A model generated the notes under the pieces. That model saw only the letters and a program-made list of their open reading frames with translations, did no database searches and was not told the origin of the DNA. Positions 1-64,000 of a DNA stretch of 64,000 nucleotides are shown here, in pieces (the stretch's first letter is position 1; each line of letters starts with the position of its first letter). The DNA comes from Leisingera sp. ANG59. Lineage in GTDB: Bacteria; Pseudomonadota; Alphaproteobacteria; Rhodobacterales; Rhodobacteraceae. The position numbers and the translations under genes are program-made. The DNA lies in contig NZ_WLCM01000001.1 of the NCBI RefSeq assembly GCF_013317235.1, positions 138,850-202,849 on the forward strand, read 5' to 3'.

Positions 1-75
1 AGCGCGGCAGAGCAGGCGGCAGCTGAGGCGGACCAGCTGGCCGGCCATGACACAAACGGCAGCGGGCAGGGATAG
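1..75 (+). CDS. C-terminal tail of an upstream gene, probably TRAP transporter small permease (partial)
   Basis: An open frame with no stop runs from the window edge to a TAG at 73-75, giving 24 residues ending in AGHDTNGSGQG. The tail is hydrophilic and Ala/Glu-rich, and the stop lies 5 bp before the ATG of the TRAP large permease. In TRAP operons the gene immediately upstream of dctM is usually the small permease dctQ, whose C-terminus is cytoplasmic and variable. Identity is inferred from position only, because no membrane segment is inside the window. Confidence 0.5.
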   Translation, partial: SAAEQAAAEADQLAGHDTNGSGQG

Positions 76-80
76 GGCTG

Positions 81-1484
81 ATGGAACCGATTGAAATCGG
101 CCTGTGGGTCACGGGCGGTCTGCTCGTGATGGTGGTGCTGGGGATGCGGGTGGCCTTTGCGGCCGGGCTTGCGGGGCTTGCGGGCCTCATCTGGATCTTC
201 TGGGCCAAGTTCGGCTATGATCCGGGGCGGTTCGGCAAGGCGCTGACCATTGCGGTGAAGACCGCAGGCCAGGTGCCGCACTCCAAGGTTTCCAGCCAAG
301 CGCTGAGCCTGATCCCCACCTTCATCCTGATCGGCTATCTCGCCTACTATGCGGGCCTGACCCGCGCGCTGTTCGAGGCTGCGAAACGCTGGGTTGCCTG
401 GCTGCCGGGCGGGCTGGCGGTGTCTACCGTTTTTGCCACCGCGGGCTTTGCCGCGGTGTCGGGCGCGTCCGTGGCCACCTCAGCTGTCTTTGCCCGCATC
501 GCCATCCCGGAGATGCTGGAGATCGGCTATGACAAGCGCTTCGCCGCCGGGGTGGTCGCGGCCGGCGGCACCCTGGCGTCGCTGATCCCGCCCTCTGCCA
601 TCCTGGTCATTTACGCGATCATCGTTGAGCAGGATGTGGGCAAGCTGCTGCTGGCGGGTTTCATCCCGGGCGCCTTCTCAGCTGTGGTCTACGGGCTGCT
701 GATCGTTGGCATCGCGGTGATCTTCAAAACCGTCGGCCCGCCGGTCAAGGGCTTCACCTGGGGCCAGCGGTTTGCGGCGCTGCCCGGCGCGCTGCCGATC
801 GTTTTGGTGGTGCTGATTATTATCTGCTTTGTCTACAACCCCTTTGGCGGCGATGCCTGGGGCACCCCGACCGAAGGCGGCGCCATCGGCGCCTTCATCG
901 TGTTCCTTTATGCATTGAAGGAAGGGATGAAATGGGGGGAACTGAAATCAGCGCTTCTGGAGACAGCCAAGCTGACGGTGATGATCTTCACCATCATCTG
1001 GGGCGTCCTGATTTATGTGCGCTTCCTCGGCTTTGCCGATCTGCCGGGGGCGTTTTCGGACTGGATCACCTCTCTGGAGATGTCGCCGATGCTGATCCTG
1101 ATCTGCATCCTCTTGGCCTATGCAGTGCTGGGGATGTTCATGGATGCCATCGGCATGCTGCTGCTGACACTGCCGGTGGTCTACCCGGCAGTGATGGCGC
1201 TGAACGGCGGCGAGAGCGTTGCCGCAGTAGACAGCGCCTTTGGCATGAGCGGCACCATGTGCGCGATCTGGTTCGGCATCCTGGTGGTGAAAATGGCCGA
1301 GTTCTGCCTGATCACCCCGCCGATCGGGCTCAACTGTTTCGTGGTGGCAGGCGTGCGCCCTGACCTGAGCGTGCAGGACGTGTTCCGCGGCGTGACGCCG
1401 TTCTTCATTGCGGATGCGGTGACCATCGCCCTGCTGGTGGCGTTCCCCGGGATTGTGCTCTACCTGCCGTCCTTGGCCGGGTAG
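81..1484 (+). CDS. dctM: TRAP transporter large permease (DctM family)
   Basis: Large membrane subunit of a tripartite ATP-independent periplasmic transporter, which uses an ion gradient and a periplasmic binding protein to import organic acids or related solutes. The 467-aa product is hydrophobic throughout, with about 12 predicted membrane segments. It carries the family hallmarks GGTLASLIPPSAILVIY (about residues 160-176), TPTEGGAIGAF (about 260) and LITPPIGLNCFVV (about 413). The start lies 5 bp after the stop of the preceding gene, as expected for a dctQ-dctM pair. The binding protein (dctP), which would reveal the substrate, is outside the window. Family assignment is firm; substrate is unknown. 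Confidence 0.95.
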   Translation: MEPIEIGLWVTGGLLVMVVLGMRVAFAAGLAGLAGLIWIFWAKFGYDPGRFGKALTIAVKTAGQVPHSKVSSQALSLIPTFILIGYLAYYAGLTRALFEAAKRWVAWLPGGLAVSTVFATAGFAAVSGASVATSAVFARIAIPEMLEIGYDKRFAAGVVAAGGTLASLIPPSAILVIYAIIVEQDVGKLLLAGFIPGAFSAVVYGLLIVGIAVIFKTVGPPVKGFTWGQRFAALPGALPIVLVVLIIICFVYNPFGGDAWGTPTEGGAIGAFIVFLYALKEGMKWGELKSALLETAKLTVMIFTIIWGVLIYVRFLGFADLPGAFSDWITSLEMSPMLILICILLAYAVLGMFMDAIGMLLLTLPVVYPAVMALNGGESVAAVDSAFGMSGTMCAIWFGILVVKMAEFCLITPPIGLNCFVVAGVRPDLSVQDVFRGVTPFFIADAVTIALLVAFPGIVLYLPSLAG

Positions 1485-1554
1485 AGAAGGGCGCTCAGGC
1501 TCTCCGAAGCAGATCGGCTTGGCAGCGGGCGGCGCAGGGCCTATATGGCGCGGC

Positions 1555-2556
1555 ATGAGAGATTTTGCCCCACTGCACCAGGCTGCGCGTTTGAGCGTGG
1601 CGCCCATGATGGACTGGACCGACCGGCACTGCCGCTATCTGCACCGGCTGCTGAGCCGCGAGGCGCTGCTGTACACCGAGATGGTGACCGCGCCGGCGCT
1701 GGTGCGGGGCGGGGCGCTGCATTTGCTGGAGTTCAACGCCGACGAACACCCGGTGGCGCTGCAGCTGGGCGGCTCGGACCCGGAGGAGCTGGCAGAGGCG
1801 GCGCGGCTGGGTGCCGAGGCCGGCTATGATGAGATCAACCTCAACTGCGGCTGCCCCAGCGACCGGGTGCAATCCGGCGCCTTCGGGGCGGTGCTGATGC
1901 AGACGCCGGAGCTGGTGGCCGATTGTGTGGCTGCCATGCGCGAAGCGGTGGATGTGGAAGTCACCGTCAAATGCCGTATCGGCGTGGATGAGCAGGAGCC
2001 GGAACAGGTGCTGCCGGATTTCCTGGAGAAGATCCGCGCAGCCGGCTGCAAGCGGGTCACCATCCACGCGCGCAAGGCCTGGCTGCAGGGGCTGTCGCCG
2101 AAGGAGAACCGGGACATTCCACCGCTGGACTATGACCTTGTACACCTGATGAAGGCGGCGTTTCCGGATCTGCATGTCTCGATCAACGGCGGTATTGCCA
2201 CGCTGGCTGAGGCCAAGGCGCATCTGGAGCGGGGGCTGGACGGGGTGATGGTGGGGCGTGCGGCCTATCACCAGCCAGCCGATGTTCTCTGTGCGGCGGA
2301 TCCTGAGATCTACGGCACCGGCGCGGTGAGTGACGCGGGCGAGGCGGTTCGGCAGATGCTGCCCTATATCGAGGCGCGGCTCAGCGAGGGGGCCAAGCTC
2401 AACCAGATCACCCGCCACATGCTGGGGCTGTTTGCGGGCAAGCCGGGTGCGCGGCAATGGCGGCGGATGCTGTCCGAGGGCGCCTGCCGGGCCGGGGCCG
2501 GTCCGGATCTGGTGCAGGAGGCGCTGGCACAGGTGGAGACCCGCGCCGCAGCGTGA
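1555..2556 (+). CDS. dusA: tRNA-dihydrouridine synthase A
   Basis: FMN-dependent enzyme that reduces uridine to dihydrouridine in the D-loop of tRNAs. The 333-aa product starts MRDFAPLHQAARLSVAPMMD. The frame is open upstream to 1453 but that extension is not family-like, so the ATG at 1555 is chosen. Visible motifs are APMMDWTDRHCRYLHR near the N-terminus (flavin-binding start of the TIM barrel), NLNCGCPSDRVQSGAFGA near residue 100 with the catalytic Cys, and SINGGIATLAEAKAHL and GVMVGRAAYHQP at the C-terminal phosphate-binding side of the barrel. These fit the DusA subfamily. It sits 70 bp after dctM with no functional link visible. Confidence 0.95.
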   Translation: MRDFAPLHQAARLSVAPMMDWTDRHCRYLHRLLSREALLYTEMVTAPALVRGGALHLLEFNADEHPVALQLGGSDPEELAEAARLGAEAGYDEINLNCGCPSDRVQSGAFGAVLMQTPELVADCVAAMREAVDVEVTVKCRIGVDEQEPEQVLPDFLEKIRAAGCKRVTIHARKAWLQGLSPKENRDIPPLDYDLVHLMKAAFPDLHVSINGGIATLAEAKAHLERGLDGVMVGRAAYHQPADVLCAADPEIYGTGAVSDAGEAVRQMLPYIEARLSEGAKLNQITRHMLGLFAGKPGARQWRRMLSEGACRAGAGPDLVQEALAQVETRAAA

Positions 2557-2643
2557 CTGTACGCCTCACGCGCTAGTGCCTTGTGCAGGCGGGGAACCGC
2601 CGCTAACCCTTTGCCGGAGACGCAAAAGCCCGAGGTACCCCGC

Positions 2644-3498
2644 ATGACCGATCCTGCCATCACCGCAGCCTTGTTGCCAGAGCCCGCGCTGCTGTTGCAG
2701 ATGGCGGGGCTTCTGGTGGTGATCGGCGCCTTTGCGGGCGTTCTGGCCGGTCTTTTGGGCGTTGGCGGCGGCATCGTGCTGGTGCCTGCTTTCTTTTATG
2801 CGTTCCAGACGCTGGGCTATGGCGGCGATCAGCTGATGCAGATCTGCCTGGCCACCTCTCTGGCGACGATCATCGTGACCTCGCTGCGCTCTGTCATGAG
2901 CCACAACAAGAAGGGCGCGGTGGATTGGGAAATCCTGCGCGGCTGGGGCATTGGCATCGCGCTCGGCGCCGTGGTGGGCGTGCTGGCGGCCTCCGCCCTG
3001 CGCTCCACCGTTCTGCAGGGGGTGTTTGGCGGGCTGGCGCTGGTCATTGGCTGCTACCTGGGGCTGGGCCGGTCTGAGTGGCGGCTGGCCGAAGCGATGC
3101 CCAAGGGCGTCAAGCGGATGGCGCTGTCGCCTGCGGTCGGCTTCCTGTCGGTGCTGATGGGGATCGGCGGCGGCAGTTTCGGGGTGCCGTTGATGACCCT
3201 GCACGGGGTGGCGGTGCACCGGGCGGTGGCGACCGCTGCGGGCTTTGGCGTGATCATTGCGGTGCCCTCGGTTGCCGGTTTCCTGCTGCTGGAGGTGGAT
3301 CCGGCCGCGCGTCCGCCCTTGACCATCGGCGCGGTCAATCTGGTGGCGTTCTTCATCGTGATTGCGATGACGCTGATCACCGCGCCCTGGGGGGTGAAGC
3401 TGGCCCATGCGATGGATCCGAAGCCCTTGAAGCGGGTGTTCGGGGCCTTCCTGGTGCTGGTGGCGCTCAACATGCTGCGCAAGGCCTTTGGCTACTGA
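2644..3498 (+). CDS. TauE/SafE family permease (sulfite/sulfonate exporter type)
   Basis: Polytopic membrane protein of the TauE/SafE family, whose characterised members move sulfite, sulfoacetate or other organosulfur anions. The 284-aa product starts MTDPAITAALL; an upstream in-frame Met at 2581 is ignored because it would add a non-membrane extension. The duplicated family motif is visible as GVLAGLLGVGGGIVLVP (about residues 32-48) and SVLMGIGGGSFGVP (about 170), within about 8 predicted helices. Substrate cannot be read from sequence. The following gene starts 10 bp downstream, so co-transcription is likely. A second family member sits at 37063-37815. Confidence 0.85.
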   Translation: MTDPAITAALLPEPALLLQMAGLLVVIGAFAGVLAGLLGVGGGIVLVPAFFYAFQTLGYGGDQLMQICLATSLATIIVTSLRSVMSHNKKGAVDWEILRGWGIGIALGAVVGVLAASALRSTVLQGVFGGLALVIGCYLGLGRSEWRLAEAMPKGVKRMALSPAVGFLSVLMGIGGGSFGVPLMTLHGVAVHRAVATAAGFGVIIAVPSVAGFLLLEVDPAARPPLTIGAVNLVAFFIVIAMTLITAPWGVKLAHAMDPKPLKRVFGAFLVLVALNMLRKAFGY

Positions 3499-3508
3499 GG
3501 GTATGAAG

Positions 3509-4306
3509 ATGCAGGATCCGTTTGCGCAGTATCAGGACAAGGGCTGGGTGCGGTTCGGCCATGATCCGCAGATCGCGGCCTGGGCCGCCGATGCCCTGCC
3601 GCACGGAGTGGTCTCGCTGGAGGATCCGGCCTGCGCCGAGTGGTTCCAGTGCGAGCGGACCTGGTTCATCGGCGTTGATGCGCTGCCGAATGATGCGCGT
3701 GGCCGATTGCCTGATGGGCCGCCGCTGGCTGGTGCACCTGTCGATTTCATCAGGCGTTACCTCGGCCCTATTCCGGACCTGCACCGGGCGCAGGTGTCGT
3801 CAGTGTTTCCGGGCTATCCGCGGCCGCGCCCGGGCGAGGGCGAGGCCGCTTTCCGCTACCGCGTCAAGCGCGATGCGGCGCATGTGGACGGGGTCAAGAT
3901 GTACGGCGGGCACCGCCGCCGCAAGGTGGAGGAGCCGCATGCCTGGGTGCTGGGCATCCCGCTGAATGAAAGCAGCCCGGATGCGGCGCCGCTGTCGGTC
4001 TGGGAGGGCAGCCACAGGATCATGCGCCGCGCCTTTGCCGCCGCGTTCGAGGGGGTATCTCCTGCGGACTGGGCGGAAGTGGATGTGACCGATGCCTACA
4101 CGGCAGCCCGCGCCGAGGTGTTCGAGACCTGTCCGCGGATCACGGTGCACGCAAGGCCCGGCGAGTCCTACTTGATGCACCGGTTGTGCCTGCACGGGGT
4201 CGCGCCCTGGGGTGAGGGGGCAAGCGCGCCGGCAGAGGGCCGCATGATCGCCTATTTCCGCCCGGAGCTGGCGGATTGGACCAAGGGGTGGCTGGCGAAG
4301 GGGTAG
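3509..4306 (+). CDS. Phytanoyl-CoA dioxygenase (PhyH)-like protein
   Basis: Probable Fe(II)/2-oxoglutarate-dependent oxygenase of the PhyH-like group. The 265-aa product has AAHVDGVK (about residue 127), giving the HxD part of the facial triad. HRLCLHGVAPW near residue 227 supplies the distal His, followed by an Arg in GRMIAYFRPE that may bind 2-oxoglutarate. The GAGGG at 3497-3501 is spaced 7 nt from the ATG at 3509, so that start is preferred over the ATG at 3503. It lies 10 bp after the TauE-type gene and is probably co-transcribed with it. Substrate is unknown; fold assignment rests on these residues only. Confidence 0.65.
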   Translation: MQDPFAQYQDKGWVRFGHDPQIAAWAADALPHGVVSLEDPACAEWFQCERTWFIGVDALPNDARGRLPDGPPLAGAPVDFIRRYLGPIPDLHRAQVSSVFPGYPRPRPGEGEAAFRYRVKRDAAHVDGVKMYGGHRRRKVEEPHAWVLGIPLNESSPDAAPLSVWEGSHRIMRRAFAAAFEGVSPADWAEVDVTDAYTAARAEVFETCPRITVHARPGESYLMHRLCLHGVAPWGEGASAPAEGRMIAYFRPELADWTKGWLAKG

Positions 4307-4336
4307 CCGGCAAAGCCTCACCAGTCTGGAGACATT

Positions 4337-4654
4337 CTAGCCCTCGATCCACATGAGTGTTCCCCAAAAGGAGAGGCACATCACCGTCCACTCGGCGGAT
4401 ACAGGCAGGGCGTGATTGAAGTTCATCAGCCTGCCAGGCTCTCGGTTTTCTTGCCGTGTTTCGGGCGGCGATTTCAGAAAAAGCGAGAAGTTAGCAAGTG
4501 CCCTGATTGAGAATGCTGTAACCCCGATCCAGAAAAGCAAAGGCGCAATACGAAACATGAGGGCCATGGTGAATCCACCAATACAAAGAGCAGTAACAAC
4601 AAGCAGCTTATTGCCGTAAGACAGAAGTCGGGAGCTGTTTTGTGCAGTCATCAT
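4337..4654 (-). CDS. Hypothetical small membrane protein
   Basis: About 105 aa from the ATG at 4654 (MMTAQNSSRLLSYGNKLL). The frame stays open to a TTG at 4780, but the extra 42 residues look non-coding and no ribosome-binding site precedes them. Three hydrophobic stretches are visible: NKLLVVTALCIGGFTMALMF, APLLFWIGVTAFSIRALANF and WTVMCLSFWGTLMW. I do not recognise the family. The stretch 4400-4800 is visibly poorer in GC than its neighbours, which suggests either a lineage-specific gene or recent acquisition. A 28-bp perfect palindrome lies just upstream at 4786-4813 and could be its operator. Confidence 0.45.
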   Translation of the reverse strand: MMTAQNSSRLLSYGNKLLVVTALCIGGFTMALMFRIAPLLFWIGVTAFSIRALANFSLFLKSPPETRQENREPGRLMNFNHALPVSAEWTVMCLSFWGTLMWIEG

Positions 4655-4785
4655 AAATCCATGCCTGTCAATGGAAGTGGCTTCGAAATTGGCCCTGTAG
4701 CTTACACAACGCCACAAGTAACCGGTATGACGTGCTGCCAGTTCACGGGAGTGGCCCACTAATTTCAAATAGGTCAGCAATTCTA

Positions 4786-4813
4786 CCCAATGTTTCGCGC
4801 GCGAAACATTGGG
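4786..4813. promoter_or_regulatory. 28-bp perfect palindrome, candidate operator
   Basis: CCCAATGTTTCGCG is followed directly by its exact reverse complement CGCGAAACATTGGG, with no spacer. There is no T-tract on either side, so it does not look like an intrinsic terminator. It lies between the end of the DUF1289 gene (4865, minus) and the start of the small membrane-protein gene (minus), where a repressor could bind. The regulator is not recognised. Confidence 0.6.
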
Positions 4814-4864
4814 TCAGTGCTTATTCCGAATGTTTGACAAACGCTTACCCATCCGCGCGCCGCG

Positions 4865-5101
4865 TTAGCTGCGCTTTAACCTTGCGCCGCGGCCGCCGCG
4901 GCGCTTGACCAGTTTGCTGGCGCGGGCGGGCAGGTCGTTCATGATGCCGGCGCGCTCCTCGTTGGTCATCTTGGACCAGTCGCGGATCTCGTCGATGGAG
5001 CGGTAGCAGCCGGTGCAGATGCGGGCCTCGGGGTGGACGACGCAGATCTTGATGCAGGGGGACTGGATCTCGTCCCGTTTCCAAACGTCGTCAGTCATCA
5101 T
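4865..5101 (-). CDS. DUF1289 family protein
   Basis: Small 78-aa protein with the DUF1289 pattern: SPCIKICVVHPEARICTGC (about residues 13-31) followed by YRSIDEIRDWSKMTNEER. The four clustered cysteines suggest metal or Fe-S binding, but the family's function is not established. The C-terminus is strongly basic (KRRGGRGARLKRS). It begins directly after the stop of ruvX, so ccmI, ruvX and this gene form a tight operon read on the minus strand. Confidence 0.85.
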   Translation of the reverse strand: MMTDDVWKRDEIQSPCIKICVVHPEARICTGCYRSIDEIRDWSKMTNEERAGIMNDLPARASKLVKRRGGRGARLKRS

Positions 5102-5575
5102 TCACCCGTTCTTCAAATGCCGCATCCGGTCCAATGCGCCTTGCAAGATATAGGAGGCCGCGACGTGGTCGATAACCTCTGCGCGGCGTTTGCGTGTCGT
5201 ATCTGCTTCAAGAAGCGCTTTTTCTGCCGCCACGGTGCTGAGGCGCTCGTCCCAGAAGGAGATCGGCAGATCGGTGAGCTGGCCCAGATTGCGGGCAAAG
5301 GCGCGGGTGGATTGGCAGCGCGGGCCCTCGGTGCCGTCCATGTTGCGGGGCAGGCCCATGAGGATGCCGCTGATGTCGCGGGCTTGGATGATTTCCAGCA
5401 GGCGGTCGGCATCGACGGAGAACTTCTTGCGCTTCACCGTTTCCAACGGTGTCGCCACTGCGCCGATGCGGTCGGAGACGGCGACGCCGATGGTCTTGGT
5501 GCCGAGGTCCAGCCCCATCAGAGCGCTCATCGGCGGCAGGGCGGCGGCGAAGTCTTCGAATGCGTCGTGGATCAT
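5102..5575 (-). CDS. ruvX: RuvX/YqgF family nuclease (putative Holliday junction resolvase, 16S rRNA processing)
   Basis: RNase H-fold protein of the YqgF family. Family members process the 5' end of pre-16S rRNA and have been proposed as Holliday junction resolvases. The 157-aa product shows GLDLGTKTIGVAVSD (about residues 21-35, first catalytic Asp), GLPRNMDGTEG (about 75), FWDERLST (about 108, catalytic Glu) and DHVAASYILQ (about 138, last Asp). Its ATG overlaps the stop of ccmI in an ATGA arrangement, indicating translational coupling. The length is slightly above the typical 140 aa owing to the N-terminal MIHDAFEDFAAALPP. Confidence 0.92.
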   Translation of the reverse strand: MIHDAFEDFAAALPPMSALMGLDLGTKTIGVAVSDRIGAVATPLETVKRKKFSVDADRLLEIIQARDISGILMGLPRNMDGTEGPRCQSTRAFARNLGQLTDLPISFWDERLSTVAAEKALLEADTTRKRRAEVIDHVAASYILQGALDRMRHLKNG

Positions 5576-6810
5576 TCTGCAATCCCTGCCTGGGCGGCGA
5601 TAGTCTCCAGGAGCGCCAGCGCCTCTGCGTCGGCCTCGAAGGCGCCGCGGGCCTCGTCATAGACGGTGCGGGCGCGGTCGGTTTCGCCCAGCACCGACAG
5701 GGCGCCGATCAGGCGGGCCCATTCCTCGGCGCTGCCGCCCTCGGTCGCCAGCCGGTCGGACAGGCGGGTGACCATGCCGCGGATCATTTCCTGCTGCTCT
5801 TCGGCAGAAAGTTCGCTTGCACCGGCCATGTCTTCGGCGCTGGGGCCGGGCAGGGCGGGGGCGGTGCCGCCGCCGGGGGTGATGGGCCGGTATTCAACAC
5901 CGGCGCGGAAGGCCATTTCCTCGATCTGGCCCTGGATGCCCTTGACCCAGGGTGCCTCCGCCGGGCCGTCGCGCAGGGTCGCGGCCCATTCGCGGTAGGC
6001 GAGATCGGGGCGGCCGATCTGACCCAGCATCAGACCCCAGTAATAGCGGGCCGGGCCGTGGCTGGGATCGATCGCGCGGGCCTTCTGCAGGTCGGTCTGC
6101 GCCTCGGGTGAAACATAGCCGCCTGCGGCCATGATCTTGAGCTCGGCCAGTTCGGTGAAGTCTCGGGCGTTCACTTTGCCCTCTGCCAGCCGGATGTAGT
6201 TGGTCTTGGCCTCATAGGCGGCCTTGAAGTTACCGAGGTTGGCCTCGTGCTGGGCCAGCAGGGCCTGGCCGCGGGCGTCACCTTCGCGCTCGCCTGCAGT
6301 CTTGCGCAGCTGTTCGACCAGCTTGAGGTAGCCTTCCTCCACCTGCGGGTTTGCGATCTCGGGCACCTCGGCCTCAGCCTCGGCCTGCGAGGGGCGGTTT
6401 GCGGCGCGCTCGCCGGCCATCCGGATACGGTCCTGCAGGCCCAGGTCGCTGTAGCCCGGCGCGCCCAACTGCCAGTAAAGCCCGAGGGTGCCCCCGGTGA
6501 CCAGCAGGGCGGTGGCGATGGCAAAGCCCAGCGACAGTGCGCGGGGCTGGGCGGGGCCGGACTTGCGCTTTTGCAGCTGGGCATCGGCGGCCAGGATGCG
6601 GCGCGAGATTTCGGTGCGGATGCGTTCCGCGTCGGCTTCCGCGATGACGCCGCGGGCCAGATCCTTATCAACTTCGCGCAATTGCTGGCGGTAGACGCGC
6701 AGGTCGTAGGCCGCGGCAGGTTCGCCTTGCTCACGGGCGCGAATGATGATCATTGCCAGCAGCAGCGCGGCCGCAAAGGCGATTAGGGCGGTGACTGTCC
6801 AGAAAATCAT
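5572..6810 (-). CDS. ccmI: c-type cytochrome biogenesis protein CcmI
   Basis: Inner-membrane chaperone that holds apocytochrome c for the CcmF/CcmH haem ligation complex. The 412-aa product has the expected architecture: N-terminal TM (MIFWTVTALIAFAAALLLAM), a heptad-like cytoplasmic loop with YDLRVYRQQLREVDKDLARG (about residues 35-54), a second TM near 95-113 (LGFAIATALLVTGGTLGLYW), and a long periplasmic part with TPR-like helices (for example AIDPSHGPARYYWGLMLGQ). A good GGAG precedes the start. It is separated by over 31 kb from the ccmABCDG cluster at 38267-41008. Confidence 0.92.
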   Translation of the reverse strand: MIFWTVTALIAFAAALLLAMIIIRAREQGEPAAAYDLRVYRQQLREVDKDLARGVIAEADAERIRTEISRRILAADAQLQKRKSGPAQPRALSLGFAIATALLVTGGTLGLYWQLGAPGYSDLGLQDRIRMAGERAANRPSQAEAEAEVPEIANPQVEEGYLKLVEQLRKTAGEREGDARGQALLAQHEANLGNFKAAYEAKTNYIRLAEGKVNARDFTELAELKIMAAGGYVSPEAQTDLQKARAIDPSHGPARYYWGLMLGQIGRPDLAYREWAATLRDGPAEAPWVKGIQGQIEEMAFRAGVEYRPITPGGGTAPALPGPSAEDMAGASELSAEEQQEMIRGMVTRLSDRLATEGGSAEEWARLIGALSVLGETDRARTVYDEARGAFEADAEALALLETIAAQAGIAE

Positions 6811-6998
6811 GCCGTCTCCGAAGTTTGGTTTTCATCTATATGCGGGGCGGGCTGAACAAAAGGGCCAATCTGCCGCGGGATGCTGCAATGCGTCATTTGG
6901 ATATGTCGCAATAACGCAGAAACAGGGCGATAAACGGCACTGGTAAGCCATGCGTTTCGGGCATACCCGCTAACAGACACGAACCATCGGATTCGCTC

Positions 6999-8243
6999 AT
7001 GAAACGCTATTCAGTCTTTGCTGTTGCGCGGGAAGCCCTGCGCTATCACACCGGATGGGAGCGCGCCTGGCGCTCGCCGGAACCCAAACGCCACTACGAT
7101 GTCGTCATCGTGGGTGCGGGCGGGCATGGCCTTGCCACTGCCTACTACCTGGGTAAGAACTTCGGCATTACCAATGTCGCAATCATCGAGAAAGGCTGGC
7201 TGGGTGGCGGCAATACGGGCCGGAACACCACCATCATCCGCTCGAACTACCTGCAGGATCCCTCGGCTGCGATCTATGAAAAGGCGCGCAGCCTGTATGA
7301 GACGATGTCGCAGGACCTGAACTACAACGTGATGTTCAGCCCGCGCGGCGTGATCATGCTGGCCCAGACCGAGCATGAGATCCGCGGCTACAAGCGCACC
7401 GCGCATGCCAACCAGCAGCAGGGCGTTCAGACCGAGTGGATCACCCCGGAGCGGGTCAAGGAGATCGTGCCGATCATCAACCTGCACGGTCCCCGCTACC
7501 CCGTGCTGGGCGGCCTGTGGCAGGAACGCGGCGGCACCGCCCGTCACGACGCCGTGGCCTGGGGCTATGCGCGTGCGTGCTCCGACATGGGCATGGACAT
7601 CATCCAGAAGTGCGAAGTCACCGGCGTGCGCACCGAGAACGGCCGCACCGTGGGCGTCGACACCACCAAAGGCCCGATCGACTGCGACAAGATCGGCATG
7701 ATCGTGGCCGGCAACGCCTCTGTTCTGTCGGAAATGGCGGGCTTCCGCCTGCCGATGGAATCGGTTGCCCTGCAGGCGATGGTGTCCGAGCCGATCAAAC
7801 CCTGCATGGACGTGGTTGTGATGGCCAACACCGTGCACGGCTACATGTCCCAGTCGGACAAGGGCGAGATGGTGATCGGCGGCGGCACCGACGGGTTCAA
7901 CAACTACACCCAGCGCGGCAGTTTCCACCATATCGAGGAAACCGTCCGCGCCCTGGTCGAAACCTTCCCGATGGTCAGCCGCCTGAAGATGCTGCGCCAG
8001 TGGGGCGGCATCGTGGATGTGACCGGCGACCGTTCGCCGATCATCTCGAAAACCCCGGTGCAGAACTGCTTCATCAACTGCGGCTGGGGCACCGGCGGCT
8101 TTAAGTCGATCCCGGGCTCCGGCTGGGCGATGGCGGAACTGATGGCCACCGGCCACTCGCCGCTGACCGAGGAGTTCTCGATTAACCGCTTCAAAGAAGG
8201 CAAGTTCATCGACGAGAGCGTCGCCGCCGGTGTGGCGCACTAA
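6999..8243 (+). CDS. soxB: Sarcosine oxidase beta subunit
   Basis: Flavin-bearing catalytic subunit of heterotetrameric sarcosine oxidase, which oxidatively demethylates sarcosine to glycine and passes the methyl carbon to tetrahydrofolate, generating H2O2. The 414-aa product has a dinucleotide-binding start YDVVIVGAGGHGLATAYYLG (about residues 33-52), the FAD motif GGGNTGRNTTIIRSNY, and GGTARHDAVAWG with His183. That His is the likely counterpart of the covalent FMN-linking His in this family. It is the first gene of the soxB-soxD-soxA-soxG operon. No glycine riboswitch-like element was recognised in the 188-bp upstream region. Confidence 0.97.
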   Translation: MKRYSVFAVAREALRYHTGWERAWRSPEPKRHYDVVIVGAGGHGLATAYYLGKNFGITNVAIIEKGWLGGGNTGRNTTIIRSNYLQDPSAAIYEKARSLYETMSQDLNYNVMFSPRGVIMLAQTEHEIRGYKRTAHANQQQGVQTEWITPERVKEIVPIINLHGPRYPVLGGLWQERGGTARHDAVAWGYARACSDMGMDIIQKCEVTGVRTENGRTVGVDTTKGPIDCDKIGMIVAGNASVLSEMAGFRLPMESVALQAMVSEPIKPCMDVVVMANTVHGYMSQSDKGEMVIGGGTDGFNNYTQRGSFHHIEETVRALVETFPMVSRLKMLRQWGGIVDVTGDRSPIISKTPVQNCFINCGWGTGGFKSIPGSGWAMAELMATGHSPLTEEFSINRFKEGKFIDESVAAGVAH

Positions 8244-8276
8244 CGCTGCAAAATTCAATACTATGGAGCAAGCACC

Positions 8277-8618
8277 ATGCTGATCCTTGAATGCCCCTAT
8301 TGCGGCGTCAAAGCCGAAGAAACCGAACTGGCCGCGGGCGGTGAAGCGCATCTGAAGCGCTATGGCCCCGGCTCCTCGGATGATGAGTTCCATGACTACC
8401 TGTTCATGCGCGAAAACCCCAAAGGCGTTCACTTTGAACGCTGGCGCCATGCCAACGGCTGCGGAAAGTGGTTCCACGCCGCCCGCTGCACCATGACGCT
8501 GGAGGTCTTTGGCACCTACACCGCCCAGACCAGCGTGCCGACGCAGGAGATCATGGACAAGATCGCTGCCAAACGCCCGGGCTGGACCTGGCGCGAATTT
8601 GCGGACGGGAAGAAATGA
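8277..8618 (+). CDS. soxD: Sarcosine oxidase delta subunit
   Basis: Small structural subunit of heterotetrameric sarcosine oxidase. The 113-aa protein begins MLILECPYCG, with Cys6 and Cys9, and has RHANGCGKWFH with His58 and Cys62. These four residues match the zinc site described for delta subunits. It lies 33 bp after soxB and 49 bp before soxA, in the canonical B-D-A-G order. The length is at the usual upper end for the family (about 95-115 aa). Confidence 0.96.
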   Translation: MLILECPYCGVKAEETELAAGGEAHLKRYGPGSSDDEFHDYLFMRENPKGVHFERWRHANGCGKWFHAARCTMTLEVFGTYTAQTSVPTQEIMDKIAAKRPGWTWREFADGKK

Positions 8619-8667
8619 ACCTCCGCCTGACTGAAACACCCGCTTTTCTCTTGAAAGGTCTGCGCCC

Positions 8668-11600
8668 ATGAGCACGCGTCTTGCCAAGCACGGCCGGCTG
8701 ATCGACCGCTCCAAACAGATCGCCTTCACTTTCAACGGCAAGTCCATGAAGGGCTTTGCCGGTGACACGCTCGCATCCGCCCTCTTGGCCAACGGCCAGG
8801 TGATGATGGGCCGCTCGTTCAAATACCACCGCCCGCGCGGCGTTGTCGCATCCGGTTCGGAAGAGCCCAATGCGCTGATGCAGCTGGGTGTGGGCGACCG
8901 CTACGAGCCGAACCAGCGCGCCACCACCACCGAGCTGTTCTCGGGCCTGACCGCGCAGTCGCAGAACCACTGGCCGAGCCTGGAGTTCGACGTTCTGGCG
9001 GTGAACAACAAGCTGAGCCGCTTCCTGACCGCCGGCTTCTACTACAAGATGTTCATCCACCCGCGTCCGCTGTGGAAACACGTCTATGAGCCGATCATCC
9101 GGAAGTCCGCCGGTCTGGGCGCGGCCCCCGACAAGGAGCTGAAGGACGCCGATACCTACGAGCACTTCTACTTCTTCGCGGATGTGCTGGTAATCGGCGG
9201 CGGCGTTGCCGGCCTGCAGGCGGCCAAGGCGGCTGCGGCCTCCGGCGCCAAGGTTCTGGTGCTGGAGCAGAACAGCCACTGGGGCGGCCGCGCGCCGGTC
9301 GACGGCGGCACCATCGACGGCGAAGCGCCCGAGGTCTGGATCGAAAAGACCCTGGCAGAGCTGAAGGCGATGGACAACGTCACCCTGCGCGACCGCTGCA
9401 TGGGCTCCGGCGTCTATGACCACGGCTATGCCCTGGGCTATGAGCGCCTGACCGACCACGCGCCGGGCCAGGGCGGCCCGCGCCACCGCCTGTGGCGGAT
9501 CCGCGCCTCCCAGATCGTCACCGCAACCGGTGCGATCGAACGTCCGCTGTCCTTTGCAGGCAACGATGTGCCGGGCGTGATGCTGGCGGCCTCGATGCGC
9601 GACTATGTGGTGAACTGGGGCATCAACCCCGGCCAGAAGGTCGTGGTTGCCACCAACAACGACGATGCCTACCGCACCGCGCTGGTGCTGCATGACGCAG
9701 GCGTCGAAGTGGTCCGCGTGGTTGACACCCGCGAAACCGGCGGCGGCGCGCTGATGGAAGCAGTCCGCGAAAAGGGCATCCGGGTCGAATTGGGCCGCGC
9801 CATCGCCAAGGTGAAGGACGGCAAATGCGTGACTGAGGTCGCCATCTGCGCCCAGAACGGCGAAGGCGGTGCCCGCGAGACCGTGCAGGCTGACGCGGTT
9901 GCCATGTCCGGCGGCTGGTCGCCGGTTGTCCACCTGTGGTCCCACTGCGGCGGCAAGCTGATCTGGGACGAGGTGAACGCCAACTTCCGCCCCGACGCCT
10001 CCCGTCCGCCGCTGGGCCACGACGGCAACGGCTTTGTGGTTCCAGCAGGTGCGGCGAACGGCGAGTTCGGCCTGGGCGCGCTGCTGGAAGATGCAGCCGC
10101 GGCTGGTGCCAAGGCGGCCGAAGCGGCTGGCTTCCCGGCGAAATCCGTGGCGGCTGCCAAGGGTGAGTCCGAGGAAGAAGCCCGCATGGAAGCGGTTTGG
10201 CTGATGCCCGCCAAGGCAGACATCAAGCTGCGCATGAAGTCCTGGCTGGACTATCAGAACGACGTGAAAGTGTCAGACGTGCAGCTGGCTGCGCGCGAAG
10301 GCTACGAGAGCGTCGAGCACACCAAGCGTTACACCACGCTGGGTATGGCCACCGACCAGGGCAAACTGTCCAACATCAACGGCCTGGCCATTCTGGCCGA
10401 CAGCCTGAACTCGGAAATCCCGCAGGTTGGCACCACCACCTTCCGTCCGCCGTACCACCCGATCTCGCTGGGTGCGATCGCCGGTGAGGCACGGGCCGAG
10501 ATCTTCCAGCCGGTGCGCAAGACGCCGATCTACGACTGGTTCGACAAGAACGGCGCGGATTGGGAACCGGTTGGCCAGTGGCGCCGTCCGTTTTCCATCA
10601 ACAAGCCGGGCGAGGACCGTCATGCCGCGGTGAACCGCGAGGTGAAGAACACCCGCGAGAACCTGGGCCTGCTGGATGCTTCGACCCTTGGCAAGCTGGT
10701 TGTCAAGGGCCCCGACGCAGGCAAGTTCCTGGACATGCTGTACACCAACATGATGTCCACGCTGAAGCCGGGCAAATGCCGCTACGGCCTGATGTGCACC
10801 GAGAACGGCTTCCTGATGGACGACGGTGTGGTTGCCCGCATCGACGAGGACACCTTCCTGTGCCACACCACCACCGGCGGTGCCGAGCGCATCCACGGCT
10901 GGATGGAAGAGTGGCTGCAGACCGAATGGTGGGACATGAAGGTCTACGTCGCCAACGTGACTGAGCAGTATGCCCAGATCGCAGTGGTCGGCCCCAACGC
11001 CCGCAAGGTGCTGGAGAAGCTGAACGCGGCAGCAGGCGGCGGCATGGATGTCTCGAAAGAGGCGCTGCCCTTCATGGAATGGCGTGACGGCAAGATCGGC
11101 GAGTTTGACGCCCGGGCTTACCGGATCTCGTTCTCGGGCGAACTGTCCTACGAGATCGCGGTTGCGGCCTCCGAAGGCCAGGCGTTCTGGGACGCGCTGA
11201 TGGAAGCAGGCAAGGAATTCGGCGTCATGCCTTACGGCACCGAGACCCTGCACATCCTGCGCGCCGAGAAGGGCTTCATCATGATCGGCGACGAGACCGA
11301 TGGCACCGTGATCCCGCAGGATCTGGGGCTGCATTGGGCGCTGTCCAAGAAGAAGGAAGATTACCTGGGCAAACGCGCGCAGCAGCGTTCGCACATGGTC
11401 GATCCGGAGCGCTGGCAGCTGGTTGGCCTGGAAACCGTCGACGGTTCGGTGCTGCCGGACGGTGCCTATGCGGTGGGTGAAGGCGTCAACGCCAACGGCC
11501 AGCGCAACATGATCGGCCGGGTGACGTCGACCTACCACTCCGCTACCCTGGGCCGCGGCATCGCAATGGGCCTGGTCAAGCACGGTCCCAAGCGCATGGG

Positions 11601-11700
11601 CGAAGTGATCGAGTTCCCGGGCACTGACGGCAAGACCTACAAAGCCAAGATCGTTGATCCGGTCTTCTACGATAAGGATGGAGAGAAGCAGAATGTCTAA
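8668..11700 (+). CDS. soxA: Sarcosine oxidase alpha subunit
   Basis: Large subunit binding NAD+ and folate in heterotetrameric sarcosine oxidase. The 1010-aa product contains an N-terminal ferredoxin-like region (about residues 10-95, GKSMKGFAGDTLASALLANG), which lacks cluster-binding cysteines. A Rossmann FAD/NAD domain starts with VLVIGGGVAGLQAAKAA (about 173). A C-terminal GCV_T-type aminomethyltransferase domain follows (about 635-1005, containing ENLGLLDASTLGKLVVKGPD). That domain binds tetrahydrofolate, capturing the methyl carbon as 5,10-methylene-THF. The start has an AAAGG site upstream. Its TAA overlaps the first codons of soxG. Confidence 0.97.
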   Translation: MSTRLAKHGRLIDRSKQIAFTFNGKSMKGFAGDTLASALLANGQVMMGRSFKYHRPRGVVASGSEEPNALMQLGVGDRYEPNQRATTTELFSGLTAQSQNHWPSLEFDVLAVNNKLSRFLTAGFYYKMFIHPRPLWKHVYEPIIRKSAGLGAAPDKELKDADTYEHFYFFADVLVIGGGVAGLQAAKAAAASGAKVLVLEQNSHWGGRAPVDGGTIDGEAPEVWIEKTLAELKAMDNVTLRDRCMGSGVYDHGYALGYERLTDHAPGQGGPRHRLWRIRASQIVTATGAIERPLSFAGNDVPGVMLAASMRDYVVNWGINPGQKVVVATNNDDAYRTALVLHDAGVEVVRVVDTRETGGGALMEAVREKGIRVELGRAIAKVKDGKCVTEVAICAQNGEGGARETVQADAVAMSGGWSPVVHLWSHCGGKLIWDEVNANFRPDASRPPLGHDGNGFVVPAGAANGEFGLGALLEDAAAAGAKAAEAAGFPAKSVAAAKGESEEEARMEAVWLMPAKADIKLRMKSWLDYQNDVKVSDVQLAAREGYESVEHTKRYTTLGMATDQGKLSNINGLAILADSLNSEIPQVGTTTFRPPYHPISLGAIAGEARAEIFQPVRKTPIYDWFDKNGADWEPVGQWRRPFSINKPGEDRHAAVNREVKNTRENLGLLDASTLGKLVVKGPDAGKFLDMLYTNMMSTLKPGKCRYGLMCTENGFLMDDGVVARIDEDTFLCHTTTGGAERIHGWMEEWLQTEWWDMKVYVANVTEQYAQIAVVGPNARKVLEKLNAAAGGGMDVSKEALPFMEWRDGKIGEFDARAYRISFSGELSYEIAVAASEGQAFWDALMEAGKEFGVMPYGTETLHILRAEKGFIMIGDETDGTVIPQDLGLHWALSKKKEDYLGKRAQQRSHMVDPERWQLVGLETVDGSVLPDGAYAVGEGVNANGQRNMIGRVTSTYHSATLGRGIAMGLVKHGPKRMGEVIEFPGTDGKTYKAKIVDPVFYDKDGEKQNV

Positions 11701-12259
11701 GGCTGTTTCCGTACTGAACGGCGCCCGTTACTCGGGTCTGGCCACCGTCGAGGATGCCGGTCTGCAGGGGATGATCACCCTGCGCGGCGATCTGGGCTCC
11801 AAAGCGCTGAAGGCGGCTGTTAAAGCCGCCACCGGCGCCGAGGTTCCGGCCCAGGGCTCCATCTCGGTTGCCGAAAACGGCGCCGCTGCCTGGATGTCCC
11901 CGGATGAGCTGCTGCTGCTGGTTCCTTATGAGGACGCAGTTGCCAAGACCGCGGAAGTGGCTGAGGCGCTGAAAGGCGAGCACGCGCTGGCAGTGAACGT
12001 CTCCGACGCCCGGGCCTTCTTCCGCCTGTCGGGCGAGGGCGCGCGCGAAGTGCTGGGCAAGGTGAGCCCGGTGGACTTTGACGCCGCCGCCTTCAAGGCA
12101 GGCCAGTTCCGCCGCTCGCGCCTGGCGCAGGTGGCTGGCGCCTTCTGGTTGAACGGCGATGGCAGTTTTTACATCATCTGCTTCCGCTCAGTGGGTGAAT
12201 ATGTGTTCAAACTGCTGAGCGCAGCGGCGCATCCGCAAAGTAAAGTGGGTGTTTATTAA
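11693..12259 (+). CDS. soxG: Sarcosine oxidase gamma subunit
   Basis: Gamma subunit of heterotetrameric sarcosine oxidase; 188 aa from the ATG at 11693, which overlaps the end of soxA by 8 bp and is preceded by GGAGAG. It has the GCV_T/YgfZ-like fold features of the family: VSDARAFFRLSGEGAREVLGK in the middle and GSFYIICFRSVGEYVFKLL near the C-terminus. No one-carbon genes (glyA, purU, folD, serine dehydratase), which often accompany sox operons, follow it; a terminator does. Confidence 0.93.
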   Translation: MSKAVSVLNGARYSGLATVEDAGLQGMITLRGDLGSKALKAAVKAATGAEVPAQGSISVAENGAAAWMSPDELLLLVPYEDAVAKTAEVAEALKGEHALAVNVSDARAFFRLSGEGAREVLGKVSPVDFDAAAFKAGQFRRSRLAQVAGAFWLNGDGSFYIICFRSVGEYVFKLLSAAAHPQSKVGVY

Positions 12260-12304
12260 AATTATTACTCGCTTTATGCTTGTGACGCCTTTGCGCGTCA
12301 TTTA

Positions 12305-12339
12305 CGGTGCCCTGGAGATTTTCCGGGGCACCGTTTTTT
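12305..12339 (+). terminator. Intrinsic terminator of the sox operon
   Basis: CGGTGCCC (12305-12312) pairs with GGGCACCG (12326-12333) and is followed directly by six T residues. It lies 46 bp after soxG. A smaller inverted repeat, TGACGC/GCGTCA, lies just before it. Confidence 0.9.
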
Positions 12340-12446
12340 GGGTGCCGGTTCCAGGAGGATCGCCATTGCAATAACTGCAGGCGGTTGAATTAGAGCTGGT
12401 TCCTAGGGGGGAGGTGGCTTCGTGACGATGTTACAGGGAGCTGCCC

Positions 12447-12881
12447 ATGGGTCTGCGGCTATGCGGGGTCTTTGCACTGTTTTTAACGCTCGGCGTGGCA
12501 GACGCGACGGCGGGACCCAGCTTTCATTGCAGCCTGAAACCAATTTCCGGAACTGCTTGGATCCCCAGCATGGTGAGTTTAACATTCGCCGATGATTTCA
12601 GCCATGCCGAGGTCAGCGAAACCGCCTTTGGCATCCCGGTCAGCGCCAGGGTGGTGCAGCACAGCGGCACTTCCTATGCGCTGAGCTGGACTATGCCGGG
12701 CCTCGCTGTTTCCGGTGAAGCCGGACGGCCCCGGCCGGCGTTCCGGGCCATTCTGAACACCTCGAATTTGAAGATGAGCATCCAGTCGGTCTGGAAAGAC
12801 CTGGAAGGAAAGCTGCCGCGCGGCAGCGGCCGTTGCCAACTGGACCGCGGTCTACCGCTGCTGGCGCAGAATGAAGGCTGA
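12447..12881 (+). CDS. Small exported protein, paralogue 1 of 3
   Basis: 144-aa protein of unknown family with a signal peptide ending near DATAG (cleavage predicted about residue 22) and AGGGAG 7 nt before the ATG. The mature part has an N-terminal Cys (FHCSLKPI), then TAWIPSM, LSWTMPG, AFRAILNTSNLKMSI and a C-terminal GSGRCQL. The same order (Cys, WI, W, a RAxLN-like strand, Gly-x-Cys) recurs in the next two genes. The two cysteines probably form a disulfide in the periplasm. I cannot assign a function. Confidence 0.75.
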   Translation: MGLRLCGVFALFLTLGVADATAGPSFHCSLKPISGTAWIPSMVSLTFADDFSHAEVSETAFGIPVSARVVQHSGTSYALSWTMPGLAVSGEAGRPRPAFRAILNTSNLKMSIQSVWKDLEGKLPRGSGRCQLDRGLPLLAQNEG

Positions 12882-13022
12882 CCTGCCGACCTAGACAGCG
12901 TGTGCGGAGTGCGTCGCATGGAAACGCAAGAAGAGCAAATGTGCCTTAGTGACGCCGGATAACACTTGCATTTCACAGTTTTGGTTGAAATCAACCCCGG
13001 GATGAAATCGGAGAATAAACTG

Positions 13023-13427
13023 ATGAAACGTATTGCACTTTCTACGATTGCAGCTGCCGTCAGCCTCGCGGGCCAAGTAGCCTTTGCCGAAACGGTCTAC
13101 GACTGTGAGATTAAAGTCTTCACAAACAATGGCTGGATCGCGCCAAGGGTCATTGTCATGTGGAACGAGGAAGACAAGTCCGCGCGCGTATATGACCATT
13201 ATGTTCATAAGCTGGTGGGGGAGCCGCTCCAGGTAAAGGTCGAGCCGCGCAACGAGGTGTCATACGATTTGGATTGGCGGGTGAACGACATTCCGGTCAG
13301 CAACGCCCGGATGACAATGGATGGACTGTATGCTGCAGTTCTCAACGTTCAGAAGAACACACTGTCTATTAGGAACGTCAGAACTGGTGCCCGCGGACGC
13401 GGCAAGTGCAAGGTGAAGAAGGGCTGA
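13023..13427 (+). CDS. Small exported protein, paralogue 2 of 3
   Basis: 134-aa product from the ATG at 13023, chosen because it gives a clean signal peptide (MKRIALSTIAAAVSLAGQ, ending VAFAE) and has GGAG at the right distance; the frame is open to 12966. The mature part reads YDCEIKVF, NGWIAPR, LDWRVND, YAAVLNVQKNTLSI and GRGKCKV, which align with paralogue 1 in order and spacing. Base composition is a little lower in GC than in the sox genes. Function unknown; secreted or periplasmic location inferred. Confidence 0.75.
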   Translation: MKRIALSTIAAAVSLAGQVAFAETVYDCEIKVFTNNGWIAPRVIVMWNEEDKSARVYDHYVHKLVGEPLQVKVEPRNEVSYDLDWRVNDIPVSNARMTMDGLYAAVLNVQKNTLSIRNVRTGARGRGKCKVKKG

Positions 13428-13478
13428 AGTGCTTTGGAAGCCTTGAACGACAGAAACTCTTAGAAAAAGAAGACAGTT

Positions 13479-13934
13479 ATGAAGGCATTTTGTGTATGCG
13501 TGGGCATCGCAGGACTGGCAATTGCAGGCCCGGCTGAGAGAGTAGAGGCAGCGGCTTCAGGCCCTGCCTATCTTTGCAAGATTGTTCCCTACGGGGGAGG
13601 CAAATCCGTTTCTCAAGGCGGAGGTGGGTGGATCCCCGGAAGCTCATATTTTGAGTTTTCTGAAAGTCTTGAAACAGTGCGTATCGAAAACGCTGCAGTA
13701 GAAGCTTCAGAGGAAGGGGCAGCTGTTGCGAAAGTCAAGCAGCTCAAAGATGGGCGTTTGCGTTTCAAGTGGCGCTTGAGCCTGCCCACGAACTTGGATT
13801 TTCCGACGCCTGTCGGCTTTCGCACCGACTTGGACCCCGCAGATATGACCGGGGTAATGCGTGCAACCGTATCTTTGGGTTACCGTTCGCGAATTGGTGG
13901 TGAGATGACCTGTGAAAAGGTTCGCGAACGCTAG
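13479..13934 (+). CDS. Small exported protein, paralogue 3 of 3 (most divergent)
   Basis: 151-aa product with a signal peptide (MKAFCVCVGIAGLAIAGP, ending VEAAA). The mature protein has YLCKIVPY, a Gly-rich insertion, GGWIPGSSYFEF, FKWRLSL, MRATVSLGYRS and EMTCEKV. These keep the Cys-WI-W-Cys layout of the two preceding genes but with low identity. The three genes lie on the same strand with gaps of 141 and 51 bp, consistent with tandem duplication and divergence. Function unknown. Confidence 0.7.
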   Translation: MKAFCVCVGIAGLAIAGPAERVEAAASGPAYLCKIVPYGGGKSVSQGGGGWIPGSSYFEFSESLETVRIENAAVEASEEGAAVAKVKQLKDGRLRFKWRLSLPTNLDFPTPVGFRTDLDPADMTGVMRATVSLGYRSRIGGEMTCEKVRER

Positions 13935-13940
13935 CAAAGC

Positions 13941-13966
13941 GCGCCGCAGGTAACCTGCTGCGGCGC
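13941..13966. terminator. Hairpin after the secreted-protein trio
   Basis: GCGCCGCAG (13941-13949) and CTGCGGCGC (13958-13966) form a 9-bp perfect stem just after the stop codon at 13934. No T-tract follows, so it may be an RNA-stabilising or factor-assisted end rather than a classic intrinsic terminator. Confidence 0.55.
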
Positions 13967-14069
13967 TGCAATCAGGCTGCAGACTGTTTCGCAGCGGCCG
14001 CCCGCTGCCGTGCTGCCGCTTCATGCACGGCTGCACATAGGCCTTGCACGGTTTTCATTCGCCGGCCTC

Positions 14070-14099
14070 TTGACCTGATAGCGCGCACACAGCATGTAT
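14070..14099 (+). promoter_or_regulatory. Candidate sigma-70 promoter of sodB
   Basis: TTGACC at 14070-14075 is followed after 17-18 bp by CATGTA/ATGTAT. It lies about 40 bp before the ATG of sodB. The -10 element is imperfect. Confidence 0.4.
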
Positions 14100-14137
14100 C
14101 TGCGCAGGAACGCAAACTTATTTCACAGGGGGCCCAA

Positions 14138-14737
14138 ATGGCTTTTGAACTTCCCGATCTTCCTTATGCACACGACGCCCTGGCTGCCAAAGGCATGTCG
14201 GCGGAAACCCTGGAATACCACCACGACCTGCACCACAAGGCTTATGTCGACAACGGCAACAAGCTGATCGCCGGCACCGAGTGGGACGGCAAGTCGCTGG
14301 AAGAGATCATCAAGGGCACCTACGACGCGAACGCGGTCGCCCAGAACGGAATCTTCAACAACATTTCCCAGCTGTGGAACCACAACCAGTTCTGGGAAAT
14401 GATGGGCCCGGGCGAAAGCAAGATGCCAGGTGAGCTGGAGAAGGCTCTGGTTGAATCCTTTGGCTCGGTCGATGAGTTCAAGTCGCAGTTCTCCGCCGCG
14501 GGCGCGGGCCAGTTCGGCTCCGGCTGGGCGTGGCTCGTCAAGAACGCTGACGGCTCGCTGGCAGTGACCAAAACCGAAAACGGCGTCAACCCGCTGTGCT
14601 TCGGCCAGACCGCGCTGCTGGGCTGCGACGTGTGGGAGCACTCCTACTACATCGACTTCCGCAACAAGCGCCCGGCCTACCTGTCGAACTTCCTCGACAA
14701 CCTGGTGAACTGGGAAAACGTCGCCTCGCGGATGTAA
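14138..14737 (+). CDS. sodB: Superoxide dismutase, Fe type
   Basis: Cytoplasmic enzyme converting superoxide to O2 and H2O2. The 199-aa product has the four metal ligands in their usual contexts: His28 (LEYHHDLHH), His82 (LWNHNQFW), and Asp165 and His169 (DVWEHSYYIDF). Gln78 in NNISQLWNH is the Fe-type outer-sphere residue, and the Mn-type NQDSPL signature is absent, so iron is preferred. A full terminator follows. It probably forms its own transcription unit. Confidence 0.95.
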   Translation: MAFELPDLPYAHDALAAKGMSAETLEYHHDLHHKAYVDNGNKLIAGTEWDGKSLEEIIKGTYDANAVAQNGIFNNISQLWNHNQFWEMMGPGESKMPGELEKALVESFGSVDEFKSQFSAAGAGQFGSGWAWLVKNADGSLAVTKTENGVNPLCFGQTALLGCDVWEHSYYIDFRNKRPAYLSNFLDNLVNWENVASRM

Positions 14738-14764
14738 AGCACGCGCCGTATACTGGCTTTTCAG

Positions 14765-14793
14765 GCCCGCCGGAGGTTTCCGGCGGGCTTTTT
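14765..14793 (+). terminator. Intrinsic terminator of sodB
   Basis: GCCCGCCGGA (14765-14774) and TCCGGCGGGC (14779-14788) form a 10-bp stem with a 4-nt loop, followed by five T residues. Confidence 0.92.
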
Positions 14794-14882
14794 CGTGCTG
14801 AGTTTCCGCCACCTTTCGGTGGCTGCTCCGGAACGCGGGCCGGGTTTCGAACGTTGGTTCGATGTACGAAAGGAGGACCATC

Positions 14883-15083
14883 ATGGCCGAACGCAAGAGG
14901 TCCAAGGACGGACACCGTGAAACCAAGGACATCCTGGGCGAGAAGGGCCGCGTTTCCCACGGCGGCCGCACCGGCGGCCGGCTGGCCCGGGAAATCGGCA
15001 GCAAGGACGAGGAAAAGCGCTCCAGGGAACGCCCGGCGGGGGCGACCCGGGTACGCAAGTCCAATGAACAGGAGGAAAAATGA
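14883..15083 (+). CDS. Small highly charged protein of unknown function
   Basis: 66-aa product MAERKRSKDGHRETKDIL..., with GGAGG 6 nt before the ATG. It is hydrophilic with no hydrophobic stretch, rich in Lys, Arg, Glu and Gly (GRVSHGGRTGGRLAREIGSK), and probably disordered and nucleic-acid or protein binding. Its TGA overlaps the start of the next gene (ATGATG), so the two are translationally coupled. I do not recognise a family. Coupling to the host-attachment-family gene suggests a shared role. Confidence 0.6.
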   Translation: MAERKRSKDGHRETKDILGEKGRVSHGGRTGGRLAREIGSKDEEKRSRERPAGATRVRKSNEQEEK

Positions 15084-15538
15084 TGACCCGGCTTGCCCAT
15101 GGCACCTTCGTCCTGGTCGCGGACAGCGAAAAGGCGCTGTTCCTGGAAAACACCGTGGATGGGGATGACCCGTATCTGCAGGTGCGCCGCAAGGATGAGC
15201 AGGACAACCCGCCCGACCGGGAGCAGTCGGCCAACCGTCCGGGACGGTTCAACGACGGACCAAGCGTGCACCGGTCAGCGGTTGCCGACACCGACTGGCA
15301 CGAACTGGCCAAGGAGCGGTTCGCCAGGGACCTGTCGGATAAACTGTACGAAATGGCCCACCGCGGCGAGTTCGATAAGCTGGTTCTGGTGGCCGCCCCG
15401 GAGGTTCTGGGGGAACTGCGCAAGAACCTGCACAAGGAAGTCAGCGATTGCGTGATCGGAGAAATCAGCAAGAACCTGACCGGCCATGAGATCAGTAAGA
15501 TCGAGGAAATGATCAAAGACGCGCTGCGTCACAGCTGA
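15083..15538 (+). CDS. Host attachment family protein
   Basis: 151-aa cytoplasmic protein matching the host-attachment family (Agrobacterium AtsE-like). Typical features are the N-terminal strand HGTFVLVADSEKALFLEN, a central DWHELAKERFARDLSDKLYEMAHRGEFDKLVLVAAPEVLGELRKNL-type core seen at about residues 70-115, and the C-terminal EISKNLTGHEISKIEEMI. AGGAGG at 15070-15075 has best spacing to the second of two consecutive ATGs, so 15083 is used; 15080 is equally possible. The biochemical role of the family is not settled. Confidence 0.8.
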   Translation: MTRLAHGTFVLVADSEKALFLENTVDGDDPYLQVRRKDEQDNPPDREQSANRPGRFNDGPSVHRSAVADTDWHELAKERFARDLSDKLYEMAHRGEFDKLVLVAAPEVLGELRKNLHKEVSDCVIGEISKNLTGHEISKIEEMIKDALRHS

Positions 15539-15558
15539 CCGGACTTGACCCGCACGCC

Positions 15559-15589
15559 TGCCCGGTGTCTGTGAGACAAAAGCCGGGCA
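15559..15589 (+). promoter_or_regulatory. Nested hairpin abutting the rarD ribosome-binding site
   Basis: TGCCCGG (15559-15565) pairs with CCGGGCA (15583-15589), and an inner TGTCT/AGACA stem sits inside. The outer stem ends in the first base of the AGGAG site of rarD. It could end the upstream transcript or modulate rarD translation; there is no T-tract. Confidence 0.45.
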
Positions 15590-15599
15590 GGAGCTGTTT

Positions 15600-16511
15600 A
15601 TGGGCGAGGCACAAAAAGGCGTTCTTGCACTCTGTGCCTCCTGCACCGTCTGGGGGCTGTCGGGCATTTACTACAAGGCATTGTCGCATGTGCCGCCGGA
15701 GCAGGTTCTGTCGCACCGGGCGCTGTGGTCGTTTGTTTTTTTCGCCATTGTTCTGCTGTGTCAGGGCCGCATCGGCGCGCTTGGCGCAGCGCTCTCCACC
15801 CGCCGCAGTGCGCTGCTGCTGGCGTTCGCGTCGGCGATGATTTCCCTTAATTGGTTCATCTTCATTTCAGCCGTGCAGCTGGGCTATGCAACTGAGGCAA
15901 GCCTTGGCTATTACGTCTTTCCGCTGCTGAGCGTGCTGCTGGGACGGCTTGCCTTCGGCGAGCGTCTAGCACCAGCACAGGGTGTGGCGGTAGTCTTGGC
16001 GGGTCTCGCGGTAGCCGTGCTGTCCTTTGGTCTGGGGGCCGCCCCCTGGATTCCGCTGGCGCTGAGCTTCAGCTTCGCCCTTTACGGTGTTGTTAAGAAG
16101 CAATTGCCGCTGGGACCGGTGGTATCTGTGACCGCCGAGGTTGCGCTGCTGTTGCCGGTTGCGCTGACGATCATTTGGATGACCGGCGGCGCAGGTTTTC
16201 TGGGAGGCTTCCAGGATGCGCTGATGCTAATGTTCTCCGGCATCTTGACCGGGCTGCCGCTGATCCTGTTCGCCTATGCCGCCCGCCGGGTGAGGCTGGG
16301 AACCGTCGGGGTGCTGCAATACCTGAACCCGACGCTGCAGTTCCTGGTGGCGGTGCTGGTTTTTGCAGAGCCCTTTACCCCCTGGCACGGCACTGCCTTT
16401 TCGCTGATCTGGAGCGCGGTTGCGGTGTTCTCCTTCTCGGCGCTGCGTCAGGAGCGGGCGTCGCGCAGGGCGGCGATGGCAGCCACCGGGGTGTCTGCCC
16501 AGATCAGGTAG
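15600..16511 (+). CDS. rarD: RarD-type EamA family permease
   Basis: 303-aa membrane protein of the drug/metabolite transporter superfamily, RarD branch. It has ten predicted helices in two EamA repeats. Typical RarD features include the N-terminal GIYYKALSHVPPEQVLSHRALWS, then LNWFIFISAVQLGYATEASLGYY (about residues 80-103) and GVLQYLNPTLQFLVAVLVFAEPF (about 237). AGGAG lies 6 nt before the ATG. Substrate is unknown. The last 64 bp overlap the 3' end of the opposing LOG-family gene. Confidence 0.9.
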   Translation: MGEAQKGVLALCASCTVWGLSGIYYKALSHVPPEQVLSHRALWSFVFFAIVLLCQGRIGALGAALSTRRSALLLAFASAMISLNWFIFISAVQLGYATEASLGYYVFPLLSVLLGRLAFGERLAPAQGVAVVLAGLAVAVLSFGLGAAPWIPLALSFSFALYGVVKKQLPLGPVVSVTAEVALLLPVALTIIWMTGGAGFLGGFQDALMLMFSGILTGLPLILFAYAARRVRLGTVGVLQYLNPTLQFLVAVLVFAEPFTPWHGTAFSLIWSAVAVFSFSALRQERASRRAAMAATGVSAQIR

Positions 16512-16999
16512 TCCGACGTCTCCCGGCCGGCAAAGCCCTGGCTGACCACATGTCCCAGCAGGTCGCGCAGCTTGTCCCAGTAGCCTTCGGTATTCAGGAT
16601 CACGATCGGCTTGGAATGCAGTCCCAGCTGGCGCCAGGTGAGGGCCTCGAACAGCTCATCCAGAGAGCCGGCTCCGCCAGGCAGCACAACGACCGCATCG
16701 GCGTTCCACAGCATCACCTTCTTGCGCTCATGCATGGTCTCGGTCACCACATAGGTGGTGAGGTCGGATTTCCCCACTTCACGCCGCTCCAGGTGGCTGG
16801 GGATCACTCCGAAGGTCTCCCCGCCGGCCTGCTGCGCCGCGCGGGCGACCTCGCCCATCAGCCCGACATCACCGGCGCCATAGACCAGCCGCATGCCGTT
16901 CTCGGCCAGCGCAGCACCGAGTGCGCGGGCGGCTTCGGCGTAGGCGGGCAAGGCTCCGGCGCGGGATCCGCAGTAGACACAGACGGATTTGATGCTCAT
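16448..16999 (-). CDS. LOG family protein (cytokinin riboside 5'-monophosphate phosphoribohydrolase type)
   Basis: 183-aa Rossmann-like protein. In bacteria and plants LOG proteins hydrolyse cytokinin nucleotides or AMP to the base and ribose 5-phosphate; in non-plant-associated bacteria the role is usually nucleotide salvage. Motifs are VCVYCGSRAG (about residues 6-15), YGAGDVGLMG (about 40), MHERKKVM (about 88) and PGGAGSLDELFEALTWRQLG (about 105). The last is a PGGxGTxEE motif with Thr to Ser and Glu to Asp changes. It reads toward rarD and overlaps its end. Confidence 0.88.
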   Translation of the reverse strand: MSIKSVCVYCGSRAGALPAYAEAARALGAALAENGMRLVYGAGDVGLMGEVARAAQQAGGETFGVIPSHLERREVGKSDLTTYVVTETMHERKKVMLWNADAVVVLPGGAGSLDELFEALTWRQLGLHSKPIVILNTEGYWDKLRDLLGHVVSQGFAGRETSDYLIWADTPVAAIAALRDARS

Positions 17000-17045
17000 C
17001 GGCCAGCCTTTCCGTGGAATTTCAAGGTGAAAACCAATTGGTGTT

Positions 17046-17074
17046 TTGACCCGTGATAGCGGGGTTGCTAGATT
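17046..17074 (+). promoter_or_regulatory. Candidate sigma-70 promoter of the LysM-protein gene
   Basis: TTGACC (17046-17051), 17-bp spacer, TAGATT (17069-17074), about 50 bp before the ATG. A 10-bp palindrome ACCAATTGGT at 17033-17042 sits immediately upstream of the -35, in the region shared with the divergent LOG gene, and could be an operator. Confidence 0.55.
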
Positions 17075-17123
17075 CCCTCAACTAAGCGGAAGGTCACATT
17101 CCGCAATTGCCGAAGGGAAAGAC

Positions 17124-18797
17124 ATGGCGGATGCATCTGGAAGCGGGGGTCTTGGGGCCCTCACACTTGGCGGTATTGCCGGCGTGGCCGTGGTTGTGGG
17201 CGGCGTTGTGCTGTACCAGCTGGGCATGTTTGGCACTGTCGCGCCCGAAGGCGCGGTGGTGAGCGAACAGACGGCCGGACTGGCCGCAAACAGCAACGGT
17301 GCGTTTTCCGGTGACGGTGCGGAATCCGGCCAGCCGTTGCAGAACCGCGCCGTGCAGGAAGCCGCGGGCAATCAGGTAGAAGCTGTTGAGGCGGTAGAGC
17401 AGCCGGAGACTGGCGCGTCAGGAGAGGCAAGCGGGCAGGAACGTCAGGTTCAGGATCAGGGTGAAACCGTAACTGACCTGCCTGAAACGGAAGCTGCAGT
17501 TGAAGAAAGCACGATACCAGAACCTGACTCAGCCGGAAACGAAGAGAACACTTCAGATCAAGGCACCGAGCTTGCAGCCTTGGCGGAGCCTTCGGTTGCT
17601 GCGCCAAAGGGTCAGCCGGAACCTGAAACCCAAACCAGAAAAGACGATGTTTTTGTCCTTCAGGCGCCGGAGCTGGATCTGGTGCGGGTGGACAGCGAAG
17701 GTGCTGCGGTGATTGCCGGGCGGGCCCAAGAAGGTGTGCGGGTCTCGGTTCTGCTGGACGGTGAAGTGCTGGAACAGCTGGAGGTGCCCGCCGGCGGCGA
17801 GTTCGTCTCGCTTGCGACAATTGCGCCCAGCTCGGTTGCAAGGGTCGTGTCGCTGCGTGCTGAACATGAGGGGGAGCAAGCCGCCTCTGGCGCGACCTTC
17901 ATCCTGGCGCCGGTCAGCCCGGTCGCTGCCGTTTCCGCAGAGACGCCGGAGGACGCGGGTGAAGAACAAGTCGCTGCGCTGGAGCAGGATGGTCCAGCAG
18001 AGGAGCCGGCAGCAGCGGGGCAGGAAGCTGAACAGGCCGGTGGAACTGACACTGCACAAGGGCCGGAATCAGCTGCGCAGGCGGACACCACCTTCGACGC
18101 GGCTAATGAGGCACCAGCGACCGAAGAAGCAATGGTTGGCGAAGGGGTCGGCCAGGGGGCGGCTGCGACTGCAGCAGCCGAGCCCGCGGAGGAGAATCAG
18201 GAGGCCGCAGCAGAGCCGGAGGCCTCTCAGACCCAGGGGCAGACCGTTGCGGTGCTGCGCGCGGATCAGGACGGGGTCGAGGTTGTGCAGCCTGCTGTTC
18301 CTGCCGATCCTGAACTGAGCAAGGAAGTTGCTCTTGACGCGATCAGCTACAATGGGACTGGCGGGGTTGAGCTGTCGGGCCGGGCGCGCCCGAATGCCCG
18401 CGTGCGGGTCTATGTGGACAATCAGCCGGTTGCGGAAGTGGATGCTGCAGAGAACGGTCAGTGGAACGGGCGGCTGGAAGATGTGGCGCCCGGTGTATAC
18501 ACCCTGCGCCTGGATGAGATAGAAGCCGCCACCGGCAAGGTTGTGAGCCGCCTTGAAACCCCGTTCAAGCGCGAAGCGCCGGAGGTGCTGCCGCAGCCTG
18601 AGCGAGAGGCGGATCCAGAGCAGCCTGTGCCGCTGGTCAGGGCGGTGACGGTGCAGAAGGGCGATACGCTCTGGGCCATCTCGCAGGAAAAATACGGCAG
18701 CGGGTTCCTGTATGTGCGGGTGTTCGAAGCCAACCGTGGCGCGATCCGCGATCCGGACCTGATCTATCCAGGACAGGTCTTTACGATCCCCGAATAA
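17124..18797 (+). CDS. Membrane-anchored Ig-like/LysM peptidoglycan-binding protein
   Basis: 557-aa protein with one N-terminal TM (about residues 15-36, IAGVAVVVGGVVLYQLGMFG) and otherwise periplasmic. Two related beta-sandwich-like segments are visible, at about 172-260 (EGAAVIAGRAQEGVRVSVLLDG) and about 402-480 (GGVELSGRARPNARVRVYVD). They are separated by long Glu/Ala/Gln-rich linkers of low complexity. A C-terminal LysM domain (about 504-556, TVQKGDTLWAISQEKYGSG, ending PGQVFTIPE) should bind peptidoglycan. The start at 17124 is preferred over 17046 for its GAAGGG site. Likely a cell-envelope linker; exact role unknown. Confidence 0.85.
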   Translation: MADASGSGGLGALTLGGIAGVAVVVGGVVLYQLGMFGTVAPEGAVVSEQTAGLAANSNGAFSGDGAESGQPLQNRAVQEAAGNQVEAVEAVEQPETGASGEASGQERQVQDQGETVTDLPETEAAVEESTIPEPDSAGNEENTSDQGTELAALAEPSVAAPKGQPEPETQTRKDDVFVLQAPELDLVRVDSEGAAVIAGRAQEGVRVSVLLDGEVLEQLEVPAGGEFVSLATIAPSSVARVVSLRAEHEGEQAASGATFILAPVSPVAAVSAETPEDAGEEQVAALEQDGPAEEPAAAGQEAEQAGGTDTAQGPESAAQADTTFDAANEAPATEEAMVGEGVGQGAAATAAAEPAEENQEAAAEPEASQTQGQTVAVLRADQDGVEVVQPAVPADPELSKEVALDAISYNGTGGVELSGRARPNARVRVYVDNQPVAEVDAAENGQWNGRLEDVAPGVYTLRLDEIEAATGKVVSRLETPFKREAPEVLPQPEREADPEQPVPLVRAVTVQKGDTLWAISQEKYGSGFLYVRVFEANRGAIRDPDLIYPGQVFTIPE

Positions 18798-18804
18798 TCC
18801 ACGG

Positions 18805-18832
18805 AAAACGCGCCCTTGAGGCGCGTTTTTTC
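18805..18832 (+). terminator. Intrinsic terminator after the LysM-protein gene
   Basis: AAAACGCGCC (18805-18814) pairs with GGCGCGTTTT (18820-18829), and the T-run extends to 18831. Confidence 0.9.
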
Positions 18833-18894
18833 TGCGCGCCCCTCGCAAAACCGTGAACAGGTGAATATCTGGAGGTGTCTAGCCAGGAACAGCC

Positions 18895-20724
18895 ATGACC
18901 CAGACAGACCAGGCCGCCGCGCCGCGCCAAGCCGACATCGCCCAGGACGAACGCCGTTCCGGCCTGCGCACACTGCGCAAAGTCGGGCCGTATCTCTGGC
19001 CCGAGGGCAACCGCGCGGTGAAGGTCCGGGTGGTGCTGGCCCTGGCAGTGCTGGTTCTGGCCAAGCTGATCGCGGTCTATACGCCGATGCTCTACAAGGG
19101 CGCGGTGGACAGCCTGGCGGGCGAGGGCGTGCCGCCGCTGGCGCTGGGGGCGGTTGGCCTGACGGTGGCCTATGGCGTGTCGCGGATCCTGACCACCGGG
19201 TTTCAGCAGCTGCGCGATGCGGTCTTTGCCCCCGTGGGACAGCGCGCCCTGCGGCGCCTGGCGCTGGAGACCTTTACCCATATTCACCGCCTGTCGATGC
19301 GCTATCACATCACCCGCAAGACCGGGGGCCTCAGCCGGATCATCGAGCGCGGGGTGAAGGGCGTCGAGTTCCTCTTGCGCTTCATGCTGTTTTCCATCGG
19401 CCCGCTGATCCTGGAGCTGACCCTGGTCGCGGTGATCCTGACGGTGCTGTTTGACGCCTGGTATCTGGTCGTGGTGGCGGTCACAATCGGGCTTTATGTC
19501 TGGTTCACCTTTGCGGTCACCGAATGGCGGGTGAAGCTGCGCCGGGAGATGAATCAGCAGGACACCGACGCCAACCAGAAGGCCATCGACAGCCTGCTGA
19601 ACTTCGAGACCGTCAAGTATTTCGTCGCCGAGGAACGGGAGGCCGAGCGCTATGACAGCGCGATGCGCGGCTATGCGCGGGCAGCGCTCAAGACCGCCTA
19701 TTCGCTGGCAGCGCTGAATTTCGGCCAAAGCGTGATCATCACTGCGGGCCTCATCGGGGTGATGGTGATGGCGGCCATCGGGGTGGAGCAGGGCAGGCTG
19801 ACCGTTGGCGATTTTGTCATGGTCAACGCCTACATGATCCAGATCACCGTGCCGCTGAACTTCCTCGGCACTGTCTACCGCGAAATCCGCCAGAGCCTGG
19901 TGGACATGGGCGAGATGTTCGATCTGCTGGAGCAGCCCGCCGATGTCAGCGACCGTCACGGCGCCGGGGAGCTGAAGGTCAATGGCGGGCGCATCACGCT
20001 GGAGAACGTGCGGTTTTCCTATGATGCCGGGCGGGAGATTCTGAAGGGGATTTCGCTTCAGGCGGAGCCGGGGCAGACGGTGGCGATTGTCGGCTCCACC
20101 GGGTCCGGCAAGTCGACCATCGGGCGGCTGCTGTTCCGGTTCTATGACGTGACCGGCGGGGCGCTGAAGATCGACGGGCAGGACGTGCGGGACGTGACCC
20201 AGAAGAGCCTGCACCAGGCGATCGGGGTGGTGCCGCAGGACACGGTGCTGTTCAACGACACCATCCGCTACAACATCGCCTATGGCCGTGACGGGGCCAC
20301 CCAGGAGGAGGTCGAGCAGGCGGCGCGCGATGCGCAGATCCACGACTTCATCGTCGCGCTGCCGGAAGGCTACGACACCCAGGTGGGCGAGCGCGGGCTG
20401 AAGCTGTCGGGCGGCGAGAAGCAGCGTGTGGGGATTGCCCGGACGCTGTTGAAGAACCCGCCGGTGCTGCTGCTGGACGAGGCGACCTCGGCGCTGGACA
20501 CCGATACCGAGCAGGAGATCAAGGAGGCGCTGGCGCGGGCCGGACAGGGGCGCACGGTGCTGACGATTGCGCACCGCCTGTCGACCATCGCCGAGGCCGA
20601 CAGGATCGTGGTGCTGGAGCAGGGCGAGATCGCCGAGACCGGCACTCATGAAGAGCTTCTGGCCCGTGAAGGCCGTTATGCCCGGCTGTGGCAGCGCCAG
20701 CAGGCGGATCAGGATGCGGCTTGA
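18895..20724 (+). CDS. Atm1/HMT1-type ABC transporter (permease-ATPase half transporter)
   Basis: 609-aa half transporter. The membrane domain spans about residues 40-330 and a nucleotide-binding domain follows with Walker A GSTGSGKSTI (about 400), signature LSGGEKQR (about 503), Walker B VLLLDEATSALD (about 523) and the H-loop TIAHRLST. The membrane region contains ETVKYFVAEEREAERYD, typical of the mitochondrial ABCB7/Atm1 family. Bacterial members export glutathione conjugates or glutathione-complexed metals. The product is therefore likely an inner-membrane thiol or heavy-metal detoxification exporter. No regulator is adjacent. Confidence 0.9.
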   Translation: MTQTDQAAAPRQADIAQDERRSGLRTLRKVGPYLWPEGNRAVKVRVVLALAVLVLAKLIAVYTPMLYKGAVDSLAGEGVPPLALGAVGLTVAYGVSRILTTGFQQLRDAVFAPVGQRALRRLALETFTHIHRLSMRYHITRKTGGLSRIIERGVKGVEFLLRFMLFSIGPLILELTLVAVILTVLFDAWYLVVVAVTIGLYVWFTFAVTEWRVKLRREMNQQDTDANQKAIDSLLNFETVKYFVAEEREAERYDSAMRGYARAALKTAYSLAALNFGQSVIITAGLIGVMVMAAIGVEQGRLTVGDFVMVNAYMIQITVPLNFLGTVYREIRQSLVDMGEMFDLLEQPADVSDRHGAGELKVNGGRITLENVRFSYDAGREILKGISLQAEPGQTVAIVGSTGSGKSTIGRLLFRFYDVTGGALKIDGQDVRDVTQKSLHQAIGVVPQDTVLFNDTIRYNIAYGRDGATQEEVEQAARDAQIHDFIVALPEGYDTQVGERGLKLSGGEKQRVGIARTLLKNPPVLLLDEATSALDTDTEQEIKEALARAGQGRTVLTIAHRLSTIAEADRIVVLEQGEIAETGTHEELLAREGRYARLWQRQQADQDAA

Positions 20725-20859
20725 GAACCTGCAAAGCGTTACTTCGGGGAAGCCATCTTTGGCTTTCCCCATTGACCGCTTGTCGTCCGTGCCTAATGTG
20801 CGCCCATTCAGGGAACCAGAGGCATCAGCGCTTGCCAGCCCGCAAACAAGGACATGTTT

Positions 20860-21186
20860 ATGAAGACCCTTCTGACCGCAGCCTCCGCGGCTGCCCTGCT
20901 TGCCTTTCAGGCGCCCGCCTATGCCGAAGACCTCGAGTTCCTGCTGGTGAATGACAGCAGTGCCGATCTGGTTGAGTTCAACGTCTCGCCCGCATCTTCG
21001 GACAACTGGGAAGGCAACCTGATGGAAGGTGGCTATCTGGCACCGGGTTATGAGATTGGCGTCCTGATTGCCGATGGTGCAACCACCTGCGTCTACGACA
21101 TCCGCGGCAGCTTTGCCGATGGGTCCGAGGCTGAGGATTATGGCCTCGATCTGTGTGATCTGGGCGAGTACACCTTCACTGACTGA
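20860..21186 (+). CDS. Small exported acidic protein, unknown function
   Basis: 108-aa product from the ATG at 20860; AAGGA at 20848-20852 is 7 nt from it but only 1 nt from the ATG at 20854. A signal peptide (MKTLLTAASAAALLAFQAP, cleavage after AYA) precedes a short acidic domain: EFLLVNDSSADLVEFNVSPASSDNWEGNLM, CVYDIRGSFADGS, DLCDLGEYTF. Two Cys residues could form a disulfide. Similar small periplasmic proteins are common in alphaproteobacteria, but I know of no function. It is bounded by a terminator. Confidence 0.75.
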   Translation: MKTLLTAASAAALLAFQAPAYAEDLEFLLVNDSSADLVEFNVSPASSDNWEGNLMEGGYLAPGYEIGVLIADGATTCVYDIRGSFADGSEAEDYGLDLCDLGEYTFTD

Positions 21187-21223
21187 TTTTGCCTCCCGCC
21201 GGGACGCCAGGCCCGCTGCAATG

Positions 21224-21249
21224 AAAAGCCCCGCCGGAGCGGGGCTTTT
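21224..21249. terminator. Bidirectional intrinsic terminator
   Basis: AAAAGCCCCG (21224-21233) pairs with CGGGGCTTTT (21240-21249), and T continues to 21251. The A-run on the left end serves the minus-strand RND gene ending at 21262, so the hairpin can stop transcription from both sides. Confidence 0.9.
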
Positions 21250-21261
21250 TTGTTTGCCTGG

Positions 21262-24200
21262 TTATTCTGCGGCGCGCAGGCGGCCGCGCGGGGCGGGCGG
21301 CTGCGGCTCGTCCTCTTCAGGGTCAGCTTCCCCTTCGCTTGTCTCAGGAGCAGTATCCTCGACCCACTGGATTTCCGTGCTGGGCAGCTGGCGTGCCTTT
21401 TTGAACAGCTTGGAGTCCTGCGCGATGCGGCTGGAGCGTCCGCGGGTGATCCGCGACAGCATCCGGCCCAAGGCGCGCATGTAGGTGGAGAACCACACCC
21501 GGATCGACAAGAGCGAGGGCGTGACCACCAATGTCAGCACAGTGGCGATACCCAGGCCAAAGACCACGGCGGTAGCCAGCTGCTTCCACCACAGCGCGGT
21601 GGGGCTGTCGATGGAGTAGCCGCCGTTGATGAAGTCCAGGCTGACGCCGAACATCATCGGCGTCAGGCCCGCCATCGTGGTGATGGTGGTCAGCAGAACC
21701 GGGCGGATACGCGCCTCGGCGGTGCGGATGATCGCCTCGATCCGCGGCATCTGCTGGCTGAACTCCTGATAGGTGTCTATCAGCACGATGTTGTTGTTCA
21801 CCACGATGCCTGCCAGCGCGACGATGCCGGTGCCGGTCATGATGATGGAGAACGGCTGCTGCATCACCATCATGCCGATCAGCACGCCGGTGGTGGACAG
21901 CACCACCGCCAGCAGCACCAGCACCGAGTTGTAGAAGCTGTTGAACTGGGCCAGCAGGATCACGAACATCAGCGCCAGCGCGCCCGCAAAGGCCTTGGAC
22001 AGGAAGGCGCCGGATTCCTCCTGCTCCTCCTGGTCACCGGTCCACTCCCAGCCGATGCTGCGCGGCAGCGGGTCGGTCTCCAGCCATTCGGTCAGGACGG
22101 CGATCCGCTCATTTGCGTTCATCGGGCTGATCTTGGCACCGTCTTCCAGCGCGGTTTCCACTGCTTCAAAGCTGTCGGCACCAGTCAGTTGCACCAGTTG
22201 CATTGTCTTGCCATTTGGCGCGGTCAGGGATTGGCCGGTAGCGGTGGTTCCTTCCGGAACCTCCTTCAAAACCGCCAGGCGGGTCATTTCACCACTGTCG
22301 GCATCCTCGATCACAACCTTGTTGAGGCCCGGCTCCACGTCGGCTTTCACGTCATAGAAACGCTCCTGGCCGATACGGTTGATTTGCGCCAGTTTCGGCA
22401 CCGGCTGGCGGGTCACGAAGTTGGACAGCGGAACCAGGCCGTCCGAGGTGCGGACCTTGAGGTTGTCGAGCGTTGACAGCACCCGGTCCTGTTCCGGCAG
22501 CCGGACGCGGATCTCGATCTCCTCGTCGGAGCTGTCGACCCGCATGGTGTCCAATAGGATGCCGCGGGTAACCAGCTGCACCATTGCGCCTACTGTTGCC
22601 ACATCGGCGCCGTATCGGCCGGCCTTCTCGACATCCACGTTGATCTGCCAGTCGATGCCGGGCAGGGGCAGGCTGTCCTCGATCAGGATCAGGCCGGGGG
22701 TATTCTCGAAGTGCTCCCGAGCAGCCAGGGTTGCTGTGGTCAGGTCTTCCCAGCCGTCGCCGCGCAGGCGCAGATGCACCGGTTTGCCGGAGGCAGGGCC
22801 TTGTGCCAGGGCGCGGACCTCGACCTCGAACCCCGGCAACTCGCCAAGCACAGCATTCAACTCATCGATCACGGTGTTGCCGTCGTATTCCTCGGCGATC
22901 ACTTTCTTCTCAAAGCCGAGGTACTTGCTCAGCAGTCCGCCGAACCAGCCGTCCAGCGGCTCGCTCTCGGTCGGGCGCTCCTCCCACGGGATGATCTCGA
23001 ACTGGACCTGGCCTATGGTGTCCGGTGGCAGCTGCGCGCCGGAACTGTCGGTGTTGAGGCCGCCGTCACCGGCAAAGGAAAACACATTAATCACCGCGTG
23101 GTGGTCAAGGATGACCTCCTCGGCCGCGCGCACCATTTCGTCCTTTTCATGCAGGGAGATGTTGCCGCGGGCGCGGACATAGGCGGTGGCCTGTTCCGGT
23201 TCCGAATCGACGAAGAATTCAACTCCGTAGTTGTTCTCACTGAACGTTGAGAACACGGTCATGATGGCAAAGCCCACGGCAGCGATGGTCACAATCGGCA
23301 TCACCGGGTTGCCGGCGATGAACTTGATCACGTAGCCGAACGGGGTGTGGTGGTAGCCGGGGGCGACCTCCTTCTCCTCGCGCTCCACTTTGACCGAGCT
23401 GAGGGTGATCGAGGCGGCAAAGGACGAAAGCGTGAACACCAGCCCGCCGAACAGTACACCGGCCATCGGGCCAGTGCCCTCACCCAGCAGGTAGGAGGGG
23501 TTCAGCATCTGCATGGCGCCCGCAAACATGCCCCACATGGAGACCGGCACCAGCAGCGCGCGCAGCCACCAGGGCGCGATCATGCGCAGTGCGCGCGAGG
23601 CGCCCTCGAAAGTGCGGCTGATGCGGCCGGTGACGCCGCCCATGACGGGCAGGTAGATCAGCGCCACCACCAGCGAGGCGGACAGCACGAAGATGAGGGT
23701 CACGGGCAGCATGCCCATGAACTCACCCGGCACACCGGGCCAGAACAGCATCGGCAGGAAGGCGCAGAGAGTGGTCGCTGTGGAAGAAACGATCGGCCAG
23801 AACATCCGCTGCGCGGCCTCGACATAGGCGTGCATCGGGCCGGTGCCTTCCTTGATCCGCTTGTCGGCGTATTCCACCACCACGATGGCACCATCGACCA
23901 GCATCCCCACGGCGAGGATCAGGCCGAACATCACGATGTTGGAAATCGAGATGCCCATCAGTGCCAGCAGTGCGAAGCACAGAAGGAAAGAGGTCGGGAT
24001 TGCAAAACCCACCAGCAGCGCGGCGCGGCTGCCAAGCGCCGACAGCACAACGATCATCACCAGCGCGATAGCAGTCAGCACCGAGCCTTCCAGCTGGCTG
24101 ACCATCGAGCCGACCACCCGGCTCTGGTCGTTGGAGGTGCCGACCTCAACCGCGGTCTGCAGTTCCGGCGGCCACTTGGACTTGGATTCTTCCAGGGTCT

Positions 24201-25098
24201 GCTTCACCAGATTGACGGTGTCGATCAGGTTGTAGCCCTTGCGCTTGACCACCTGCAGGGCAACCGTGTCCTCACCGTTGAAACGGGCGGTGCCTTCGCG
24301 GTCCTCGAAGGTGAAGTTGATCTGCGCCAGCTCCCCAAGCTTGACCACCCGGTCGCCGTTGGTCTTGACCGGCAGCTGGTAGATGTCCTTCACATCATCA
24401 AAGGAGGAGGGGATCTTGACCGAGAACGCACCCTGGCTGGTCTCGACCTCACCCGCCGCGATCAGCTGGTTGTTGTTCTGCACCACATTGATCAGCTCGA
24501 GCGCGGTGACGTTATAGGCCTCCAGCCGCAGCGGGTCGATCAGCACCTCGACCATCTCGTCTCGGTTGCCGGCGATCCCGGCCTCCAGCACCGCGTCCAG
24601 TGCCTCAAGGTCGTCCTGCAAGTCCTTGGCGATGCGCGCCATCGTGCGTTCCGGAACGGCGCCGGTCAGGTTCACGATGACAATCGGGAATTCGGAGAAG
24701 TTGATCTCGGTGATCGAGTATTTCTCGGCGCCTTCCGGGAACTCGGCCTCGGCCTTGTCCATGGCGTCGCGCACGTCGGCCATGATGGCGGTCTTGTCCC
24801 AGCCGAACTCGAACTCCAGCGCCACCCCGGCATAGCCTTCGGCGGCGGTGGAGGTCATCTTGTCGAGCCCGTCGAGGTCGGCAAGCTCGGTCTCCATCAC
24901 CTTGACCATCAGGGATTCGGCGTCCTCGGCGGAAATGCCGGGGAAGGGGACCGAGATGAACAGGGCCGGGATTTCAATGTCCGGCTCGCCTTCCTTGGGC
25001 AGCATCGAATAGGCGAAACCGCCGACAAGCAGTGAGATTGCGATGAACGCAAGGACCATCCGGGCGCGGCCGGCGGCCCAATCGACGATGCCAATCAC
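21262..25098 (-). CDS. RND family efflux permease
   Basis: Proton-driven inner-membrane pump of the RND superfamily, 1278 aa, longer than the usual 1030-1050. The N-terminal helix is followed by a porter domain. The TM4 motif LILAVGMLVDGAIVVVEY has a single Asp402 where the HAE-1 type has two. Between the two halves (about residues 512-572) there are two additional hydrophobic segments, around WWLRALLVPVSMWGMFAGAM and GVLFGGLVFTLSSFAASITL. The C-terminus has a 60-residue acidic/proline tail. The start overlaps the stop of the adaptor gene (ATGA). Substrate is unknown; antibiotic, metal or bile-like compounds are all possible. Confidence 0.9.
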   Translation of the reverse strand: MIGIVDWAAGRARMVLAFIAISLLVGGFAYSMLPKEGEPDIEIPALFISVPFPGISAEDAESLMVKVMETELADLDGLDKMTSTAAEGYAGVALEFEFGWDKTAIMADVRDAMDKAEAEFPEGAEKYSITEINFSEFPIVIVNLTGAVPERTMARIAKDLQDDLEALDAVLEAGIAGNRDEMVEVLIDPLRLEAYNVTALELINVVQNNNQLIAAGEVETSQGAFSVKIPSSFDDVKDIYQLPVKTNGDRVVKLGELAQINFTFEDREGTARFNGEDTVALQVVKRKGYNLIDTVNLVKQTLEESKSKWPPELQTAVEVGTSNDQSRVVGSMVSQLEGSVLTAIALVMIVVLSALGSRAALLVGFAIPTSFLLCFALLALMGISISNIVMFGLILAVGMLVDGAIVVVEYADKRIKEGTGPMHAYVEAAQRMFWPIVSSTATTLCAFLPMLFWPGVPGEFMGMLPVTLIFVLSASLVVALIYLPVMGGVTGRISRTFEGASRALRMIAPWWLRALLVPVSMWGMFAGAMQMLNPSYLLGEGTGPMAGVLFGGLVFTLSSFAASITLSSVKVEREEKEVAPGYHHTPFGYVIKFIAGNPVMPIVTIAAVGFAIMTVFSTFSENNYGVEFFVDSEPEQATAYVRARGNISLHEKDEMVRAAEEVILDHHAVINVFSFAGDGGLNTDSSGAQLPPDTIGQVQFEIIPWEERPTESEPLDGWFGGLLSKYLGFEKKVIAEEYDGNTVIDELNAVLGELPGFEVEVRALAQGPASGKPVHLRLRGDGWEDLTTATLAAREHFENTPGLILIEDSLPLPGIDWQINVDVEKAGRYGADVATVGAMVQLVTRGILLDTMRVDSSDEEIEIRVRLPEQDRVLSTLDNLKVRTSDGLVPLSNFVTRQPVPKLAQINRIGQERFYDVKADVEPGLNKVVIEDADSGEMTRLAVLKEVPEGTTATGQSLTAPNGKTMQLVQLTGADSFEAVETALEDGAKISPMNANERIAVLTEWLETDPLPRSIGWEWTGDQEEQEESGAFLSKAFAGALALMFVILLAQFNSFYNSVLVLLAVVLSTTGVLIGMMVMQQPFSIIMTGTGIVALAGIVVNNNIVLIDTYQEFSQQMPRIEAIIRTAEARIRPVLLTTITTMAGLTPMMFGVSLDFINGGYSIDSPTALWWKQLATAVVFGLGIATVLTLVVTPSLLSIRVWFSTYMRALGRMLSRITRGRSSRIAQDSKLFKKARQLPSTEIQWVEDTAPETSEGEADPEEDEPQPPAPRGRLRAAE

Positions 25099-26210
25099 TG
25101 TTCAGTCTCCCGGTAGGTGGCCGCCACGGCGACGCCTTCGGTTACGAAATCCTGTCCCACGACGATCACATCCGCGTTTTCAGGAAGACCGCCCAGCCAG
25201 ACGCCATCCACATCATCCCGCAGAAGCTGCACGGGGTAGAATACCACGGTGCTGTCGGATCCGACAACGCGCACGCCCAGCTGGCCTTCGTTGTTCAGCG
25301 TCAGCGCCGATTGCGGTAGCTTGTGCGCCAGCGCGCCGGCCGAGGAAATCGCGATGTCGGCGGTCTGGCCGTCGCGGATGCTCAGGTCCGGATTGGGCAC
25401 GGTGATCTCGACCTCAAAGGTGCGGGTGGTCGGATCGGCCGAGCGGCTGAGGAAGGTGACCTCGCCCTGCACCTGCTGGCCGGTGGACAGTTCCGCGCCT
25501 GCAATGGCGCCCAATTCCACCTTGTTGACCTCAGCCTCCGGCACATAGCCGACCAGCTTGATGGTATCGAGCTGAATCACCGTGCCGCAGAGGCTACCGG
25601 GCTGCAGCAGGCTGCCCAGTTCCGCGGTGTCGCTTTCCAGAAGGCCGTCGAACGGTGCGGTGATGGTCAAATGCCCGATTTCCCGCTCTGCCGCGGCGAC
25701 TGCGGCCTGCGCGGAACGCTCTAGGGCCTCAGCCGAGGCCAGCCGGGTTTCAGACGCATAGCCGCCCTCCGACAGTTTGGCGGCGGCGGTGAGATTGATC
25801 CTGGCTTCTTTCAGCTGTGCCTGCGCCTGCAGCAGAGATGCCGGGCGGGTGCCGGGGTCCAGCTCGCACAGCAGATCACCCTTTTTGACGTGGGCGCCTT
25901 TGCGCAACGGTTCGGAAATCACGGTTGAGGTGGTTTCGGCCCGCACCTCCACCTGGCGGATGGCCTGGGTTTGACCGCGCAGGATAACAGCGTTGCCGAT
26001 GGTGCGCGCCTTGCTTTGCAGCGCCACCACACCGACGCGCGATTCTCCGGCATCGGCCAGTTGCTGGCCTTCGGAAGTTGCAGCTTCTTCCTCTGCAGCC
26101 TCGGTTGCATCTTCTCCGCGGGCAAAGGCCATCAGATCGTCACGCTCGAAAACCACCAGATAAAGACTGGCGGATACCGCCACTGCGGTCAGTATCGGTA
26201 TAATGCGCAT
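25095..26210 (-). CDS. RND efflux periplasmic adaptor (membrane fusion protein)
   Basis: 371-aa adaptor linking the RND pump to an outer-membrane channel. The start at 26210 (MRIIPILTAVAVSASLYLVV) is chosen because it begins at the hydrophobic anchor and has AGGAAAGG upstream; the frame is open to 26285. It has a lipoyl/barrel-sandwich half (VRAETTSTVISEPLRKGAHVKKGDLLCELD, about residues 98-127), an alpha-hairpin (LLQAQAQLKEARINLTAAAKLSEGG), the second lipoyl half (ITAPFDGLLESDTAELGSLL) and a beta-barrel region. No outer-membrane TolC-like gene is adjacent. Confidence 0.92.
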   Translation of the reverse strand: MRIIPILTAVAVSASLYLVVFERDDLMAFARGEDATEAAEEEAATSEGQQLADAGESRVGVVALQSKARTIGNAVILRGQTQAIRQVEVRAETTSTVISEPLRKGAHVKKGDLLCELDPGTRPASLLQAQAQLKEARINLTAAAKLSEGGYASETRLASAEALERSAQAAVAAAEREIGHLTITAPFDGLLESDTAELGSLLQPGSLCGTVIQLDTIKLVGYVPEAEVNKVELGAIAGAELSTGQQVQGEVTFLSRSADPTTRTFEVEITVPNPDLSIRDGQTADIAISSAGALAHKLPQSALTLNNEGQLGVRVVGSDSTVVFYPVQLLRDDVDGVWLGGLPENADVIVVGQDFVTEGVAVAATYRETEQ

Positions 26211-26333
26211 GTCGGGCCTTTCCTGTTCTCTGTCATTATCCACGTGCGATCGGTCCTTGGCCGTCGGGTCGGCAGGCCTGTTCACAGCGGGAGTCGCGCG
26301 TATGTGATAGGGCTGATATAGGAGATGTCCATT

Positions 26334-26353
26334 CTAAACTAAGTGGTTTAGTT
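26334..26353. promoter_or_regulatory. Inverted repeat upstream of the RND operon, candidate operator
   Basis: Two overlapping inverted repeats: CTAAAC (26334-26339)/GTTTAG (26346-26351) and AACTAA (26337-26342)/TTAGTT (26348-26353). They lie about 125 bp before the adaptor start and 147 bp before the divergent YfgM-like gene. The size suits a TetR-type repressor, but no such gene is in the window. Confidence 0.4.
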
Positions 26354-26499
26354 CACATTTCTTGCTTTTCTGGCCCAAATGGCGAAGTTTCTGGTGCAAA
26401 CGGGCCACTTGGCTTGGCCCTTGAGCCGGGGTAAGAGGGGCGCGACGTATTCAATACCGGGGCGGGCGGCAGCCCGGACCGCGCATACCAGGGGCTTTC

Positions 26500-27171
26500 A
26501 TGAGCGATACCGACAGCTTTATCGACGAAGTGACCGAAGAGGTCCGCCGTGACCGGCTATTCCTGATGCTTAAACGCTATGGCTGGATCGGCGGCGCCGC
26601 GGTTGTGCTGATCGTCGGCGGCGCCGCGTTCCGGGAATACAATAAGGCCAAGGAGCAGTCTGCGGCTGAGAAGCTTGGCGACGGCATCACCGCCGCGCTG
26701 GAGATCGACGGAAGCGAAGGACGTGCTGAGGCGCTGAACGCTGTACCGGCGGAAAGCGCCGGCGGGGCAGCCATCCTGAACATGCTCGAAGCTGGAGCGC
26801 TGGCTGAGGCAGGCAAGACCGCTGAAGCGGTGGCCCGGCTGGAGGCGGTTGCCGTTGATGGCGAGCTGCCGCTGATCTACCGTCATGTCGCCAGCTTCAA
26901 AGCGCTGGCGCTGCAGGCAGGCAGCCTGAGCGTTTCAGACCGCCGTGTGCAGTATGAGGCGCTAGCCCAGCCCGGCGCGCCGCTGGCGCTACTGGCTGCC
27001 GAACAGCTGGCACTGCTGGATGTGGAAGAAGGCAACGCCGAGGCGGCCATTGCCCGGCTGCGGGACATCGTTGCGGATGCAACGGTCACTGCAGACTTGA
27101 AAGACCGCGCGTCTCAGGTGATTGTGGCGCTTGGCGGCTCCGTTAACGGGAACGCTGCGCCTGAGGGGTAA
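26500..27171 (+). CDS. YfgM-like tetratricopeptide protein (DUF2133-type), membrane anchored
   Basis: 223-aa protein with an N-terminal cytoplasmic stretch (DSFIDEVTEEVRRDRLFLMLKRY), one TM (about residues 28-45, GWIGGAAVVLIVGGAAF) and a periplasmic alpha-solenoid of TPR-like repeats, for example AEAGKTAEAVARLEAVA and GNAEAAIARLRDIVADATV. In enterobacteria YfgM associates with the Sec translocon and periplasmic chaperones. It is followed 53 bp later by bamB and then der, the same order as yfgM-bamB-der in enterobacteria, which supports the assignment. Confidence 0.85.
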   Translation: MSDTDSFIDEVTEEVRRDRLFLMLKRYGWIGGAAVVLIVGGAAFREYNKAKEQSAAEKLGDGITAALEIDGSEGRAEALNAVPAESAGGAAILNMLEAGALAEAGKTAEAVARLEAVAVDGELPLIYRHVASFKALALQAGSLSVSDRRVQYEALAQPGAPLALLAAEQLALLDVEEGNAEAAIARLRDIVADATVTADLKDRASQVIVALGGSVNGNAAPEG

Positions 27172-27224
27172 GGCGCTCCGCGGACTGGAATTTGCGGAAC
27201 AAGAACGGCAGACAGGGCAGGGCA

Positions 27225-28547
27225 ATGACAATAAGCAAAACTTTCTCCCGGGCACGGGCTCTTCTTTGCACTACTGCGGCTGCGGCCCTTCTGGCGGCCT
27301 GCGCAGAGGAAGAGGTAATCCTGCGCGGTGAGCGCGAGGACATCCGGCCGGACGCCGCTGTGGAGATTGTCAATCAGTCCCGGGCGATCTCCCTGCCGCA
27401 GCAGGTTGCCAATGCCAGCTGGGAACAGGGCCATGGGGCCGAGGCCGTGCGCACCGCGCATCCGGCACTGGCGGCCGTCCCTCAGAGGATCTGGTCGGCT
27501 TCGATCGGTGCCGGCGACAGCCGCCGCCAGCGGATTACCGCAACCCCGGTTGTCGGCGGCGGGCGCATCTACACCCTGGACAGCGCTGCACGGGTCACCG
27601 CGGTTTCACCGCAGGGCCAGATCCTGTGGCAAAGCGAACTGACCCCGGCCGCTGATGATGAAGGCCAGGCCACCGGCGGCGGGTTGGCCTTTGCCGACGG
27701 TGTTCTTTACATCTCCTCCGGTTTCGGTGTTCTGACGGCGCTGAATGCTGCGGATGGCAATCCGATCTGGCGGCAGGAGCTGGATGCCACCGGTTCCGGC
27801 CAGCCTCGGGTCAGCGGCGGGCTGGTCTACCTGGTCGCTGGTGACGACACCGGCTGGGCAGTGAATACCAAGGATGGCCGCATCGCCTGGCAGATCGACG
27901 CCGCCCCCTCTGCGGCCAATGTCCTGGGCGCACCGGCGCCGGTGGTGACAAGCGACCTTGCGGTATTTGCCTTCGGGTCCGGCGATCTGATTGCCACCTT
28001 CCGCCGCGGCGGCCTGCGCCGCTGGAGCGCGTCTGTTGCGGGCAAGCGCACGGGCCAAACCCTGTCGCGGATCAGCGACGTCACCGGCGCGCCAGTGGTG
28101 TCGGGCAACCGACTTTACGCTGGCAACAACTCCGGCCGAACCGTTGCCATCGACCTGGAAACCGGCGACCGGCTGTGGACCGCGCGCGAAGGTGCAGCCG
28201 GCACGGCCTGGCCGGCGGGCGGCAGCCTGTTCCAGGTCAGCGACCTGAACCAGCTCTTGCGCCTTGATGCCGGCAGCGGTGAGGTTATCTGGGCTGTGGA
28301 CCTGCCGGGCTACCTGAAGGACAAGCCTCGGAAGCGCGGCCAGATTCATGTGCACCATGGTCCCATTGTGGCCGGCGGTCAGGTGGTTGTTGCTTCCAAT
28401 GACGGGCTGCTTCGCTTCTTCAACCCGCAGGACGGCAGCCTGACCCGCACGGTGGAAGTGCCCGGCGGCGCGACCACAGCACCGGTTGTTGCGGGGCGCA
28501 CGCTCTATGTGGTTTCCACCAAGGGCGATTTGCTGGCATACCGCTGA
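27225..28547 (+). CDS. bamB: Outer membrane assembly lipoprotein BamB (PQQ-like beta-propeller)
   Basis: 440-aa lipoprotein; the ATG at 27225 gives a signal peptide with lipobox LLAAC (Cys about residue 25). The mature part is a beta-propeller of repeats such as GRIYTLDSAARVTAVSPQGQILWQ, GVLTALNAADGNPIWRQEL, DGRIAWQID and GRTVAIDLETGDRLWTARE. BamB is the accessory scaffold of the BAM complex that inserts beta-barrel proteins in the outer membrane. The position between the YfgM-like gene and der is the conserved one. Confidence 0.93.
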   Translation: MTISKTFSRARALLCTTAAAALLAACAEEEVILRGEREDIRPDAAVEIVNQSRAISLPQQVANASWEQGHGAEAVRTAHPALAAVPQRIWSASIGAGDSRRQRITATPVVGGGRIYTLDSAARVTAVSPQGQILWQSELTPAADDEGQATGGGLAFADGVLYISSGFGVLTALNAADGNPIWRQELDATGSGQPRVSGGLVYLVAGDDTGWAVNTKDGRIAWQIDAAPSAANVLGAPAPVVTSDLAVFAFGSGDLIATFRRGGLRRWSASVAGKRTGQTLSRISDVTGAPVVSGNRLYAGNNSGRTVAIDLETGDRLWTAREGAAGTAWPAGGSLFQVSDLNQLLRLDAGSGEVIWAVDLPGYLKDKPRKRGQIHVHHGPIVAGGQVVVASNDGLLRFFNPQDGSLTRTVEVPGGATTAPVVAGRTLYVVSTKGDLLAYR

Positions 28548-28618
28548 CGGTGTTTCCGGGTGGCACTAGCCGCGCGGATGCGCTATGAGCCGCGTCTGAA
28601 TCGCAGAAAGCTGGTCTG

Positions 28619-30082
28619 ATGTCCTTTACCCTCGCCATCGTGGGCCGTCCCAATGTGGGCAAGTCCACCCTGTTCAACCGCCTTGTGGGCAAGAAGCTGG
28701 CCCTGGTCGACGACCAGCCGGGCGTGACGCGCGACCTGCGCGAAGGCGCGGCGCGGCTGGGCGACCTGCGCTTCACGGTGATTGACACCGCGGGTTTGGA
28801 AGACGCCACCGACAATTCTCTGGAGGGCCGCATGCGCCGCCTGACAGAGCGGGCGGTGGATATGGCCGACATCTGCCTGTTCATGATCGACGCCCGCACC
28901 GGCGTGACGCCGACGGACGAAATTTTTGCCGATATCCTGCGCCGCAAGTCCGCGCATGTGATCCTGGCCGCCAACAAGGCCGAGGGCAACGCCGCCGAGG
29001 CCGGCGTGCTGGAAGCCTACGGTCTCGGCCTGGGCGAGCCGCTGCGGCTGTCCGGCGAGCACGGCGAGGGGATGCCCGACCTCTATGGCATCCTGCAGCC
29101 GCTGGCCGAGAAATTCGAAGCCGCTGCCGAAGACCATGCGCCGGTCACCGATGTCGAGCTCTATGAAGAGATCGGCGAGGACGAGGAAGAGGTCATTCCG
29201 GTCCCGACCGACGCCAAGCCCCTTCAGGTCGCCGTGGTTGGCCGCCCGAACGCGGGTAAATCCACCCTGATCAACAAGATCCTTGGCGAGGAGCGGCTGC
29301 TGACCGGCCCGGAGGCCGGGATCACCCGCGATGCGATCTCTTTGAAGATCAACTGGAAAGACACGCCGATGCGCGTGTTCGACACCGCCGGCATGCGCAA
29401 GAAGGCCAAGGTGCAGGAGAAGCTGGAGAAGCTTTCCGTCTCCGACGGCCTGCGCGCGGTGAAGTTTGCCGAGGTCGTGGTGGTTCTTTTGGACGCCAGC
29501 ATCCCGTTCGAGCAGCAGGATCTGCGGATTGCCGACCTGGCCGAGCGCGAGGGGCGCGCGGTGGTGGTGGCGGTCAACAAATGGGACGCCGAAGAGCACA
29601 AGCAGGAAAAGCTGCGCGACCTGAAGGAAGCCTTCGGGCGCCTGCTGCCGCAGCTGCGCGGCGCGCCGCTGGTGACGGTTTCCGCCAAGACCGGCAAGGG
29701 GCTGGACCGGCTGCATGAGGCGATCATGCGCGCCTATGGCACCTGGAACCGCCGGGTGCCGACCGCGGCGCTGAACCGCTGGCTGGTTGGCATGCTGGAA
29801 CAGCACCCGCCGCCGGCTCCGCAGGGCAAGCGCATCAAGCTGCGCTACATGACCCAGGCCAAGAGCCGCCCGCCGGGGTTCGTGGTGATGTGCTCGCATC
29901 CCGACAAGCTGCCGGAAAGCTATACCCGCTATCTTGTCAACGGGTTGCGCGAGGATTTCGATATGCCGGGCACCCCGATCCGATTGTACATGCGCGGGCA
30001 GGGCGACAAGAACCCCTACAAGGGCAAGCGGGCCAAGAACGCAGGCGCGCTGGAAAAGCACTTGAAAAAGCGCGGCAGCTGA
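28619..30082 (+). CDS. der: Ribosome biogenesis GTPase Der (EngA)
   Basis: Essential GTPase for 50S ribosomal subunit maturation. The 487-aa product has two tandem G domains, with P-loops GRPNVGKST (about residues 8-16) and GRPNAGKST (about 207-215). G3 motifs are DTAGLED and [11 protein letters not shown], and G4 motifs are NKAE and NKWD. A C-terminal KH-like domain (about 395-470) ends in a basic tail, [19 protein letters not shown]. The length is typical of alphaproteobacterial Der. A terminator follows. Confidence 0.97.
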
Positions 30083-30149
30083 CCGGCAAGGGGCGGGCGC
30101 TCCCGCCCGGCCCGCGGCATTCAAAGAATACCTAGGCCCGTTGGGCCCG

Positions 30150-30174
30150 GCGCCGCCCTGACGGGCGGCGCTTT
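30150..30174 (+). terminator. Intrinsic terminator of der
   Basis: GCGCCGCCC (30150-30158) and GGGCGGCGC (30163-30171) form a 9-bp stem with loop TGAC, followed by a short T-run (TTT). Confidence 0.75.
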
Positions 30175-30344
30175 CCGTGCTGCGCCCAGCCGGGCAGCCG
30201 AACCTTGAGCGGGCTTCCGCCGTGCGGTGCTGTCCGCAAAGGAGCTATTCCATCAAAAGTGGCAGGGTGATACCCCTAGGGTTGAGGTGTACGGCCTCAG
30301 CCGGCTTGCCTTTGGCCGGGCCGGGATTATCTCATTTTTATCTT

Positions 30345-30364
30345 GGGCGGGCTGCGCCCTTTTT
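30345..30364 (+). terminator. Hairpin with T5 just upstream of the desaturase gene, candidate attenuator
   Basis: GGGCG (30345-30349) pairs with CGCCC (30355-30359) and is followed by five T residues. It lies only 38 bp before the desaturase ATG, so it would stop transcripts from any promoter upstream of it. It may be an attenuator, or the promoter may lie between it and the gene. Confidence 0.4.
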
Positions 30365-30401
30365 CGCATGCCTGTCACATCGCGTATTTATGGAAGAATT
30401 C

Positions 30402-31355
30402 ATGGATCTGAGGGCACACACGCGCAAGTACACGGAAAAGGACAACCGGCTGGCATCGCTCAGCTATTTCGGGACATTTGCGGTCTATTTCCTGTCGCTC
30501 TACCTTGCAATCACCCATGCTGACCGCTGGTATGTGATGCTGCCCGCGGGGGTGGTTTTTGCCTTTGCCGCGGTGCGGCTTTACGTGCTGCAGCACGACA
30601 CCGGCCATCACTCTCTGTTCGAGACCCGGATGCAGAACGAGATTGCCGGCCACGTGCTGTCGCCCTTCACCTTTGCCCCGTTTGAGGTGATGAAGCAGAA
30701 CCACAACCTGCATCATTCCAACATCGGCAATCTGGAGCACCGCGAGACCGGCGAGATTCACACCATGACTCTGCGGGAATGGAAGGCCGCCGGGTTCTGG
30801 GAGCGGCTGGGCTACCGGCTCTACCGCAACCCGTTTGTGCTGGTGCCGCTGGGGGCGGCCTTCACTTATTTCATCCGCTACCGCTGGCCCAAGAACACGG
30901 TGCGGTTCGGTGTGTCCGGGGTGATCCTGCACAACCTGGTGATCGTCGCCATGCTAGGCCTGCTTTATTGGGCGGCGGGGATGACCGGCCTCTGGAACTG
31001 GCTGGTGTTTTCCTTCCTTGGCGGCATGATTGGGGTGTTCCTGGTCTACCTGCAGCATAACTTCGAGGACACTTACTGGGACCGCCGCCCGGACCTGAAC
31101 CCGCAAGCGGCGGCGCTGCAGGGATCGTCCTGTTTGGATTTTGGCTGGTTCTTCGACATGGCGGTGGCAAACATAACCCTGCATGATATCCATCACTACA
31201 ACGCCCGCATTCCGTCCTACCGCTTGCGGCAATGCCATTACAGCCTGCCGCCGGAACTGGGTCTGCGGCGGATCAAGTTTCCAGAAGCAGTTCGGGCTCT
31301 GACGTTAAAGCTTTGGGATGAAGAGAAGAAATGCCTGGTGCCCTTTCCAGCATGA
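30402..31355 (+). CDS. Membrane fatty acid desaturase family protein
   Basis: 317-aa integral membrane di-iron enzyme of the fatty acid desaturase family. The three histidine boxes are present: HDTGHH (about residue 65), HNLHHSN (about 102) and HDIHHYN (about 263), with further QHNFEDTYW near 222. Four or more hydrophobic segments surround them. GGAAG sits 5 nt before the ATG at 30402; an alternative ATG is at 30390. Probable role is introducing a double bond in acyl lipids, possibly for membrane fluidity; acyl or other lipid substrate is not determined. Confidence 0.85.
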   Translation: MDLRAHTRKYTEKDNRLASLSYFGTFAVYFLSLYLAITHADRWYVMLPAGVVFAFAAVRLYVLQHDTGHHSLFETRMQNEIAGHVLSPFTFAPFEVMKQNHNLHHSNIGNLEHRETGEIHTMTLREWKAAGFWERLGYRLYRNPFVLVPLGAAFTYFIRYRWPKNTVRFGVSGVILHNLVIVAMLGLLYWAAGMTGLWNWLVFSFLGGMIGVFLVYLQHNFEDTYWDRRPDLNPQAAALQGSSCLDFGWFFDMAVANITLHDIHHYNARIPSYRLRQCHYSLPPELGLRRIKFPEAVRALTLKLWDEEKKCLVPFPA

Positions 31356-31413
31356 GCGTTTCTTGCAATGCTTGCCAGGCGTTGAGCAAAATTGAATGGG
31401 GGAATTCAGCAGC

Positions 31414-31881
31414 ATGACGGAGATTTCAGAACTGAGGGGAGTGGGGCCAGCGCTGGCCCGGATCCTTCAGGAAAACGGGGTGCAATCCGTCGAAGGGCTG
31501 GCGGGAATGGAAGAACAGCAGCTGCGCAGCATTCCGGGCATCGGCTCCAGCCGGGCGGGCCTGCTGCTGGATGCTGCCCGGGTCCATAACGGGTCCGCAG
31601 AAGCGGAGGGCGAGGATCTGAGCGCCCGGCTGGCTGCTGCCGAAACGGCACTTCAGGCGGCGGAGGAAAAAGCAGCCAAGGCTGAGGCCAAGGCCAAAAA
31701 GGCCAAACGCCAGGCTGTAGAATTGATGGAGGAATTTGCTGAGGCTAAGGTCAAGGCCAAGAAGAAGGCCAGGAAGGTCAAGGCCAAGGCTAAGAAGGCC
31801 ATCGAGAAGGAAAAGGCCAAGGCCAAGGCCATTCTTGAGGGCAACGGCTCTGGGAAGAAAAAGAAAAAGGTGAAGAAGTGA
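31414..31881 (+). CDS. Helix-hairpin-helix protein with Lys/Ala-rich histone H1-like tail
   Basis: 155-aa protein in two parts. The N-terminal 55 residues hold helix-hairpin-helix motifs: ELRGVGPALARILQENGVQSV and LRSIPGIGSSRAGLLLDAA, of the kind that grips DNA backbone. From about residue 75 the chain is a coiled-coil-prone Ala/Glu/Lys segment that turns into Lys/Ala repeats (KAKKAKRQA, KAKKKARKVKAKAKKA) and ends GKKKKKVKK, like eukaryotic H1 or bacterial H1-like tails. The DNA shows matching AAGGCCAAG-type repetition. A nucleoid-associated role is inferred. An alternative ATG is at 31396. Confidence 0.75.
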   Translation: MTEISELRGVGPALARILQENGVQSVEGLAGMEEQQLRSIPGIGSSRAGLLLDAARVHNGSAEAEGEDLSARLAAAETALQAAEEKAAKAEAKAKKAKRQAVELMEEFAEAKVKAKKKARKVKAKAKKAIEKEKAKAKAILEGNGSGKKKKKVKK

Positions 31882-31906
31882 TTTCAGGCCGCTGCTTTTA
31901 AAAAGA

Positions 31907-31931
31907 AAACCGGCGCCAATGGCGCCGGTTT
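31907..31931. terminator. Bidirectional intrinsic terminator
   Basis: AAACCGGCGCC (31907-31917) and GGCGCCGGTTT (31921-31931) form an 11-bp stem with a 3-nt loop. It sits between the converging HhH-protein gene and serS. Confidence 0.88.
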
Positions 31932-31954
31932 CTGGTTCTGGAGTGCGGTCTGGA

Positions 31955-33247
31955 TCAGACCAGCTCACCCTCGGCGGTCAGGGTCAGCTTGCCGCCCAGA
32001 TAGGGAGCAAGAGCCTCCGGCAGTTTGACCGACCCATCCGCCTGCTGGCCGTTTTCCAGCACCGCGATCAGGCAGCGCCCGACGGCCAGGCCGGAACCGT
32101 TCAGCGTGTGCACGAACTGCGGCTTGCCGCCGTCGGCAGGCTTAAAGCGCGCGTTCATCCGGCGGGCCTGGAAATCACCGCAGACCGAGACCGAGGAGAT
32201 CTCGCGGTAGGTGTTCTGGCCGGGCACCCAGACCTCGATGTCGTGGGTCTTACGGGCGCCAAAGCCCATGTCGCCGGTGCACAGCACAATGGTGCGATAG
32301 GGCAGGCCCAGGCGCTCCAGGATGTCCTCGGCGCAGCGGGTCATGCGCTCGTGCTCTTCAACGCTCTTGTCCGGATGCGTGACCGAGACCATTTCGACTT
32401 TCTCGAACTGGTGCTGGCGCAGCATGCCGGCGGTGTCCTTGCCGGCCGAACCGGCCTCGGAGCGGAAGCACTGGGTGTGGGCCACATAGCGGCGCGGCAG
32501 ATAGCTTTCCTCGACCACCAGGTTGTTCACGATATTGGTCAGCGTGACCTCAGCCGTCGGCACCAGCCACCAGCCGTCGGTGGTCTTGTAGCTGTCCTCG
32601 CCGAACTTGGGCAGCTGGCCGGTGCCATACATCATCTCTTCGCGCACCAGCACCGGGGTCCAGGTCTCGGTCAGGCCGTTCTCGTCCACATGGGTGTTGA
32701 TCATGAACTGCGCCAGCGCCCGGTGGATGCGGGCTACCGCACCGGACAGCACGACGAAACGGCTGCCCGACAGCTTGGCCGCTACCTCGAAATCCATGCC
32801 GGGTTTCACGCCTTCGATCTCGAAGTGCTCCTTGGGCTCGAAATCGAGAGCCTTCGGCTCGCCCCAGCGGCGGATTTCGACGTTGTCGTCTTCATCCTCA
32901 CCCTCCGGCACATCGTCGAATGCCAGGTTCGGGATGGTCATCAGCATGTCGTTGAGCTGCTGGTCCAGCGCCTTGGCCTCGGTATTCATGGCCGCCACTT
33001 CGGCCTTCTTCTCGGCCACCAGCGCGCGCAGGCGCTCGAATTCGGCCTCGTCGCCGCGGCCCTTGGCAGCGCCGACTTCCTTGGAGGCCTTGTTCTGTTC
33101 GGCCTGTGCGGTTTCCGCGGCCAGGATCTTAGCCCGGCGCGCCTCATCCAGCGCCAGGATCTCGGATGACACGCCCGCATCCCCGCGCCGCGCCACAGCG
33201 GCGTCGAAGGCGGCAGGATTTTCGCGGATTGCGCGGATGTCATGCAT
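31955..33247 (-). CDS. serS: Seryl-tRNA synthetase
   Basis: Class II aminoacyl-tRNA synthetase charging tRNA-Ser and tRNA-Sec. The 430-aa product starts [20 protein letters not shown]; the frame is open 15 codons further, but this start matches the family. The N-terminal coiled-coil arm occupies about residues 28-105. Class II motif 2 is seen in [20 protein letters not shown] and motif 3 in [16 protein letters not shown] near the C-terminus. Expected family length. It is read toward a shared terminator and is followed by no other gene on its strand. Confidence 0.97.
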
Positions 33248-33356
33248 GAGAGTTTCTCCTAGCGTTGGAAGATGGTTTGAATCAGTAGGCACATCCTATG
33301 ACGCAAGGGTGAACAAAGGGGAAGGGGGCGGACACCTTCCCGCCTCATGGCGGAAA

Positions 33357-33384
33357 GAAAAAGGCCGGGTGTTGCGCCCGGCCT
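33357..33384 (-). terminator. Intrinsic terminator of the SET-domain gene
   Basis: On the minus strand AGGCCGGG and CCCGGCCT (33362-33369 with 33377-33384) form an 8-bp stem followed by a T-run (A-rich 33357-33362 on the plus strand). Confidence 0.8.
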
Positions 33385-33392
33385 GCTTTCGG

Positions 33393-33809
33393 TCATTCCG
33401 CTGCCATTGGCAGCATGTGCACGTGATGCCGTGGCGGCTGCATGCGGATCTCGCCGGTCAGGAAATCGGCATAGTCGAATGTCAGCTCCGTGCCTGCCGG
33501 GATGTTGGTCAGCGCCCGGCCCCAGACCCCGTCGGAAAAATCGAGGTTAGGATACATCGAATGGTTCAGGAAGCGGCCTTCGTCGCATTGCAGGATAAGG
33601 TAGCCGGGGCGGCAGGGATCCGGGAAGCTATAGCGTTCCAGAAACTCCTTCATGTGGGGTTCGACATTGTCCAGCTTGCTCTCCGGGAAGGTGGTGTCGA
33701 GCATTCTGTCATACCGCCAGACGATGTCACCCTTGGTGATTTTGTCATGGCAGAAAACGCCCAGCCCTTCGATGACCGAGGGGGCGAGATAGCAGCGCAC
33801 CATCATCAT
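33393..33809 (-). CDS. SET domain-containing protein
   Basis: 138-aa protein consisting almost only of a SET domain, the fold of protein lysine methyltransferases. Visible parts are RCYLAPSVIEGLGVFCHDKITKGDIVW (about residues 4-30), RFLNHSMYPNL (about 80, with the NHS cofactor-site motif) and GTELTFDYADF (about 105, with the YAD end of the pseudoknot). There is no Cys-rich post-SET region; the C-terminus is His/Met-rich. The start at 33809 has GAAGGAAC upstream. The substrate is unknown. Confidence 0.8.
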   Translation of the reverse strand: MMMVRCYLAPSVIEGLGVFCHDKITKGDIVWRYDRMLDTTFPESKLDNVEPHMKEFLERYSFPDPCRPGYLILQCDEGRFLNHSMYPNLDFSDGVWGRALTNIPAGTELTFDYADFLTGEIRMQPPRHHVHMLPMAAE

Positions 33810-34120
33810 GCGCCTGTTCCTTCTTTCAGGAATGGCCGGGCCGCCATCCGGACCGGAATGAGGGGGCAATGCCCCGCGCCTGGCGGCTTGCGCAAGGGAA
33901 AGCAAAGCGCCGAATCGCGCTGTTTTGCAATAAAAATCTGCACCACGGCACAGCGTGTTCGTCCTTTCTTTTGCCGCCAGCCGGACCAGATGCCGCTGTG
34001 GCCTGCAATACGCCCCTCCGCGACCGCAGCGTTCCCTTGCAAAGCCGGGGTCCAGCGCATAGGTTCCGCTGCAAATTTCCGGCGCTAACTCCAGTGCCGC
34101 TTTGACAGAAGGAATATCCC
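33810..34120. other. 311-bp divergent intergenic region before yajC
   Basis: No gene recognised. It must hold the promoters for the SET-domain gene (minus) and for yajC-secDF (plus). A short GGGGC/GCCCC hairpin lies near 33862-33876. I could not place convincing -35/-10 elements. Confidence 0.4.
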
Positions 34121-34405
34121 ATGGACGGTGGCGCAGTCGCCCAATTTCTCCCGCTTATCCTGATCTTCGCGATCATGTACTTCCTGCTGATCCGCCCGCA
34201 GCAGAAGAAGATGAAACAGCATCAGGCGATGGTGGACGGCCTGCGCCGCGGTGACCAGGTGGTGACCCAGGGCGGCGTGATCGGCAAAGTGGCCAAGGTC
34301 AAGGAAGACGGCGAGATCGAGGTGGAAATCGCAGATGGCGTTAAAGTGCGCGTGGTCAAGGCGACCATTGCCCAAGTTCTGAGCAAGACTGAGCCGGCAG
34401 CTTAA
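34121..34405 (+). CDS. yajC: Sec translocon accessory subunit YajC
   Basis: 94-aa inner-membrane protein that joins the SecDF complex. A single TM (FLPLILIFAIMYFLLI, about residues 7-22) is followed by the signature RPQQKKMKQHQAMVDGLRRG and the small beta domain DQVVTQGGVIGKVAKVKED. It is the first gene of the yajC-secD-secF set, 33 bp before secD. Confidence 0.96.
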   Translation: MDGGAVAQFLPLILIFAIMYFLLIRPQQKKMKQHQAMVDGLRRGDQVVTQGGVIGKVAKVKEDGEIEVEIADGVKVRVVKATIAQVLSKTEPAA

Positions 34406-34438
34406 GCGCCCTTAACAACCATCTGAAAAGGCAGGGCA

Positions 34439-36100
34439 ATGCTGCAAATTGATCTCTGGAAGAGGGTGCTGATCTGGCTGGTTTGCGCAGCTGGTATCAT
34501 GCTTGCCCTGCCAAACGGCTTTTATACCCGTGTCGAACAAGCCAACGACGCGGCCGCCGATATCATCGCAAAGGGCGAAACGCCGGAACGGCTGGAAACT
34601 GCAGGCCAGTGGCCGTCGTTCCTTCCGTCGGGCCTTGTGAACCTCGGCCTCGACCTGCGGGGCGGGGCGCATCTGCTGGCCGAGGTGCAGGTTGAAGACG
34701 TCTATGAGGCTCGGATGGACGCGCTGTGGCCGGAGGTGCGGGATGCGCTGCGGCCCGAGCGTGACACGGTCGGCACCTTCCGCCGCCAGCCGGGTCCTGC
34801 GGACCAGATTCGCCTGAAGATTTCCAAACCGGACGGCATGGCCCGCGCGCTGGAAGTGGTGCGCGGCCTGGCCAATCCGGTGACGAGCCTCACCGGTGCT
34901 GGGGCAACAGACATCGATGTTTCCGCTGACGGCGACATTCTTGTGGTGCAGCTGAGTGAGGCTGAAAAGCTTGCTTCCGACGACCGCACTGTGCGCCAGT
35001 CGCTGGAAATCGTGCGCCGCCGGATCGACGAGGTCGGCACCCGCGAGCCGACCATCCAGCGCCAGGGCGCCGATCGGATCCTGATTCAGGTGCCGGGCAT
35101 CGGTTCCGCATCTGAACTGAAGGCGATCATCGGCACCACCGCGCAGCTGACCTTCAACCCGGTTGTCGGCCGCGGCACTGACGCGGATGCAGCACCGGGT
35201 ATCGGCAACAAGGTTGTGCCGTCGCTTGACGAAGAAGGGTTCTATTACACCATTGAAGCCGCCGCTGTTGTTACCGGCGAGGACCTGGTGGATGCGCAGC
35301 CGTCGTTTGACCAGAACGGCCGTCCTGCAGTGACCTTCCGCTTCAATACCTCCGGCGCCCGCCGGTTCGGCGATTATACCGCTGAGAACATCGGGTCGCC
35401 TTTTGCCATCGTGCTGGATGACGAGGTGGTCTCCGCCCCGGTGATCCAATCGCACATTCCGGGTGGTTCCGGCATCATCACGGGTAACTTTACCGTTGAG
35501 GAAAGCACCAACCTGGCGGTGCTGCTGCGTGCCGGCGCGCTGCCTGCCGGGCTGGAGTTCCTGGAAGAGCGGACCATCGGTCCAGAACTGGGTCAGGACA
35601 GCATCGACGCGGGCAAGATTGCGACCATCGTGGCCTTTGTTGCCGTGCTGGTGTTCATGGGCCTCAGCTATGGCCTGTTCGGCCTTTTTGCCAATGTCGC
35701 GCTGGTGCTGAACATCGCGCTGATCTTCGGCATGCTCAGCCTGATCGGCGGCACCCTGACCCTGCCGGGTATCGCAGGTATCGTGCTGACGGTTGGCATG
35801 GCGGTTGACGCCAATGTGCTGATCTTTGAGCGTATCCGCGAGGAGCTGAAGGCGGGCCGCGGCCCGGCCAAGGCCATCGACGAAGGCTACTCCAAGGCGC
35901 TCAGCGCCATTCTCGACGCCAATATCACCACTTTCATCACTGCTGTGATCCTGTTCGCCATGGGCTCCGGCCCGGTGCGCGGCTTTGCGATCACCCTGGG
36001 GCTGGGCATCATGACCTCGGTCTTTACCGCGATCTTCGTGACCCGGCTGATGATCGTCATGTGGTTTGAACGGCGCCGTCCGAAAACGATTGAGGTGTGA
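34439..36100 (+). CDS. secD: Protein translocase subunit SecD
   Basis: 553-aa RND-like membrane protein that uses the proton gradient to help late steps of preprotein export. It has an N-terminal TM, a large periplasmic P1 region with GLDLRGGAHLLAEV (about residue 65), and a C-terminal block of five to six TMs. That block includes GIVLTVGMAVDANVLIFERIREEL-type TM4 (about 447-470), where the conserved Asp lies, and ALSAILDANITTFITAVILF. Typical length. Preceded by AAGGCAGGG. Confidence 0.97.
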   Translation: MLQIDLWKRVLIWLVCAAGIMLALPNGFYTRVEQANDAAADIIAKGETPERLETAGQWPSFLPSGLVNLGLDLRGGAHLLAEVQVEDVYEARMDALWPEVRDALRPERDTVGTFRRQPGPADQIRLKISKPDGMARALEVVRGLANPVTSLTGAGATDIDVSADGDILVVQLSEAEKLASDDRTVRQSLEIVRRRIDEVGTREPTIQRQGADRILIQVPGIGSASELKAIIGTTAQLTFNPVVGRGTDADAAPGIGNKVVPSLDEEGFYYTIEAAAVVTGEDLVDAQPSFDQNGRPAVTFRFNTSGARRFGDYTAENIGSPFAIVLDDEVVSAPVIQSHIPGGSGIITGNFTVEESTNLAVLLRAGALPAGLEFLEERTIGPELGQDSIDAGKIATIVAFVAVLVFMGLSYGLFGLFANVALVLNIALIFGMLSLIGGTLTLPGIAGIVLTVGMAVDANVLIFERIREELKAGRGPAKAIDEGYSKALSAILDANITTFITAVILFAMGSGPVRGFAITLGLGIMTSVFTAIFVTRLMIVMWFERRRPKTIEV

Positions 36101-36101
36101 T

Positions 36102-37070
36102 ATGCGGCTGAAACTTGTTCCCGAAGGCACCTCCTTCGATTTCTTCAAACGCTCCAAGCTGTGGCTGGGCATCTCGGCCCTGATGATGGTCGCGGCGCTG
36201 GCCTCCTTCCTGCTGCAGGGGCTGAACTTCGGCATCGACTTCCGCGGTGGTACCACCATCCGTACGGAGGCCTCCGAGTCTGTGGATGTGGGCGCCTACC
36301 GCGACGCGCTGGCGGCGCATGGCCTGGGCGATGTGTCGATCACAGAGGTGTTCGATCCAACCTTCGAGGAAGACCAGCACGTTGCCATGATCCGTATTCA
36401 GGCGCAGGACGACGGCGAGGCGATCTCCGGCGAGATGATCGAAACACTGAAAGATTCGCTGGACGCGGTGGCGCCGGGCATCAAGTTCGTGTCCGTCGAA
36501 TCCGTCGGCCCCAAAGTCTCGGGCGAACTGATCACTACGGCGGTGCTTGCGGTCGCCTTGGCGATTGCGGCAGTGCTGGTCTACATCTGGCTTCGCTTCG
36601 AATGGCAGTTCGCGCTTGGCGCGGTGGCGGCACTTGTGCATGATGTGGTGCTGACCATCGGCGTGTTCTCCGAGCTGCAGATCAAGTTCGACCTGGCCAT
36701 CATCGCGGCACTTTTGACCATCGTCGGCTACTCGCTGAACGATACTGTGGTGGTGTTCGACCGGGTGCGCGAGAACCTGCGCCGCTACAAGAAGAAGGAC
36801 CTCTCTGAGGTTCTGAACATCTCGATCAACGAGACGCTGAGCCGGACGATGATGACCTCTGTCACCACGCTGCTGGCGCTAATTTCGCTCTATGTGCTGG
36901 GCGGCGACGTGATCCGCGGTTTCGTCTTTGCGATGATCTGGGGCGTTGTGGTCGGGACCTATTCGTCGGTCTTCGTCGCCTCCACCATCCTGCTGAAGCT
37001 GGGGGTGAAGCGCGACTGGTCGAAACAGGCCAACACCACCGGCAACCAGTTCTCGAACATTGATGCTTGA
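36102..37070 (+). CDS. secF: Protein translocase subunit SecF
   Basis: 322-aa partner of SecD with six predicted TMs. Motifs are FGIDFRGGTTIR (about residue 44), the TM4 motif GYSLNDTVVVFDRVRENL (about 210) and NETLSRTMMTSVTTLLALISLY (about 245). The ATG follows the secD stop after one base. Its own TGA overlaps the start of the next gene by 8 bp, so the TauE-type gene behind it is probably co-translated. Confidence 0.96.
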   Translation: MRLKLVPEGTSFDFFKRSKLWLGISALMMVAALASFLLQGLNFGIDFRGGTTIRTEASESVDVGAYRDALAAHGLGDVSITEVFDPTFEEDQHVAMIRIQAQDDGEAISGEMIETLKDSLDAVAPGIKFVSVESVGPKVSGELITTAVLAVALAIAAVLVYIWLRFEWQFALGAVAALVHDVVLTIGVFSELQIKFDLAIIAALLTIVGYSLNDTVVVFDRVRENLRRYKKKDLSEVLNISINETLSRTMMTSVTTLLALISLYVLGGDVIRGFVFAMIWGVVVGTYSSVFVASTILLKLGVKRDWSKQANTTGNQFSNIDA

Positions 37071-37815
37071 AGCGTTCGAAGCGGCCCTGGCCACACCGGG
37101 GTTGTTCTGGCTGCTGGTCACCATTGGAGCCGCGGGTCTTGTCCGCGGCTTCACTGGTTTTGGCACCGCGATGATCTTTGTACCGGTTGGCGCCCAGTTC
37201 CTGCCGTCTGCAGATGTGGTGTTCCTGATGGTGCTGATGGGGGTATTTTCCACCATCACTCTGTTCCCGCAGGCCTGGAGCAAGGCGGACAGGGCAGAAG
37301 TTGGCGCCTTGTCCATGGCCGCTGCGGTCACCGTGCCGGCAGGATTGTGGCTGATGTCGCAGATGGACCCGCTGACCCTGCGCTGGGTTGCAGCCGGGGT
37401 GATCGGCGTGACACTGGCCGCTGTGGTCTCCGGCTGGCGCTGGCAGGGCAAACTTGGCTGGCCGGGGCGCTTTGCCATCGGCGGTGCCGCCGGTATCGTT
37501 GGCGGCATGACGGGCCTCACCGGGCCGGTGATTATCGTCTTCTACCTCGCCAACGTGCGTGACGTCGCGCGGGTCCGGGCCAACACCATCGTGTTCCTGG
37601 CTGCGCTCGACGTGGTGATCGCTGCCAACCTGATCTTCGGCGGCATGGCCAGCCTCAAGGCGGTGATACTGGCCTGCCTGCTCGGCATCCCCTACATAAT
37701 CACCACGCTGACCGGCAAGGCGCTGTTTGATCCCAAGCTGGAGAAGATCTACCGCCTTGCCTCCTATTCCGTGATTGCACTGGCCGTGCTATCCAGCCTC
37801 CCGGTATTTGACTGA
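37063..37815 (+). CDS. TauE/SafE family permease
   Basis: 250-aa membrane protein of the same family as the product of 2644-3498, with about 8 helices and motifs GLVRGFTGFGTAMIFVP (about residues 23-39) and GIVGGMTGLTGPVIIVFY (about 145). This branch (GFTGFGxA) is widespread in alphaproteobacteria and its substrate is not known. It starts inside the last codons of secF and is followed 11 bp later by the Mth938-like gene, so it belongs to the sec-ccm run. Confidence 0.88.
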   Translation: MLEAFEAALATPGLFWLLVTIGAAGLVRGFTGFGTAMIFVPVGAQFLPSADVVFLMVLMGVFSTITLFPQAWSKADRAEVGALSMAAAVTVPAGLWLMSQMDPLTLRWVAAGVIGVTLAAVVSGWRWQGKLGWPGRFAIGGAAGIVGGMTGLTGPVIIVFYLANVRDVARVRANTIVFLAALDVVIAANLIFGGMASLKAVILACLLGIPYIITTLTGKALFDPKLEKIYRLASYSVIALAVLSSLPVFD

Positions 37816-37826
37816 AAGGACCGTCC

Positions 37827-38180
37827 ATGCGCCTGAACGAAGTGAGCTATTCCGATGCGCAGCCCATCGACGGCTATGGCGAGGGTTTCTTCCGCATCGG
37901 CGGCAAGGTGCATCAGGGGGCCGTTCTGACGTCGGCGGCTGGCACTGCGGGTTGGGGCGGCATGGCCGACGCTGCGCCGCTGCTGGCGCTTGCCGGAGAG
38001 ATTGATGTCTTGTTCATCGGAACCGGACCTGTGATCGCCCATATCCCGGCAGACTTGCGCAAGGCGCTGGAGGAGGCGGGTCTGGGCATTGAGGCGATGA
38101 ACTCGCCCGCCGCTTGCCGCACCTACAACGTGCTCTTGTCGGAAGGGCGCCGGATTGCCCTCGCGGCGCTGCCGGTCTGA
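37827..38180 (+). CDS. Mth938-like domain protein (NDUFAF3/DUF498 family)
   Basis: 117-aa protein of the Mth938/NDUFAF3 family, whose mitochondrial member helps assemble respiratory complex I. The sequence shows IDGYGEGFFRIGGKVHQGAVL, then DVLFIGTGPVIAHIPADLRKAL and GIEAMNSPAACRTYNVLLSEGRRIALAALPV, the usual order. Genes of this family are often found near secDF in alphaproteobacteria. Its bacterial role is not established; I infer a possible membrane or respiratory assembly function only from homology and neighbourhood. Confidence 0.85.
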   Translation: MRLNEVSYSDAQPIDGYGEGFFRIGGKVHQGAVLTSAAGTAGWGGMADAAPLLALAGEIDVLFIGTGPVIAHIPADLRKALEEAGLGIEAMNSPAACRTYNVLLSEGRRIALAALPV

Positions 38181-38266
38181 TTTTCAGAAGGTTCATTTGA
38201 CCTGCCGCAAAGCAGACGGTTTGAAAACAGGTTTTTGATGCCCGGAAAGATGGGACAGCGAACTTC

Positions 38267-38881
38267 ATGACATTGACTGTGACGGATCTGGGCGTGGCCC
38301 GCGGCGGCATCCCGGTGCTGGAGGGTGTGAGCTTTGCGCTGGCGCCCGGTAAGGCGCTGATCCTGCGGGGCTCTAACGGCATCGGCAAGACCACGCTGCT
38401 GCGCACCGTCGCAGGCCTGCAGCCGCCGCTGAAGGGCCGGGTCGATGGGGCTGAGGATCAGATCGCCTATGCCGCCCATTCCGACGGGCTGAAACCAACG
38501 CTGACAGTGGCAGAGAACCTGATCTTCTGGGCCAGTGTCTTTGGCCGCAATGGCATTGAACAGGCGCTGGACGGGTTTGACTTGCAAACCCTGCGCGACC
38601 GCCAGGCCGGTGCGCTGTCCGCGGGCCAGAAACGCCGCTTGGGCCTCAGCCGGATGCTGGTCACCGGCCGCCCGATCTGGATCATGGATGAGCCGACGGT
38701 GAGCCTGGACAAGACCTCCGTGGCGATGTTTGCAAACGCGGTGCGGGCGCATCTGGGGCAGGGCGGCTCGGCGCTGATTGCCACCCATATCGACCTGGGG
38801 CTGGAGGCGGAGGTGCTGGATGTCGGCCCCTACAAGGCCAAGCCGCCGGAGATCGACGATTTTGACGGAGGCTTCCTGTGA
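38267..38881 (+). CDS. ccmA: Haem exporter ATP-binding protein CcmA
   Basis: 204-aa ATPase of the CcmABCD complex, which releases holo-CcmE during cytochrome c maturation. Walker [10 protein letters not shown] (about residues 35-43), signature [15 protein letters not shown] (about 118) and Walker [14 protein letters not shown] (about 137) are present. It overlaps ccmB by 4 bp (ATGA-type). Short for an ABC ATPase, which is normal for CcmA. Confidence 0.96.
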
Positions 38882-39534
38882 TTGCGCTTCTCCTGCGGGA
38901 TCTGAAGCTCGCCTTCCGGGCGGGCGGCGGCTTTGGGCTGGGTCTTGCGTTCTTTCTGATCGTGACCGTGATGGTGCCGTTTTCCGTCGGCCCGCAGTCC
39001 GAGTTGCTTGCCCGCATCGCCCCGGGTGTGTTGTGGCTGGGGGCGCTGCTGGCGTGCCTGCTGTCGCTCGACCGGCTGCTGGCGCTGGATTGGGAGGACG
39101 GCTCGCTCGACCTGCTGGCCACCGCGCCGCTGCCGCTGGAAAGCACTGTCACGATCAAGGCGCTGGCCCATTGGATCACCACCGGCCTGCCGCTGGTGAT
39201 GGCGGCCCCGGTGCTGGGGGTGCTGCTGAACCTGCCGGTACAGGGCTTTCAGTGGCTGGTGATCTCCCTGCTGCTGGGCACACCTGCGCTGTCCGTTATC
39301 GGCACCTTCGGCGCCGCCCTGACCGTGGGGCTGAAGCGCGGCGGCCTCTTGATGTCGCTGCTGGTGATGCCGCTTTACGTGCCGACGCTGATTTTCGGGT
39401 CCGAGGTGGCCCGCCGCGGAGCCGAGGGCATGGCGGTGCAGACACCGCTGCTTCTGCTGGCGGGCATCTCTGCCGCCTCCATCGCCCTGCTCCCGTTTGC
39501 CAGCGCCGCCGTCCTGCGCGTCAATTTGCGCTGA
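38878..39534 (+). CDS. ccmB: Haem exporter protein CcmB
   Basis: 218-aa membrane protein with six predicted helices. Recognisable features are [25 protein letters not shown] at the N-terminus, [24 protein letters not shown] (about residues 62-85) and [16 protein letters not shown] (about 161). It is the permease partner of CcmA. The start is a GTG at 38878 overlapping the ccmA stop. Confidence 0.95.
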
Positions 39535-39589
39535 CCGCATCCCGTGACCGTGAATTGAGAAACCCGAGAACAAGAGCTAAATAGCCACC

Positions 39590-40321
39590 ATGTCGATCTG
39601 GGAATACGCCAACCCGAAGAAGTTCCTGGCCACCACCGAAAAGGTGATGCCGGCCCTGTGGGTCAGCTCTGCGGTGCTGATTTCCGTGGGCCTGGTCTGG
39701 GGCTTCTTTTTCACGCCTGACGATTACCGTCAGGGCTCCACCGTCAAGATCATCTTCCTGCATGTGCCTTCGGCGTTGATGGCAATCAACGCCTGGTTCA
39801 TGATGCTGGTGACGTCGCTGGTCTGGGTGATCCGCCGCCACCATGTGAGCGCATTGGCCGCCAGGGCCGCGGCGCCCGTAGGCGTGGTCATGACCGTGAT
39901 CGCGCTGGTGACCGGGGCAATCTGGGGCCAGCCGATGTGGGGCACCTGGTGGGCCTGGGATCCGCGGCTGACATCCTTCTTGGTGCTGTTCCTGTTCTAC
40001 CTCGGCTACATCGCGCTGTGGGAGGCGATCGACAACCCCGACACCGCTGCGGACCTGACCTCGATCCTCTGCCTGGTCGGCTCGGTCTTTGCCGTGCTCA
40101 GCCGCTATGCGGTGAACTTCTGGAACCAGGGGCTGCACCAGGGCGCATCGCTGAGCCTGGACGAAAAGGAAAACGTGGCTGATGCGTTTTCCAACCCGCT
40201 TTATGTCTGCATGGCAGGCTTTGTCCTGCTGTTCATCGCATTGGTGTTCTACCGCACCGGAACTGAAATCCGCGCCCGCCGCATCAAGGCATTGATGGCG
40301 CGCGAACGGCTGGAGGCGTGA
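39590..40321 (+). CDS. ccmC: Haem handling protein CcmC
   Basis: 243-aa inner-membrane protein of the haem-handling family, with six TMs. The WWD-type motif is visible as WGQPMWGTWWAWDPRLTS (about residues 114-131), and flanking conserved histidines (FLHVPSALMA and the later RYAVNFWNQGLHQG) would ligate haem handed to CcmE. Its TGA shares one base with the ATG of ccmD, indicating translational coupling. Confidence 0.96.
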   Translation: MSIWEYANPKKFLATTEKVMPALWVSSAVLISVGLVWGFFFTPDDYRQGSTVKIIFLHVPSALMAINAWFMMLVTSLVWVIRRHHVSALAARAAAPVGVVMTVIALVTGAIWGQPMWGTWWAWDPRLTSFLVLFLFYLGYIALWEAIDNPDTAADLTSILCLVGSVFAVLSRYAVNFWNQGLHQGASLSLDEKENVADAFSNPLYVCMAGFVLLFIALVFYRTGTEIRARRIKALMARERLEA

Positions 40322-40476
40322 TGCCCGATCTTGGAAAATACGCCGATACGGTGCTGTCGGCCTATGGCGCCTCGCTGGTGCTGCTGGTGGCGCTGGTGGT
40401 GGTGACGATCCTGCGCGGCCGCAAGGTGCGCCGGGAGATGGAAACCCTGGAAACCCGGATGAAGCGCAATGGCTAA
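40321..40476 (+). CDS. ccmD: Haem exporter protein CcmD
   Basis: Short 51-aa gene between ccmC and ccmG. It reads MPDLGKYADTVLSAYGASLV at the start, then a single TM (about residues 16-32) followed by the basic cytoplasmic segment LRGRKVRREMETLETRMKRNG. This is the standard CcmD layout, needed to release holo-CcmE from CcmC. It overlaps ccmC by 1 bp and ccmG by 8 bp. Confidence 0.93.
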   Translation: MPDLGKYADTVLSAYGASLVLLVALVVVTILRGRKVRREMETLETRMKRNG

Positions 40477-41008
40477 GATCTCCCCCCTGATGGCGGTCCC
40501 CGGTGTGGTGTTTGCGGGATTTGTGGGCCTGGCGCTGGTGGGGATGTTCCGCGAGGACCCGAACAGTCTGCCGTCGGCCCGCGAAGGCCAGCCTGCGCCG
40601 CCGGTCGTCCTTGATGAGTTTCCGGGCAAGGAGATGTTCAGCGACGCCACCCTGCGCGACGGCACCGTGAAACTGGTGAACTATTGGGCCAGCTGGTGCG
40701 CGCCCTGCCGCGCTGAGCATCCGAACCTGGAGGCGCTGTCTGAGGAAGGCATCCCTGTCTACGGTATCAACTACAAGGATCAGCTGGCCAATGCCGAGTC
40801 CTTCCTGAACGAGCTGGGCGACCCCTACAAGGCCATTGGCCGGGATGAGAAGGGCCGGATGGCGATTGACTGGGGCCTGTACGGCGTGCCGGAAACCTAT
40901 GTGGTGGACGGCGATGGCAAGATTATCCTGCGCTTCGCCGGCCCGATCACCCAGCGGGTGATCGAAACCACCCTGCGCCCGGCGATGGAAAAGGCAGCGG
41001 GGCAGTAG
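40469..41008 (+). CDS. ccmG: Thiol:disulfide interchange protein CcmG/DsbE
   Basis: 179-aa periplasmic thioredoxin-like protein with an N-terminal membrane anchor (about residues 5-27). It keeps apocytochrome haem-binding cysteines reduced. The active site is WASWCAPCRAEHPN (Cys77, Cys80), followed by YGINYKDQ and YGVPETYVVDGDGKIILRFAG, typical of the DsbE subfamily. Last gene of the sec-ccm run; ccmE, ccmF and ccmH do not follow here. Confidence 0.95.
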   Translation: MAKISPLMAVPGVVFAGFVGLALVGMFREDPNSLPSAREGQPAPPVVLDEFPGKEMFSDATLRDGTVKLVNYWASWCAPCRAEHPNLEALSEEGIPVYGINYKDQLANAESFLNELGDPYKAIGRDEKGRMAIDWGLYGVPETYVVDGDGKIILRFAGPITQRVIETTLRPAMEKAAGQ

Positions 41009-41022
41009 CCGGCCCTACTGTA

Positions 41023-41316
41023 TCAGCCCGGTTCACACAGGGTGTAGCTGCTCAGATCGGGCTCCGCCTCCGACAGCGCATAGACGCGGTCCAGATGTTC
41101 CTGTTTGGAGCGCCAAATCAGATACTCGCTGAAGGCCTCCGGGTCCTGCCATTTCTGGATTACGGAAATTTTACCCCTTTCCGGGGCCAGCCGGATTTCA
41201 GCCTGCAAGCATCCGGCGTGCCGGCGAACCTCTTCCACCATCTGTTTGACAAGCACCGTCAGCTCGCTGAATTTTCCGGGCCGGGGGTGCAGATCAATTA
41301 TCACCGCTTCCATCAT
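41023..41316 (-). CDS. Antibiotic biosynthesis monooxygenase (ABM) domain protein, copy 1
   Basis: 97-aa ferredoxin-like ABM/YgiN-type protein. Visible are VIIDLHPRPGKFSELTVLVKQMVEEVRRHAGCLQAEI and SVIQKWQDPEAFSEYLIWRSKQEH, which match the beta-alpha-beta core of quinol/ABM monooxygenases. Such proteins oxidise quinols or polyketide-like aromatics without a cofactor, or act as stress proteins; activity here is unknown. GGAG lies 7 nt before the start. Downstream of a DOPA-dioxygenase-like gene and a second ABM gene on the same strand. Confidence 0.8.
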   Translation of the reverse strand: MMEAVIIDLHPRPGKFSELTVLVKQMVEEVRRHAGCLQAEIRLAPERGKISVIQKWQDPEAFSEYLIWRSKQEHLDRVYALSEAEPDLSSYTLCEPG

Positions 41317-41390
41317 TGAAGTCTCCGGGATTTGTGAGTGCTGGGATGGTCACAGCAACCTGGAAATTTCCGGAAAATTTGCGGTTCGGA

Positions 41391-41729
41391 TCAGCCGAAA
41401 ATGCTGAGATCCAGCTCCAGCCCGGTGCCTAGCCAGATCCCGTGATCGCGGTGATCTGCCAGGGCGTTGCCGGTATCCGGATGGGCAAAGACAACCAGCC
41501 CGCCCCGGTTCAGCGCCAGCCACGGCAGCAGCTGCGCGAACTGTTCCGGCGTGGCCGCCAGCTGGCAGGACCACATCGGGTGCGGGCCGACGTTCTTTTC
41601 ATGAACGCGGCCCATCTCCACCGAGAACCGCTCCGCAGCCTGCTGACAGAGTGCGCGGGCCTGATCCACACTGGCGGCGTCGAAATAGATATGGGCGTGG
41701 TAGCCGGTGATGCTGTCTGTCTGTTTCAT
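41391..41729 (-). CDS. DOPA 4,5-dioxygenase family protein
   Basis: 112-aa protein of the DOPA-dioxygenase family. In fungi and in some bacteria these cleave the ring of L-DOPA or a related catechol. The characteristic conserved residues are ITGYHAHIYFDAA (His-x-His), GPHPMWSCQL (His) and VFAHPDTGNALADHRDHGIWLG (several His). These could bind the metal. It is full length for the family. Flanked by two ABM-domain genes in the same orientation. Confidence 0.85.
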   Translation of the reverse strand: MKQTDSITGYHAHIYFDAASVDQARALCQQAAERFSVEMGRVHEKNVGPHPMWSCQLAATPEQFAQLLPWLALNRGGLVVFAHPDTGNALADHRDHGIWLGTGLELDLSIFG

Positions 41730-41812
41730 AGCTGCAGTCTCTTACGGCTGGGCGCCGCAGGCAATGCGGTGAATGCGAACAGGCCCTGTGCAGCAACGGC
41801 TGATAGGTCCGG

Positions 41813-42097
41813 TCAGGGCACAGAATAGGTGCGGAAGTCCTGTTCCCGCCGCATGGTTGCACTGCGGGCGTCAAGGTCGCCGCGTTCAGCCCGCCAGTCC
41901 AGGTAGCGGTTCAAGTGTTCCGGTGTCTCCCAAAGGTGGAACACTGCTATTTCCCAGCGCTCCCGGTGGAGGCCCACATGCGCCTCGATGCAGCCAGGAA
42001 AGGCCCGTGTGTCCGGCAGCATCGTCAGGACTTCCTCGGCATGCGCCTCGAATGTGCCGATGTCCGGGTAAACGACTGCAAAAACGGCCTCTTTCAT
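41813..42097 (-). CDS. Antibiotic biosynthesis monooxygenase (ABM) domain protein, copy 2
   Basis: 94-aa ABM-like protein with VVYPDIGTFEAHAEEVLTMLPDTRAFPGCIEAHVGL and IAVFHLWETPEHLNRYLDWR. Its layout parallels copy 1 at 41023-41316, including the shared R(A/H)xxGC(L/I)(Q/E)A stretch, and suggests duplication around the DOPA-dioxygenase-like gene. The biochemical role is unknown. Its start lies 84 bp upstream of the dioxygenase start, on the same strand. Confidence 0.75.
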   Translation of the reverse strand: MKEAVFAVVYPDIGTFEAHAEEVLTMLPDTRAFPGCIEAHVGLHRERWEIAVFHLWETPEHLNRYLDWRAERGDLDARSATMRREQDFRTYSVP

Positions 42098-42294
42098 GCT
42101 TCAGCATCCAGCTTTTCAATAGTCTGCGCAGTGTTTTTTAAAATGCATCCAAGAGTGACATTTGCACAAGGGGGCTGGGCCGTACAGCCGGTAAAGGTGC
42201 TGTGAGCTGCACATATCGATTGTGTTCAAGATGCAAGGCCGGGGCAAAATCCGCGCCGCAGGTTCGGAACTTCTACCCGCCTGTACCGGTGGCA

Positions 42295-42325
42295 CAAAAA
42301 AACATGCACCCCGCAGGGTGCATGT
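42295..42325 (-). terminator. Intrinsic terminator of acnA
   Basis: ACATGCACCC (42302-42311) pairs with GGGTGCATGT (42316-42325). Read on the minus strand, the stem is followed by a run of T (A-run 42296-42302 on the plus strand). The remaining part of the gap, 42098-42294, holds nothing I recognise. Confidence 0.9.
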
Positions 42326-42349
42326 CCGATTGTTCAGGTCTGGCAGGCC

Positions 42350-45124
<2,775 letters not shown>

Positions 45125-45347
45125 GGTTGGCCTCCCTCAAGAATTTGTAACCGGGGAATTCGCTGCCTGCTAAATGCATGAGGAAGATGAAGCATTCAAT
45201 AGCCCAAACGCCGCAGGCAGCACTTTTGTATGCGATTGTACACATTTTTTGCGAAGCAGGGCCTCATGCCGCCCTCAAAAATGATTGATTGGCCTGTTTG
45301 CGGGCAAGTCTTTAGACCTGAAGCCTGACACACAGAGAAGGCGATTC

Positions 45348-46049
45348 ATGAAATTCCTGCTACCGATCGTGGCCATGCTGGGCCTTGCCATGCCGGTTTG
45401 CGGCCAGTCCGCAGATGAGCCTGTTGTGGTTGAACTCTATACTTCGCAGGGCTGTTCGTCCTGCCCGCCCGCTGACGCGCTGCTGCATGAGCTTGCGGTG
45501 CGGCAGGATGTACTGCCGCTGGCGCTGCATGTGGATTATTGGGACTACATCGGCTGGAAGGATAAGTTCGCCGATCCGTCGCACACCAAGCGTCAAAAGG
45601 GTTATGCCCAGGCAGGCGGGCGCAGGATGATCTATACTCCGCAGATGATCATCATGGGGCAGGACGACGTGGTCGGGGCTGATGCGCTGGCGGTCGATAA
45701 TGCCATTGCCAGGCACCTGGAAACCCCGCGCCCGGTGTCGCTGACCGTCAGCCGTTCCGGAGGGGATCTGGTGATCCGCCTGCATCCGCGGGTGCAGATG
45801 GCTTCCGGTCCTTACCTGGTGCAGCTGGTGCGGTTCACGCCGCAGCGCAAGGTCAGCATCACCCGGGGTGAGCTGGCAGGCAGATCCTTCACTTACGCAA
45901 ATGTGGTGGAGGACTGGGAGGTCGCCGCAAAGTGGGACGGAGCCGGCAGTCTGGAGGTTTCTGTTCCCGCGCCCGGAAGCAAAGCCGCCGCGGTTCTGGT
46001 GCAGGCTGCGCCATTCGGAAAGATCATTGCTGCGGCGCGGGCCGACTGA
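45348..46049 (+). CDS. DUF1223 family exported thioredoxin-like protein
   Basis: 233-aa protein with a signal peptide (MKFLLPIVAMLGLAMPVCG) and the DUF1223 signature VVVELYTSQGCSSCPPADALLHEL (about residues 27-50), which has a CSSC motif in a thioredoxin-like fold. Further family parts are LHVDYWDYIGWKDKFADP and RMIYTPQMIIMGQDDVVG. A periplasmic redox role is likely, but the family is uncharacterised. The start at 45348 is preferred over 45285 because of the signal peptide. It converges on the lipid acyltransferase gene with a 9-bp gap. Confidence 0.9.
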   Translation: MKFLLPIVAMLGLAMPVCGQSADEPVVVELYTSQGCSSCPPADALLHELAVRQDVLPLALHVDYWDYIGWKDKFADPSHTKRQKGYAQAGGRRMIYTPQMIIMGQDDVVGADALAVDNAIARHLETPRPVSLTVSRSGGDLVIRLHPRVQMASGPYLVQLVRFTPQRKVSITRGELAGRSFTYANVVEDWEVAAKWDGAGSLEVSVPAPGSKAAAVLVQAAPFGKIIAAARAD

Positions 46050-46058
46050 AAAACCGAT

Positions 46059-46991
46059 TCAGTCCACCGGACTATCGGCCTGCCGGGCAGCTTTGCCGAC
46101 GGGCACATATGGCTTCCAGCGGCGGTGAATCCAGAACCACTGCCCGGTGTGCTTGCGCACGATCGCTTCCAGGTCCGCGCTCAGCGCTTTGGTCATGGTC
46201 AGCGGATCTGACGGCGGCACCTCTGCATTCATCACGATCTCGAAATCCAGCCCGTTCTCCTGGCGCACGGCATAAACCGGAATCAGCGCAGCACCGAATT
46301 TCAGTGCCAGTTCCGCAGGCACGGTGGACGTGACAGCCGGCTTGCCGAAGAAGTCGATCAGCTCGCCGCCCTGGGCATGCAGATCGGTGACGATGGCAGC
46401 GATGCCGCCTTTCTTCAGGTGGCGCACCAGTTCCACCATTCCCCGTTTGCCCTGTTCGAACATCGGCTCGCCATTTTGCTTGATGGCCTCAACATAATGT
46501 GCGTTGAAATACGGGTTGGCCATCCGGCGGTAGAGCGCGCCCATTTCGTGTCCGCGGGACACCAAAGCCGCGCGGGCGGCGTCGTAGTTGCCGAAATGGG
46601 CGGTTGCCAGCAGCACCGGGCGGCCCTCAGCCCGGGCGGCTTCCAAAGCTTGCAGGCCGGGGCCGCTGATCGGCGCGGACCTGGCCCGCTCGTGAAAGGG
46701 CTTGCCTGCGTAGATTTCCGCAATCATCCGGCCGGCATTGTCGCTGACGTCCCGGTACAGGTCCGCCGGGTCCAGGTCCGACAGCTCCGGGCTGACAAGT
46801 TTCAGGTTTTCGCGCACCCGTTTGTCAAAACCCGCCAGCCGTCCCATGGCAGTGACCAGGCGGCCCATCATCGGCACCCGCAAGCGGTAAGGCACCAGCC
46901 CGGCGCCCAGCAGCAGGCCGCGCAGGAACAGGTTGCTGCCAAAATATTTGACATGGCTCCAGGTGGAGAGCTCGGAAGGATCTGCGGGCAT
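46059..46991 (-). CDS. Lipid A biosynthesis acyltransferase-like protein (LpxL/HtrB family)
   Basis: 310-aa membrane-associated acyltransferase of the HtrB/LpxL family, which adds secondary acyl chains to lipid A. The HX4D catalytic motif is seen in ATAHFGNYDAARAAL (about residue 131-136). Substrate-site parts are GALYRRMANPYFNAHY, FEQGKRGMVELVRHLKKGGIAAIVTDLHAQGG and DFFGKPAVTSTVPAELALKFGA. Some alphaproteobacterial members act on other lipids, so lipid A is inferred. Confidence 0.9.
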   Translation of the reverse strand: MPADPSELSTWSHVKYFGSNLFLRGLLLGAGLVPYRLRVPMMGRLVTAMGRLAGFDKRVRENLKLVSPELSDLDPADLYRDVSDNAGRMIAEIYAGKPFHERARSAPISGPGLQALEAARAEGRPVLLATAHFGNYDAARAALVSRGHEMGALYRRMANPYFNAHYVEAIKQNGEPMFEQGKRGMVELVRHLKKGGIAAIVTDLHAQGGELIDFFGKPAVTSTVPAELALKFGAALIPVYAVRQENGLDFEIVMNAEVPPSDPLTMTKALSADLEAIVRKHTGQWFWIHRRWKPYVPVGKAARQADSPVD

Positions 46992-47152
46992 GGCGTCTGG
47001 ATATCTGCGGCGCGTAACTGCGCCCGGAAGCCTGCATCATACGCAGCAGCGGCAGCAGGTACAAGCAGCTCGCGATGGAGGTCCTGCACGGCGGCGGCGG
47101 CCCGCGGCCGGCCTTTGGTTCAGCGCATTGCGGCACTCATGCCAACTGGACG

Positions 47153-48334
47153 TCAGCCGCCGTCTTCCTCCTCGTCTTCCTCCACCGACTTGAGTTCGAT
47201 CTCGCCAGTCGCGACAAGATCGCGCATAGCGCTGATAATCAGGCTGAAGGCAGCCTCGCCGTCGCTGCGCTTGACCTTGCCGCGCTCGGCGACTTCCTCA
47301 CGGATGTTGTCGGCCATCCGGCTCGACATGTTCTTGAGCAGGAACTCGGAGGTAGCCACATCTTCCTCGTCGGTGGCAAAGGCGATGGCGGTCACCAGGT
47401 CGGGCTGCGAGAGCACCCGGATCAGCTTGGGCACGTCCAGCGGCTGCATCCGTTCGGCAATCAGCGCGTAGGTGAAGATTGCCTTGCGCACCGTGACAGC
47501 AAATTCCTGATCCTCTTCGTCCAGCGCGGTCAGCACCTCGTCCCGCTTGGCGGCAGCGGCTTCGGTCAGGACGGCCCCCAGGCGCTGGCCGGGGGTCTGG
47601 TCGAACGCAAGATCAGGCCGCGCTTCTACCTGGGCGGCCAGCGACAGTCCGATGCGGTCCACCGTGTCCGGCGTCACATTGGCGGTCTGGCTGACGGCAT
47701 AGGTGATGCGGCGCGCCACGGGCCCGGGCAGATGGATCAGCATCTGTGCCGCTTTGGCGGTATCCAGTTTGGACAGGAGAACCGCGGCCACCTCTGTGCT
47801 TTCGGCCTGGGCTAGTTCGGCCAGGTCCTCAGGCGGCAGCCGCTTCAGCCGCTCCCACGGGTCGCCGAACTGGCGCACCCCGGCTTCGCGGCGCAGGCGG
47901 GTATGGGTGTGGCGGCTGATCTTGCCTTCCATCGCACTCAAGGCACCGGCCAGGCCATTGGGGAAATGCAGGCCGACGTTGTCCAGCAGATCTGCAAACT
48001 CTCCCGCCACAGAATTCAGCGTGTCCCGGTCGATAATCCGCATCCTGCCCATCTGCTGGGTCAGTTCCATCTGCAGGTCGTCGGGCAGTTCCTCCAGCGG
48101 GATCTCGGCGCCTTCATTCAGCAGCAGCCGGACGATGATGGCGGCCTTGGCCTTGCCGCTGAGGCCAGAGGCCGCTGCCGGGTTCGCCAGTGCACCGCCG
48201 CCGATTCCGCCGCCGGGGCCGCCCGCATCAAGGCCGCCCACAGGCGCCGGAGCGGCGAAATCGCCCATGTCCATTCCGCCCATTCCGCCCCCGCCCAAGT
48301 CCATCGGAAGCGCCAGCATATCGTCTTGAGGCAT
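47153..48334 (-). CDS. fliG: FliG-like flagellar motor switch protein
   Basis: 393-aa FliG family protein. The first ~50 residues are Gly/Met-rich (LGGGGMGGMDMGD, PGGGIGGGALANP). FliG N and middle domains follow (AKAAIIVRLLLNEGAEIPLEELP, about residues 60-80), then the C domain with LKNMSSRMADNIREEVAERGKVKRSDGEAAFS. The E. coli torque residues SKRAAEMLRDDLEARGPVR correspond here to SSRMADNIREEVAERGKVK, so the charge pattern is retained. No other flagellar gene is nearby. It may be the motor FliG of a split locus or a second, specialised copy. Confidence 0.8.
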   Translation of the reverse strand: MPQDDMLALPMDLGGGGMGGMDMGDFAAPAPVGGLDAGGPGGGIGGGALANPAAASGLSGKAKAAIIVRLLLNEGAEIPLEELPDDLQMELTQQMGRMRIIDRDTLNSVAGEFADLLDNVGLHFPNGLAGALSAMEGKISRHTHTRLRREAGVRQFGDPWERLKRLPPEDLAELAQAESTEVAAVLLSKLDTAKAAQMLIHLPGPVARRITYAVSQTANVTPDTVDRIGLSLAAQVEARPDLAFDQTPGQRLGAVLTEAAAAKRDEVLTALDEEDQEFAVTVRKAIFTYALIAERMQPLDVPKLIRVLSQPDLVTAIAFATDEEDVATSEFLLKNMSSRMADNIREEVAERGKVKRSDGEAAFSLIISAMRDLVATGEIELKSVEEDEEEDGG

Positions 48335-48410
48335 TCTCGCACCCTAGCAAAAGATTCTTCTCAATCGTGGAGGGCAGGATAGGCCGCAAGCGGTAAAGAA
48401 AGGCTGAAGT

Positions 48411-48944
48411 CTAGTAGCTGTAGGAGGTGCCCGTTTCCAACGCGCTGCGCAAGGAGGCCTCGGCCCAGCTGCCGTTGCCGCCGCGGGCGCGGATTTCCTT
48501 CCATTGGGCAAGCGCTGCGCTGTATTTCCCCTGTTCGACAAAGCCTTGGCCCATGTAGGAGCGCGCCAGGATATTGTCCGGATCCTGCGCCAGTGCTTGA
48601 TCATAGAAGGTCTGCGCCAGTTCCAGATTGCCCAGCTTGCGATGAGTGAAGCCCCAGTAAGTCAGCACCATGCTGTCCCCCTGATCGGCCATTGCGCTGA
48701 GCACCGCCTGGGCGTCTTTCTGGCGGCCGGCATAGGCCAGTTCCCGCGTCGCATCCAGCAGCCCCTCCTGATCCAGCGAAGACTTCCGCGGACGCACGCA
48801 GCGTTTCTTCTCGTCGTCCCACACTCTCTTGCCTTTGCAGGTCTTGGTGGTCTCAGTGGGTTTCGGCGGGTTCCAGTCGTTACCGCTGGCGGCAAGAGCT
48901 GCAACTGGCAAGGCGAAGGCGGCGGTCAAGGTTATCAAACGCAT
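48411..48944 (-). CDS. TPR-containing exported protein
   Basis: 177-aa protein with a signal peptide (MRLITLTAAFALPVAALAAS) and GGAG before the start. After a Cys-flanked basic loop (TCKGKRVWDDEKKRCVRP) it has about three TPR units: ATRELAYAGRQKDAQAVLSA, THRKLGNLELAQTFYDQALAQDPDN and GQGFVEQGKYSAALAQWKEI. Probably a periplasmic interaction protein of unknown partner. It lies 76 bp upstream of the fliG-like gene on the same strand but no flagellar link is known. Confidence 0.8.
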   Translation of the reverse strand: MRLITLTAAFALPVAALAASGNDWNPPKPTETTKTCKGKRVWDDEKKRCVRPRKSSLDQEGLLDATRELAYAGRQKDAQAVLSAMADQGDSMVLTYWGFTHRKLGNLELAQTFYDQALAQDPDNILARSYMGQGFVEQGKYSAALAQWKEIRARGGNGSWAEASLRSALETGTSYSY

Positions 48945-49036
48945 CTCTTGGGCTCCTGATGGGCTGGATCCTTGGCAGTGTAGCCTTGCAGCCGCGTCCG
49001 GGACGACATCTTTCTCATCAAAGATTCGGGAGGCGG

Positions 49037-50014
49037 TCAGGTGTCCAGGGGCTGGGCAAAGGCGGTGGACAGGCGGTGATCAAGATGCCGGAACTTTTTT
49101 CGCAAGAATTCGCTGCGCGCGAATGCTTCGCGAGAAATCTTCACCCAGTCGATAAGCAGTCGGCCCCGCATTGCACAAGTTAGAAGGTCAAAGTTCACAT
49201 TGTGGCGGTACTTCTTGAAGAACATTTCCGTTGAACGGTTTCTGATCCCGCTGGCTCCAATCTCGGATGGTTCTGCCGGCAGGAAAGCATCCATCTTGAG
49301 AAAATCCACAATGTCGTAAATTGCAAGTTTTGTACTGGCTTCGGTGAAGTCGAGCCCGTAGCTTACGCCTCGCCCCAGAACCAAGTTGCCGCCGTGGAAA
49401 TCACCGTGACTGAAGGTCGCGATGCACGGAGCTCCGGACAGGCGCTGGCAGTCTTTTGCAAGTTTAGCAACGAATCCGCCTAACTGCCGGGCACAAGCCT
49501 GAGGCTGTGAGGTGTGCACAAGGCTTTCAATTTCTTCCAGCATCCAATTGAACCACGCTGTTTTCACGGCCGGGGGATCAGAATTGTGCAGGTGATTTAA
49601 CCACTCGCCACCGCGCCGGAACACCTGCCCTGCTTGCAGAAGGTCTTGCGGCGAATACACTATTTGCTTCGCGGTCTTACCTTCTAAGAACTCAGTAACA
49701 TGAAAACGGCCGGTCGGTGACAAGTAAACGGGTTCGACAAGCGCGACCTTGGATTGCGCGTCAAAATGGCTGCGGAGTTTCTCTATGATACCGTACTCTT
49801 TAGTTAGCCGTGTAGTTCCTTCAGCCGTGTCCAACTTCAGTACCAAAGGGCTTCCGTCGGGCCTGGCAAGGACGAAAACGAAACGCTCATCGCTGAAGTT
49901 GGCGGATCTGTCCAGGCAGGAGATAGAAAATACATTCTTGATACCGGTCGCTGCGGAAAATTCGTCAACGCATTGGCGTACAAGCGCTTCGTCAAAATCG
50001 GCAAACAGATGCAT
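49037..50014 (-). CDS. Aminoglycoside phosphotransferase-like kinase family protein
   Basis: 325-aa protein with the APH/choline-kinase fold. The catalytic Brenner motif is HGDFHGGNLVLG (about residues 206-217), with Asp208 and Asn213, and the metal-binding GLDFTEAS follows (about 222). The N-lobe strand FVFVLARPDGSPLVLKLDT supplies the ATP-binding Lys. Codon use is clearly AT-richer than in neighbouring genes, which suggests a transferred or lineage-specific gene. The acceptor could be a sugar, lipid or small molecule; drug resistance is not implied. Its upstream neighbour on this strand is purB. Confidence 0.75.
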   Translation of the reverse strand: MHLFADFDEALVRQCVDEFSAATGIKNVFSISCLDRSANFSDERFVFVLARPDGSPLVLKLDTAEGTTRLTKEYGIIEKLRSHFDAQSKVALVEPVYLSPTGRFHVTEFLEGKTAKQIVYSPQDLLQAGQVFRRGGEWLNHLHNSDPPAVKTAWFNWMLEEIESLVHTSQPQACARQLGGFVAKLAKDCQRLSGAPCIATFSHGDFHGGNLVLGRGVSYGLDFTEASTKLAIYDIVDFLKMDAFLPAEPSEIGASGIRNRSTEMFFKKYRHNVNFDLLTCAMRGRLLIDWVKISREAFARSEFLRKKFRHLDHRLSTAFAQPLDT

Positions 50015-50090
50015 TAGATGAAATTGGGGCGGCCAAAGGTGCTAGTTAGTTCGCCCGTCTTCTAACACGCAAATAGTGAAGGCTGAATGA

Positions 50091-50119
50091 AAAACGCCCC
50101 GTCAGGTTGACGGGGCGTT
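50091..50119 (-). terminator. Intrinsic terminator of purB
   Basis: AACGCCCCGTCA (50093-50104) and TGACGGGGCGTT (50108-50119) form a 12-bp stem with a 3-nt loop. On the minus strand it is followed by TTTT (AAAA at 50091-50094). Confidence 0.92.
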
Positions 50120-50143
50120 CAAGGTCATTAGCTGCGGGCGGGG

Positions 50144-51448
50144 TTACTCGCCGAAGACGCGCTTGAAGATCGTGTCGACATGCTTGGTGTGATACCCCAT
50201 GTCGAACTTCTCGTTGATCGCCTCTTCACCAAGGGCCGCAACCACATCCGCATCCGCCAGCAGCAGTTCGCGGAAGTCGACGCGCTCTTCCCAGACCTTC
50301 AGGGCGTTGCGCTGCACCATGGCATAGGCATCCTCGCGGCTGACGCCTGCCTGGGTCAGCGCCAGCAGAACCCGCTGCGACATCACCAGGCCGGGGAATT
50401 TGTTCATGTTCTCCAGCATGTTTTCCGGGAACACCAGCATCTTGTCGACGACGCCCGCCAGGCGGTGCAGGGCGAAATCGAGGGTGACGGTGGCATCCGG
50501 GCCGATGCCGCGCTCGACGGAGGAGTGCGAAATATCACGCTCGTGCCACAGGGCCACGTTTTCCATCGCCGGGATCACCGCCATCCGCACCAGGCGGGCC
50601 AGGCCGGTGAGGTTCTCGGTCAGGACCGGGTTTTTCTTGTGCGGCATCGCCGAGGAGCCCTTCTGGCCCATCGAGAAGAATTCCGCGCCTTCCAGCACCT
50701 CGGTGCGCTGCATGTGGCGGATTTCCACCGCGATGTTCTCGATCGAGGAGGCAATCACGCCGAGGGTGGCAAAGAACATCGCGTGGCGGTCGCGCGGGAT
50801 CACCTGGGTGGAAATCGGCTCGGGGCGCAGGCCCAGCTGCTCGCAGACGTGCTCTTCAACCGCCGGGTCGATGTTGGCGAAGGTGCCGACCGCGCCGGAG
50901 ATCGCGCCGGTGGCCACTTCCCAGCGGGCCTTTTCCAGGCGGTTCTTGTTGCGGTCCATCTCGGCATAGAAACGGGCAAAGGTCAGGCCCATGGTGGTGG
51001 GCTCGGCGTGGATGCCGTGGGAGCGGCCAACGCGCACGGTGTTCTTGTGCTCCAGCGCGCGTTTCTTCAGCGCGGCCAGCACCTTGTCCATGCCGTCCAG
51101 CAGGATGTCGGCGGCGCGCACCAACTGCACGTTCAGGCAGGTGTCCAGCACGTCCGACGAAGTCATGCCCTGGTGCACGAAGCGGGCTTCTTCGGAGCCG
51201 ACATGCTCCGCCAGGTGGGTCAGGAACGCGATCACGTCATGCTTGGTGACGGCTTCGATCTCGTCAATGCGGGCGACGTCGAATTCCACATCCTTGGCTT
51301 TCCATACCGCGTCGGCGTTCTCGCGCGGGATCACGCCGAGGTTGGCCATGGCTTCGCAGGCGTGGGCCTCGATCTCGTACCAGATCTTGAATTTGGTCTC
51401 GGGCGACCAGATTGCGACCATCTCGGGGCGGGAATAGCGGGGGATCAT
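50144..51448 (-). CDS. purB: Adenylosuccinate lyase
   Basis: 434-aa enzyme of purine biosynthesis, cleaving SAICAR and adenylosuccinate with release of fumarate. The family signature GSSAMPHKKNPV is present near residue 262 (SMGQKGSSAMPHKKNP), together with RFVHQGMTSSDVLDTCLNVQ (about 86) and the catalytic-His region GRSHGIHAEPTTMG (about 138). The ATG at 51448 (MIPRYSRPEMVAIW) fits the family N-terminus better than the ATG at 51460. A terminator follows. Confidence 0.97.
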   Translation of the reverse strand: MIPRYSRPEMVAIWSPETKFKIWYEIEAHACEAMANLGVIPRENADAVWKAKDVEFDVARIDEIEAVTKHDVIAFLTHLAEHVGSEEARFVHQGMTSSDVLDTCLNVQLVRAADILLDGMDKVLAALKKRALEHKNTVRVGRSHGIHAEPTTMGLTFARFYAEMDRNKNRLEKARWEVATGAISGAVGTFANIDPAVEEHVCEQLGLRPEPISTQVIPRDRHAMFFATLGVIASSIENIAVEIRHMQRTEVLEGAEFFSMGQKGSSAMPHKKNPVLTENLTGLARLVRMAVIPAMENVALWHERDISHSSVERGIGPDATVTLDFALHRLAGVVDKMLVFPENMLENMNKFPGLVMSQRVLLALTQAGVSREDAYAMVQRNALKVWEERVDFRELLLADADVVAALGEEAINEKFDMGYHTKHVDTIFKRVFGE

Positions 51449-51534
51449 GGGCGAAGGCACCTTTATGTGATTGCGCAGCAGATGCCCGGCCTCTTAGATC
51501 AGCAGAAGCAGGACAGCAAGGCTGGGGGAGGTTC

Positions 51535-51882
51535 ATGAGGCAGTTTGCCCTGATGATTGCGTTATCATGCACGGTTGCGCCGGTTTGGGGCGGCGAATGG
51601 CGCAGCTTGAGCGGCGAAGAAGTGCAGGCTGCGCTGGAGGGGCAGCGGCTGGTCTACGGCAGCGGCGCCTGGCAGGAGTTCAATGCCTCGGGCCGGACGC
51701 TCTACAATGCAGGCCATGACAGCTGGGGCTACTGGGGCGTGCGGGATGGTAAATACTGTTCCACCTGGCCGCCCTCGGACCTGTGGGCCAGTTATGCGCT
51801 GGAAAGCGATGGAGAAGCCCTGCGGTTTGTCGGGGAGGGCGGTGACATCACCACGGGGCGCTACGCCGAGCCTGAGGAGTGA
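51535..51882 (+). CDS. Small exported protein of unknown function
   Basis: 115-aa product from the ATG at 51535 with GGGAGG upstream and a signal peptide (MRQFALMIALSCTVAPVWGG). The mature domain reads SLSGEEVQAALEGQRLVYGSGAWQEFNASGRTLYNAGHDSWGYWG, then VRDGKYCSTWPPSDLW, a pattern seen in small periplasmic proteins of alphaproteobacteria of unknown role. It diverges from purB, the upstream 87 bp being shared. Contains one Cys in the mature part. Confidence 0.7.
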   Translation: MRQFALMIALSCTVAPVWGGEWRSLSGEEVQAALEGQRLVYGSGAWQEFNASGRTLYNAGHDSWGYWGVRDGKYCSTWPPSDLWASYALESDGEALRFVGEGGDITTGRYAEPEE

Positions 51883-51953
51883 GCTGACGCGCACGCCCGC
51901 GCTCCGGACACCGGGCTGGTCTGCAGCGGGAGTGAGCCGCCGGGCCGGAGCGA

Positions 51954-52211
51954 TCAGCTGCCCCGCAATTGCGCCAGCAGCTGCGCGTTGCGGCAGTAAG
52001 ATGGCGCCTCGGCCAGTTCCGTCATCTCCTGCTGCAAATCACTGCAGTCGTCCTGATTGCGGCAAGTGCTGCAGCGCAGGACCGCGCGCATGTATTTACG
52101 GCCCTGCACCTGCGGGTCTGCGGCGACGATGCCGCCATAATCGATGCCCAGACGGCTGGCCATCCCCTGCACCAGATCGCTGCTGCGCCCGAGTTTTGCA
52201 AAAAGTCCCAT
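51954..52211 (-). CDS. Small Cys-rich DUF6455-like protein
   Basis: 85-aa protein starting MGLFAKLGRSSDLVQGMASR, with a strong GGAGGA before the ATG at 52211; the frame is open further, but the extension is not plausible. Four cysteines are arranged as LRCSTCRNQDDC then SYC (Cys at about residues 47, 50, 56 and 73). That pattern suggests a metal site or structural disulfides. Similar short proteins occur in Rhodobacterales under DUF6455. Function unknown. Confidence 0.65.
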   Translation of the reverse strand: MGLFAKLGRSSDLVQGMASRLGIDYGGIVAADPQVQGRKYMRAVLRCSTCRNQDDCSDLQQEMTELAEAPSYCRNAQLLAQLRGS

Positions 52212-52341
52212 ATTAGTCCTCCCATGCCCGGCCGCTGCCGGAAGTGCAGACAGAATGGGCGGGAATGTCTTCCGGCACTTTGATGTGGCGCAAATTCCGC
52301 GGCAGTCAGGTCCTCCCGCCTGCGCTTCGGTCTTCTTGCGA

Positions 52342-52414
52342 AGACCTGACGCAGTTGGGCCCGGCGCCGCGCAAGGCGCGGCGCCGGGCCCAAGGCCGCT
52401 GGCGGTGCAGGTCT
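52342..52414. repeat. Large GC-rich hairpin with 18-bp perfect stem
   Basis: TTGGGCCCGGCGCCGCGC (52355-52372) is followed by AAG and then its exact reverse complement GCGCGGCGCCGGGCCCAA (52376-52393). Farther out, AGACCTG (52342-52348) matches CAGGTCT (52408-52414). No T-tract follows. It lies between the hydrolase-OsmC gene and the DUF6455-like gene, both on the minus strand, and does not belong to any ORF I accept. Confidence 0.75.
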
Positions 52415-52458
52415 CCTGCACTGCCCGGGCGCGGGAGCACCGCTGGAGTTCTGGTGTG

Positions 52459-53691
52459 TCAGATCGCGGACAGTTCCATGGCCTCCAGCCGTGTCACCAC
52501 CTTGGCACCGCTTTCCAGGGTCCGGTGCACCGGGCATTTGTCGGCTATTTCCATCAATTTGTCGCGCTGTTCATCAGTTAGCGGACCGCACAGCCGCACC
52601 ACCCGGATGAACTGGTCGATCTTGGCAGGCCCCGAAGGCAGGGCGTCCTGGGCGTGCACCTTGTCGTGGCTCACGTCGACGCTGATCCCCTCCAGTGGCC
52701 AGCCCTTGCGGCGCGCATACATCCTGAGCGTCATCGAGGTGCAGGCGCCCAGCCCCGCAGCCACAAACCCGTAGGGCGACATGCCGCGGTTGGTCCCGCC
52801 ATAGGCCAGCGGTTCATCAGCGAATGCATGGTGGTAGGGGCCGGACTGCACGTCCTGCAGGAAGCCCGACGGATCCGCTTCGGTCACCCGCAGGATGCCC
52901 TCCGGCGCGCCGGGCGGCGGTGCGGGCGGCGCCATTCTGACATAGCGCCCGGCCCAGGCGGCGATGACCTCGGCTGCATATTCCGCGTCTGCCGCGCGGG
53001 AGATCAGGTGGTCGGCGTCATCCAGGGTGACAAAGCTCTTGGGATGCTTGGCAGCGGTGAAGATCGACGCGGCATTGTCGATGCTGACGGTCTCATCCCG
53101 CGGCGCATGCAGCACCAGCAGGGCTGCCTTCAATTCCGCAATCGCAGGCGCCAGCGCTTCGGCATGAATGTCGTCGACAAACTCCTTGCCGATCACAAAG
53201 GGCCTGCCGCCCAGGCACACCTCGGCGCGGCCCTTGGCCTCGATTTCCGGCAGAGCGGCATCGAAATGGTGCGAGACATGGCCCGGATCAAACGGCGCCC
53301 CGAGCGTCACCACCCCCTTGACCGACGGGATGCCGACGCGGGCGCGCAGCACCGCGGCACCGCCCAGCGAATGGCCGATCAGCAGCGCGGGCGCCATGTC
53401 GCGCCCGGCCAGATACTGTGCTCCCTTGATCAGGTCCGCCACGTTGGAGCTGAAGGTGGTGTTCTCGAACTCGCCCTCCGAATGCCCCAGCCCGGTGAAA
53501 TCGAACCGCAGCACCGCAATCCCCATCGCGGCCAGCCGCCCGGCAATCCGCCGCGCCGCCGGAATGTCCTTGGAGCAGGTGAAGCAATGGGCAAACAGCG
53601 CGGTGGCCAGCACCGGCCCCTCGGGCAGGTCGAGGCGGGCAGCAAGGGTATTTCCGGCGTGGCCGGTGAAGGAAATCCGTTCCGTGGGCAT
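52459..53691 (-). CDS. Alpha/beta hydrolase fused to an OsmC-family domain
   Basis: 410-aa two-domain protein. Residues 1-255 form an alpha/beta hydrolase with the nucleophile elbow LLIGHSLGGAAV (about residue 103-114, Ser), the segment APRDETVSIDNA and the catalytic His in LDDADHLISR. Residues 265-410 form an OsmC/Ohr-type domain with SPYGFVAAGLGACTSMTLRMYA (peroxidatic-type Cys) and DKCPVHRTLESGAKV (second Cys). The OsmC family reduces organic hydroperoxides. The fusion is a known architecture in proteobacteria; a role in detoxifying or hydrolysing oxidised lipids is inferred. Confidence 0.9.
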   Translation of the reverse strand: MPTERISFTGHAGNTLAARLDLPEGPVLATALFAHCFTCSKDIPAARRIAGRLAAMGIAVLRFDFTGLGHSEGEFENTTFSSNVADLIKGAQYLAGRDMAPALLIGHSLGGAAVLRARVGIPSVKGVVTLGAPFDPGHVSHHFDAALPEIEAKGRAEVCLGGRPFVIGKEFVDDIHAEALAPAIAELKAALLVLHAPRDETVSIDNAASIFTAAKHPKSFVTLDDADHLISRAADAEYAAEVIAAWAGRYVRMAPPAPPPGAPEGILRVTEADPSGFLQDVQSGPYHHAFADEPLAYGGTNRGMSPYGFVAAGLGACTSMTLRMYARRKGWPLEGISVDVSHDKVHAQDALPSGPAKIDQFIRVVRLCGPLTDEQRDKLMEIADKCPVHRTLESGAKVVTRLEAMELSAI

Positions 53692-53786
53692 GGGCGTGGC
53701 CTTTGTTGGGTGTTCCGCATAGATTGAGCGCTTGAATGGCCTCGAACAAGGCAGCGGGCCGGAACGTCACGGGAAGGTGAAGGCAG

Positions 53787-54335
53787 ATGAGCAGCAGCGT
53801 CCTTACGGGCATCGGATGTTACAGCCCGAAGACCGCGCGCGACCGCGGCATGTGGCAGCGTCTGAAAGAATTCTGCGCGGGCGAGCCGCAGGCCTTTGGT
53901 CGCAACCCGGAAACCGGCCATGTGACCGGCTCCGCCTTTGTGCTGTCACCGGACATGCAATGCGTGCTCTTGACCCATCACAAGAAGCTCAACCGCTGGT
54001 TCCAGCTGGGCGGCCATTGCGACGGCATCGCCGACGTGCCGTTTGTGGCGCTGAAGGAGGCCTATGAGGAAAGCGGGCTCCAACGGATCAGTCCGCTGTC
54101 GGCGCAGGTGTTCGACGTGGATATCCACGAAATCCCGGCAAATACCCGCGATTGCGCGCATCTGCACTACGATGTGCGCTACCTGTTTCAGGCAGAGGCG
54201 GGGGAGATTGCGCCCAGCGATGAATCCCACGCTCTGGCCTGGGTGCCGCTTACCCAGCTGGAGGAAGTCACCGACTCGCCCGGCGTGCTGGTGCTGCGCG
54301 ACAAGCTGGAACCGTTCCTTCAGTGCCATTGTTAA
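53787..54335 (+). CDS. NUDIX hydrolase
   Basis: 182-aa protein of the NUDIX family, cleaving nucleoside diphosphates linked to other groups. The NUDIX box is GGHCDGIADVPFVALKEAYE followed by ESGL (about residues 73-96). The core catalytic part reads KEAYEE in place of REUxEE, and the first Glu of the consensus is replaced by Ala. Those changes are common in one NUDIX subfamily but leave the metal site altered. The GAAGG site supports the start. Substrate unknown; divergent from the hydrolase-OsmC gene. Confidence 0.85.
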   Translation: MSSSVLTGIGCYSPKTARDRGMWQRLKEFCAGEPQAFGRNPETGHVTGSAFVLSPDMQCVLLTHHKKLNRWFQLGGHCDGIADVPFVALKEAYEESGLQRISPLSAQVFDVDIHEIPANTRDCAHLHYDVRYLFQAEAGEIAPSDESHALAWVPLTQLEEVTDSPGVLVLRDKLEPFLQCHC

Positions 54336-54402
54336 ATGGTGGCGCCTGACGGCGCCGCAGGCTGTCCCGGCCCCTCCATGGCAAAGGGACCGGCTGTATA
54401 GA

Positions 54403-55746
54403 TCAGGCCTCGCCCAGCAGCGCCTTGTCAAAGGGGTAGCCGGTCAGGTTCTCATAGCCGTCCTCGGTGATCAGCACCTGGTCCTCCAGCTTGATCGAGA
54501 AGTCGCCGCCCTCCGGCGACACCAGCGCCTCGACGCACAGCACCATGCCCGGTTCCAGTTCGTAGTCAAAGGCGCCCTCGACCATCTGGTCCGGATAAGC
54601 CACCAGCGGCCACTCATCGCATAGGCCGACGCCATGCATCATGCAGCCGTATTTCTGCTTCTGGAACTGGGCATCCAGCACATGGCAGCCGCGCGACAAC
54701 TCCTGGATGTTCACACCCGGTTTCAGCATCTCCATATTACGGCGGATGTGCTCCAGCCCGTGCTGCATGGCATAGATCATGTCAGGCCGCGGTTTCTGAT
54801 CGCCGATCCACCAGCTGCGCGAGATGTCGATGCAGATCCCGTAGGAGCCGACCAGATCGGTGTCGAAACTGATCATCTCGTTGTTCTGGATGATCCGGGG
54901 GCCGCATTCCTGGAACCACGGGTTGGTGCGCGGGCCAGAGGCCAGCAGCCGGGTCTCGATCCATTCGCCGCCGCGGCGGATGTTTTCCGCGTGCAGCACT
55001 GCCCAGACATCGTCCTCGGAGATATTGCCGCCCGGGACCTGCTCGCGGGCGAATGTTTCCATTGCCGCCACCGCGGTTTCGCAGGCGTGATGGGCACAGC
55101 GCATCGCCAGGATCTCATCCGGGCCTTTCACCGCGCGGCATTTCTCGGTCAGCTCTTCGCCGGGGAAAATCTCCAGCCCCTGCGCTTCCAGCGCCCGCAG
55201 GCCGTGCAGCATCACCTTGTCCACCGCCAAACGTTTGTTGCTGCCGCTGTGCTCCTCCAGCAGGATGCGCACCTCGTTGGAGAACTTGTCCGCGGCCACG
55301 TCGATCTTGTCGCCGCGGTCGAAATAGAACAGGTCGGCTCCGGCGCGCTGCTCGCGCACCAGCGGGTTGAACTCGCTGAGGAACGGCGACTGCTTGTAAT
55401 CCCACAGCACCATGTAGCCATCGGCGCAGACCAGCAGCGCCCGGAACGGATTGTGGGTGTTCCACAGCTGCATGTTGGTGGAGTCGGTCGCATAGCGGAT
55501 GTTCAGCGGATCGAACACCAGCAGGCCGCCATAGCCGCGGTCGTTGATGTGCTTGACCAGCCGCTCCCAGCGGAACTTGCGCAGCGCCTGCAGGTCGGGA
55601 AGCTGCAGCCCGGCCTCTGCCCATTCGGCAAAGGCCAGCTGGGTCGGGCCGATCTCGACCCGGTTGTTGTCGTTGGGGGTGTTGTCGCCCAGTGTGGCGC
55701 CGCGGGTCGGGTCGATCTTGCGGATGTCGCGGTAATGCTCGTTCAT
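54403..55746 (-). CDS. dddP: Dimethylsulfoniopropionate lyase DddP
   Basis: 447-aa M24-peptidase-fold enzyme that cleaves DMSP to dimethyl sulfide and acrylate. Start MNEHYRDIRKIDPTRGATLG; the frame is open 27 codons further, but the family begins here. Counting from this Met, the metal ligands known for Ruegeria DddP are all in place: Asp295, Asp297 (FDTD), Asp307 (IDIS), His371 (HGVG), Glu406 (VEALVSPE) and Glu421 (KLEDQ). Tyr366 and Asp377, implicated in catalysis, are also present. Length and residue positions therefore agree with true DddP rather than an Xaa-Pro peptidase. No DMSP transporter or acrylate gene is adjacent. Confidence 0.95.
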   Translation of the reverse strand: MNEHYRDIRKIDPTRGATLGDNTPNDNNRVEIGPTQLAFAEWAEAGLQLPDLQALRKFRWERLVKHINDRGYGGLLVFDPLNIRYATDSTNMQLWNTHNPFRALLVCADGYMVLWDYKQSPFLSEFNPLVREQRAGADLFYFDRGDKIDVAADKFSNEVRILLEEHSGSNKRLAVDKVMLHGLRALEAQGLEIFPGEELTEKCRAVKGPDEILAMRCAHHACETAVAAMETFAREQVPGGNISEDDVWAVLHAENIRRGGEWIETRLLASGPRTNPWFQECGPRIIQNNEMISFDTDLVGSYGICIDISRSWWIGDQKPRPDMIYAMQHGLEHIRRNMEMLKPGVNIQELSRGCHVLDAQFQKQKYGCMMHGVGLCDEWPLVAYPDQMVEGAFDYELEPGMVLCVEALVSPEGGDFSIKLEDQVLITEDGYENLTGYPFDKALLGEA

Positions 55747-55896
55747 GCTGGGAGGTCCTTGCTGCACAGTCCTGTACAATGTGGAGCCGGACTTGGGCGG
55801 AATCGCTGCTGAATGCGACGTATTCAACCGTCGTTTCTGACCTAACGCAGCAATGCGGGGGCCGAAGGCATCAAGGCCGCCGCAGTTGATCCGGCT

Positions 55897-56745
55897 CTAT
55901 GGCAGAATCGGCCGGGCTGCCAGCACCATACCCGCGCTTTCGAGATAAAGGAGCAGCGCCGTCAAAAGCAGCAGGTGGCTGATGAGCCGCAGCCGCTTCG
56001 GGCGGGCCAATGTCATTGCTGCCAGCGCGGACGTTTGAAACTGGCGGCTCCATCTGGCCCGCGAATCCGGGACCAATGCGGAGGCGTGCAAACCGCTCCA
56101 GGCCTTGCCGGAGTCCGGCGCAGCCGTGCTAGCCGCCTTTCGGATCTCGGCCTCATGGAAGGCGCGGTCGCAGTGGGTGTCCAGCACCAGTGCGGTCTGA
56201 TCAACCGGTGTAAAGCAGTCCTTGCCGCGGGGTCTTGGCCGGACATTCCGGACCGCCTCAGTGGGTCGGACGACTGCCGGAACCGGCGCGGCAACAGGTT
56301 CCTCGCTGCTGGCGGCTTCGGGATCAAAGGCACTCAGGAACTGTTCGCAGGTCAGTGCAATCCCAGTGTCGAGCCATTCGACAAAGGTTGCCTCCACCGT
56401 GTCCAGCAGGCGGCGCAGCATCTCTGCCAGTAGAAGTTCGGAGATCTCCTGGTCGCAATACCCGGGATAGACCGGCTCCAGCGACAGCTCGAGCAGAGCC
56501 GTGGGCTGCATCACGCTGCCAGGCAGCTTGCTGGTGCGGCGCAGGGGAACCCGGCGCAGGCGCACGGCCACAAAGTAATGATCGCATTGCAGGCGGGCAG
56601 TGTTTTCCGCACGCGCCGCTATCATCTCCGCCGGGTGGCCGAAGTCATCCAGCGTGTCCACGACTGCAGTAACCGCAGCCGAAAGAGTATTGCCGTCGCG
56701 GCGTTCCAGCCCCAGCCGGCCTGTATATTGCACATTCTCTGCCAC
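55897..56745 (-). CDS. Unrecognised protein with C-terminal membrane segment
   Basis: 282 aa if translated from the GTG at 56745, which has GGAGGA upstream; the ORF continues to 56970 but that part is not convincing. The N-terminus MAENVQYTGRLGLERRDGNT leads to a domain with VVDTLDDFGHPAEMIAARAENTARLQCDHYFVAVRLRRVPL and a helical part. A Pro/Val/Ala-rich linker (about residues 170-205) and a C-terminal TM (LRLISHLLLLTALLLYLESAGMVLAA) follow. I do not recognise a family. Orientation suggests a tail-anchored or cytoplasm-facing protein. It is 150 bp upstream of dddP on the same strand. Confidence 0.6.
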   Translation of the reverse strand: MAENVQYTGRLGLERRDGNTLSAAVTAVVDTLDDFGHPAEMIAARAENTARLQCDHYFVAVRLRRVPLRRTSKLPGSVMQPTALLELSLEPVYPGYCDQEISELLLAEMLRRLLDTVEATFVEWLDTGIALTCEQFLSAFDPEAASSEEPVAAPVPAVVRPTEAVRNVRPRPRGKDCFTPVDQTALVLDTHCDRAFHEAEIRKAASTAAPDSGKAWSGLHASALVPDSRARWSRQFQTSALAAMTLARPKRLRLISHLLLLTALLLYLESAGMVLAARPILP

Positions 56746-57085
56746 TGTCCGGGTCCTCCATTCAGGGTTCCGACAAGGAAACTGTAAAATTTGAAATAGT
56801 TGAAAGTGGGGCACTCCGGGCTGAATTCGGGCAGACAGCGCTGGGGCCGGGCGGTGAAATGCGGCGCTCTTCAAATCATTGAATTGAAAGAAGTTTGCGT
56901 AAATTCTCCATGAGGTGAGGTGCGGAATGCGGCTCAACTGTGACGGCTGGCGGTCACATTGATGCCCCAAGGCCTACAATGGCGCCGGAATCACGCGCAC
57001 TGTTCCTTTGGCTTGCCCCGCAACGCAAAGCGCCCGCCCAACGGCGGGCTCGACTCCCTGCGGTCCTTTAAGTTGGCAGAACCGT
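56746..57085. other. 340-bp gap between the unrecognised gene and the lytic transglycosylase gene
   Basis: No gene that I accept. It holds an inverted repeat TGTGAC (56939-56944)/GTCACA (56953-56958) with an 8-bp spacer, about 195 bp before the GTG of the downstream minus-strand gene, and the hairpin at 57032-57049 after the transglycosylase gene. Confidence 0.45.
57032..57049 (-). terminator. Hairpin downstream of the lytic transglycosylase gene
   Basis: GCCCGCC (57032-57038) and GGCGGGC (57043-57049) form a 7-bp stem, 37 bp after the stop codon at 57086. The T-run that follows on the minus strand is short (CTTTG), so termination is probable but not certain. Confidence 0.55.
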
Positions 57086-57880
57086 TCAGCCGTCGATCTG
57101 GCGCCCCATGATCGCCAGCGACTGCTGGTACACTGTGGCCGCGTTCCACTCCTTCAGAATGCGGTAATTCGGCTCTCCCTGCTGATAGCCTTTGCCGGGT
57201 TTCCAGCCCTTCTGGCGCAGGTAATTGGCGGTGGAGGCAAGCGCATCGCCCATGTTGTAGAAATCAACCCGCCCGTTGCCGTCCCAGTCGACGCCGTACG
57301 CCAGCGCGTTGCCGGGCAGAAATTGGGTATGACCCAGCTCGCCGTGTTTGGCGCCCAGGGTGCCTGGCGTGATAGCGCCCTGATCCACCAGCTTCAGCGC
57401 TCCCAGCGCGTGCGGACGGAAGAAGTCGGAGCGCCGGCAGTCATAGGTCAGCGTCACGATGGCGGACACCACTTGGCTGTCGCCCATGTAGTTGCCAAAA
57501 GCGGTTTCCATGCCGTGGATCGCGATCAGCACACCCGCGGGCACGCCATACTGGCGCTCAAGTGCGGCATAGAAATCCGGGTTGCGCGCCTTGCGCTTGC
57601 GGCCCTGCGCCACAATAGTGGCAGAGCCGCGGATCTGCATGAACTTCTCCAGCGAGTATTTGAAGCTCTTCTGGTTGCGGTCGGCGGAAATGGTGCGGCG
57701 GGCATACTGCGCATTGGCCAGTGCCTGCAGCCCCGCCTTGCGCACGCCTGCGCGCTTGGCCTCGGCGCTGAACGCCTGCTTCCAGGCATCGAACCCGGCA
57801 GAGGTATTGCCGCAATTGGCGGCAACGGCAGGGGAGGCAAGCAGGGCGGAAATCAGGGCAGGGGCAATTAGCCGGCGCAT
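57086..57880 (-). CDS. Lytic murein transglycosylase, MltB type
   Basis: 264-aa periplasmic enzyme cleaving peptidoglycan between MurNAc and GlcNAc. A signal peptide (MRRLIAPALISALLASPAVAA) precedes the catalytic domain. The catalytic Glu lies in IAIHGMETAFGNYMGD (about residue 125), with RSDFFRPHALGALKL, HTQFLPGNALAYGVDWDG and DALASTANYLRQKGW typical of SLT_2/MltB members. No lipobox Cys is at the cleavage site, so it is probably soluble in the periplasm. Confidence 0.92.
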   Translation of the reverse strand: MRRLIAPALISALLASPAVAANCGNTSAGFDAWKQAFSAEAKRAGVRKAGLQALANAQYARRTISADRNQKSFKYSLEKFMQIRGSATIVAQGRKRKARNPDFYAALERQYGVPAGVLIAIHGMETAFGNYMGDSQVVSAIVTLTYDCRRSDFFRPHALGALKLVDQGAITPGTLGAKHGELGHTQFLPGNALAYGVDWDGNGRVDFYNMGDALASTANYLRQKGWKPGKGYQQGEPNYRILKEWNAATVYQQSLAIMGRQIDG

Positions 57881-57973
57881 GAAACAAACTCTCGAAATGT
57901 GACTCGTGGCTTTCAGCCTAACGTGCTGGCGCCCCTTGTCTAACGGGAAAAGCTTTCATTGGTTCCCATTTCC

Positions 57974-59221
57974 TCAGGCAAAGGCGGTGCCCGCGGCCAG
58001 TGCCAGCCCGTCTGCAACCGCGGTCATGGCATTTCCCGTTTCCAGCCGGGCATTTGGGCACAGCGCGCGCATTTCCGCCTGCACCGCCGCCAGCAGCGAA
58101 GAGCCGCCGACCAGAACAATCCGCTCGACCCGGTCCGCCGCGATCCCGGCCTGCGCCAGGGTCTCTGCCGCGCAGGCGCCGATCGCGGTGGTTTGTTCCG
58201 CCAGCGTCTGCGACATGCCCGCGGAGTCCAGCGGCACCGACAGTGCGCGCGCTAGCAGTTTCAGGTCGATGTGGGATTGGGGGGCTGTGCCATTGGCGCG
58301 GATCTTGCCGTTTTCCACGGCAAAGGCCAGCTCATGGCCCAGCTCATCCTCCAGCACCGTAGCCAGACGCGCCAATTTCTCGGGCTCCACCGCGTTGGCG
58401 GCCAGATCCTGCGCTGCCCGGCGGCTCTCTGGCGTATAGAGAAACGGGATCATCTGCCAGGTTGCCAGATCGTTGAACAGCCGGTTCGGCGCGGGCAGGG
58501 TGCCGCCGCCGAAGGCATTGCGGATCTGGCTGCCCCGGCCCAGCAGCGGCATTACATGGCGTATGCTCAGCTGCCGGTCGAAATCGGTGCCGCCCAGCCG
58601 CACACCGTGCGAGGCCAGGATGCGGGTTGCCCCGTTTTCCCCTTGTTCAAAGGCAGTAAAGTCCGAGGTGCCGCCGCCGATATCGACAATCAGACCCAGA
58701 CCGGGCGCGGGCGCGGCGGCGCGCAGAGCGGCTTCCGGCTCATACATGAACAGAACATCCTGGAACCCGGCATCCAGATAACAGGCGCGGAGGTCCTTTT
58801 CTGCCTGCACGTCGCGGTCTTTATCCTTGGAATGAAACCGCACCGGCCGCCCCGACAGCGCATGGGTGAATTCCATATGCGTTGCCGCTTCGGCGCGGCG
58901 TTTCACCTCCGCCAGAAACCGCGCGATGAGGGTGGCAAAGCTCAGACGCTCGCCGCCCAGCCGCCGTTCCTCCTGCAAGAGCGGCGTGCCCAGCAGGCTT
59001 TTCAGTGCCCGCATAAACCGGCCCTCTTCACCATTGATCAGCGCCCGCGTGGCACTGTGGCCGATCCGCATGCTGCGTGAAGCTTCCTCGAAGAACACTG
59101 CGGTGGGCAGGGTCTTCTCGCCCGGCTCCATTTCCACCAGCCACGGCCGGCCCGCAACCGCGATCCCGGCTGCCGAGTTGGAAGTGCCGAAGTCGATGCC
59201 AAGGGTATTGGGTGCGGTCAT
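57974..59221 (-). CDS. Hsp70 family protein, YegD type
   Basis: 415-aa protein with the Hsp70 actin-like ATPase fold but no C-terminal substrate-binding domain. Motifs are GIDFGTSNSAAGIAV (about residues 8-22), LGLIVDIGGGTSDFTAFE (about 175), HGVRLGGTDFDRQLS and VLVGGSSLLAAVQAE (about 370). YegD-type proteins are of unknown function; nucleotide binding is likely. GGAGC lies before the start. It is divergent from nothing and stands alone between the transglycosylase and slipin genes. Confidence 0.9.
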   Translation of the reverse strand: MTAPNTLGIDFGTSNSAAGIAVAGRPWLVEMEPGEKTLPTAVFFEEASRSMRIGHSATRALINGEEGRFMRALKSLLGTPLLQEERRLGGERLSFATLIARFLAEVKRRAEAATHMEFTHALSGRPVRFHSKDKDRDVQAEKDLRACYLDAGFQDVLFMYEPEAALRAAAPAPGLGLIVDIGGGTSDFTAFEQGENGATRILASHGVRLGGTDFDRQLSIRHVMPLLGRGSQIRNAFGGGTLPAPNRLFNDLATWQMIPFLYTPESRRAAQDLAANAVEPEKLARLATVLEDELGHELAFAVENGKIRANGTAPQSHIDLKLLARALSVPLDSAGMSQTLAEQTTAIGACAAETLAQAGIAADRVERIVLVGGSSLLAAVQAEMRALCPNARLETGNAMTAVADGLALAAGTAFA

Positions 59222-59376
59222 GGAAGCTCCTGTCAGCAGCGGGAGCGGGCCTGACTACAAGGAGCGTGAGACCAAAGCAAGAGGGCTGGTGTGCCGGCCC
59301 GGCCTGAGAGAGAAATTGCGTGGCATGCCTCCTGATACCGGAAGTTTCCGCATGAACGGGCATGGCGCATCGAGGG

Positions 59377-60141
59377 TCAATCTTCCGGTTTGTTGGCTTT
59401 TGGCAAAAGGTCGATGGGCAACGGAAAGACAACCGTTGCGGTGCCGTCGGTCGCAATGTCGTTCAGAGCATTGAAATAGCGGAGCTGCATTGAGTTGGGC
59501 TGGGTCGCCAGAAGCTTCCCGGCTTCTACAAGTTTTGCCGCTGCCTGGTGTTCGCCTTGGGCATTGATGACACGGGCACGGCGCAGCCGTTCGGCTTCGG
59601 CCTGCTTGGCAATGGCGCGGACCATGCTTTCGTTGATGTCCACATGCTTGATTTCGACATTGGCCACCTTGATGCCCCAGGCGTCGGTCTGCCGGTCCAG
59701 TATCTCCTGGATATCGACATTGAGCTTATCCCGTTCGGCAAGCATCTCATCCAGTTCATGCTTGCCCAGGACCGAGCGCAGGGTGGTCTGCGCCAGCTGG
59801 CTGACCGCAGCGCGGAAGTCGGCCACGTTAATTATCGCACGCTGAGGGTCGACGATGCGGAAGTATAGAACGGCATTTACCTTGACCGAGACATTGTCTC
59901 GGCTGATCACATCCTGGCTTGGCACGTCTTCAACAAACATCCGCAGATCGGTCCGGACCAGTTGCTGCACCACGGGAATGATCAGAACAAAGCCGGGACC
60001 CGTCACCCTGGTAAACCGGCCCAAGGTGAACAGCACCCCGCGTTCGTATTCACGGAAGATGTAGATGGCGGCTTGCAGAAAGAAGCCCAAAAGCACCAGC
60101 CCAATCAGGTAAGCTGCCCAGTCGAATACAAGTACTTCCAT
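59377..60141 (-). CDS. Slipin (SPFH/band 7 stomatin-like protein)
   Basis: 254-aa membrane protein with an N-terminal hydrophobic hairpin (LIGLVLLGFFLQAAIYIFREYERGVLF) followed by the SPFH domain: GRFTRVTGPGFVLIIPVVQQLVRTDLRMFVEDVPSQDVISRD, DPQRAIINVADFRAAVSQLAQTTLRSVLG. A coiled-coil region (about residues 165-200) and a short C-terminal tail follow. Prokaryotic slipins pair with NfeD-type proteases and form membrane microdomain scaffolds. The ATG at 60141 has GGGGGA before it. The nfeD gene lies 17 bp upstream. Confidence 0.93.
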   Translation of the reverse strand: MEVLVFDWAAYLIGLVLLGFFLQAAIYIFREYERGVLFTLGRFTRVTGPGFVLIIPVVQQLVRTDLRMFVEDVPSQDVISRDNVSVKVNAVLYFRIVDPQRAIINVADFRAAVSQLAQTTLRSVLGKHELDEMLAERDKLNVDIQEILDRQTDAWGIKVANVEIKHVDINESMVRAIAKQAEAERLRRARVINAQGEHQAAAKLVEAGKLLATQPNSMQLRYFNALNDIATDGTATVVFPLPIDLLPKANKPED

Positions 60142-60158
60142 TGAATTTCCCCCCTGGC

Positions 60159-61577
60159 TCACGATTGTTCTGCTCGGGTGTCAGGCTCAACTAGCAGCGT
60201 CAGGCCTTTGATTGCGCGGATGCGGACGTTCTGGCCGGCATGCAGCCCCGTATCGCTCTGCGCCTGCCACCGTTCTCCCTCCACCCAGACAAACCCTGCG
60301 TTTCCGGTCCAGTCGATTACCTTGGCGCGGGCGCCCAGCATCCGTGCCGAGCCTGATACCGGAAGCCGCCGGTAGGTGCGCACCGTGTAGCCCAGCAGCA
60401 GGATAAGCACCGAACCGCTGATCAATGCCATGCTGCCGATCAGCCACCAGGATATCTGATAGGCGGGCACATCCGTGTCCACCAGCATGGCCGCGCCCAT
60501 AGAGAAGGCGATCAGCCCGCCGAATCCCAGCACCCCGAAGCTGGGCGACAGGGCCTCGGCGACCATGAAGGCTACCCCGAGCCCCAGGAGCGCCAGCCCG
60601 GCATAATCAAGCGGCAGTTGGTTGAGTGCATAGAGGCCCAGGGTGAGGCAAATTGCGCCAACCACGCCGGGCACCACCGCGCCGGGGTTCCAGAACTCGA
60701 AGATCAGCCCGTAGATGCCCAGCATCATCATCACCAGCGCCACGTTCGGATTGGACAGGACACTGAGGATCCGGGTTATCGCATCCATCTCCACCCGCTC
60801 CACCGGCAGCCCTGCGGTCGACAGTGTCCGGCGGGTTTCCCCCATCACCACGCTGCGCCCGTCGGCATCGCGCAACAAAGCGTCGAGGTCCGCTGCCAGT
60901 AGATCAATGACGTTCAGCTCCAGGGCTTTGGCAGAGGACAGACTCTTGGCCTGGCGCACTGCGCTTTCGGCCCAGTCCGCATTGCGGCCATGCAGTTCTG
61001 CCAGGCTGCGGATCAGCGCTGCTGCGTCATTGGTGGCCTTGGCCGCCATCGCATCTTTGGGAGCCAGAGGGTCACTGTCAGTCTCCTTTCCGGCCTCCCC
61101 GGATTTCTCCCCTTCCTCCGTTTTTGGAGGCTGCCCCGGCAGACCCTCGGGCATGCCGCCGATCGCAACCGGCGTGGCTGCACCCAGATTGGTGCCCGGT
61201 GCCATTGCCGCGACATGGCTGGCATAAAGTATGTAGGTACCGGCGCTTGCCGCATGGGCGCCGGGCGGAGCGACGTAGGTGATTACCGGCACAGGCGACA
61301 GCAGGATTGCCGAGATGATCTCACGCATTGAATCGGCCAGCCCGCCAGGTGTGTTGAGCTGGAGCACAACCGCCTCTGTTTGCAGGTCCTGGGATTTGGA
61401 GAGAACACGTTCGATATGGTGCACGGCGGCCGGGCCGATAGGCCCTTCTATCACCGTGATAAGCACCCGATTACCGGTTGCATCCGTCCCGTCACCCTGG
61501 CCATTCAATCGGTCTGCCGGAAGAAGGCATAGGCTGAGCAGGCAAAGAATTTGAAGCAGTCGCTTTGCAATCCTCAT
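60159..61577 (-). CDS. NfeD family membrane-bound serine protease (ClpP-class)
   Basis: 472-aa long-form NfeD protein (NfeD1b). It has a signal peptide (MRIAKRLLQILCLLSLCLLP), then a ClpP-like protease domain with the active Ser in APPGAHAASAGTYILYASH (about residue 110) and the catalytic Lys in DAMAAKATNDAAALIRSLAE. Four or five TMs follow, then a C-terminal OB-fold domain (GARAKVIDWTGNAGFVWVEGERWQ). It pairs with the slipin gene 17 bp downstream; the long form clips the slipin C-terminus in known archaeal cases. Start 61577 used because the frame continues only 5 codons beyond. Confidence 0.93.
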   Translation of the reverse strand: MRIAKRLLQILCLLSLCLLPADRLNGQGDGTDATGNRVLITVIEGPIGPAAVHHIERVLSKSQDLQTEAVVLQLNTPGGLADSMREIISAILLSPVPVITYVAPPGAHAASAGTYILYASHVAAMAPGTNLGAATPVAIGGMPEGLPGQPPKTEEGEKSGEAGKETDSDPLAPKDAMAAKATNDAAALIRSLAELHGRNADWAESAVRQAKSLSSAKALELNVIDLLAADLDALLRDADGRSVVMGETRRTLSTAGLPVERVEMDAITRILSVLSNPNVALVMMMLGIYGLIFEFWNPGAVVPGVVGAICLTLGLYALNQLPLDYAGLALLGLGVAFMVAEALSPSFGVLGFGGLIAFSMGAAMLVDTDVPAYQISWWLIGSMALISGSVLILLLGYTVRTYRRLPVSGSARMLGARAKVIDWTGNAGFVWVEGERWQAQSDTGLHAGQNVRIRAIKGLTLLVEPDTRAEQS

Positions 61578-61687
61578 GCTGTTTCCCCGCACTAATAGGT
61601 AGCGCGGTTGACGGAAGCCTCAAATTCGGGAGCAAATGGCATAATTAAACCTGCCGTTCGGTTGCTGCAATTCCGCGGCGGCCCCCC

Positions 61688-61716
61688 AAAAAAAGGCGCC
61701 CCGAAAGGAGCGCCTT
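61688..61716 (-). terminator. Intrinsic terminator of glnA
   Basis: AAGGCGC (61693-61699) and GCGCCTT (61710-61716) form a stem that, read on the minus strand, is followed by seven T (A-run 61688-61694). It lies 21 bp after the glnA stop codon. Confidence 0.9.
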
Positions 61717-61736
61717 CATCTTGCAGAAACTGCGGC

Positions 61737-63143
61737 TTAGCAGCTGTAGTACATGCCGAACTCTACCGGGTGCGGGGTGTGCTCGTACTTGTGGACCTCT
61801 TCCATCTTCAGCTCGATGTAGCCGTCGATTTGGTCTTTGGTGAACACGTCGCCCTGCAGCAGGAAGTCGTGGTCGGCCGCCAGCGCGTCCAGCGCTTCGC
61901 GCAGGCTGCCGCAGACGGTCGGGATGCCTTCCAGCTCCTCGGCCGGCAGGTCGTACAGGTTCTTGTCCATGGCTTCGCCCGGATCGATCTTGTTCTTGAT
62001 GCCGTCCAGGCCGGCCATCAGCAGCGCGGCAAAGCACAGGTAGGGGTTTGCGCTCGGATCGGGGAAGCGGGCCTCGACGCGCTTGGCCTTCGGGCTTTCG
62101 GTCCACGGAATACGCACGCAGCCGGAGCGGTTGCGGGCCGAGTAGGCGCGCAGAACCGGGGCCTCGAAGCCGGGGATCAGGCGCTTGTAGGAGTTGGTGC
62201 CCGGGTTGGTGAAGGCGTTCAGAGTCTTGGCGTGCTTCAGGACGCCGCCGATGAAATACAGCGCTTCCTGGCTGAGGTCAGCATACTTGTCGCCTGCAAA
62301 CAGCGGCTTGCCGTCTTTCCAGATCGACATGTTGACGTGCATGCCGGAGCCGTTGTCGCCGTAGATCGGCTTCGGCATGAAGGTTGCCGACTTGCCGTAG
62401 GCGTGGGCCACGTTGTGGATCACGTATTTGTACTTCTGCAGCTCGTCGGCCTGTTTGGTCAGACTGTCGAAGATCAGGCCCAGTTCGTGCTGGCAGGACG
62501 CAACCTCGTGGTGGTGCTTGTCGACCTTCATGCCCAGACGCTTCATGGTGGACAGCATTTCCGAACGCAGGTCCTGCGCTTCGTCGGTCGGGTTCACCGG
62601 GAAGTAACCGCCCTTGAGGCCCGGGCGGTGGCCCATGTTGCCCATTTCGAACTCGGCGTCGGTGTTCCAGGAGCCGTCGGTTGCGTCAACCTCATAGGAC
62701 ACCTTGTTGATGGTGTTGGAGAAACGCACGTCGTCGAACAGGAAGAATTCCGCTTCCGGGCCCATGTAGGCCACGTCGCCGATGCCGGAGGACTTCAGGT
62801 AAGCTTCCGCTTTCTGGGCGGTGCCGCGCGGATCGCGCTCGTAGCTTTCGCCGGTGTCGGGCTCAACGATGGAGCAGTGGATGCAGAGAGTCTTCTCGGC
62901 GTAGAACGGGTCGATATAGGCCGAGGTGGTGTCCGGCATCAGTTTCATGTCGGAGTTTTCGATCGACTTCCAGCCGGCGATCGAGGAGCCGTCGAACATG
63001 AAGCCTTCTTCCAGGAAGTCTTCGTCGACCAGGTCCACGTCCACGGTCACGTGCTGCAGCTTGCCGCGCACGTCGGTAAAGCGGATGTCGACATATGCGA
63101 CGTCTTCGTCTTTGAGTGTCTTGAGAACTGCGTCTGCGCTCAT
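61737..63143 (-). CDS. glnA: Glutamine synthetase, type I
   Basis: 468-aa enzyme making glutamine from glutamate and ammonia with ATP. It has [17 protein letters not shown] near residue 48 (latch), [16 protein letters not shown] (about 265) and DLPAEE at Tyr397 in NLYDLPAEE, the adenylylation site of the GSI-beta type. Length matches the standard 468 aa. AAGGACCGAGG precedes the start. It follows glnB, so the pair is transcribed from upstream of 63527. Confidence 0.98.
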
Positions 63144-63188
63144 TCCCTCGGTCCTTTTTTAGAGATGTCAGGATATTCGTTGAATTCT

Positions 63189-63560
<372 letters not shown>

Positions 63561-63698
63561 TCATTTCACTTCTAAATGAAGGCAGCAATGCATGGGTTTG
63601 CGGCTGCGGCAATTGTGGGCAGAAATTGAGCGTGTCTGCCTAGAAATTAAGCACTGCGCCCGGAAAATGCGCAGAATTGAATCGGGGAAGGGCAAAAT

Positions 63699-64000
63699 AT
63701 GACCGAACTGCTGACTGCAGCCCAGATGCGGGCGATTGAGCAGGCCGCCATCGAGTCCGGTGAGGTGACCGGGCTGGAGCTGATGGAGCGGGCCGGGCAG
63801 GGGGTGGTGGACGCCATCTTCGAGGAATGGCCGGAACTGGCAGAGCCTTTTGAAGACGGACGAGGGGCCAGCCCCTCGCGCTCCCCGGAGTGTTTGGGCA
63901 AAGAAGAAGGGCGTCGCCGCGCAGTGGTTTTGTGCGGGCCGGGTAACAACGGCGGCGATGGCTTTGTGGTGGCGAGGCTGCTGAAGGAGTGCGGCTGGGA
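63699..64000 (+). CDS. NAD(P)H-hydrate repair enzyme, N-terminal part (partial, 3' truncated by window)
   Basis: Start of a YjeF/Nnr-type gene (NAD(P)H-hydrate epimerase, usually fused to the ADP-dependent dehydratase). 100 residues are visible: TAAQMRAIEQAAIESGEVTGLELMERAGQG, and after an unusual segment VVLCGPGNNGGDGFVVARLL, the YjeF phosphate-binding motif. Between them, residues about 52-76 (EPFEDGRGASPSRSPE, then GKEEGRRR) form a Gly/Ser/Arg-rich insertion. Its DNA holds the palindrome CGAGGGGC/GCCCCTCG at 63861-63878. The frame stays open through it, so the gene seems intact. Confidence 0.88.
   Translation, partial: MTELLTAAQMRAIEQAAIESGEVTGLELMERAGQGVVDAIFEEWPELAEPFEDGRGASPSRSPECLGKEEGRRRAVVLCGPGNNGGDGFVVARLLKECGW
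63861..63878 (+). repeat. Palindromic element inside the Nnr reading frame
   Basis: CGAGGGGC (63861-63868), CA, GCCCCTCG (63871-63878), followed by CGCTCCCCGGAG. Similar GC-rich hairpins of this wording (GAGGGGC then CGCTCCCC) are common between genes in Rhodobacterales, so I read this as a mobile palindromic repeat that landed in frame. That identification is from memory and not checked. Confidence 0.5.

Follow-up and report, generated by a model that had tools for sequence, protein, structure and literature searches.

A helix-hairpin-helix protein of Leisingera with a strongly constrained lysine-rich tail, and the loss of its head in one clade

The stretch of the Leisingera sp. ANG59 genome analysed here (64,000 nucleotides, hereafter the window) contains at 31414..31881 (+) a genuine gene, retained between a fatty acid desaturase gene and serS in Leisingera and its relatives. 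Its 155-residue product joins a helix-hairpin-helix (HhH) head to a K/A-rich, predicted helical tail. Constraint is stronger on the tail than on the HhH head, which evolves faster and, contrary to expectation, is the half that has been lost within the genus (4/21 genomes). Our best guess, from comparison with described proteins, is that it binds DNA or another polyanion and works like AlgP, HupB or PhaH, outside those families.

The frame begins with an ATG at 31414 and ends with a stop at 31879–31881. A second in-frame ATG lies 18 nt upstream, at 31396; a methionine is found at the 31414 position in all 16 aligned rows, although for the 15 rows other than the window's we placed the start there ourselves. 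The upstream neighbour encodes a fatty acid desaturase (30393..31355, +, start not fixed; Pfam FA_desaturase E 7.9e-24). Its stop is separated from the ATG by 58 nt, so that co-transcription of the two genes is possible. Downstream, serS is convergent (31955..33292, −, start not fixed; a start at 33256 gives 433 aa, and this form matches NCBIfam serS at E 3.9e-150). Between the two genes lies a 12-pair terminator-like hairpin (31906..31932, −), of a kind found at two sites in the region against a mean of 1.3 in shuffled sequence.

The order der, desaturase, HhH/Lys-tail gene and convergent serS is observed in all 15 contig loci compared (L051–L065), der being named, like the desaturase and serS, by Pfam/NCBIfam match. 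Two genes, probably yajC and secD, come next in 14 of the 15; the remaining locus, L055, stops inside serS. One of these contigs (L064, JAHVJD010000002.1) is titled Nocardioides marinus; it carries Rhodobacteraceae genes in the same order, with der and secD each 95% identical to those of the window, and its label looks wrong. The whole protein was matched in 21/21 genomes of the genus at E<=0.001, and in all of them the gene, or what is left of it without the head, lies between the desaturase and serS. With the same query its own genome, searched at E<=10, yielded no match other than the protein itself.

Beyond serS is a SET-domain gene (33396–33806, −; Pfam SET E 3.7e-11). A chlamydial SET enzyme reportedly methylates an H1-like protein. 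SET genes are present in 10/21 genus genomes and 10/148 family genomes, and a link with the HhH head was rejected for want of co-occurrence: the two are found together in 3 genomes (G000, G020 and G031), against an expectation of about 1.6 for totals of 24 and 10 in 148 genomes.

The head (residues 1–58; 31414..31587, +) contains the hairpins GVGPALA and IPGIGSSRA, whose GVG and GIG agree with the two-hairpin hGhG glycine pattern. It matches Pfam HHH_5 at E 2.5e-10 (41.1 bits for a cut-off of 27, residues 4–56), also passes the IMS_HHH cut-off (25.5 vs 24.4), and is modelled by AlphaFold2 as a block with pLDDT 82–89. An earlier reading, made from the sequence only, had described an HhH pair followed by a K/A-rich C-terminal half ending in KKKKKVKK; the HHH_5 match and the 28% lysine of the last 95 residues confirm that description. 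Among the 21 rows of the head profile A1, the window's included, the hairpin glycines G9 and G11 are kept in 21/21, G44 in 18/21 and G42 in 11/21; the other 10 rows have R or K at position 42. The head of the window protein has no lysine in residues 1–58 and a net charge of −2, while the mean over the 21 A1 rows is +1.3.

The folds nearest to the head, all at E > 0.001 (best 2.2e-3), include those of DNA enzymes (RAD51/RadA N-terminal domains and pol iota) and the C-terminal repeats of NusA. Among the 50 matches listed, the RAD51/RadA domains superpose with an rmsd of 0.9–1.6 over 52–58 columns, and NusA (1wcn, 6ib8 and some chains of larger complexes, presumed to be NusA) with 1.1–1.8 over 53–56 columns. 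The NusA fits are about equal to those of RAD51/RadA (1wcn TMt 0.67; 6ib8, a SuhB complex, TMt 0.74). Binding of DNA by the head is suggested by the kept hairpin glycines, yet its charge is near neutral and its nearest folds include a protein binder. The head might dock onto a protein partner as the NusA repeats do, the tail bringing that partner to nucleic acid. The proximity of 1wcn and 6ib8, the near absence of charge and the faster evolution of a head lost once within the genus are all compatible with such docking. The glycines of the DNA-binding pattern are nevertheless kept, G42 less often than the others, and no candidate partner emerged from the analysis. We regard protein docking as very unlikely.

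The best PDB sequence match of the protein, at E 3.3e-4, is ribosomal protein L32e, which bears an HhH close to the N-terminus. This match raises an association with RNA or the ribosome, in which HhH and basic helix would contact rRNA or tRNA instead of DNA. The genome of the window also encodes an L21 in which an AK-rich linker is joined to HHH_5. This ribosomal protein points the same way, as do der and serS among the neighbours and rpsB beside the gene in five other genera. But the HhH of L21 belongs to a different subgroup (the head profile reaches it at E 3.7e-7, against 7.6e-24 for the window protein), and the neighbourhood is weak evidence since neighbours differ between loci. We consider this association unlikely.

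The sequence after the head can be divided into four parts. A linker (residues 59–67; 31588..31614, +), with low pLDDT at 63–66, is short here and, according to the alignments, much longer in other genera. It is followed by a predicted helix of mixed E/K/A charge (residues 68–104; 31615..31725, +; net +2), then by a predicted basic helix (MEEFAEAK...AILEG, residues 105–143; 31726..31842, +; net +9) that lies within the most conserved stretch, as judged from the identity of residues 101–143. The lysine end (residues 144–155; 31843..31878, +) is modelled with low confidence and is probably disordered; it has 7 K of 12 residues and a net charge of +7, the last 95 residues as a whole reaching +15.

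No proline occurs in residues 61–155 of the window protein, where K is mixed with E. From 16 aligned rows AlphaFold2 predicts a single helix at 65–143, about 79 residues long (mean pLDDT 79.5, pTM 0.38), with pLDDT 70–91 over residues 71–140, 53 over 61–70 and low values from about 144. Because the pTM is low, the model does not define how head and helix are arranged. AlphaFold2 also tends to predict helices for A/K/E-rich sequence. The proline-free character extends to all 26 aligned rows of the 76-column helical segment (Leisingera, Tritonibacter, Phaeobacter and near relatives), and F108 is invariant in 16/16 aligned rows. The window sequence thus suggests something other than the unstructured tail of the sequence-only reading. 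The likeness to histone H1 proposed there holds for the Lys/Ala-rich composition, and it suits better the tails of other genera, which do bear prolines; in kind it is not supported for the tail of the window protein, proline-free and predicted as a continuous helix with an invariant F108. Taken together, the interpretation given in the sequence-only reading is partly supported.

The hydrophobic moment of the helical segment exceeds that of shuffles (p < 0.05) in 16/26 rows at 100 degrees and in 10/26 at 102.86 degrees. At the latter angle the window protein gives p 0.006, and the Tritonibacter, Phaeobacter and L061 rows 0.38–0.83. This angle is the heptad period, and the window's row is among those 10; a coiled coil is not claimed. 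The motif FxxAKxK was also rejected as a family-wide mark, being found in the proteins of 7/24 genera, the window's included.

The distribution of constraint along the protein is uneven. Among the 17 head-bearing genus genomes, mean amino-acid identity rises from 0.64 (residues 1–58) to 0.76 (68–100) and 0.86 (101–143). When pairs are pooled, the head has a pN/pS of 0.40 (95% bootstrap 0.31–0.49) and the tail, at residues 68–143, one of 0.18 (0.12–0.25); these are pooled pairwise ratios from pairs that are not independent, and are rough, pS being about 0.6–0.7.

Both halves are kept in 17/21 genus genomes, and the head has decayed in the other four (G151, G155, G162 and G165), where the whole-protein match begins only at query residue 58–62. 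The DNA between desaturase and tail still aligns there with hairpin 2, while hairpin 1 is unrecognisable. At two of these loci (L035 and L040) an in-frame stop separates the head remnant from the tail; at the other two (L031 and L037) a GTG is preceded by 44 and 60 open codons, which run through the hairpin 2 remnant. In 4/4 headless genomes AAGGAG followed by this GTG opens the remaining 110-codon ORF, and the GTG is the probable start. For G151 the DNA reading places a TAG six codons before the GTG, which makes the open frame 115 codons long, as against a 160-aa open frame in the whole-protein search. The headless tails remain open and have a pN/pS of 0.08 (0.03–0.15). Their mean nucleotide identity is 0.87; over the 230 nt that precede the GTG, some 28–39 of which belong to the end of the desaturase gene, it is 0.73.

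A tree built from desaturase and serS groups the four headless genomes in one clade (support 1.000), and a single loss of the head is therefore the simplest reading. When the head was sought elsewhere in these four genomes with A1 at E<=1e-4, the only matches were frames of L21 length (190–193 aa, E 1.2e-6 to 3.3e-6) and long frames (658 aa, 2.7e-5 to 3.5e-5, and in G165 572 aa, 9.2e-5); the 658-aa and 572-aa frames would be consistent with UvrC and with other proteins of repair or transcription. An internal start in all relatives was rejected, as no AGGAG-like site precedes the VNGK/VNGN/MNGQ segment in the 7 head-bearing genus rows that have it, the codon in L030 being GTC. AAGGAG with GTG was seen in the four headless genomes, and a dual-start gene is unsupported outside their clade.

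The tail, more constrained than the head and outlasting it in one clade, thus looks like the functional core of the protein, and the HhH like a dispensable targeting module. Bacterial proteins that add a lysine-rich tail to a structured DNA contact are easily read as domain plus accessory tail. This truncation by evolution runs opposite to such a reading: the head was lost and the tail kept under strong constraint. Full-length and headless sister genomes therefore offer a natural comparison of what the polybasic helix does alone.

To follow the head beyond the genus, A1 (21 seeds) was searched in 148 family genomes representing 148 genera. It gave 24 places in 24 genomes at E<=3.7e-13; the next match (5.1e-10) is an ORF resembling ribosomal protein L21. 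A lysine-rich tail (K 17–40% past residue 60) accompanies the head in 22 of the 24 genera, and the net charge of the tail is +14 to +34 in the 22 head-bearing rows of the charge comparison. Of the two others, G087 is cut by a contig end and G050 lacks the lysine tail. The G050 protein (L185), the one complete exception among the 24, combines the head with a tail that is short and acidic (K 5%, net −6). The A1 seeds were drawn from places found via the full-length protein or from the same locus, so that the presence of the tail in seed genomes is partly built in; among the four family-genome places found by A1 alone (G097, G088, G082 and G050) the tail is kept in 3/4. The sequence-only reading had looked to Rhodobacterales for relatives keeping both halves, and these were found in the Rhodobacteraceae, in the 22 genera as in the 17 Leisingera genomes. 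Orthologues without the lysine tail, which it had named as evidence against itself, amount to one of the 23 complete cases (G050), the rest keeping theirs.

The heads are not all at the same locus: 15 are at the serS/desaturase locus (G087 by the desaturase alone), 5 beside rpsB and 4 beside no neighbour tested. The site beside rpsB is a second conserved one, shared by five genera (L004, L018, L181, L183 and L184), with a HupE/UreJ_2-like gene near it in four. In a survey of the serS locus the gene is present in 9/97 regions, 6 of the 97 regions being shorter than 800 bases; the regions came from 100 genomes, without G000 (the query), G033 (no serS match) and G041 (serS at a contig end). A search of 190 genomes of the class gave matches at E<=1e-8 in three: the genome of the window, G233, which again has an HhH and a basic tail (L192; HHH_5 E 2.6e-15), and G230, whose match is inside a 512-residue open frame. 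The family is thus patchy and centred on the Rhodobacteraceae; with the head in just 24/148 genera, the protein is not a core nucleoid protein of that family. Each of the 22 other complete genera has 4–15 prolines in its tail, so that a single long helix cannot be general, and many of these tails have AKP-type linkers ahead of a lysine-rich end.

As to what the protein may do, the explanation we favour, to which we give somewhat less than an even chance, is a small nucleoid-associated protein in which the HhH would be a DNA-targeting module and the long basic alpha-helix the main contact with polyanions. The hairpins would grip the phosphate backbone independently of sequence, the basic helix would lie on or along DNA through its charge, and the two together might compact or bridge DNA; loss of the head would weaken targeting and leave the core polyanion binding. 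In its favour are the HHH_5 match, the invariant G9 and G11, the RAD51/RadA folds, the strong positive charge and constraint of the tail, its retention in the headless clade, and the non-specific DNA binding reported for the HhH of PhaH. Several observations weigh against this explanation. The head is near neutral and the protein-binding repeats of NusA fit it about as well, a K-rich helix would also suit RNA, polyphosphate or membrane, the distribution is patchy, the pTM of the helix model is low, AlphaFold2 readily draws helices for such sequence, and the tails of other genera hold prolines. For Leisingera and its nearest relatives we propose, more tentatively, that the lysine part is a conserved proline-free basic helix, rather than an unstructured tail of the H1 type, and the working part. 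The HhH would be an accessory that was dropped in one clade, where a GTG equipped with a ribosome-binding site would then allow the helix to be translated by itself. If true, the Rhodobacteraceae would possess a separate class of helical polycations that organise DNA, RNA or polyphosphate.

PhaH, reportedly a phasin of Caulobacter crescentus with an HhH (Salinas et al. 2023), suggests another role, a tether that would attach to the nucleoid through the HhH and to a polyphosphate (or PHB) granule through the basic helix, spacing granules along the chromosome like PhaH, PhaF, PhaM and AlgP. According to a review, this alphaproteobacterial protein joins a granule-binding part to a C-terminal HhH reported to bind DNA non-specifically (PMC13052382). 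AlgP is presented as an H1-like protein located on polyphosphate granules, which it spaces (PMC9239181). The NCBIfam PhaH model gives a weak match to the head (E 0.0032, profile positions 173–209), and losing the DNA-binding half while keeping the granule half would be tolerable. The whole protein, however, scores only 17.7 bits against the PhaH model NF045508 (cut-off 250), its tail matched no phasin model of Pfam or NCBIfam, no pha or ppk gene is among the neighbours examined, and the amphipathicity of the tail is weak and uneven across the 26 rows. We regard a granule tether as unlikely, yet as a serious rival, like the RNA-linked role. No match to NF045508 above its cut-off was found in the 21 genus genomes (0/21). 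The genome of the window does have a PhaH-type C-terminal HhH elsewhere (contig C21, 205001–205339, −; E 3.2e-22), in a 395-aa open frame that is probably, on our assumption, NuoE with an HhH extension; long frames of this type (376–508 aa) are found in 20/21 genus genomes.

We return to the polyanion-binding explanation to compare the protein with known systems. Against NCBIfam the whole protein reaches no named family above cut-off and against Pfam it matches HhH models only, and no description of an HhH/Lys-tail family was found in the open-access literature. The sequence-only reading, which knew of no well described member, agrees with that literature, but analogues of the design have been described: AlgP, PhaF, PhaM, PhaH and HupB. 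The HhH fold is shared with the N-terminal domain of RAD51/RadA and the C-terminal repeats of NusA, but these are parts of large proteins, and we know of no basic helical tail of this kind on them. The L21 encoded in the genome of the window (L197 201–761, −, contig C57; Pfam L21 E 5e-37, HHH_5 E 3.3e-7) has its HHH_5 at the C-terminus. L21 with an HhH extension (PRK12278 group, NF008915) resembles our protein in having an AK-rich segment adjoining HHH_5; it differs in its reverse order, linker then C-terminal HhH, in being a ribosomal protein and in its HhH subgroup.

Closer in kind are the proteins that join a structured part to a polycation. PhaH is likewise alphaproteobacterial and pairs an HhH with a second part; its HhH is C-terminal and of another subgroup, and its other half binds PHB granules (PMC13052382). 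AlgP of Pseudomonas aeruginosa is described with an N-terminal part predicted to be helical and a long, lysine/alanine-rich C-terminal part for which DNA binding is reported, and the window protein resembles AlgP and the related PhaF tail in this layout; their tails are KPAA repeats, proline-rich and predicted disordered, whereas that of the window is proline-free, mixed K/E and predicted helical, and the description cited mentions no HhH (PMC9239181). Relative to the H1-like AlgP/PhaF/Hc2 type, the window protein has the Lys/Ala-rich tail (28% K) and lacks a proline-containing, repetitive and disordered one, a feature to which the 22 other complete genera, with 4–15 prolines in their tails, come nearer. 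HupB/HupS and actinobacterial TopA with its lysine repeats also combine a structured DNA-binding part with a lysine-rich C-terminal tail, their head being HU or a topoisomerase and not an HhH (PMC7398561). What raises the interest of the present protein is the natural experiment of head loss. The HhH/Lys-tail family is without a name and uncharacterised, and in kind it belongs with AlgP, PhaF, PhaH and HupB.
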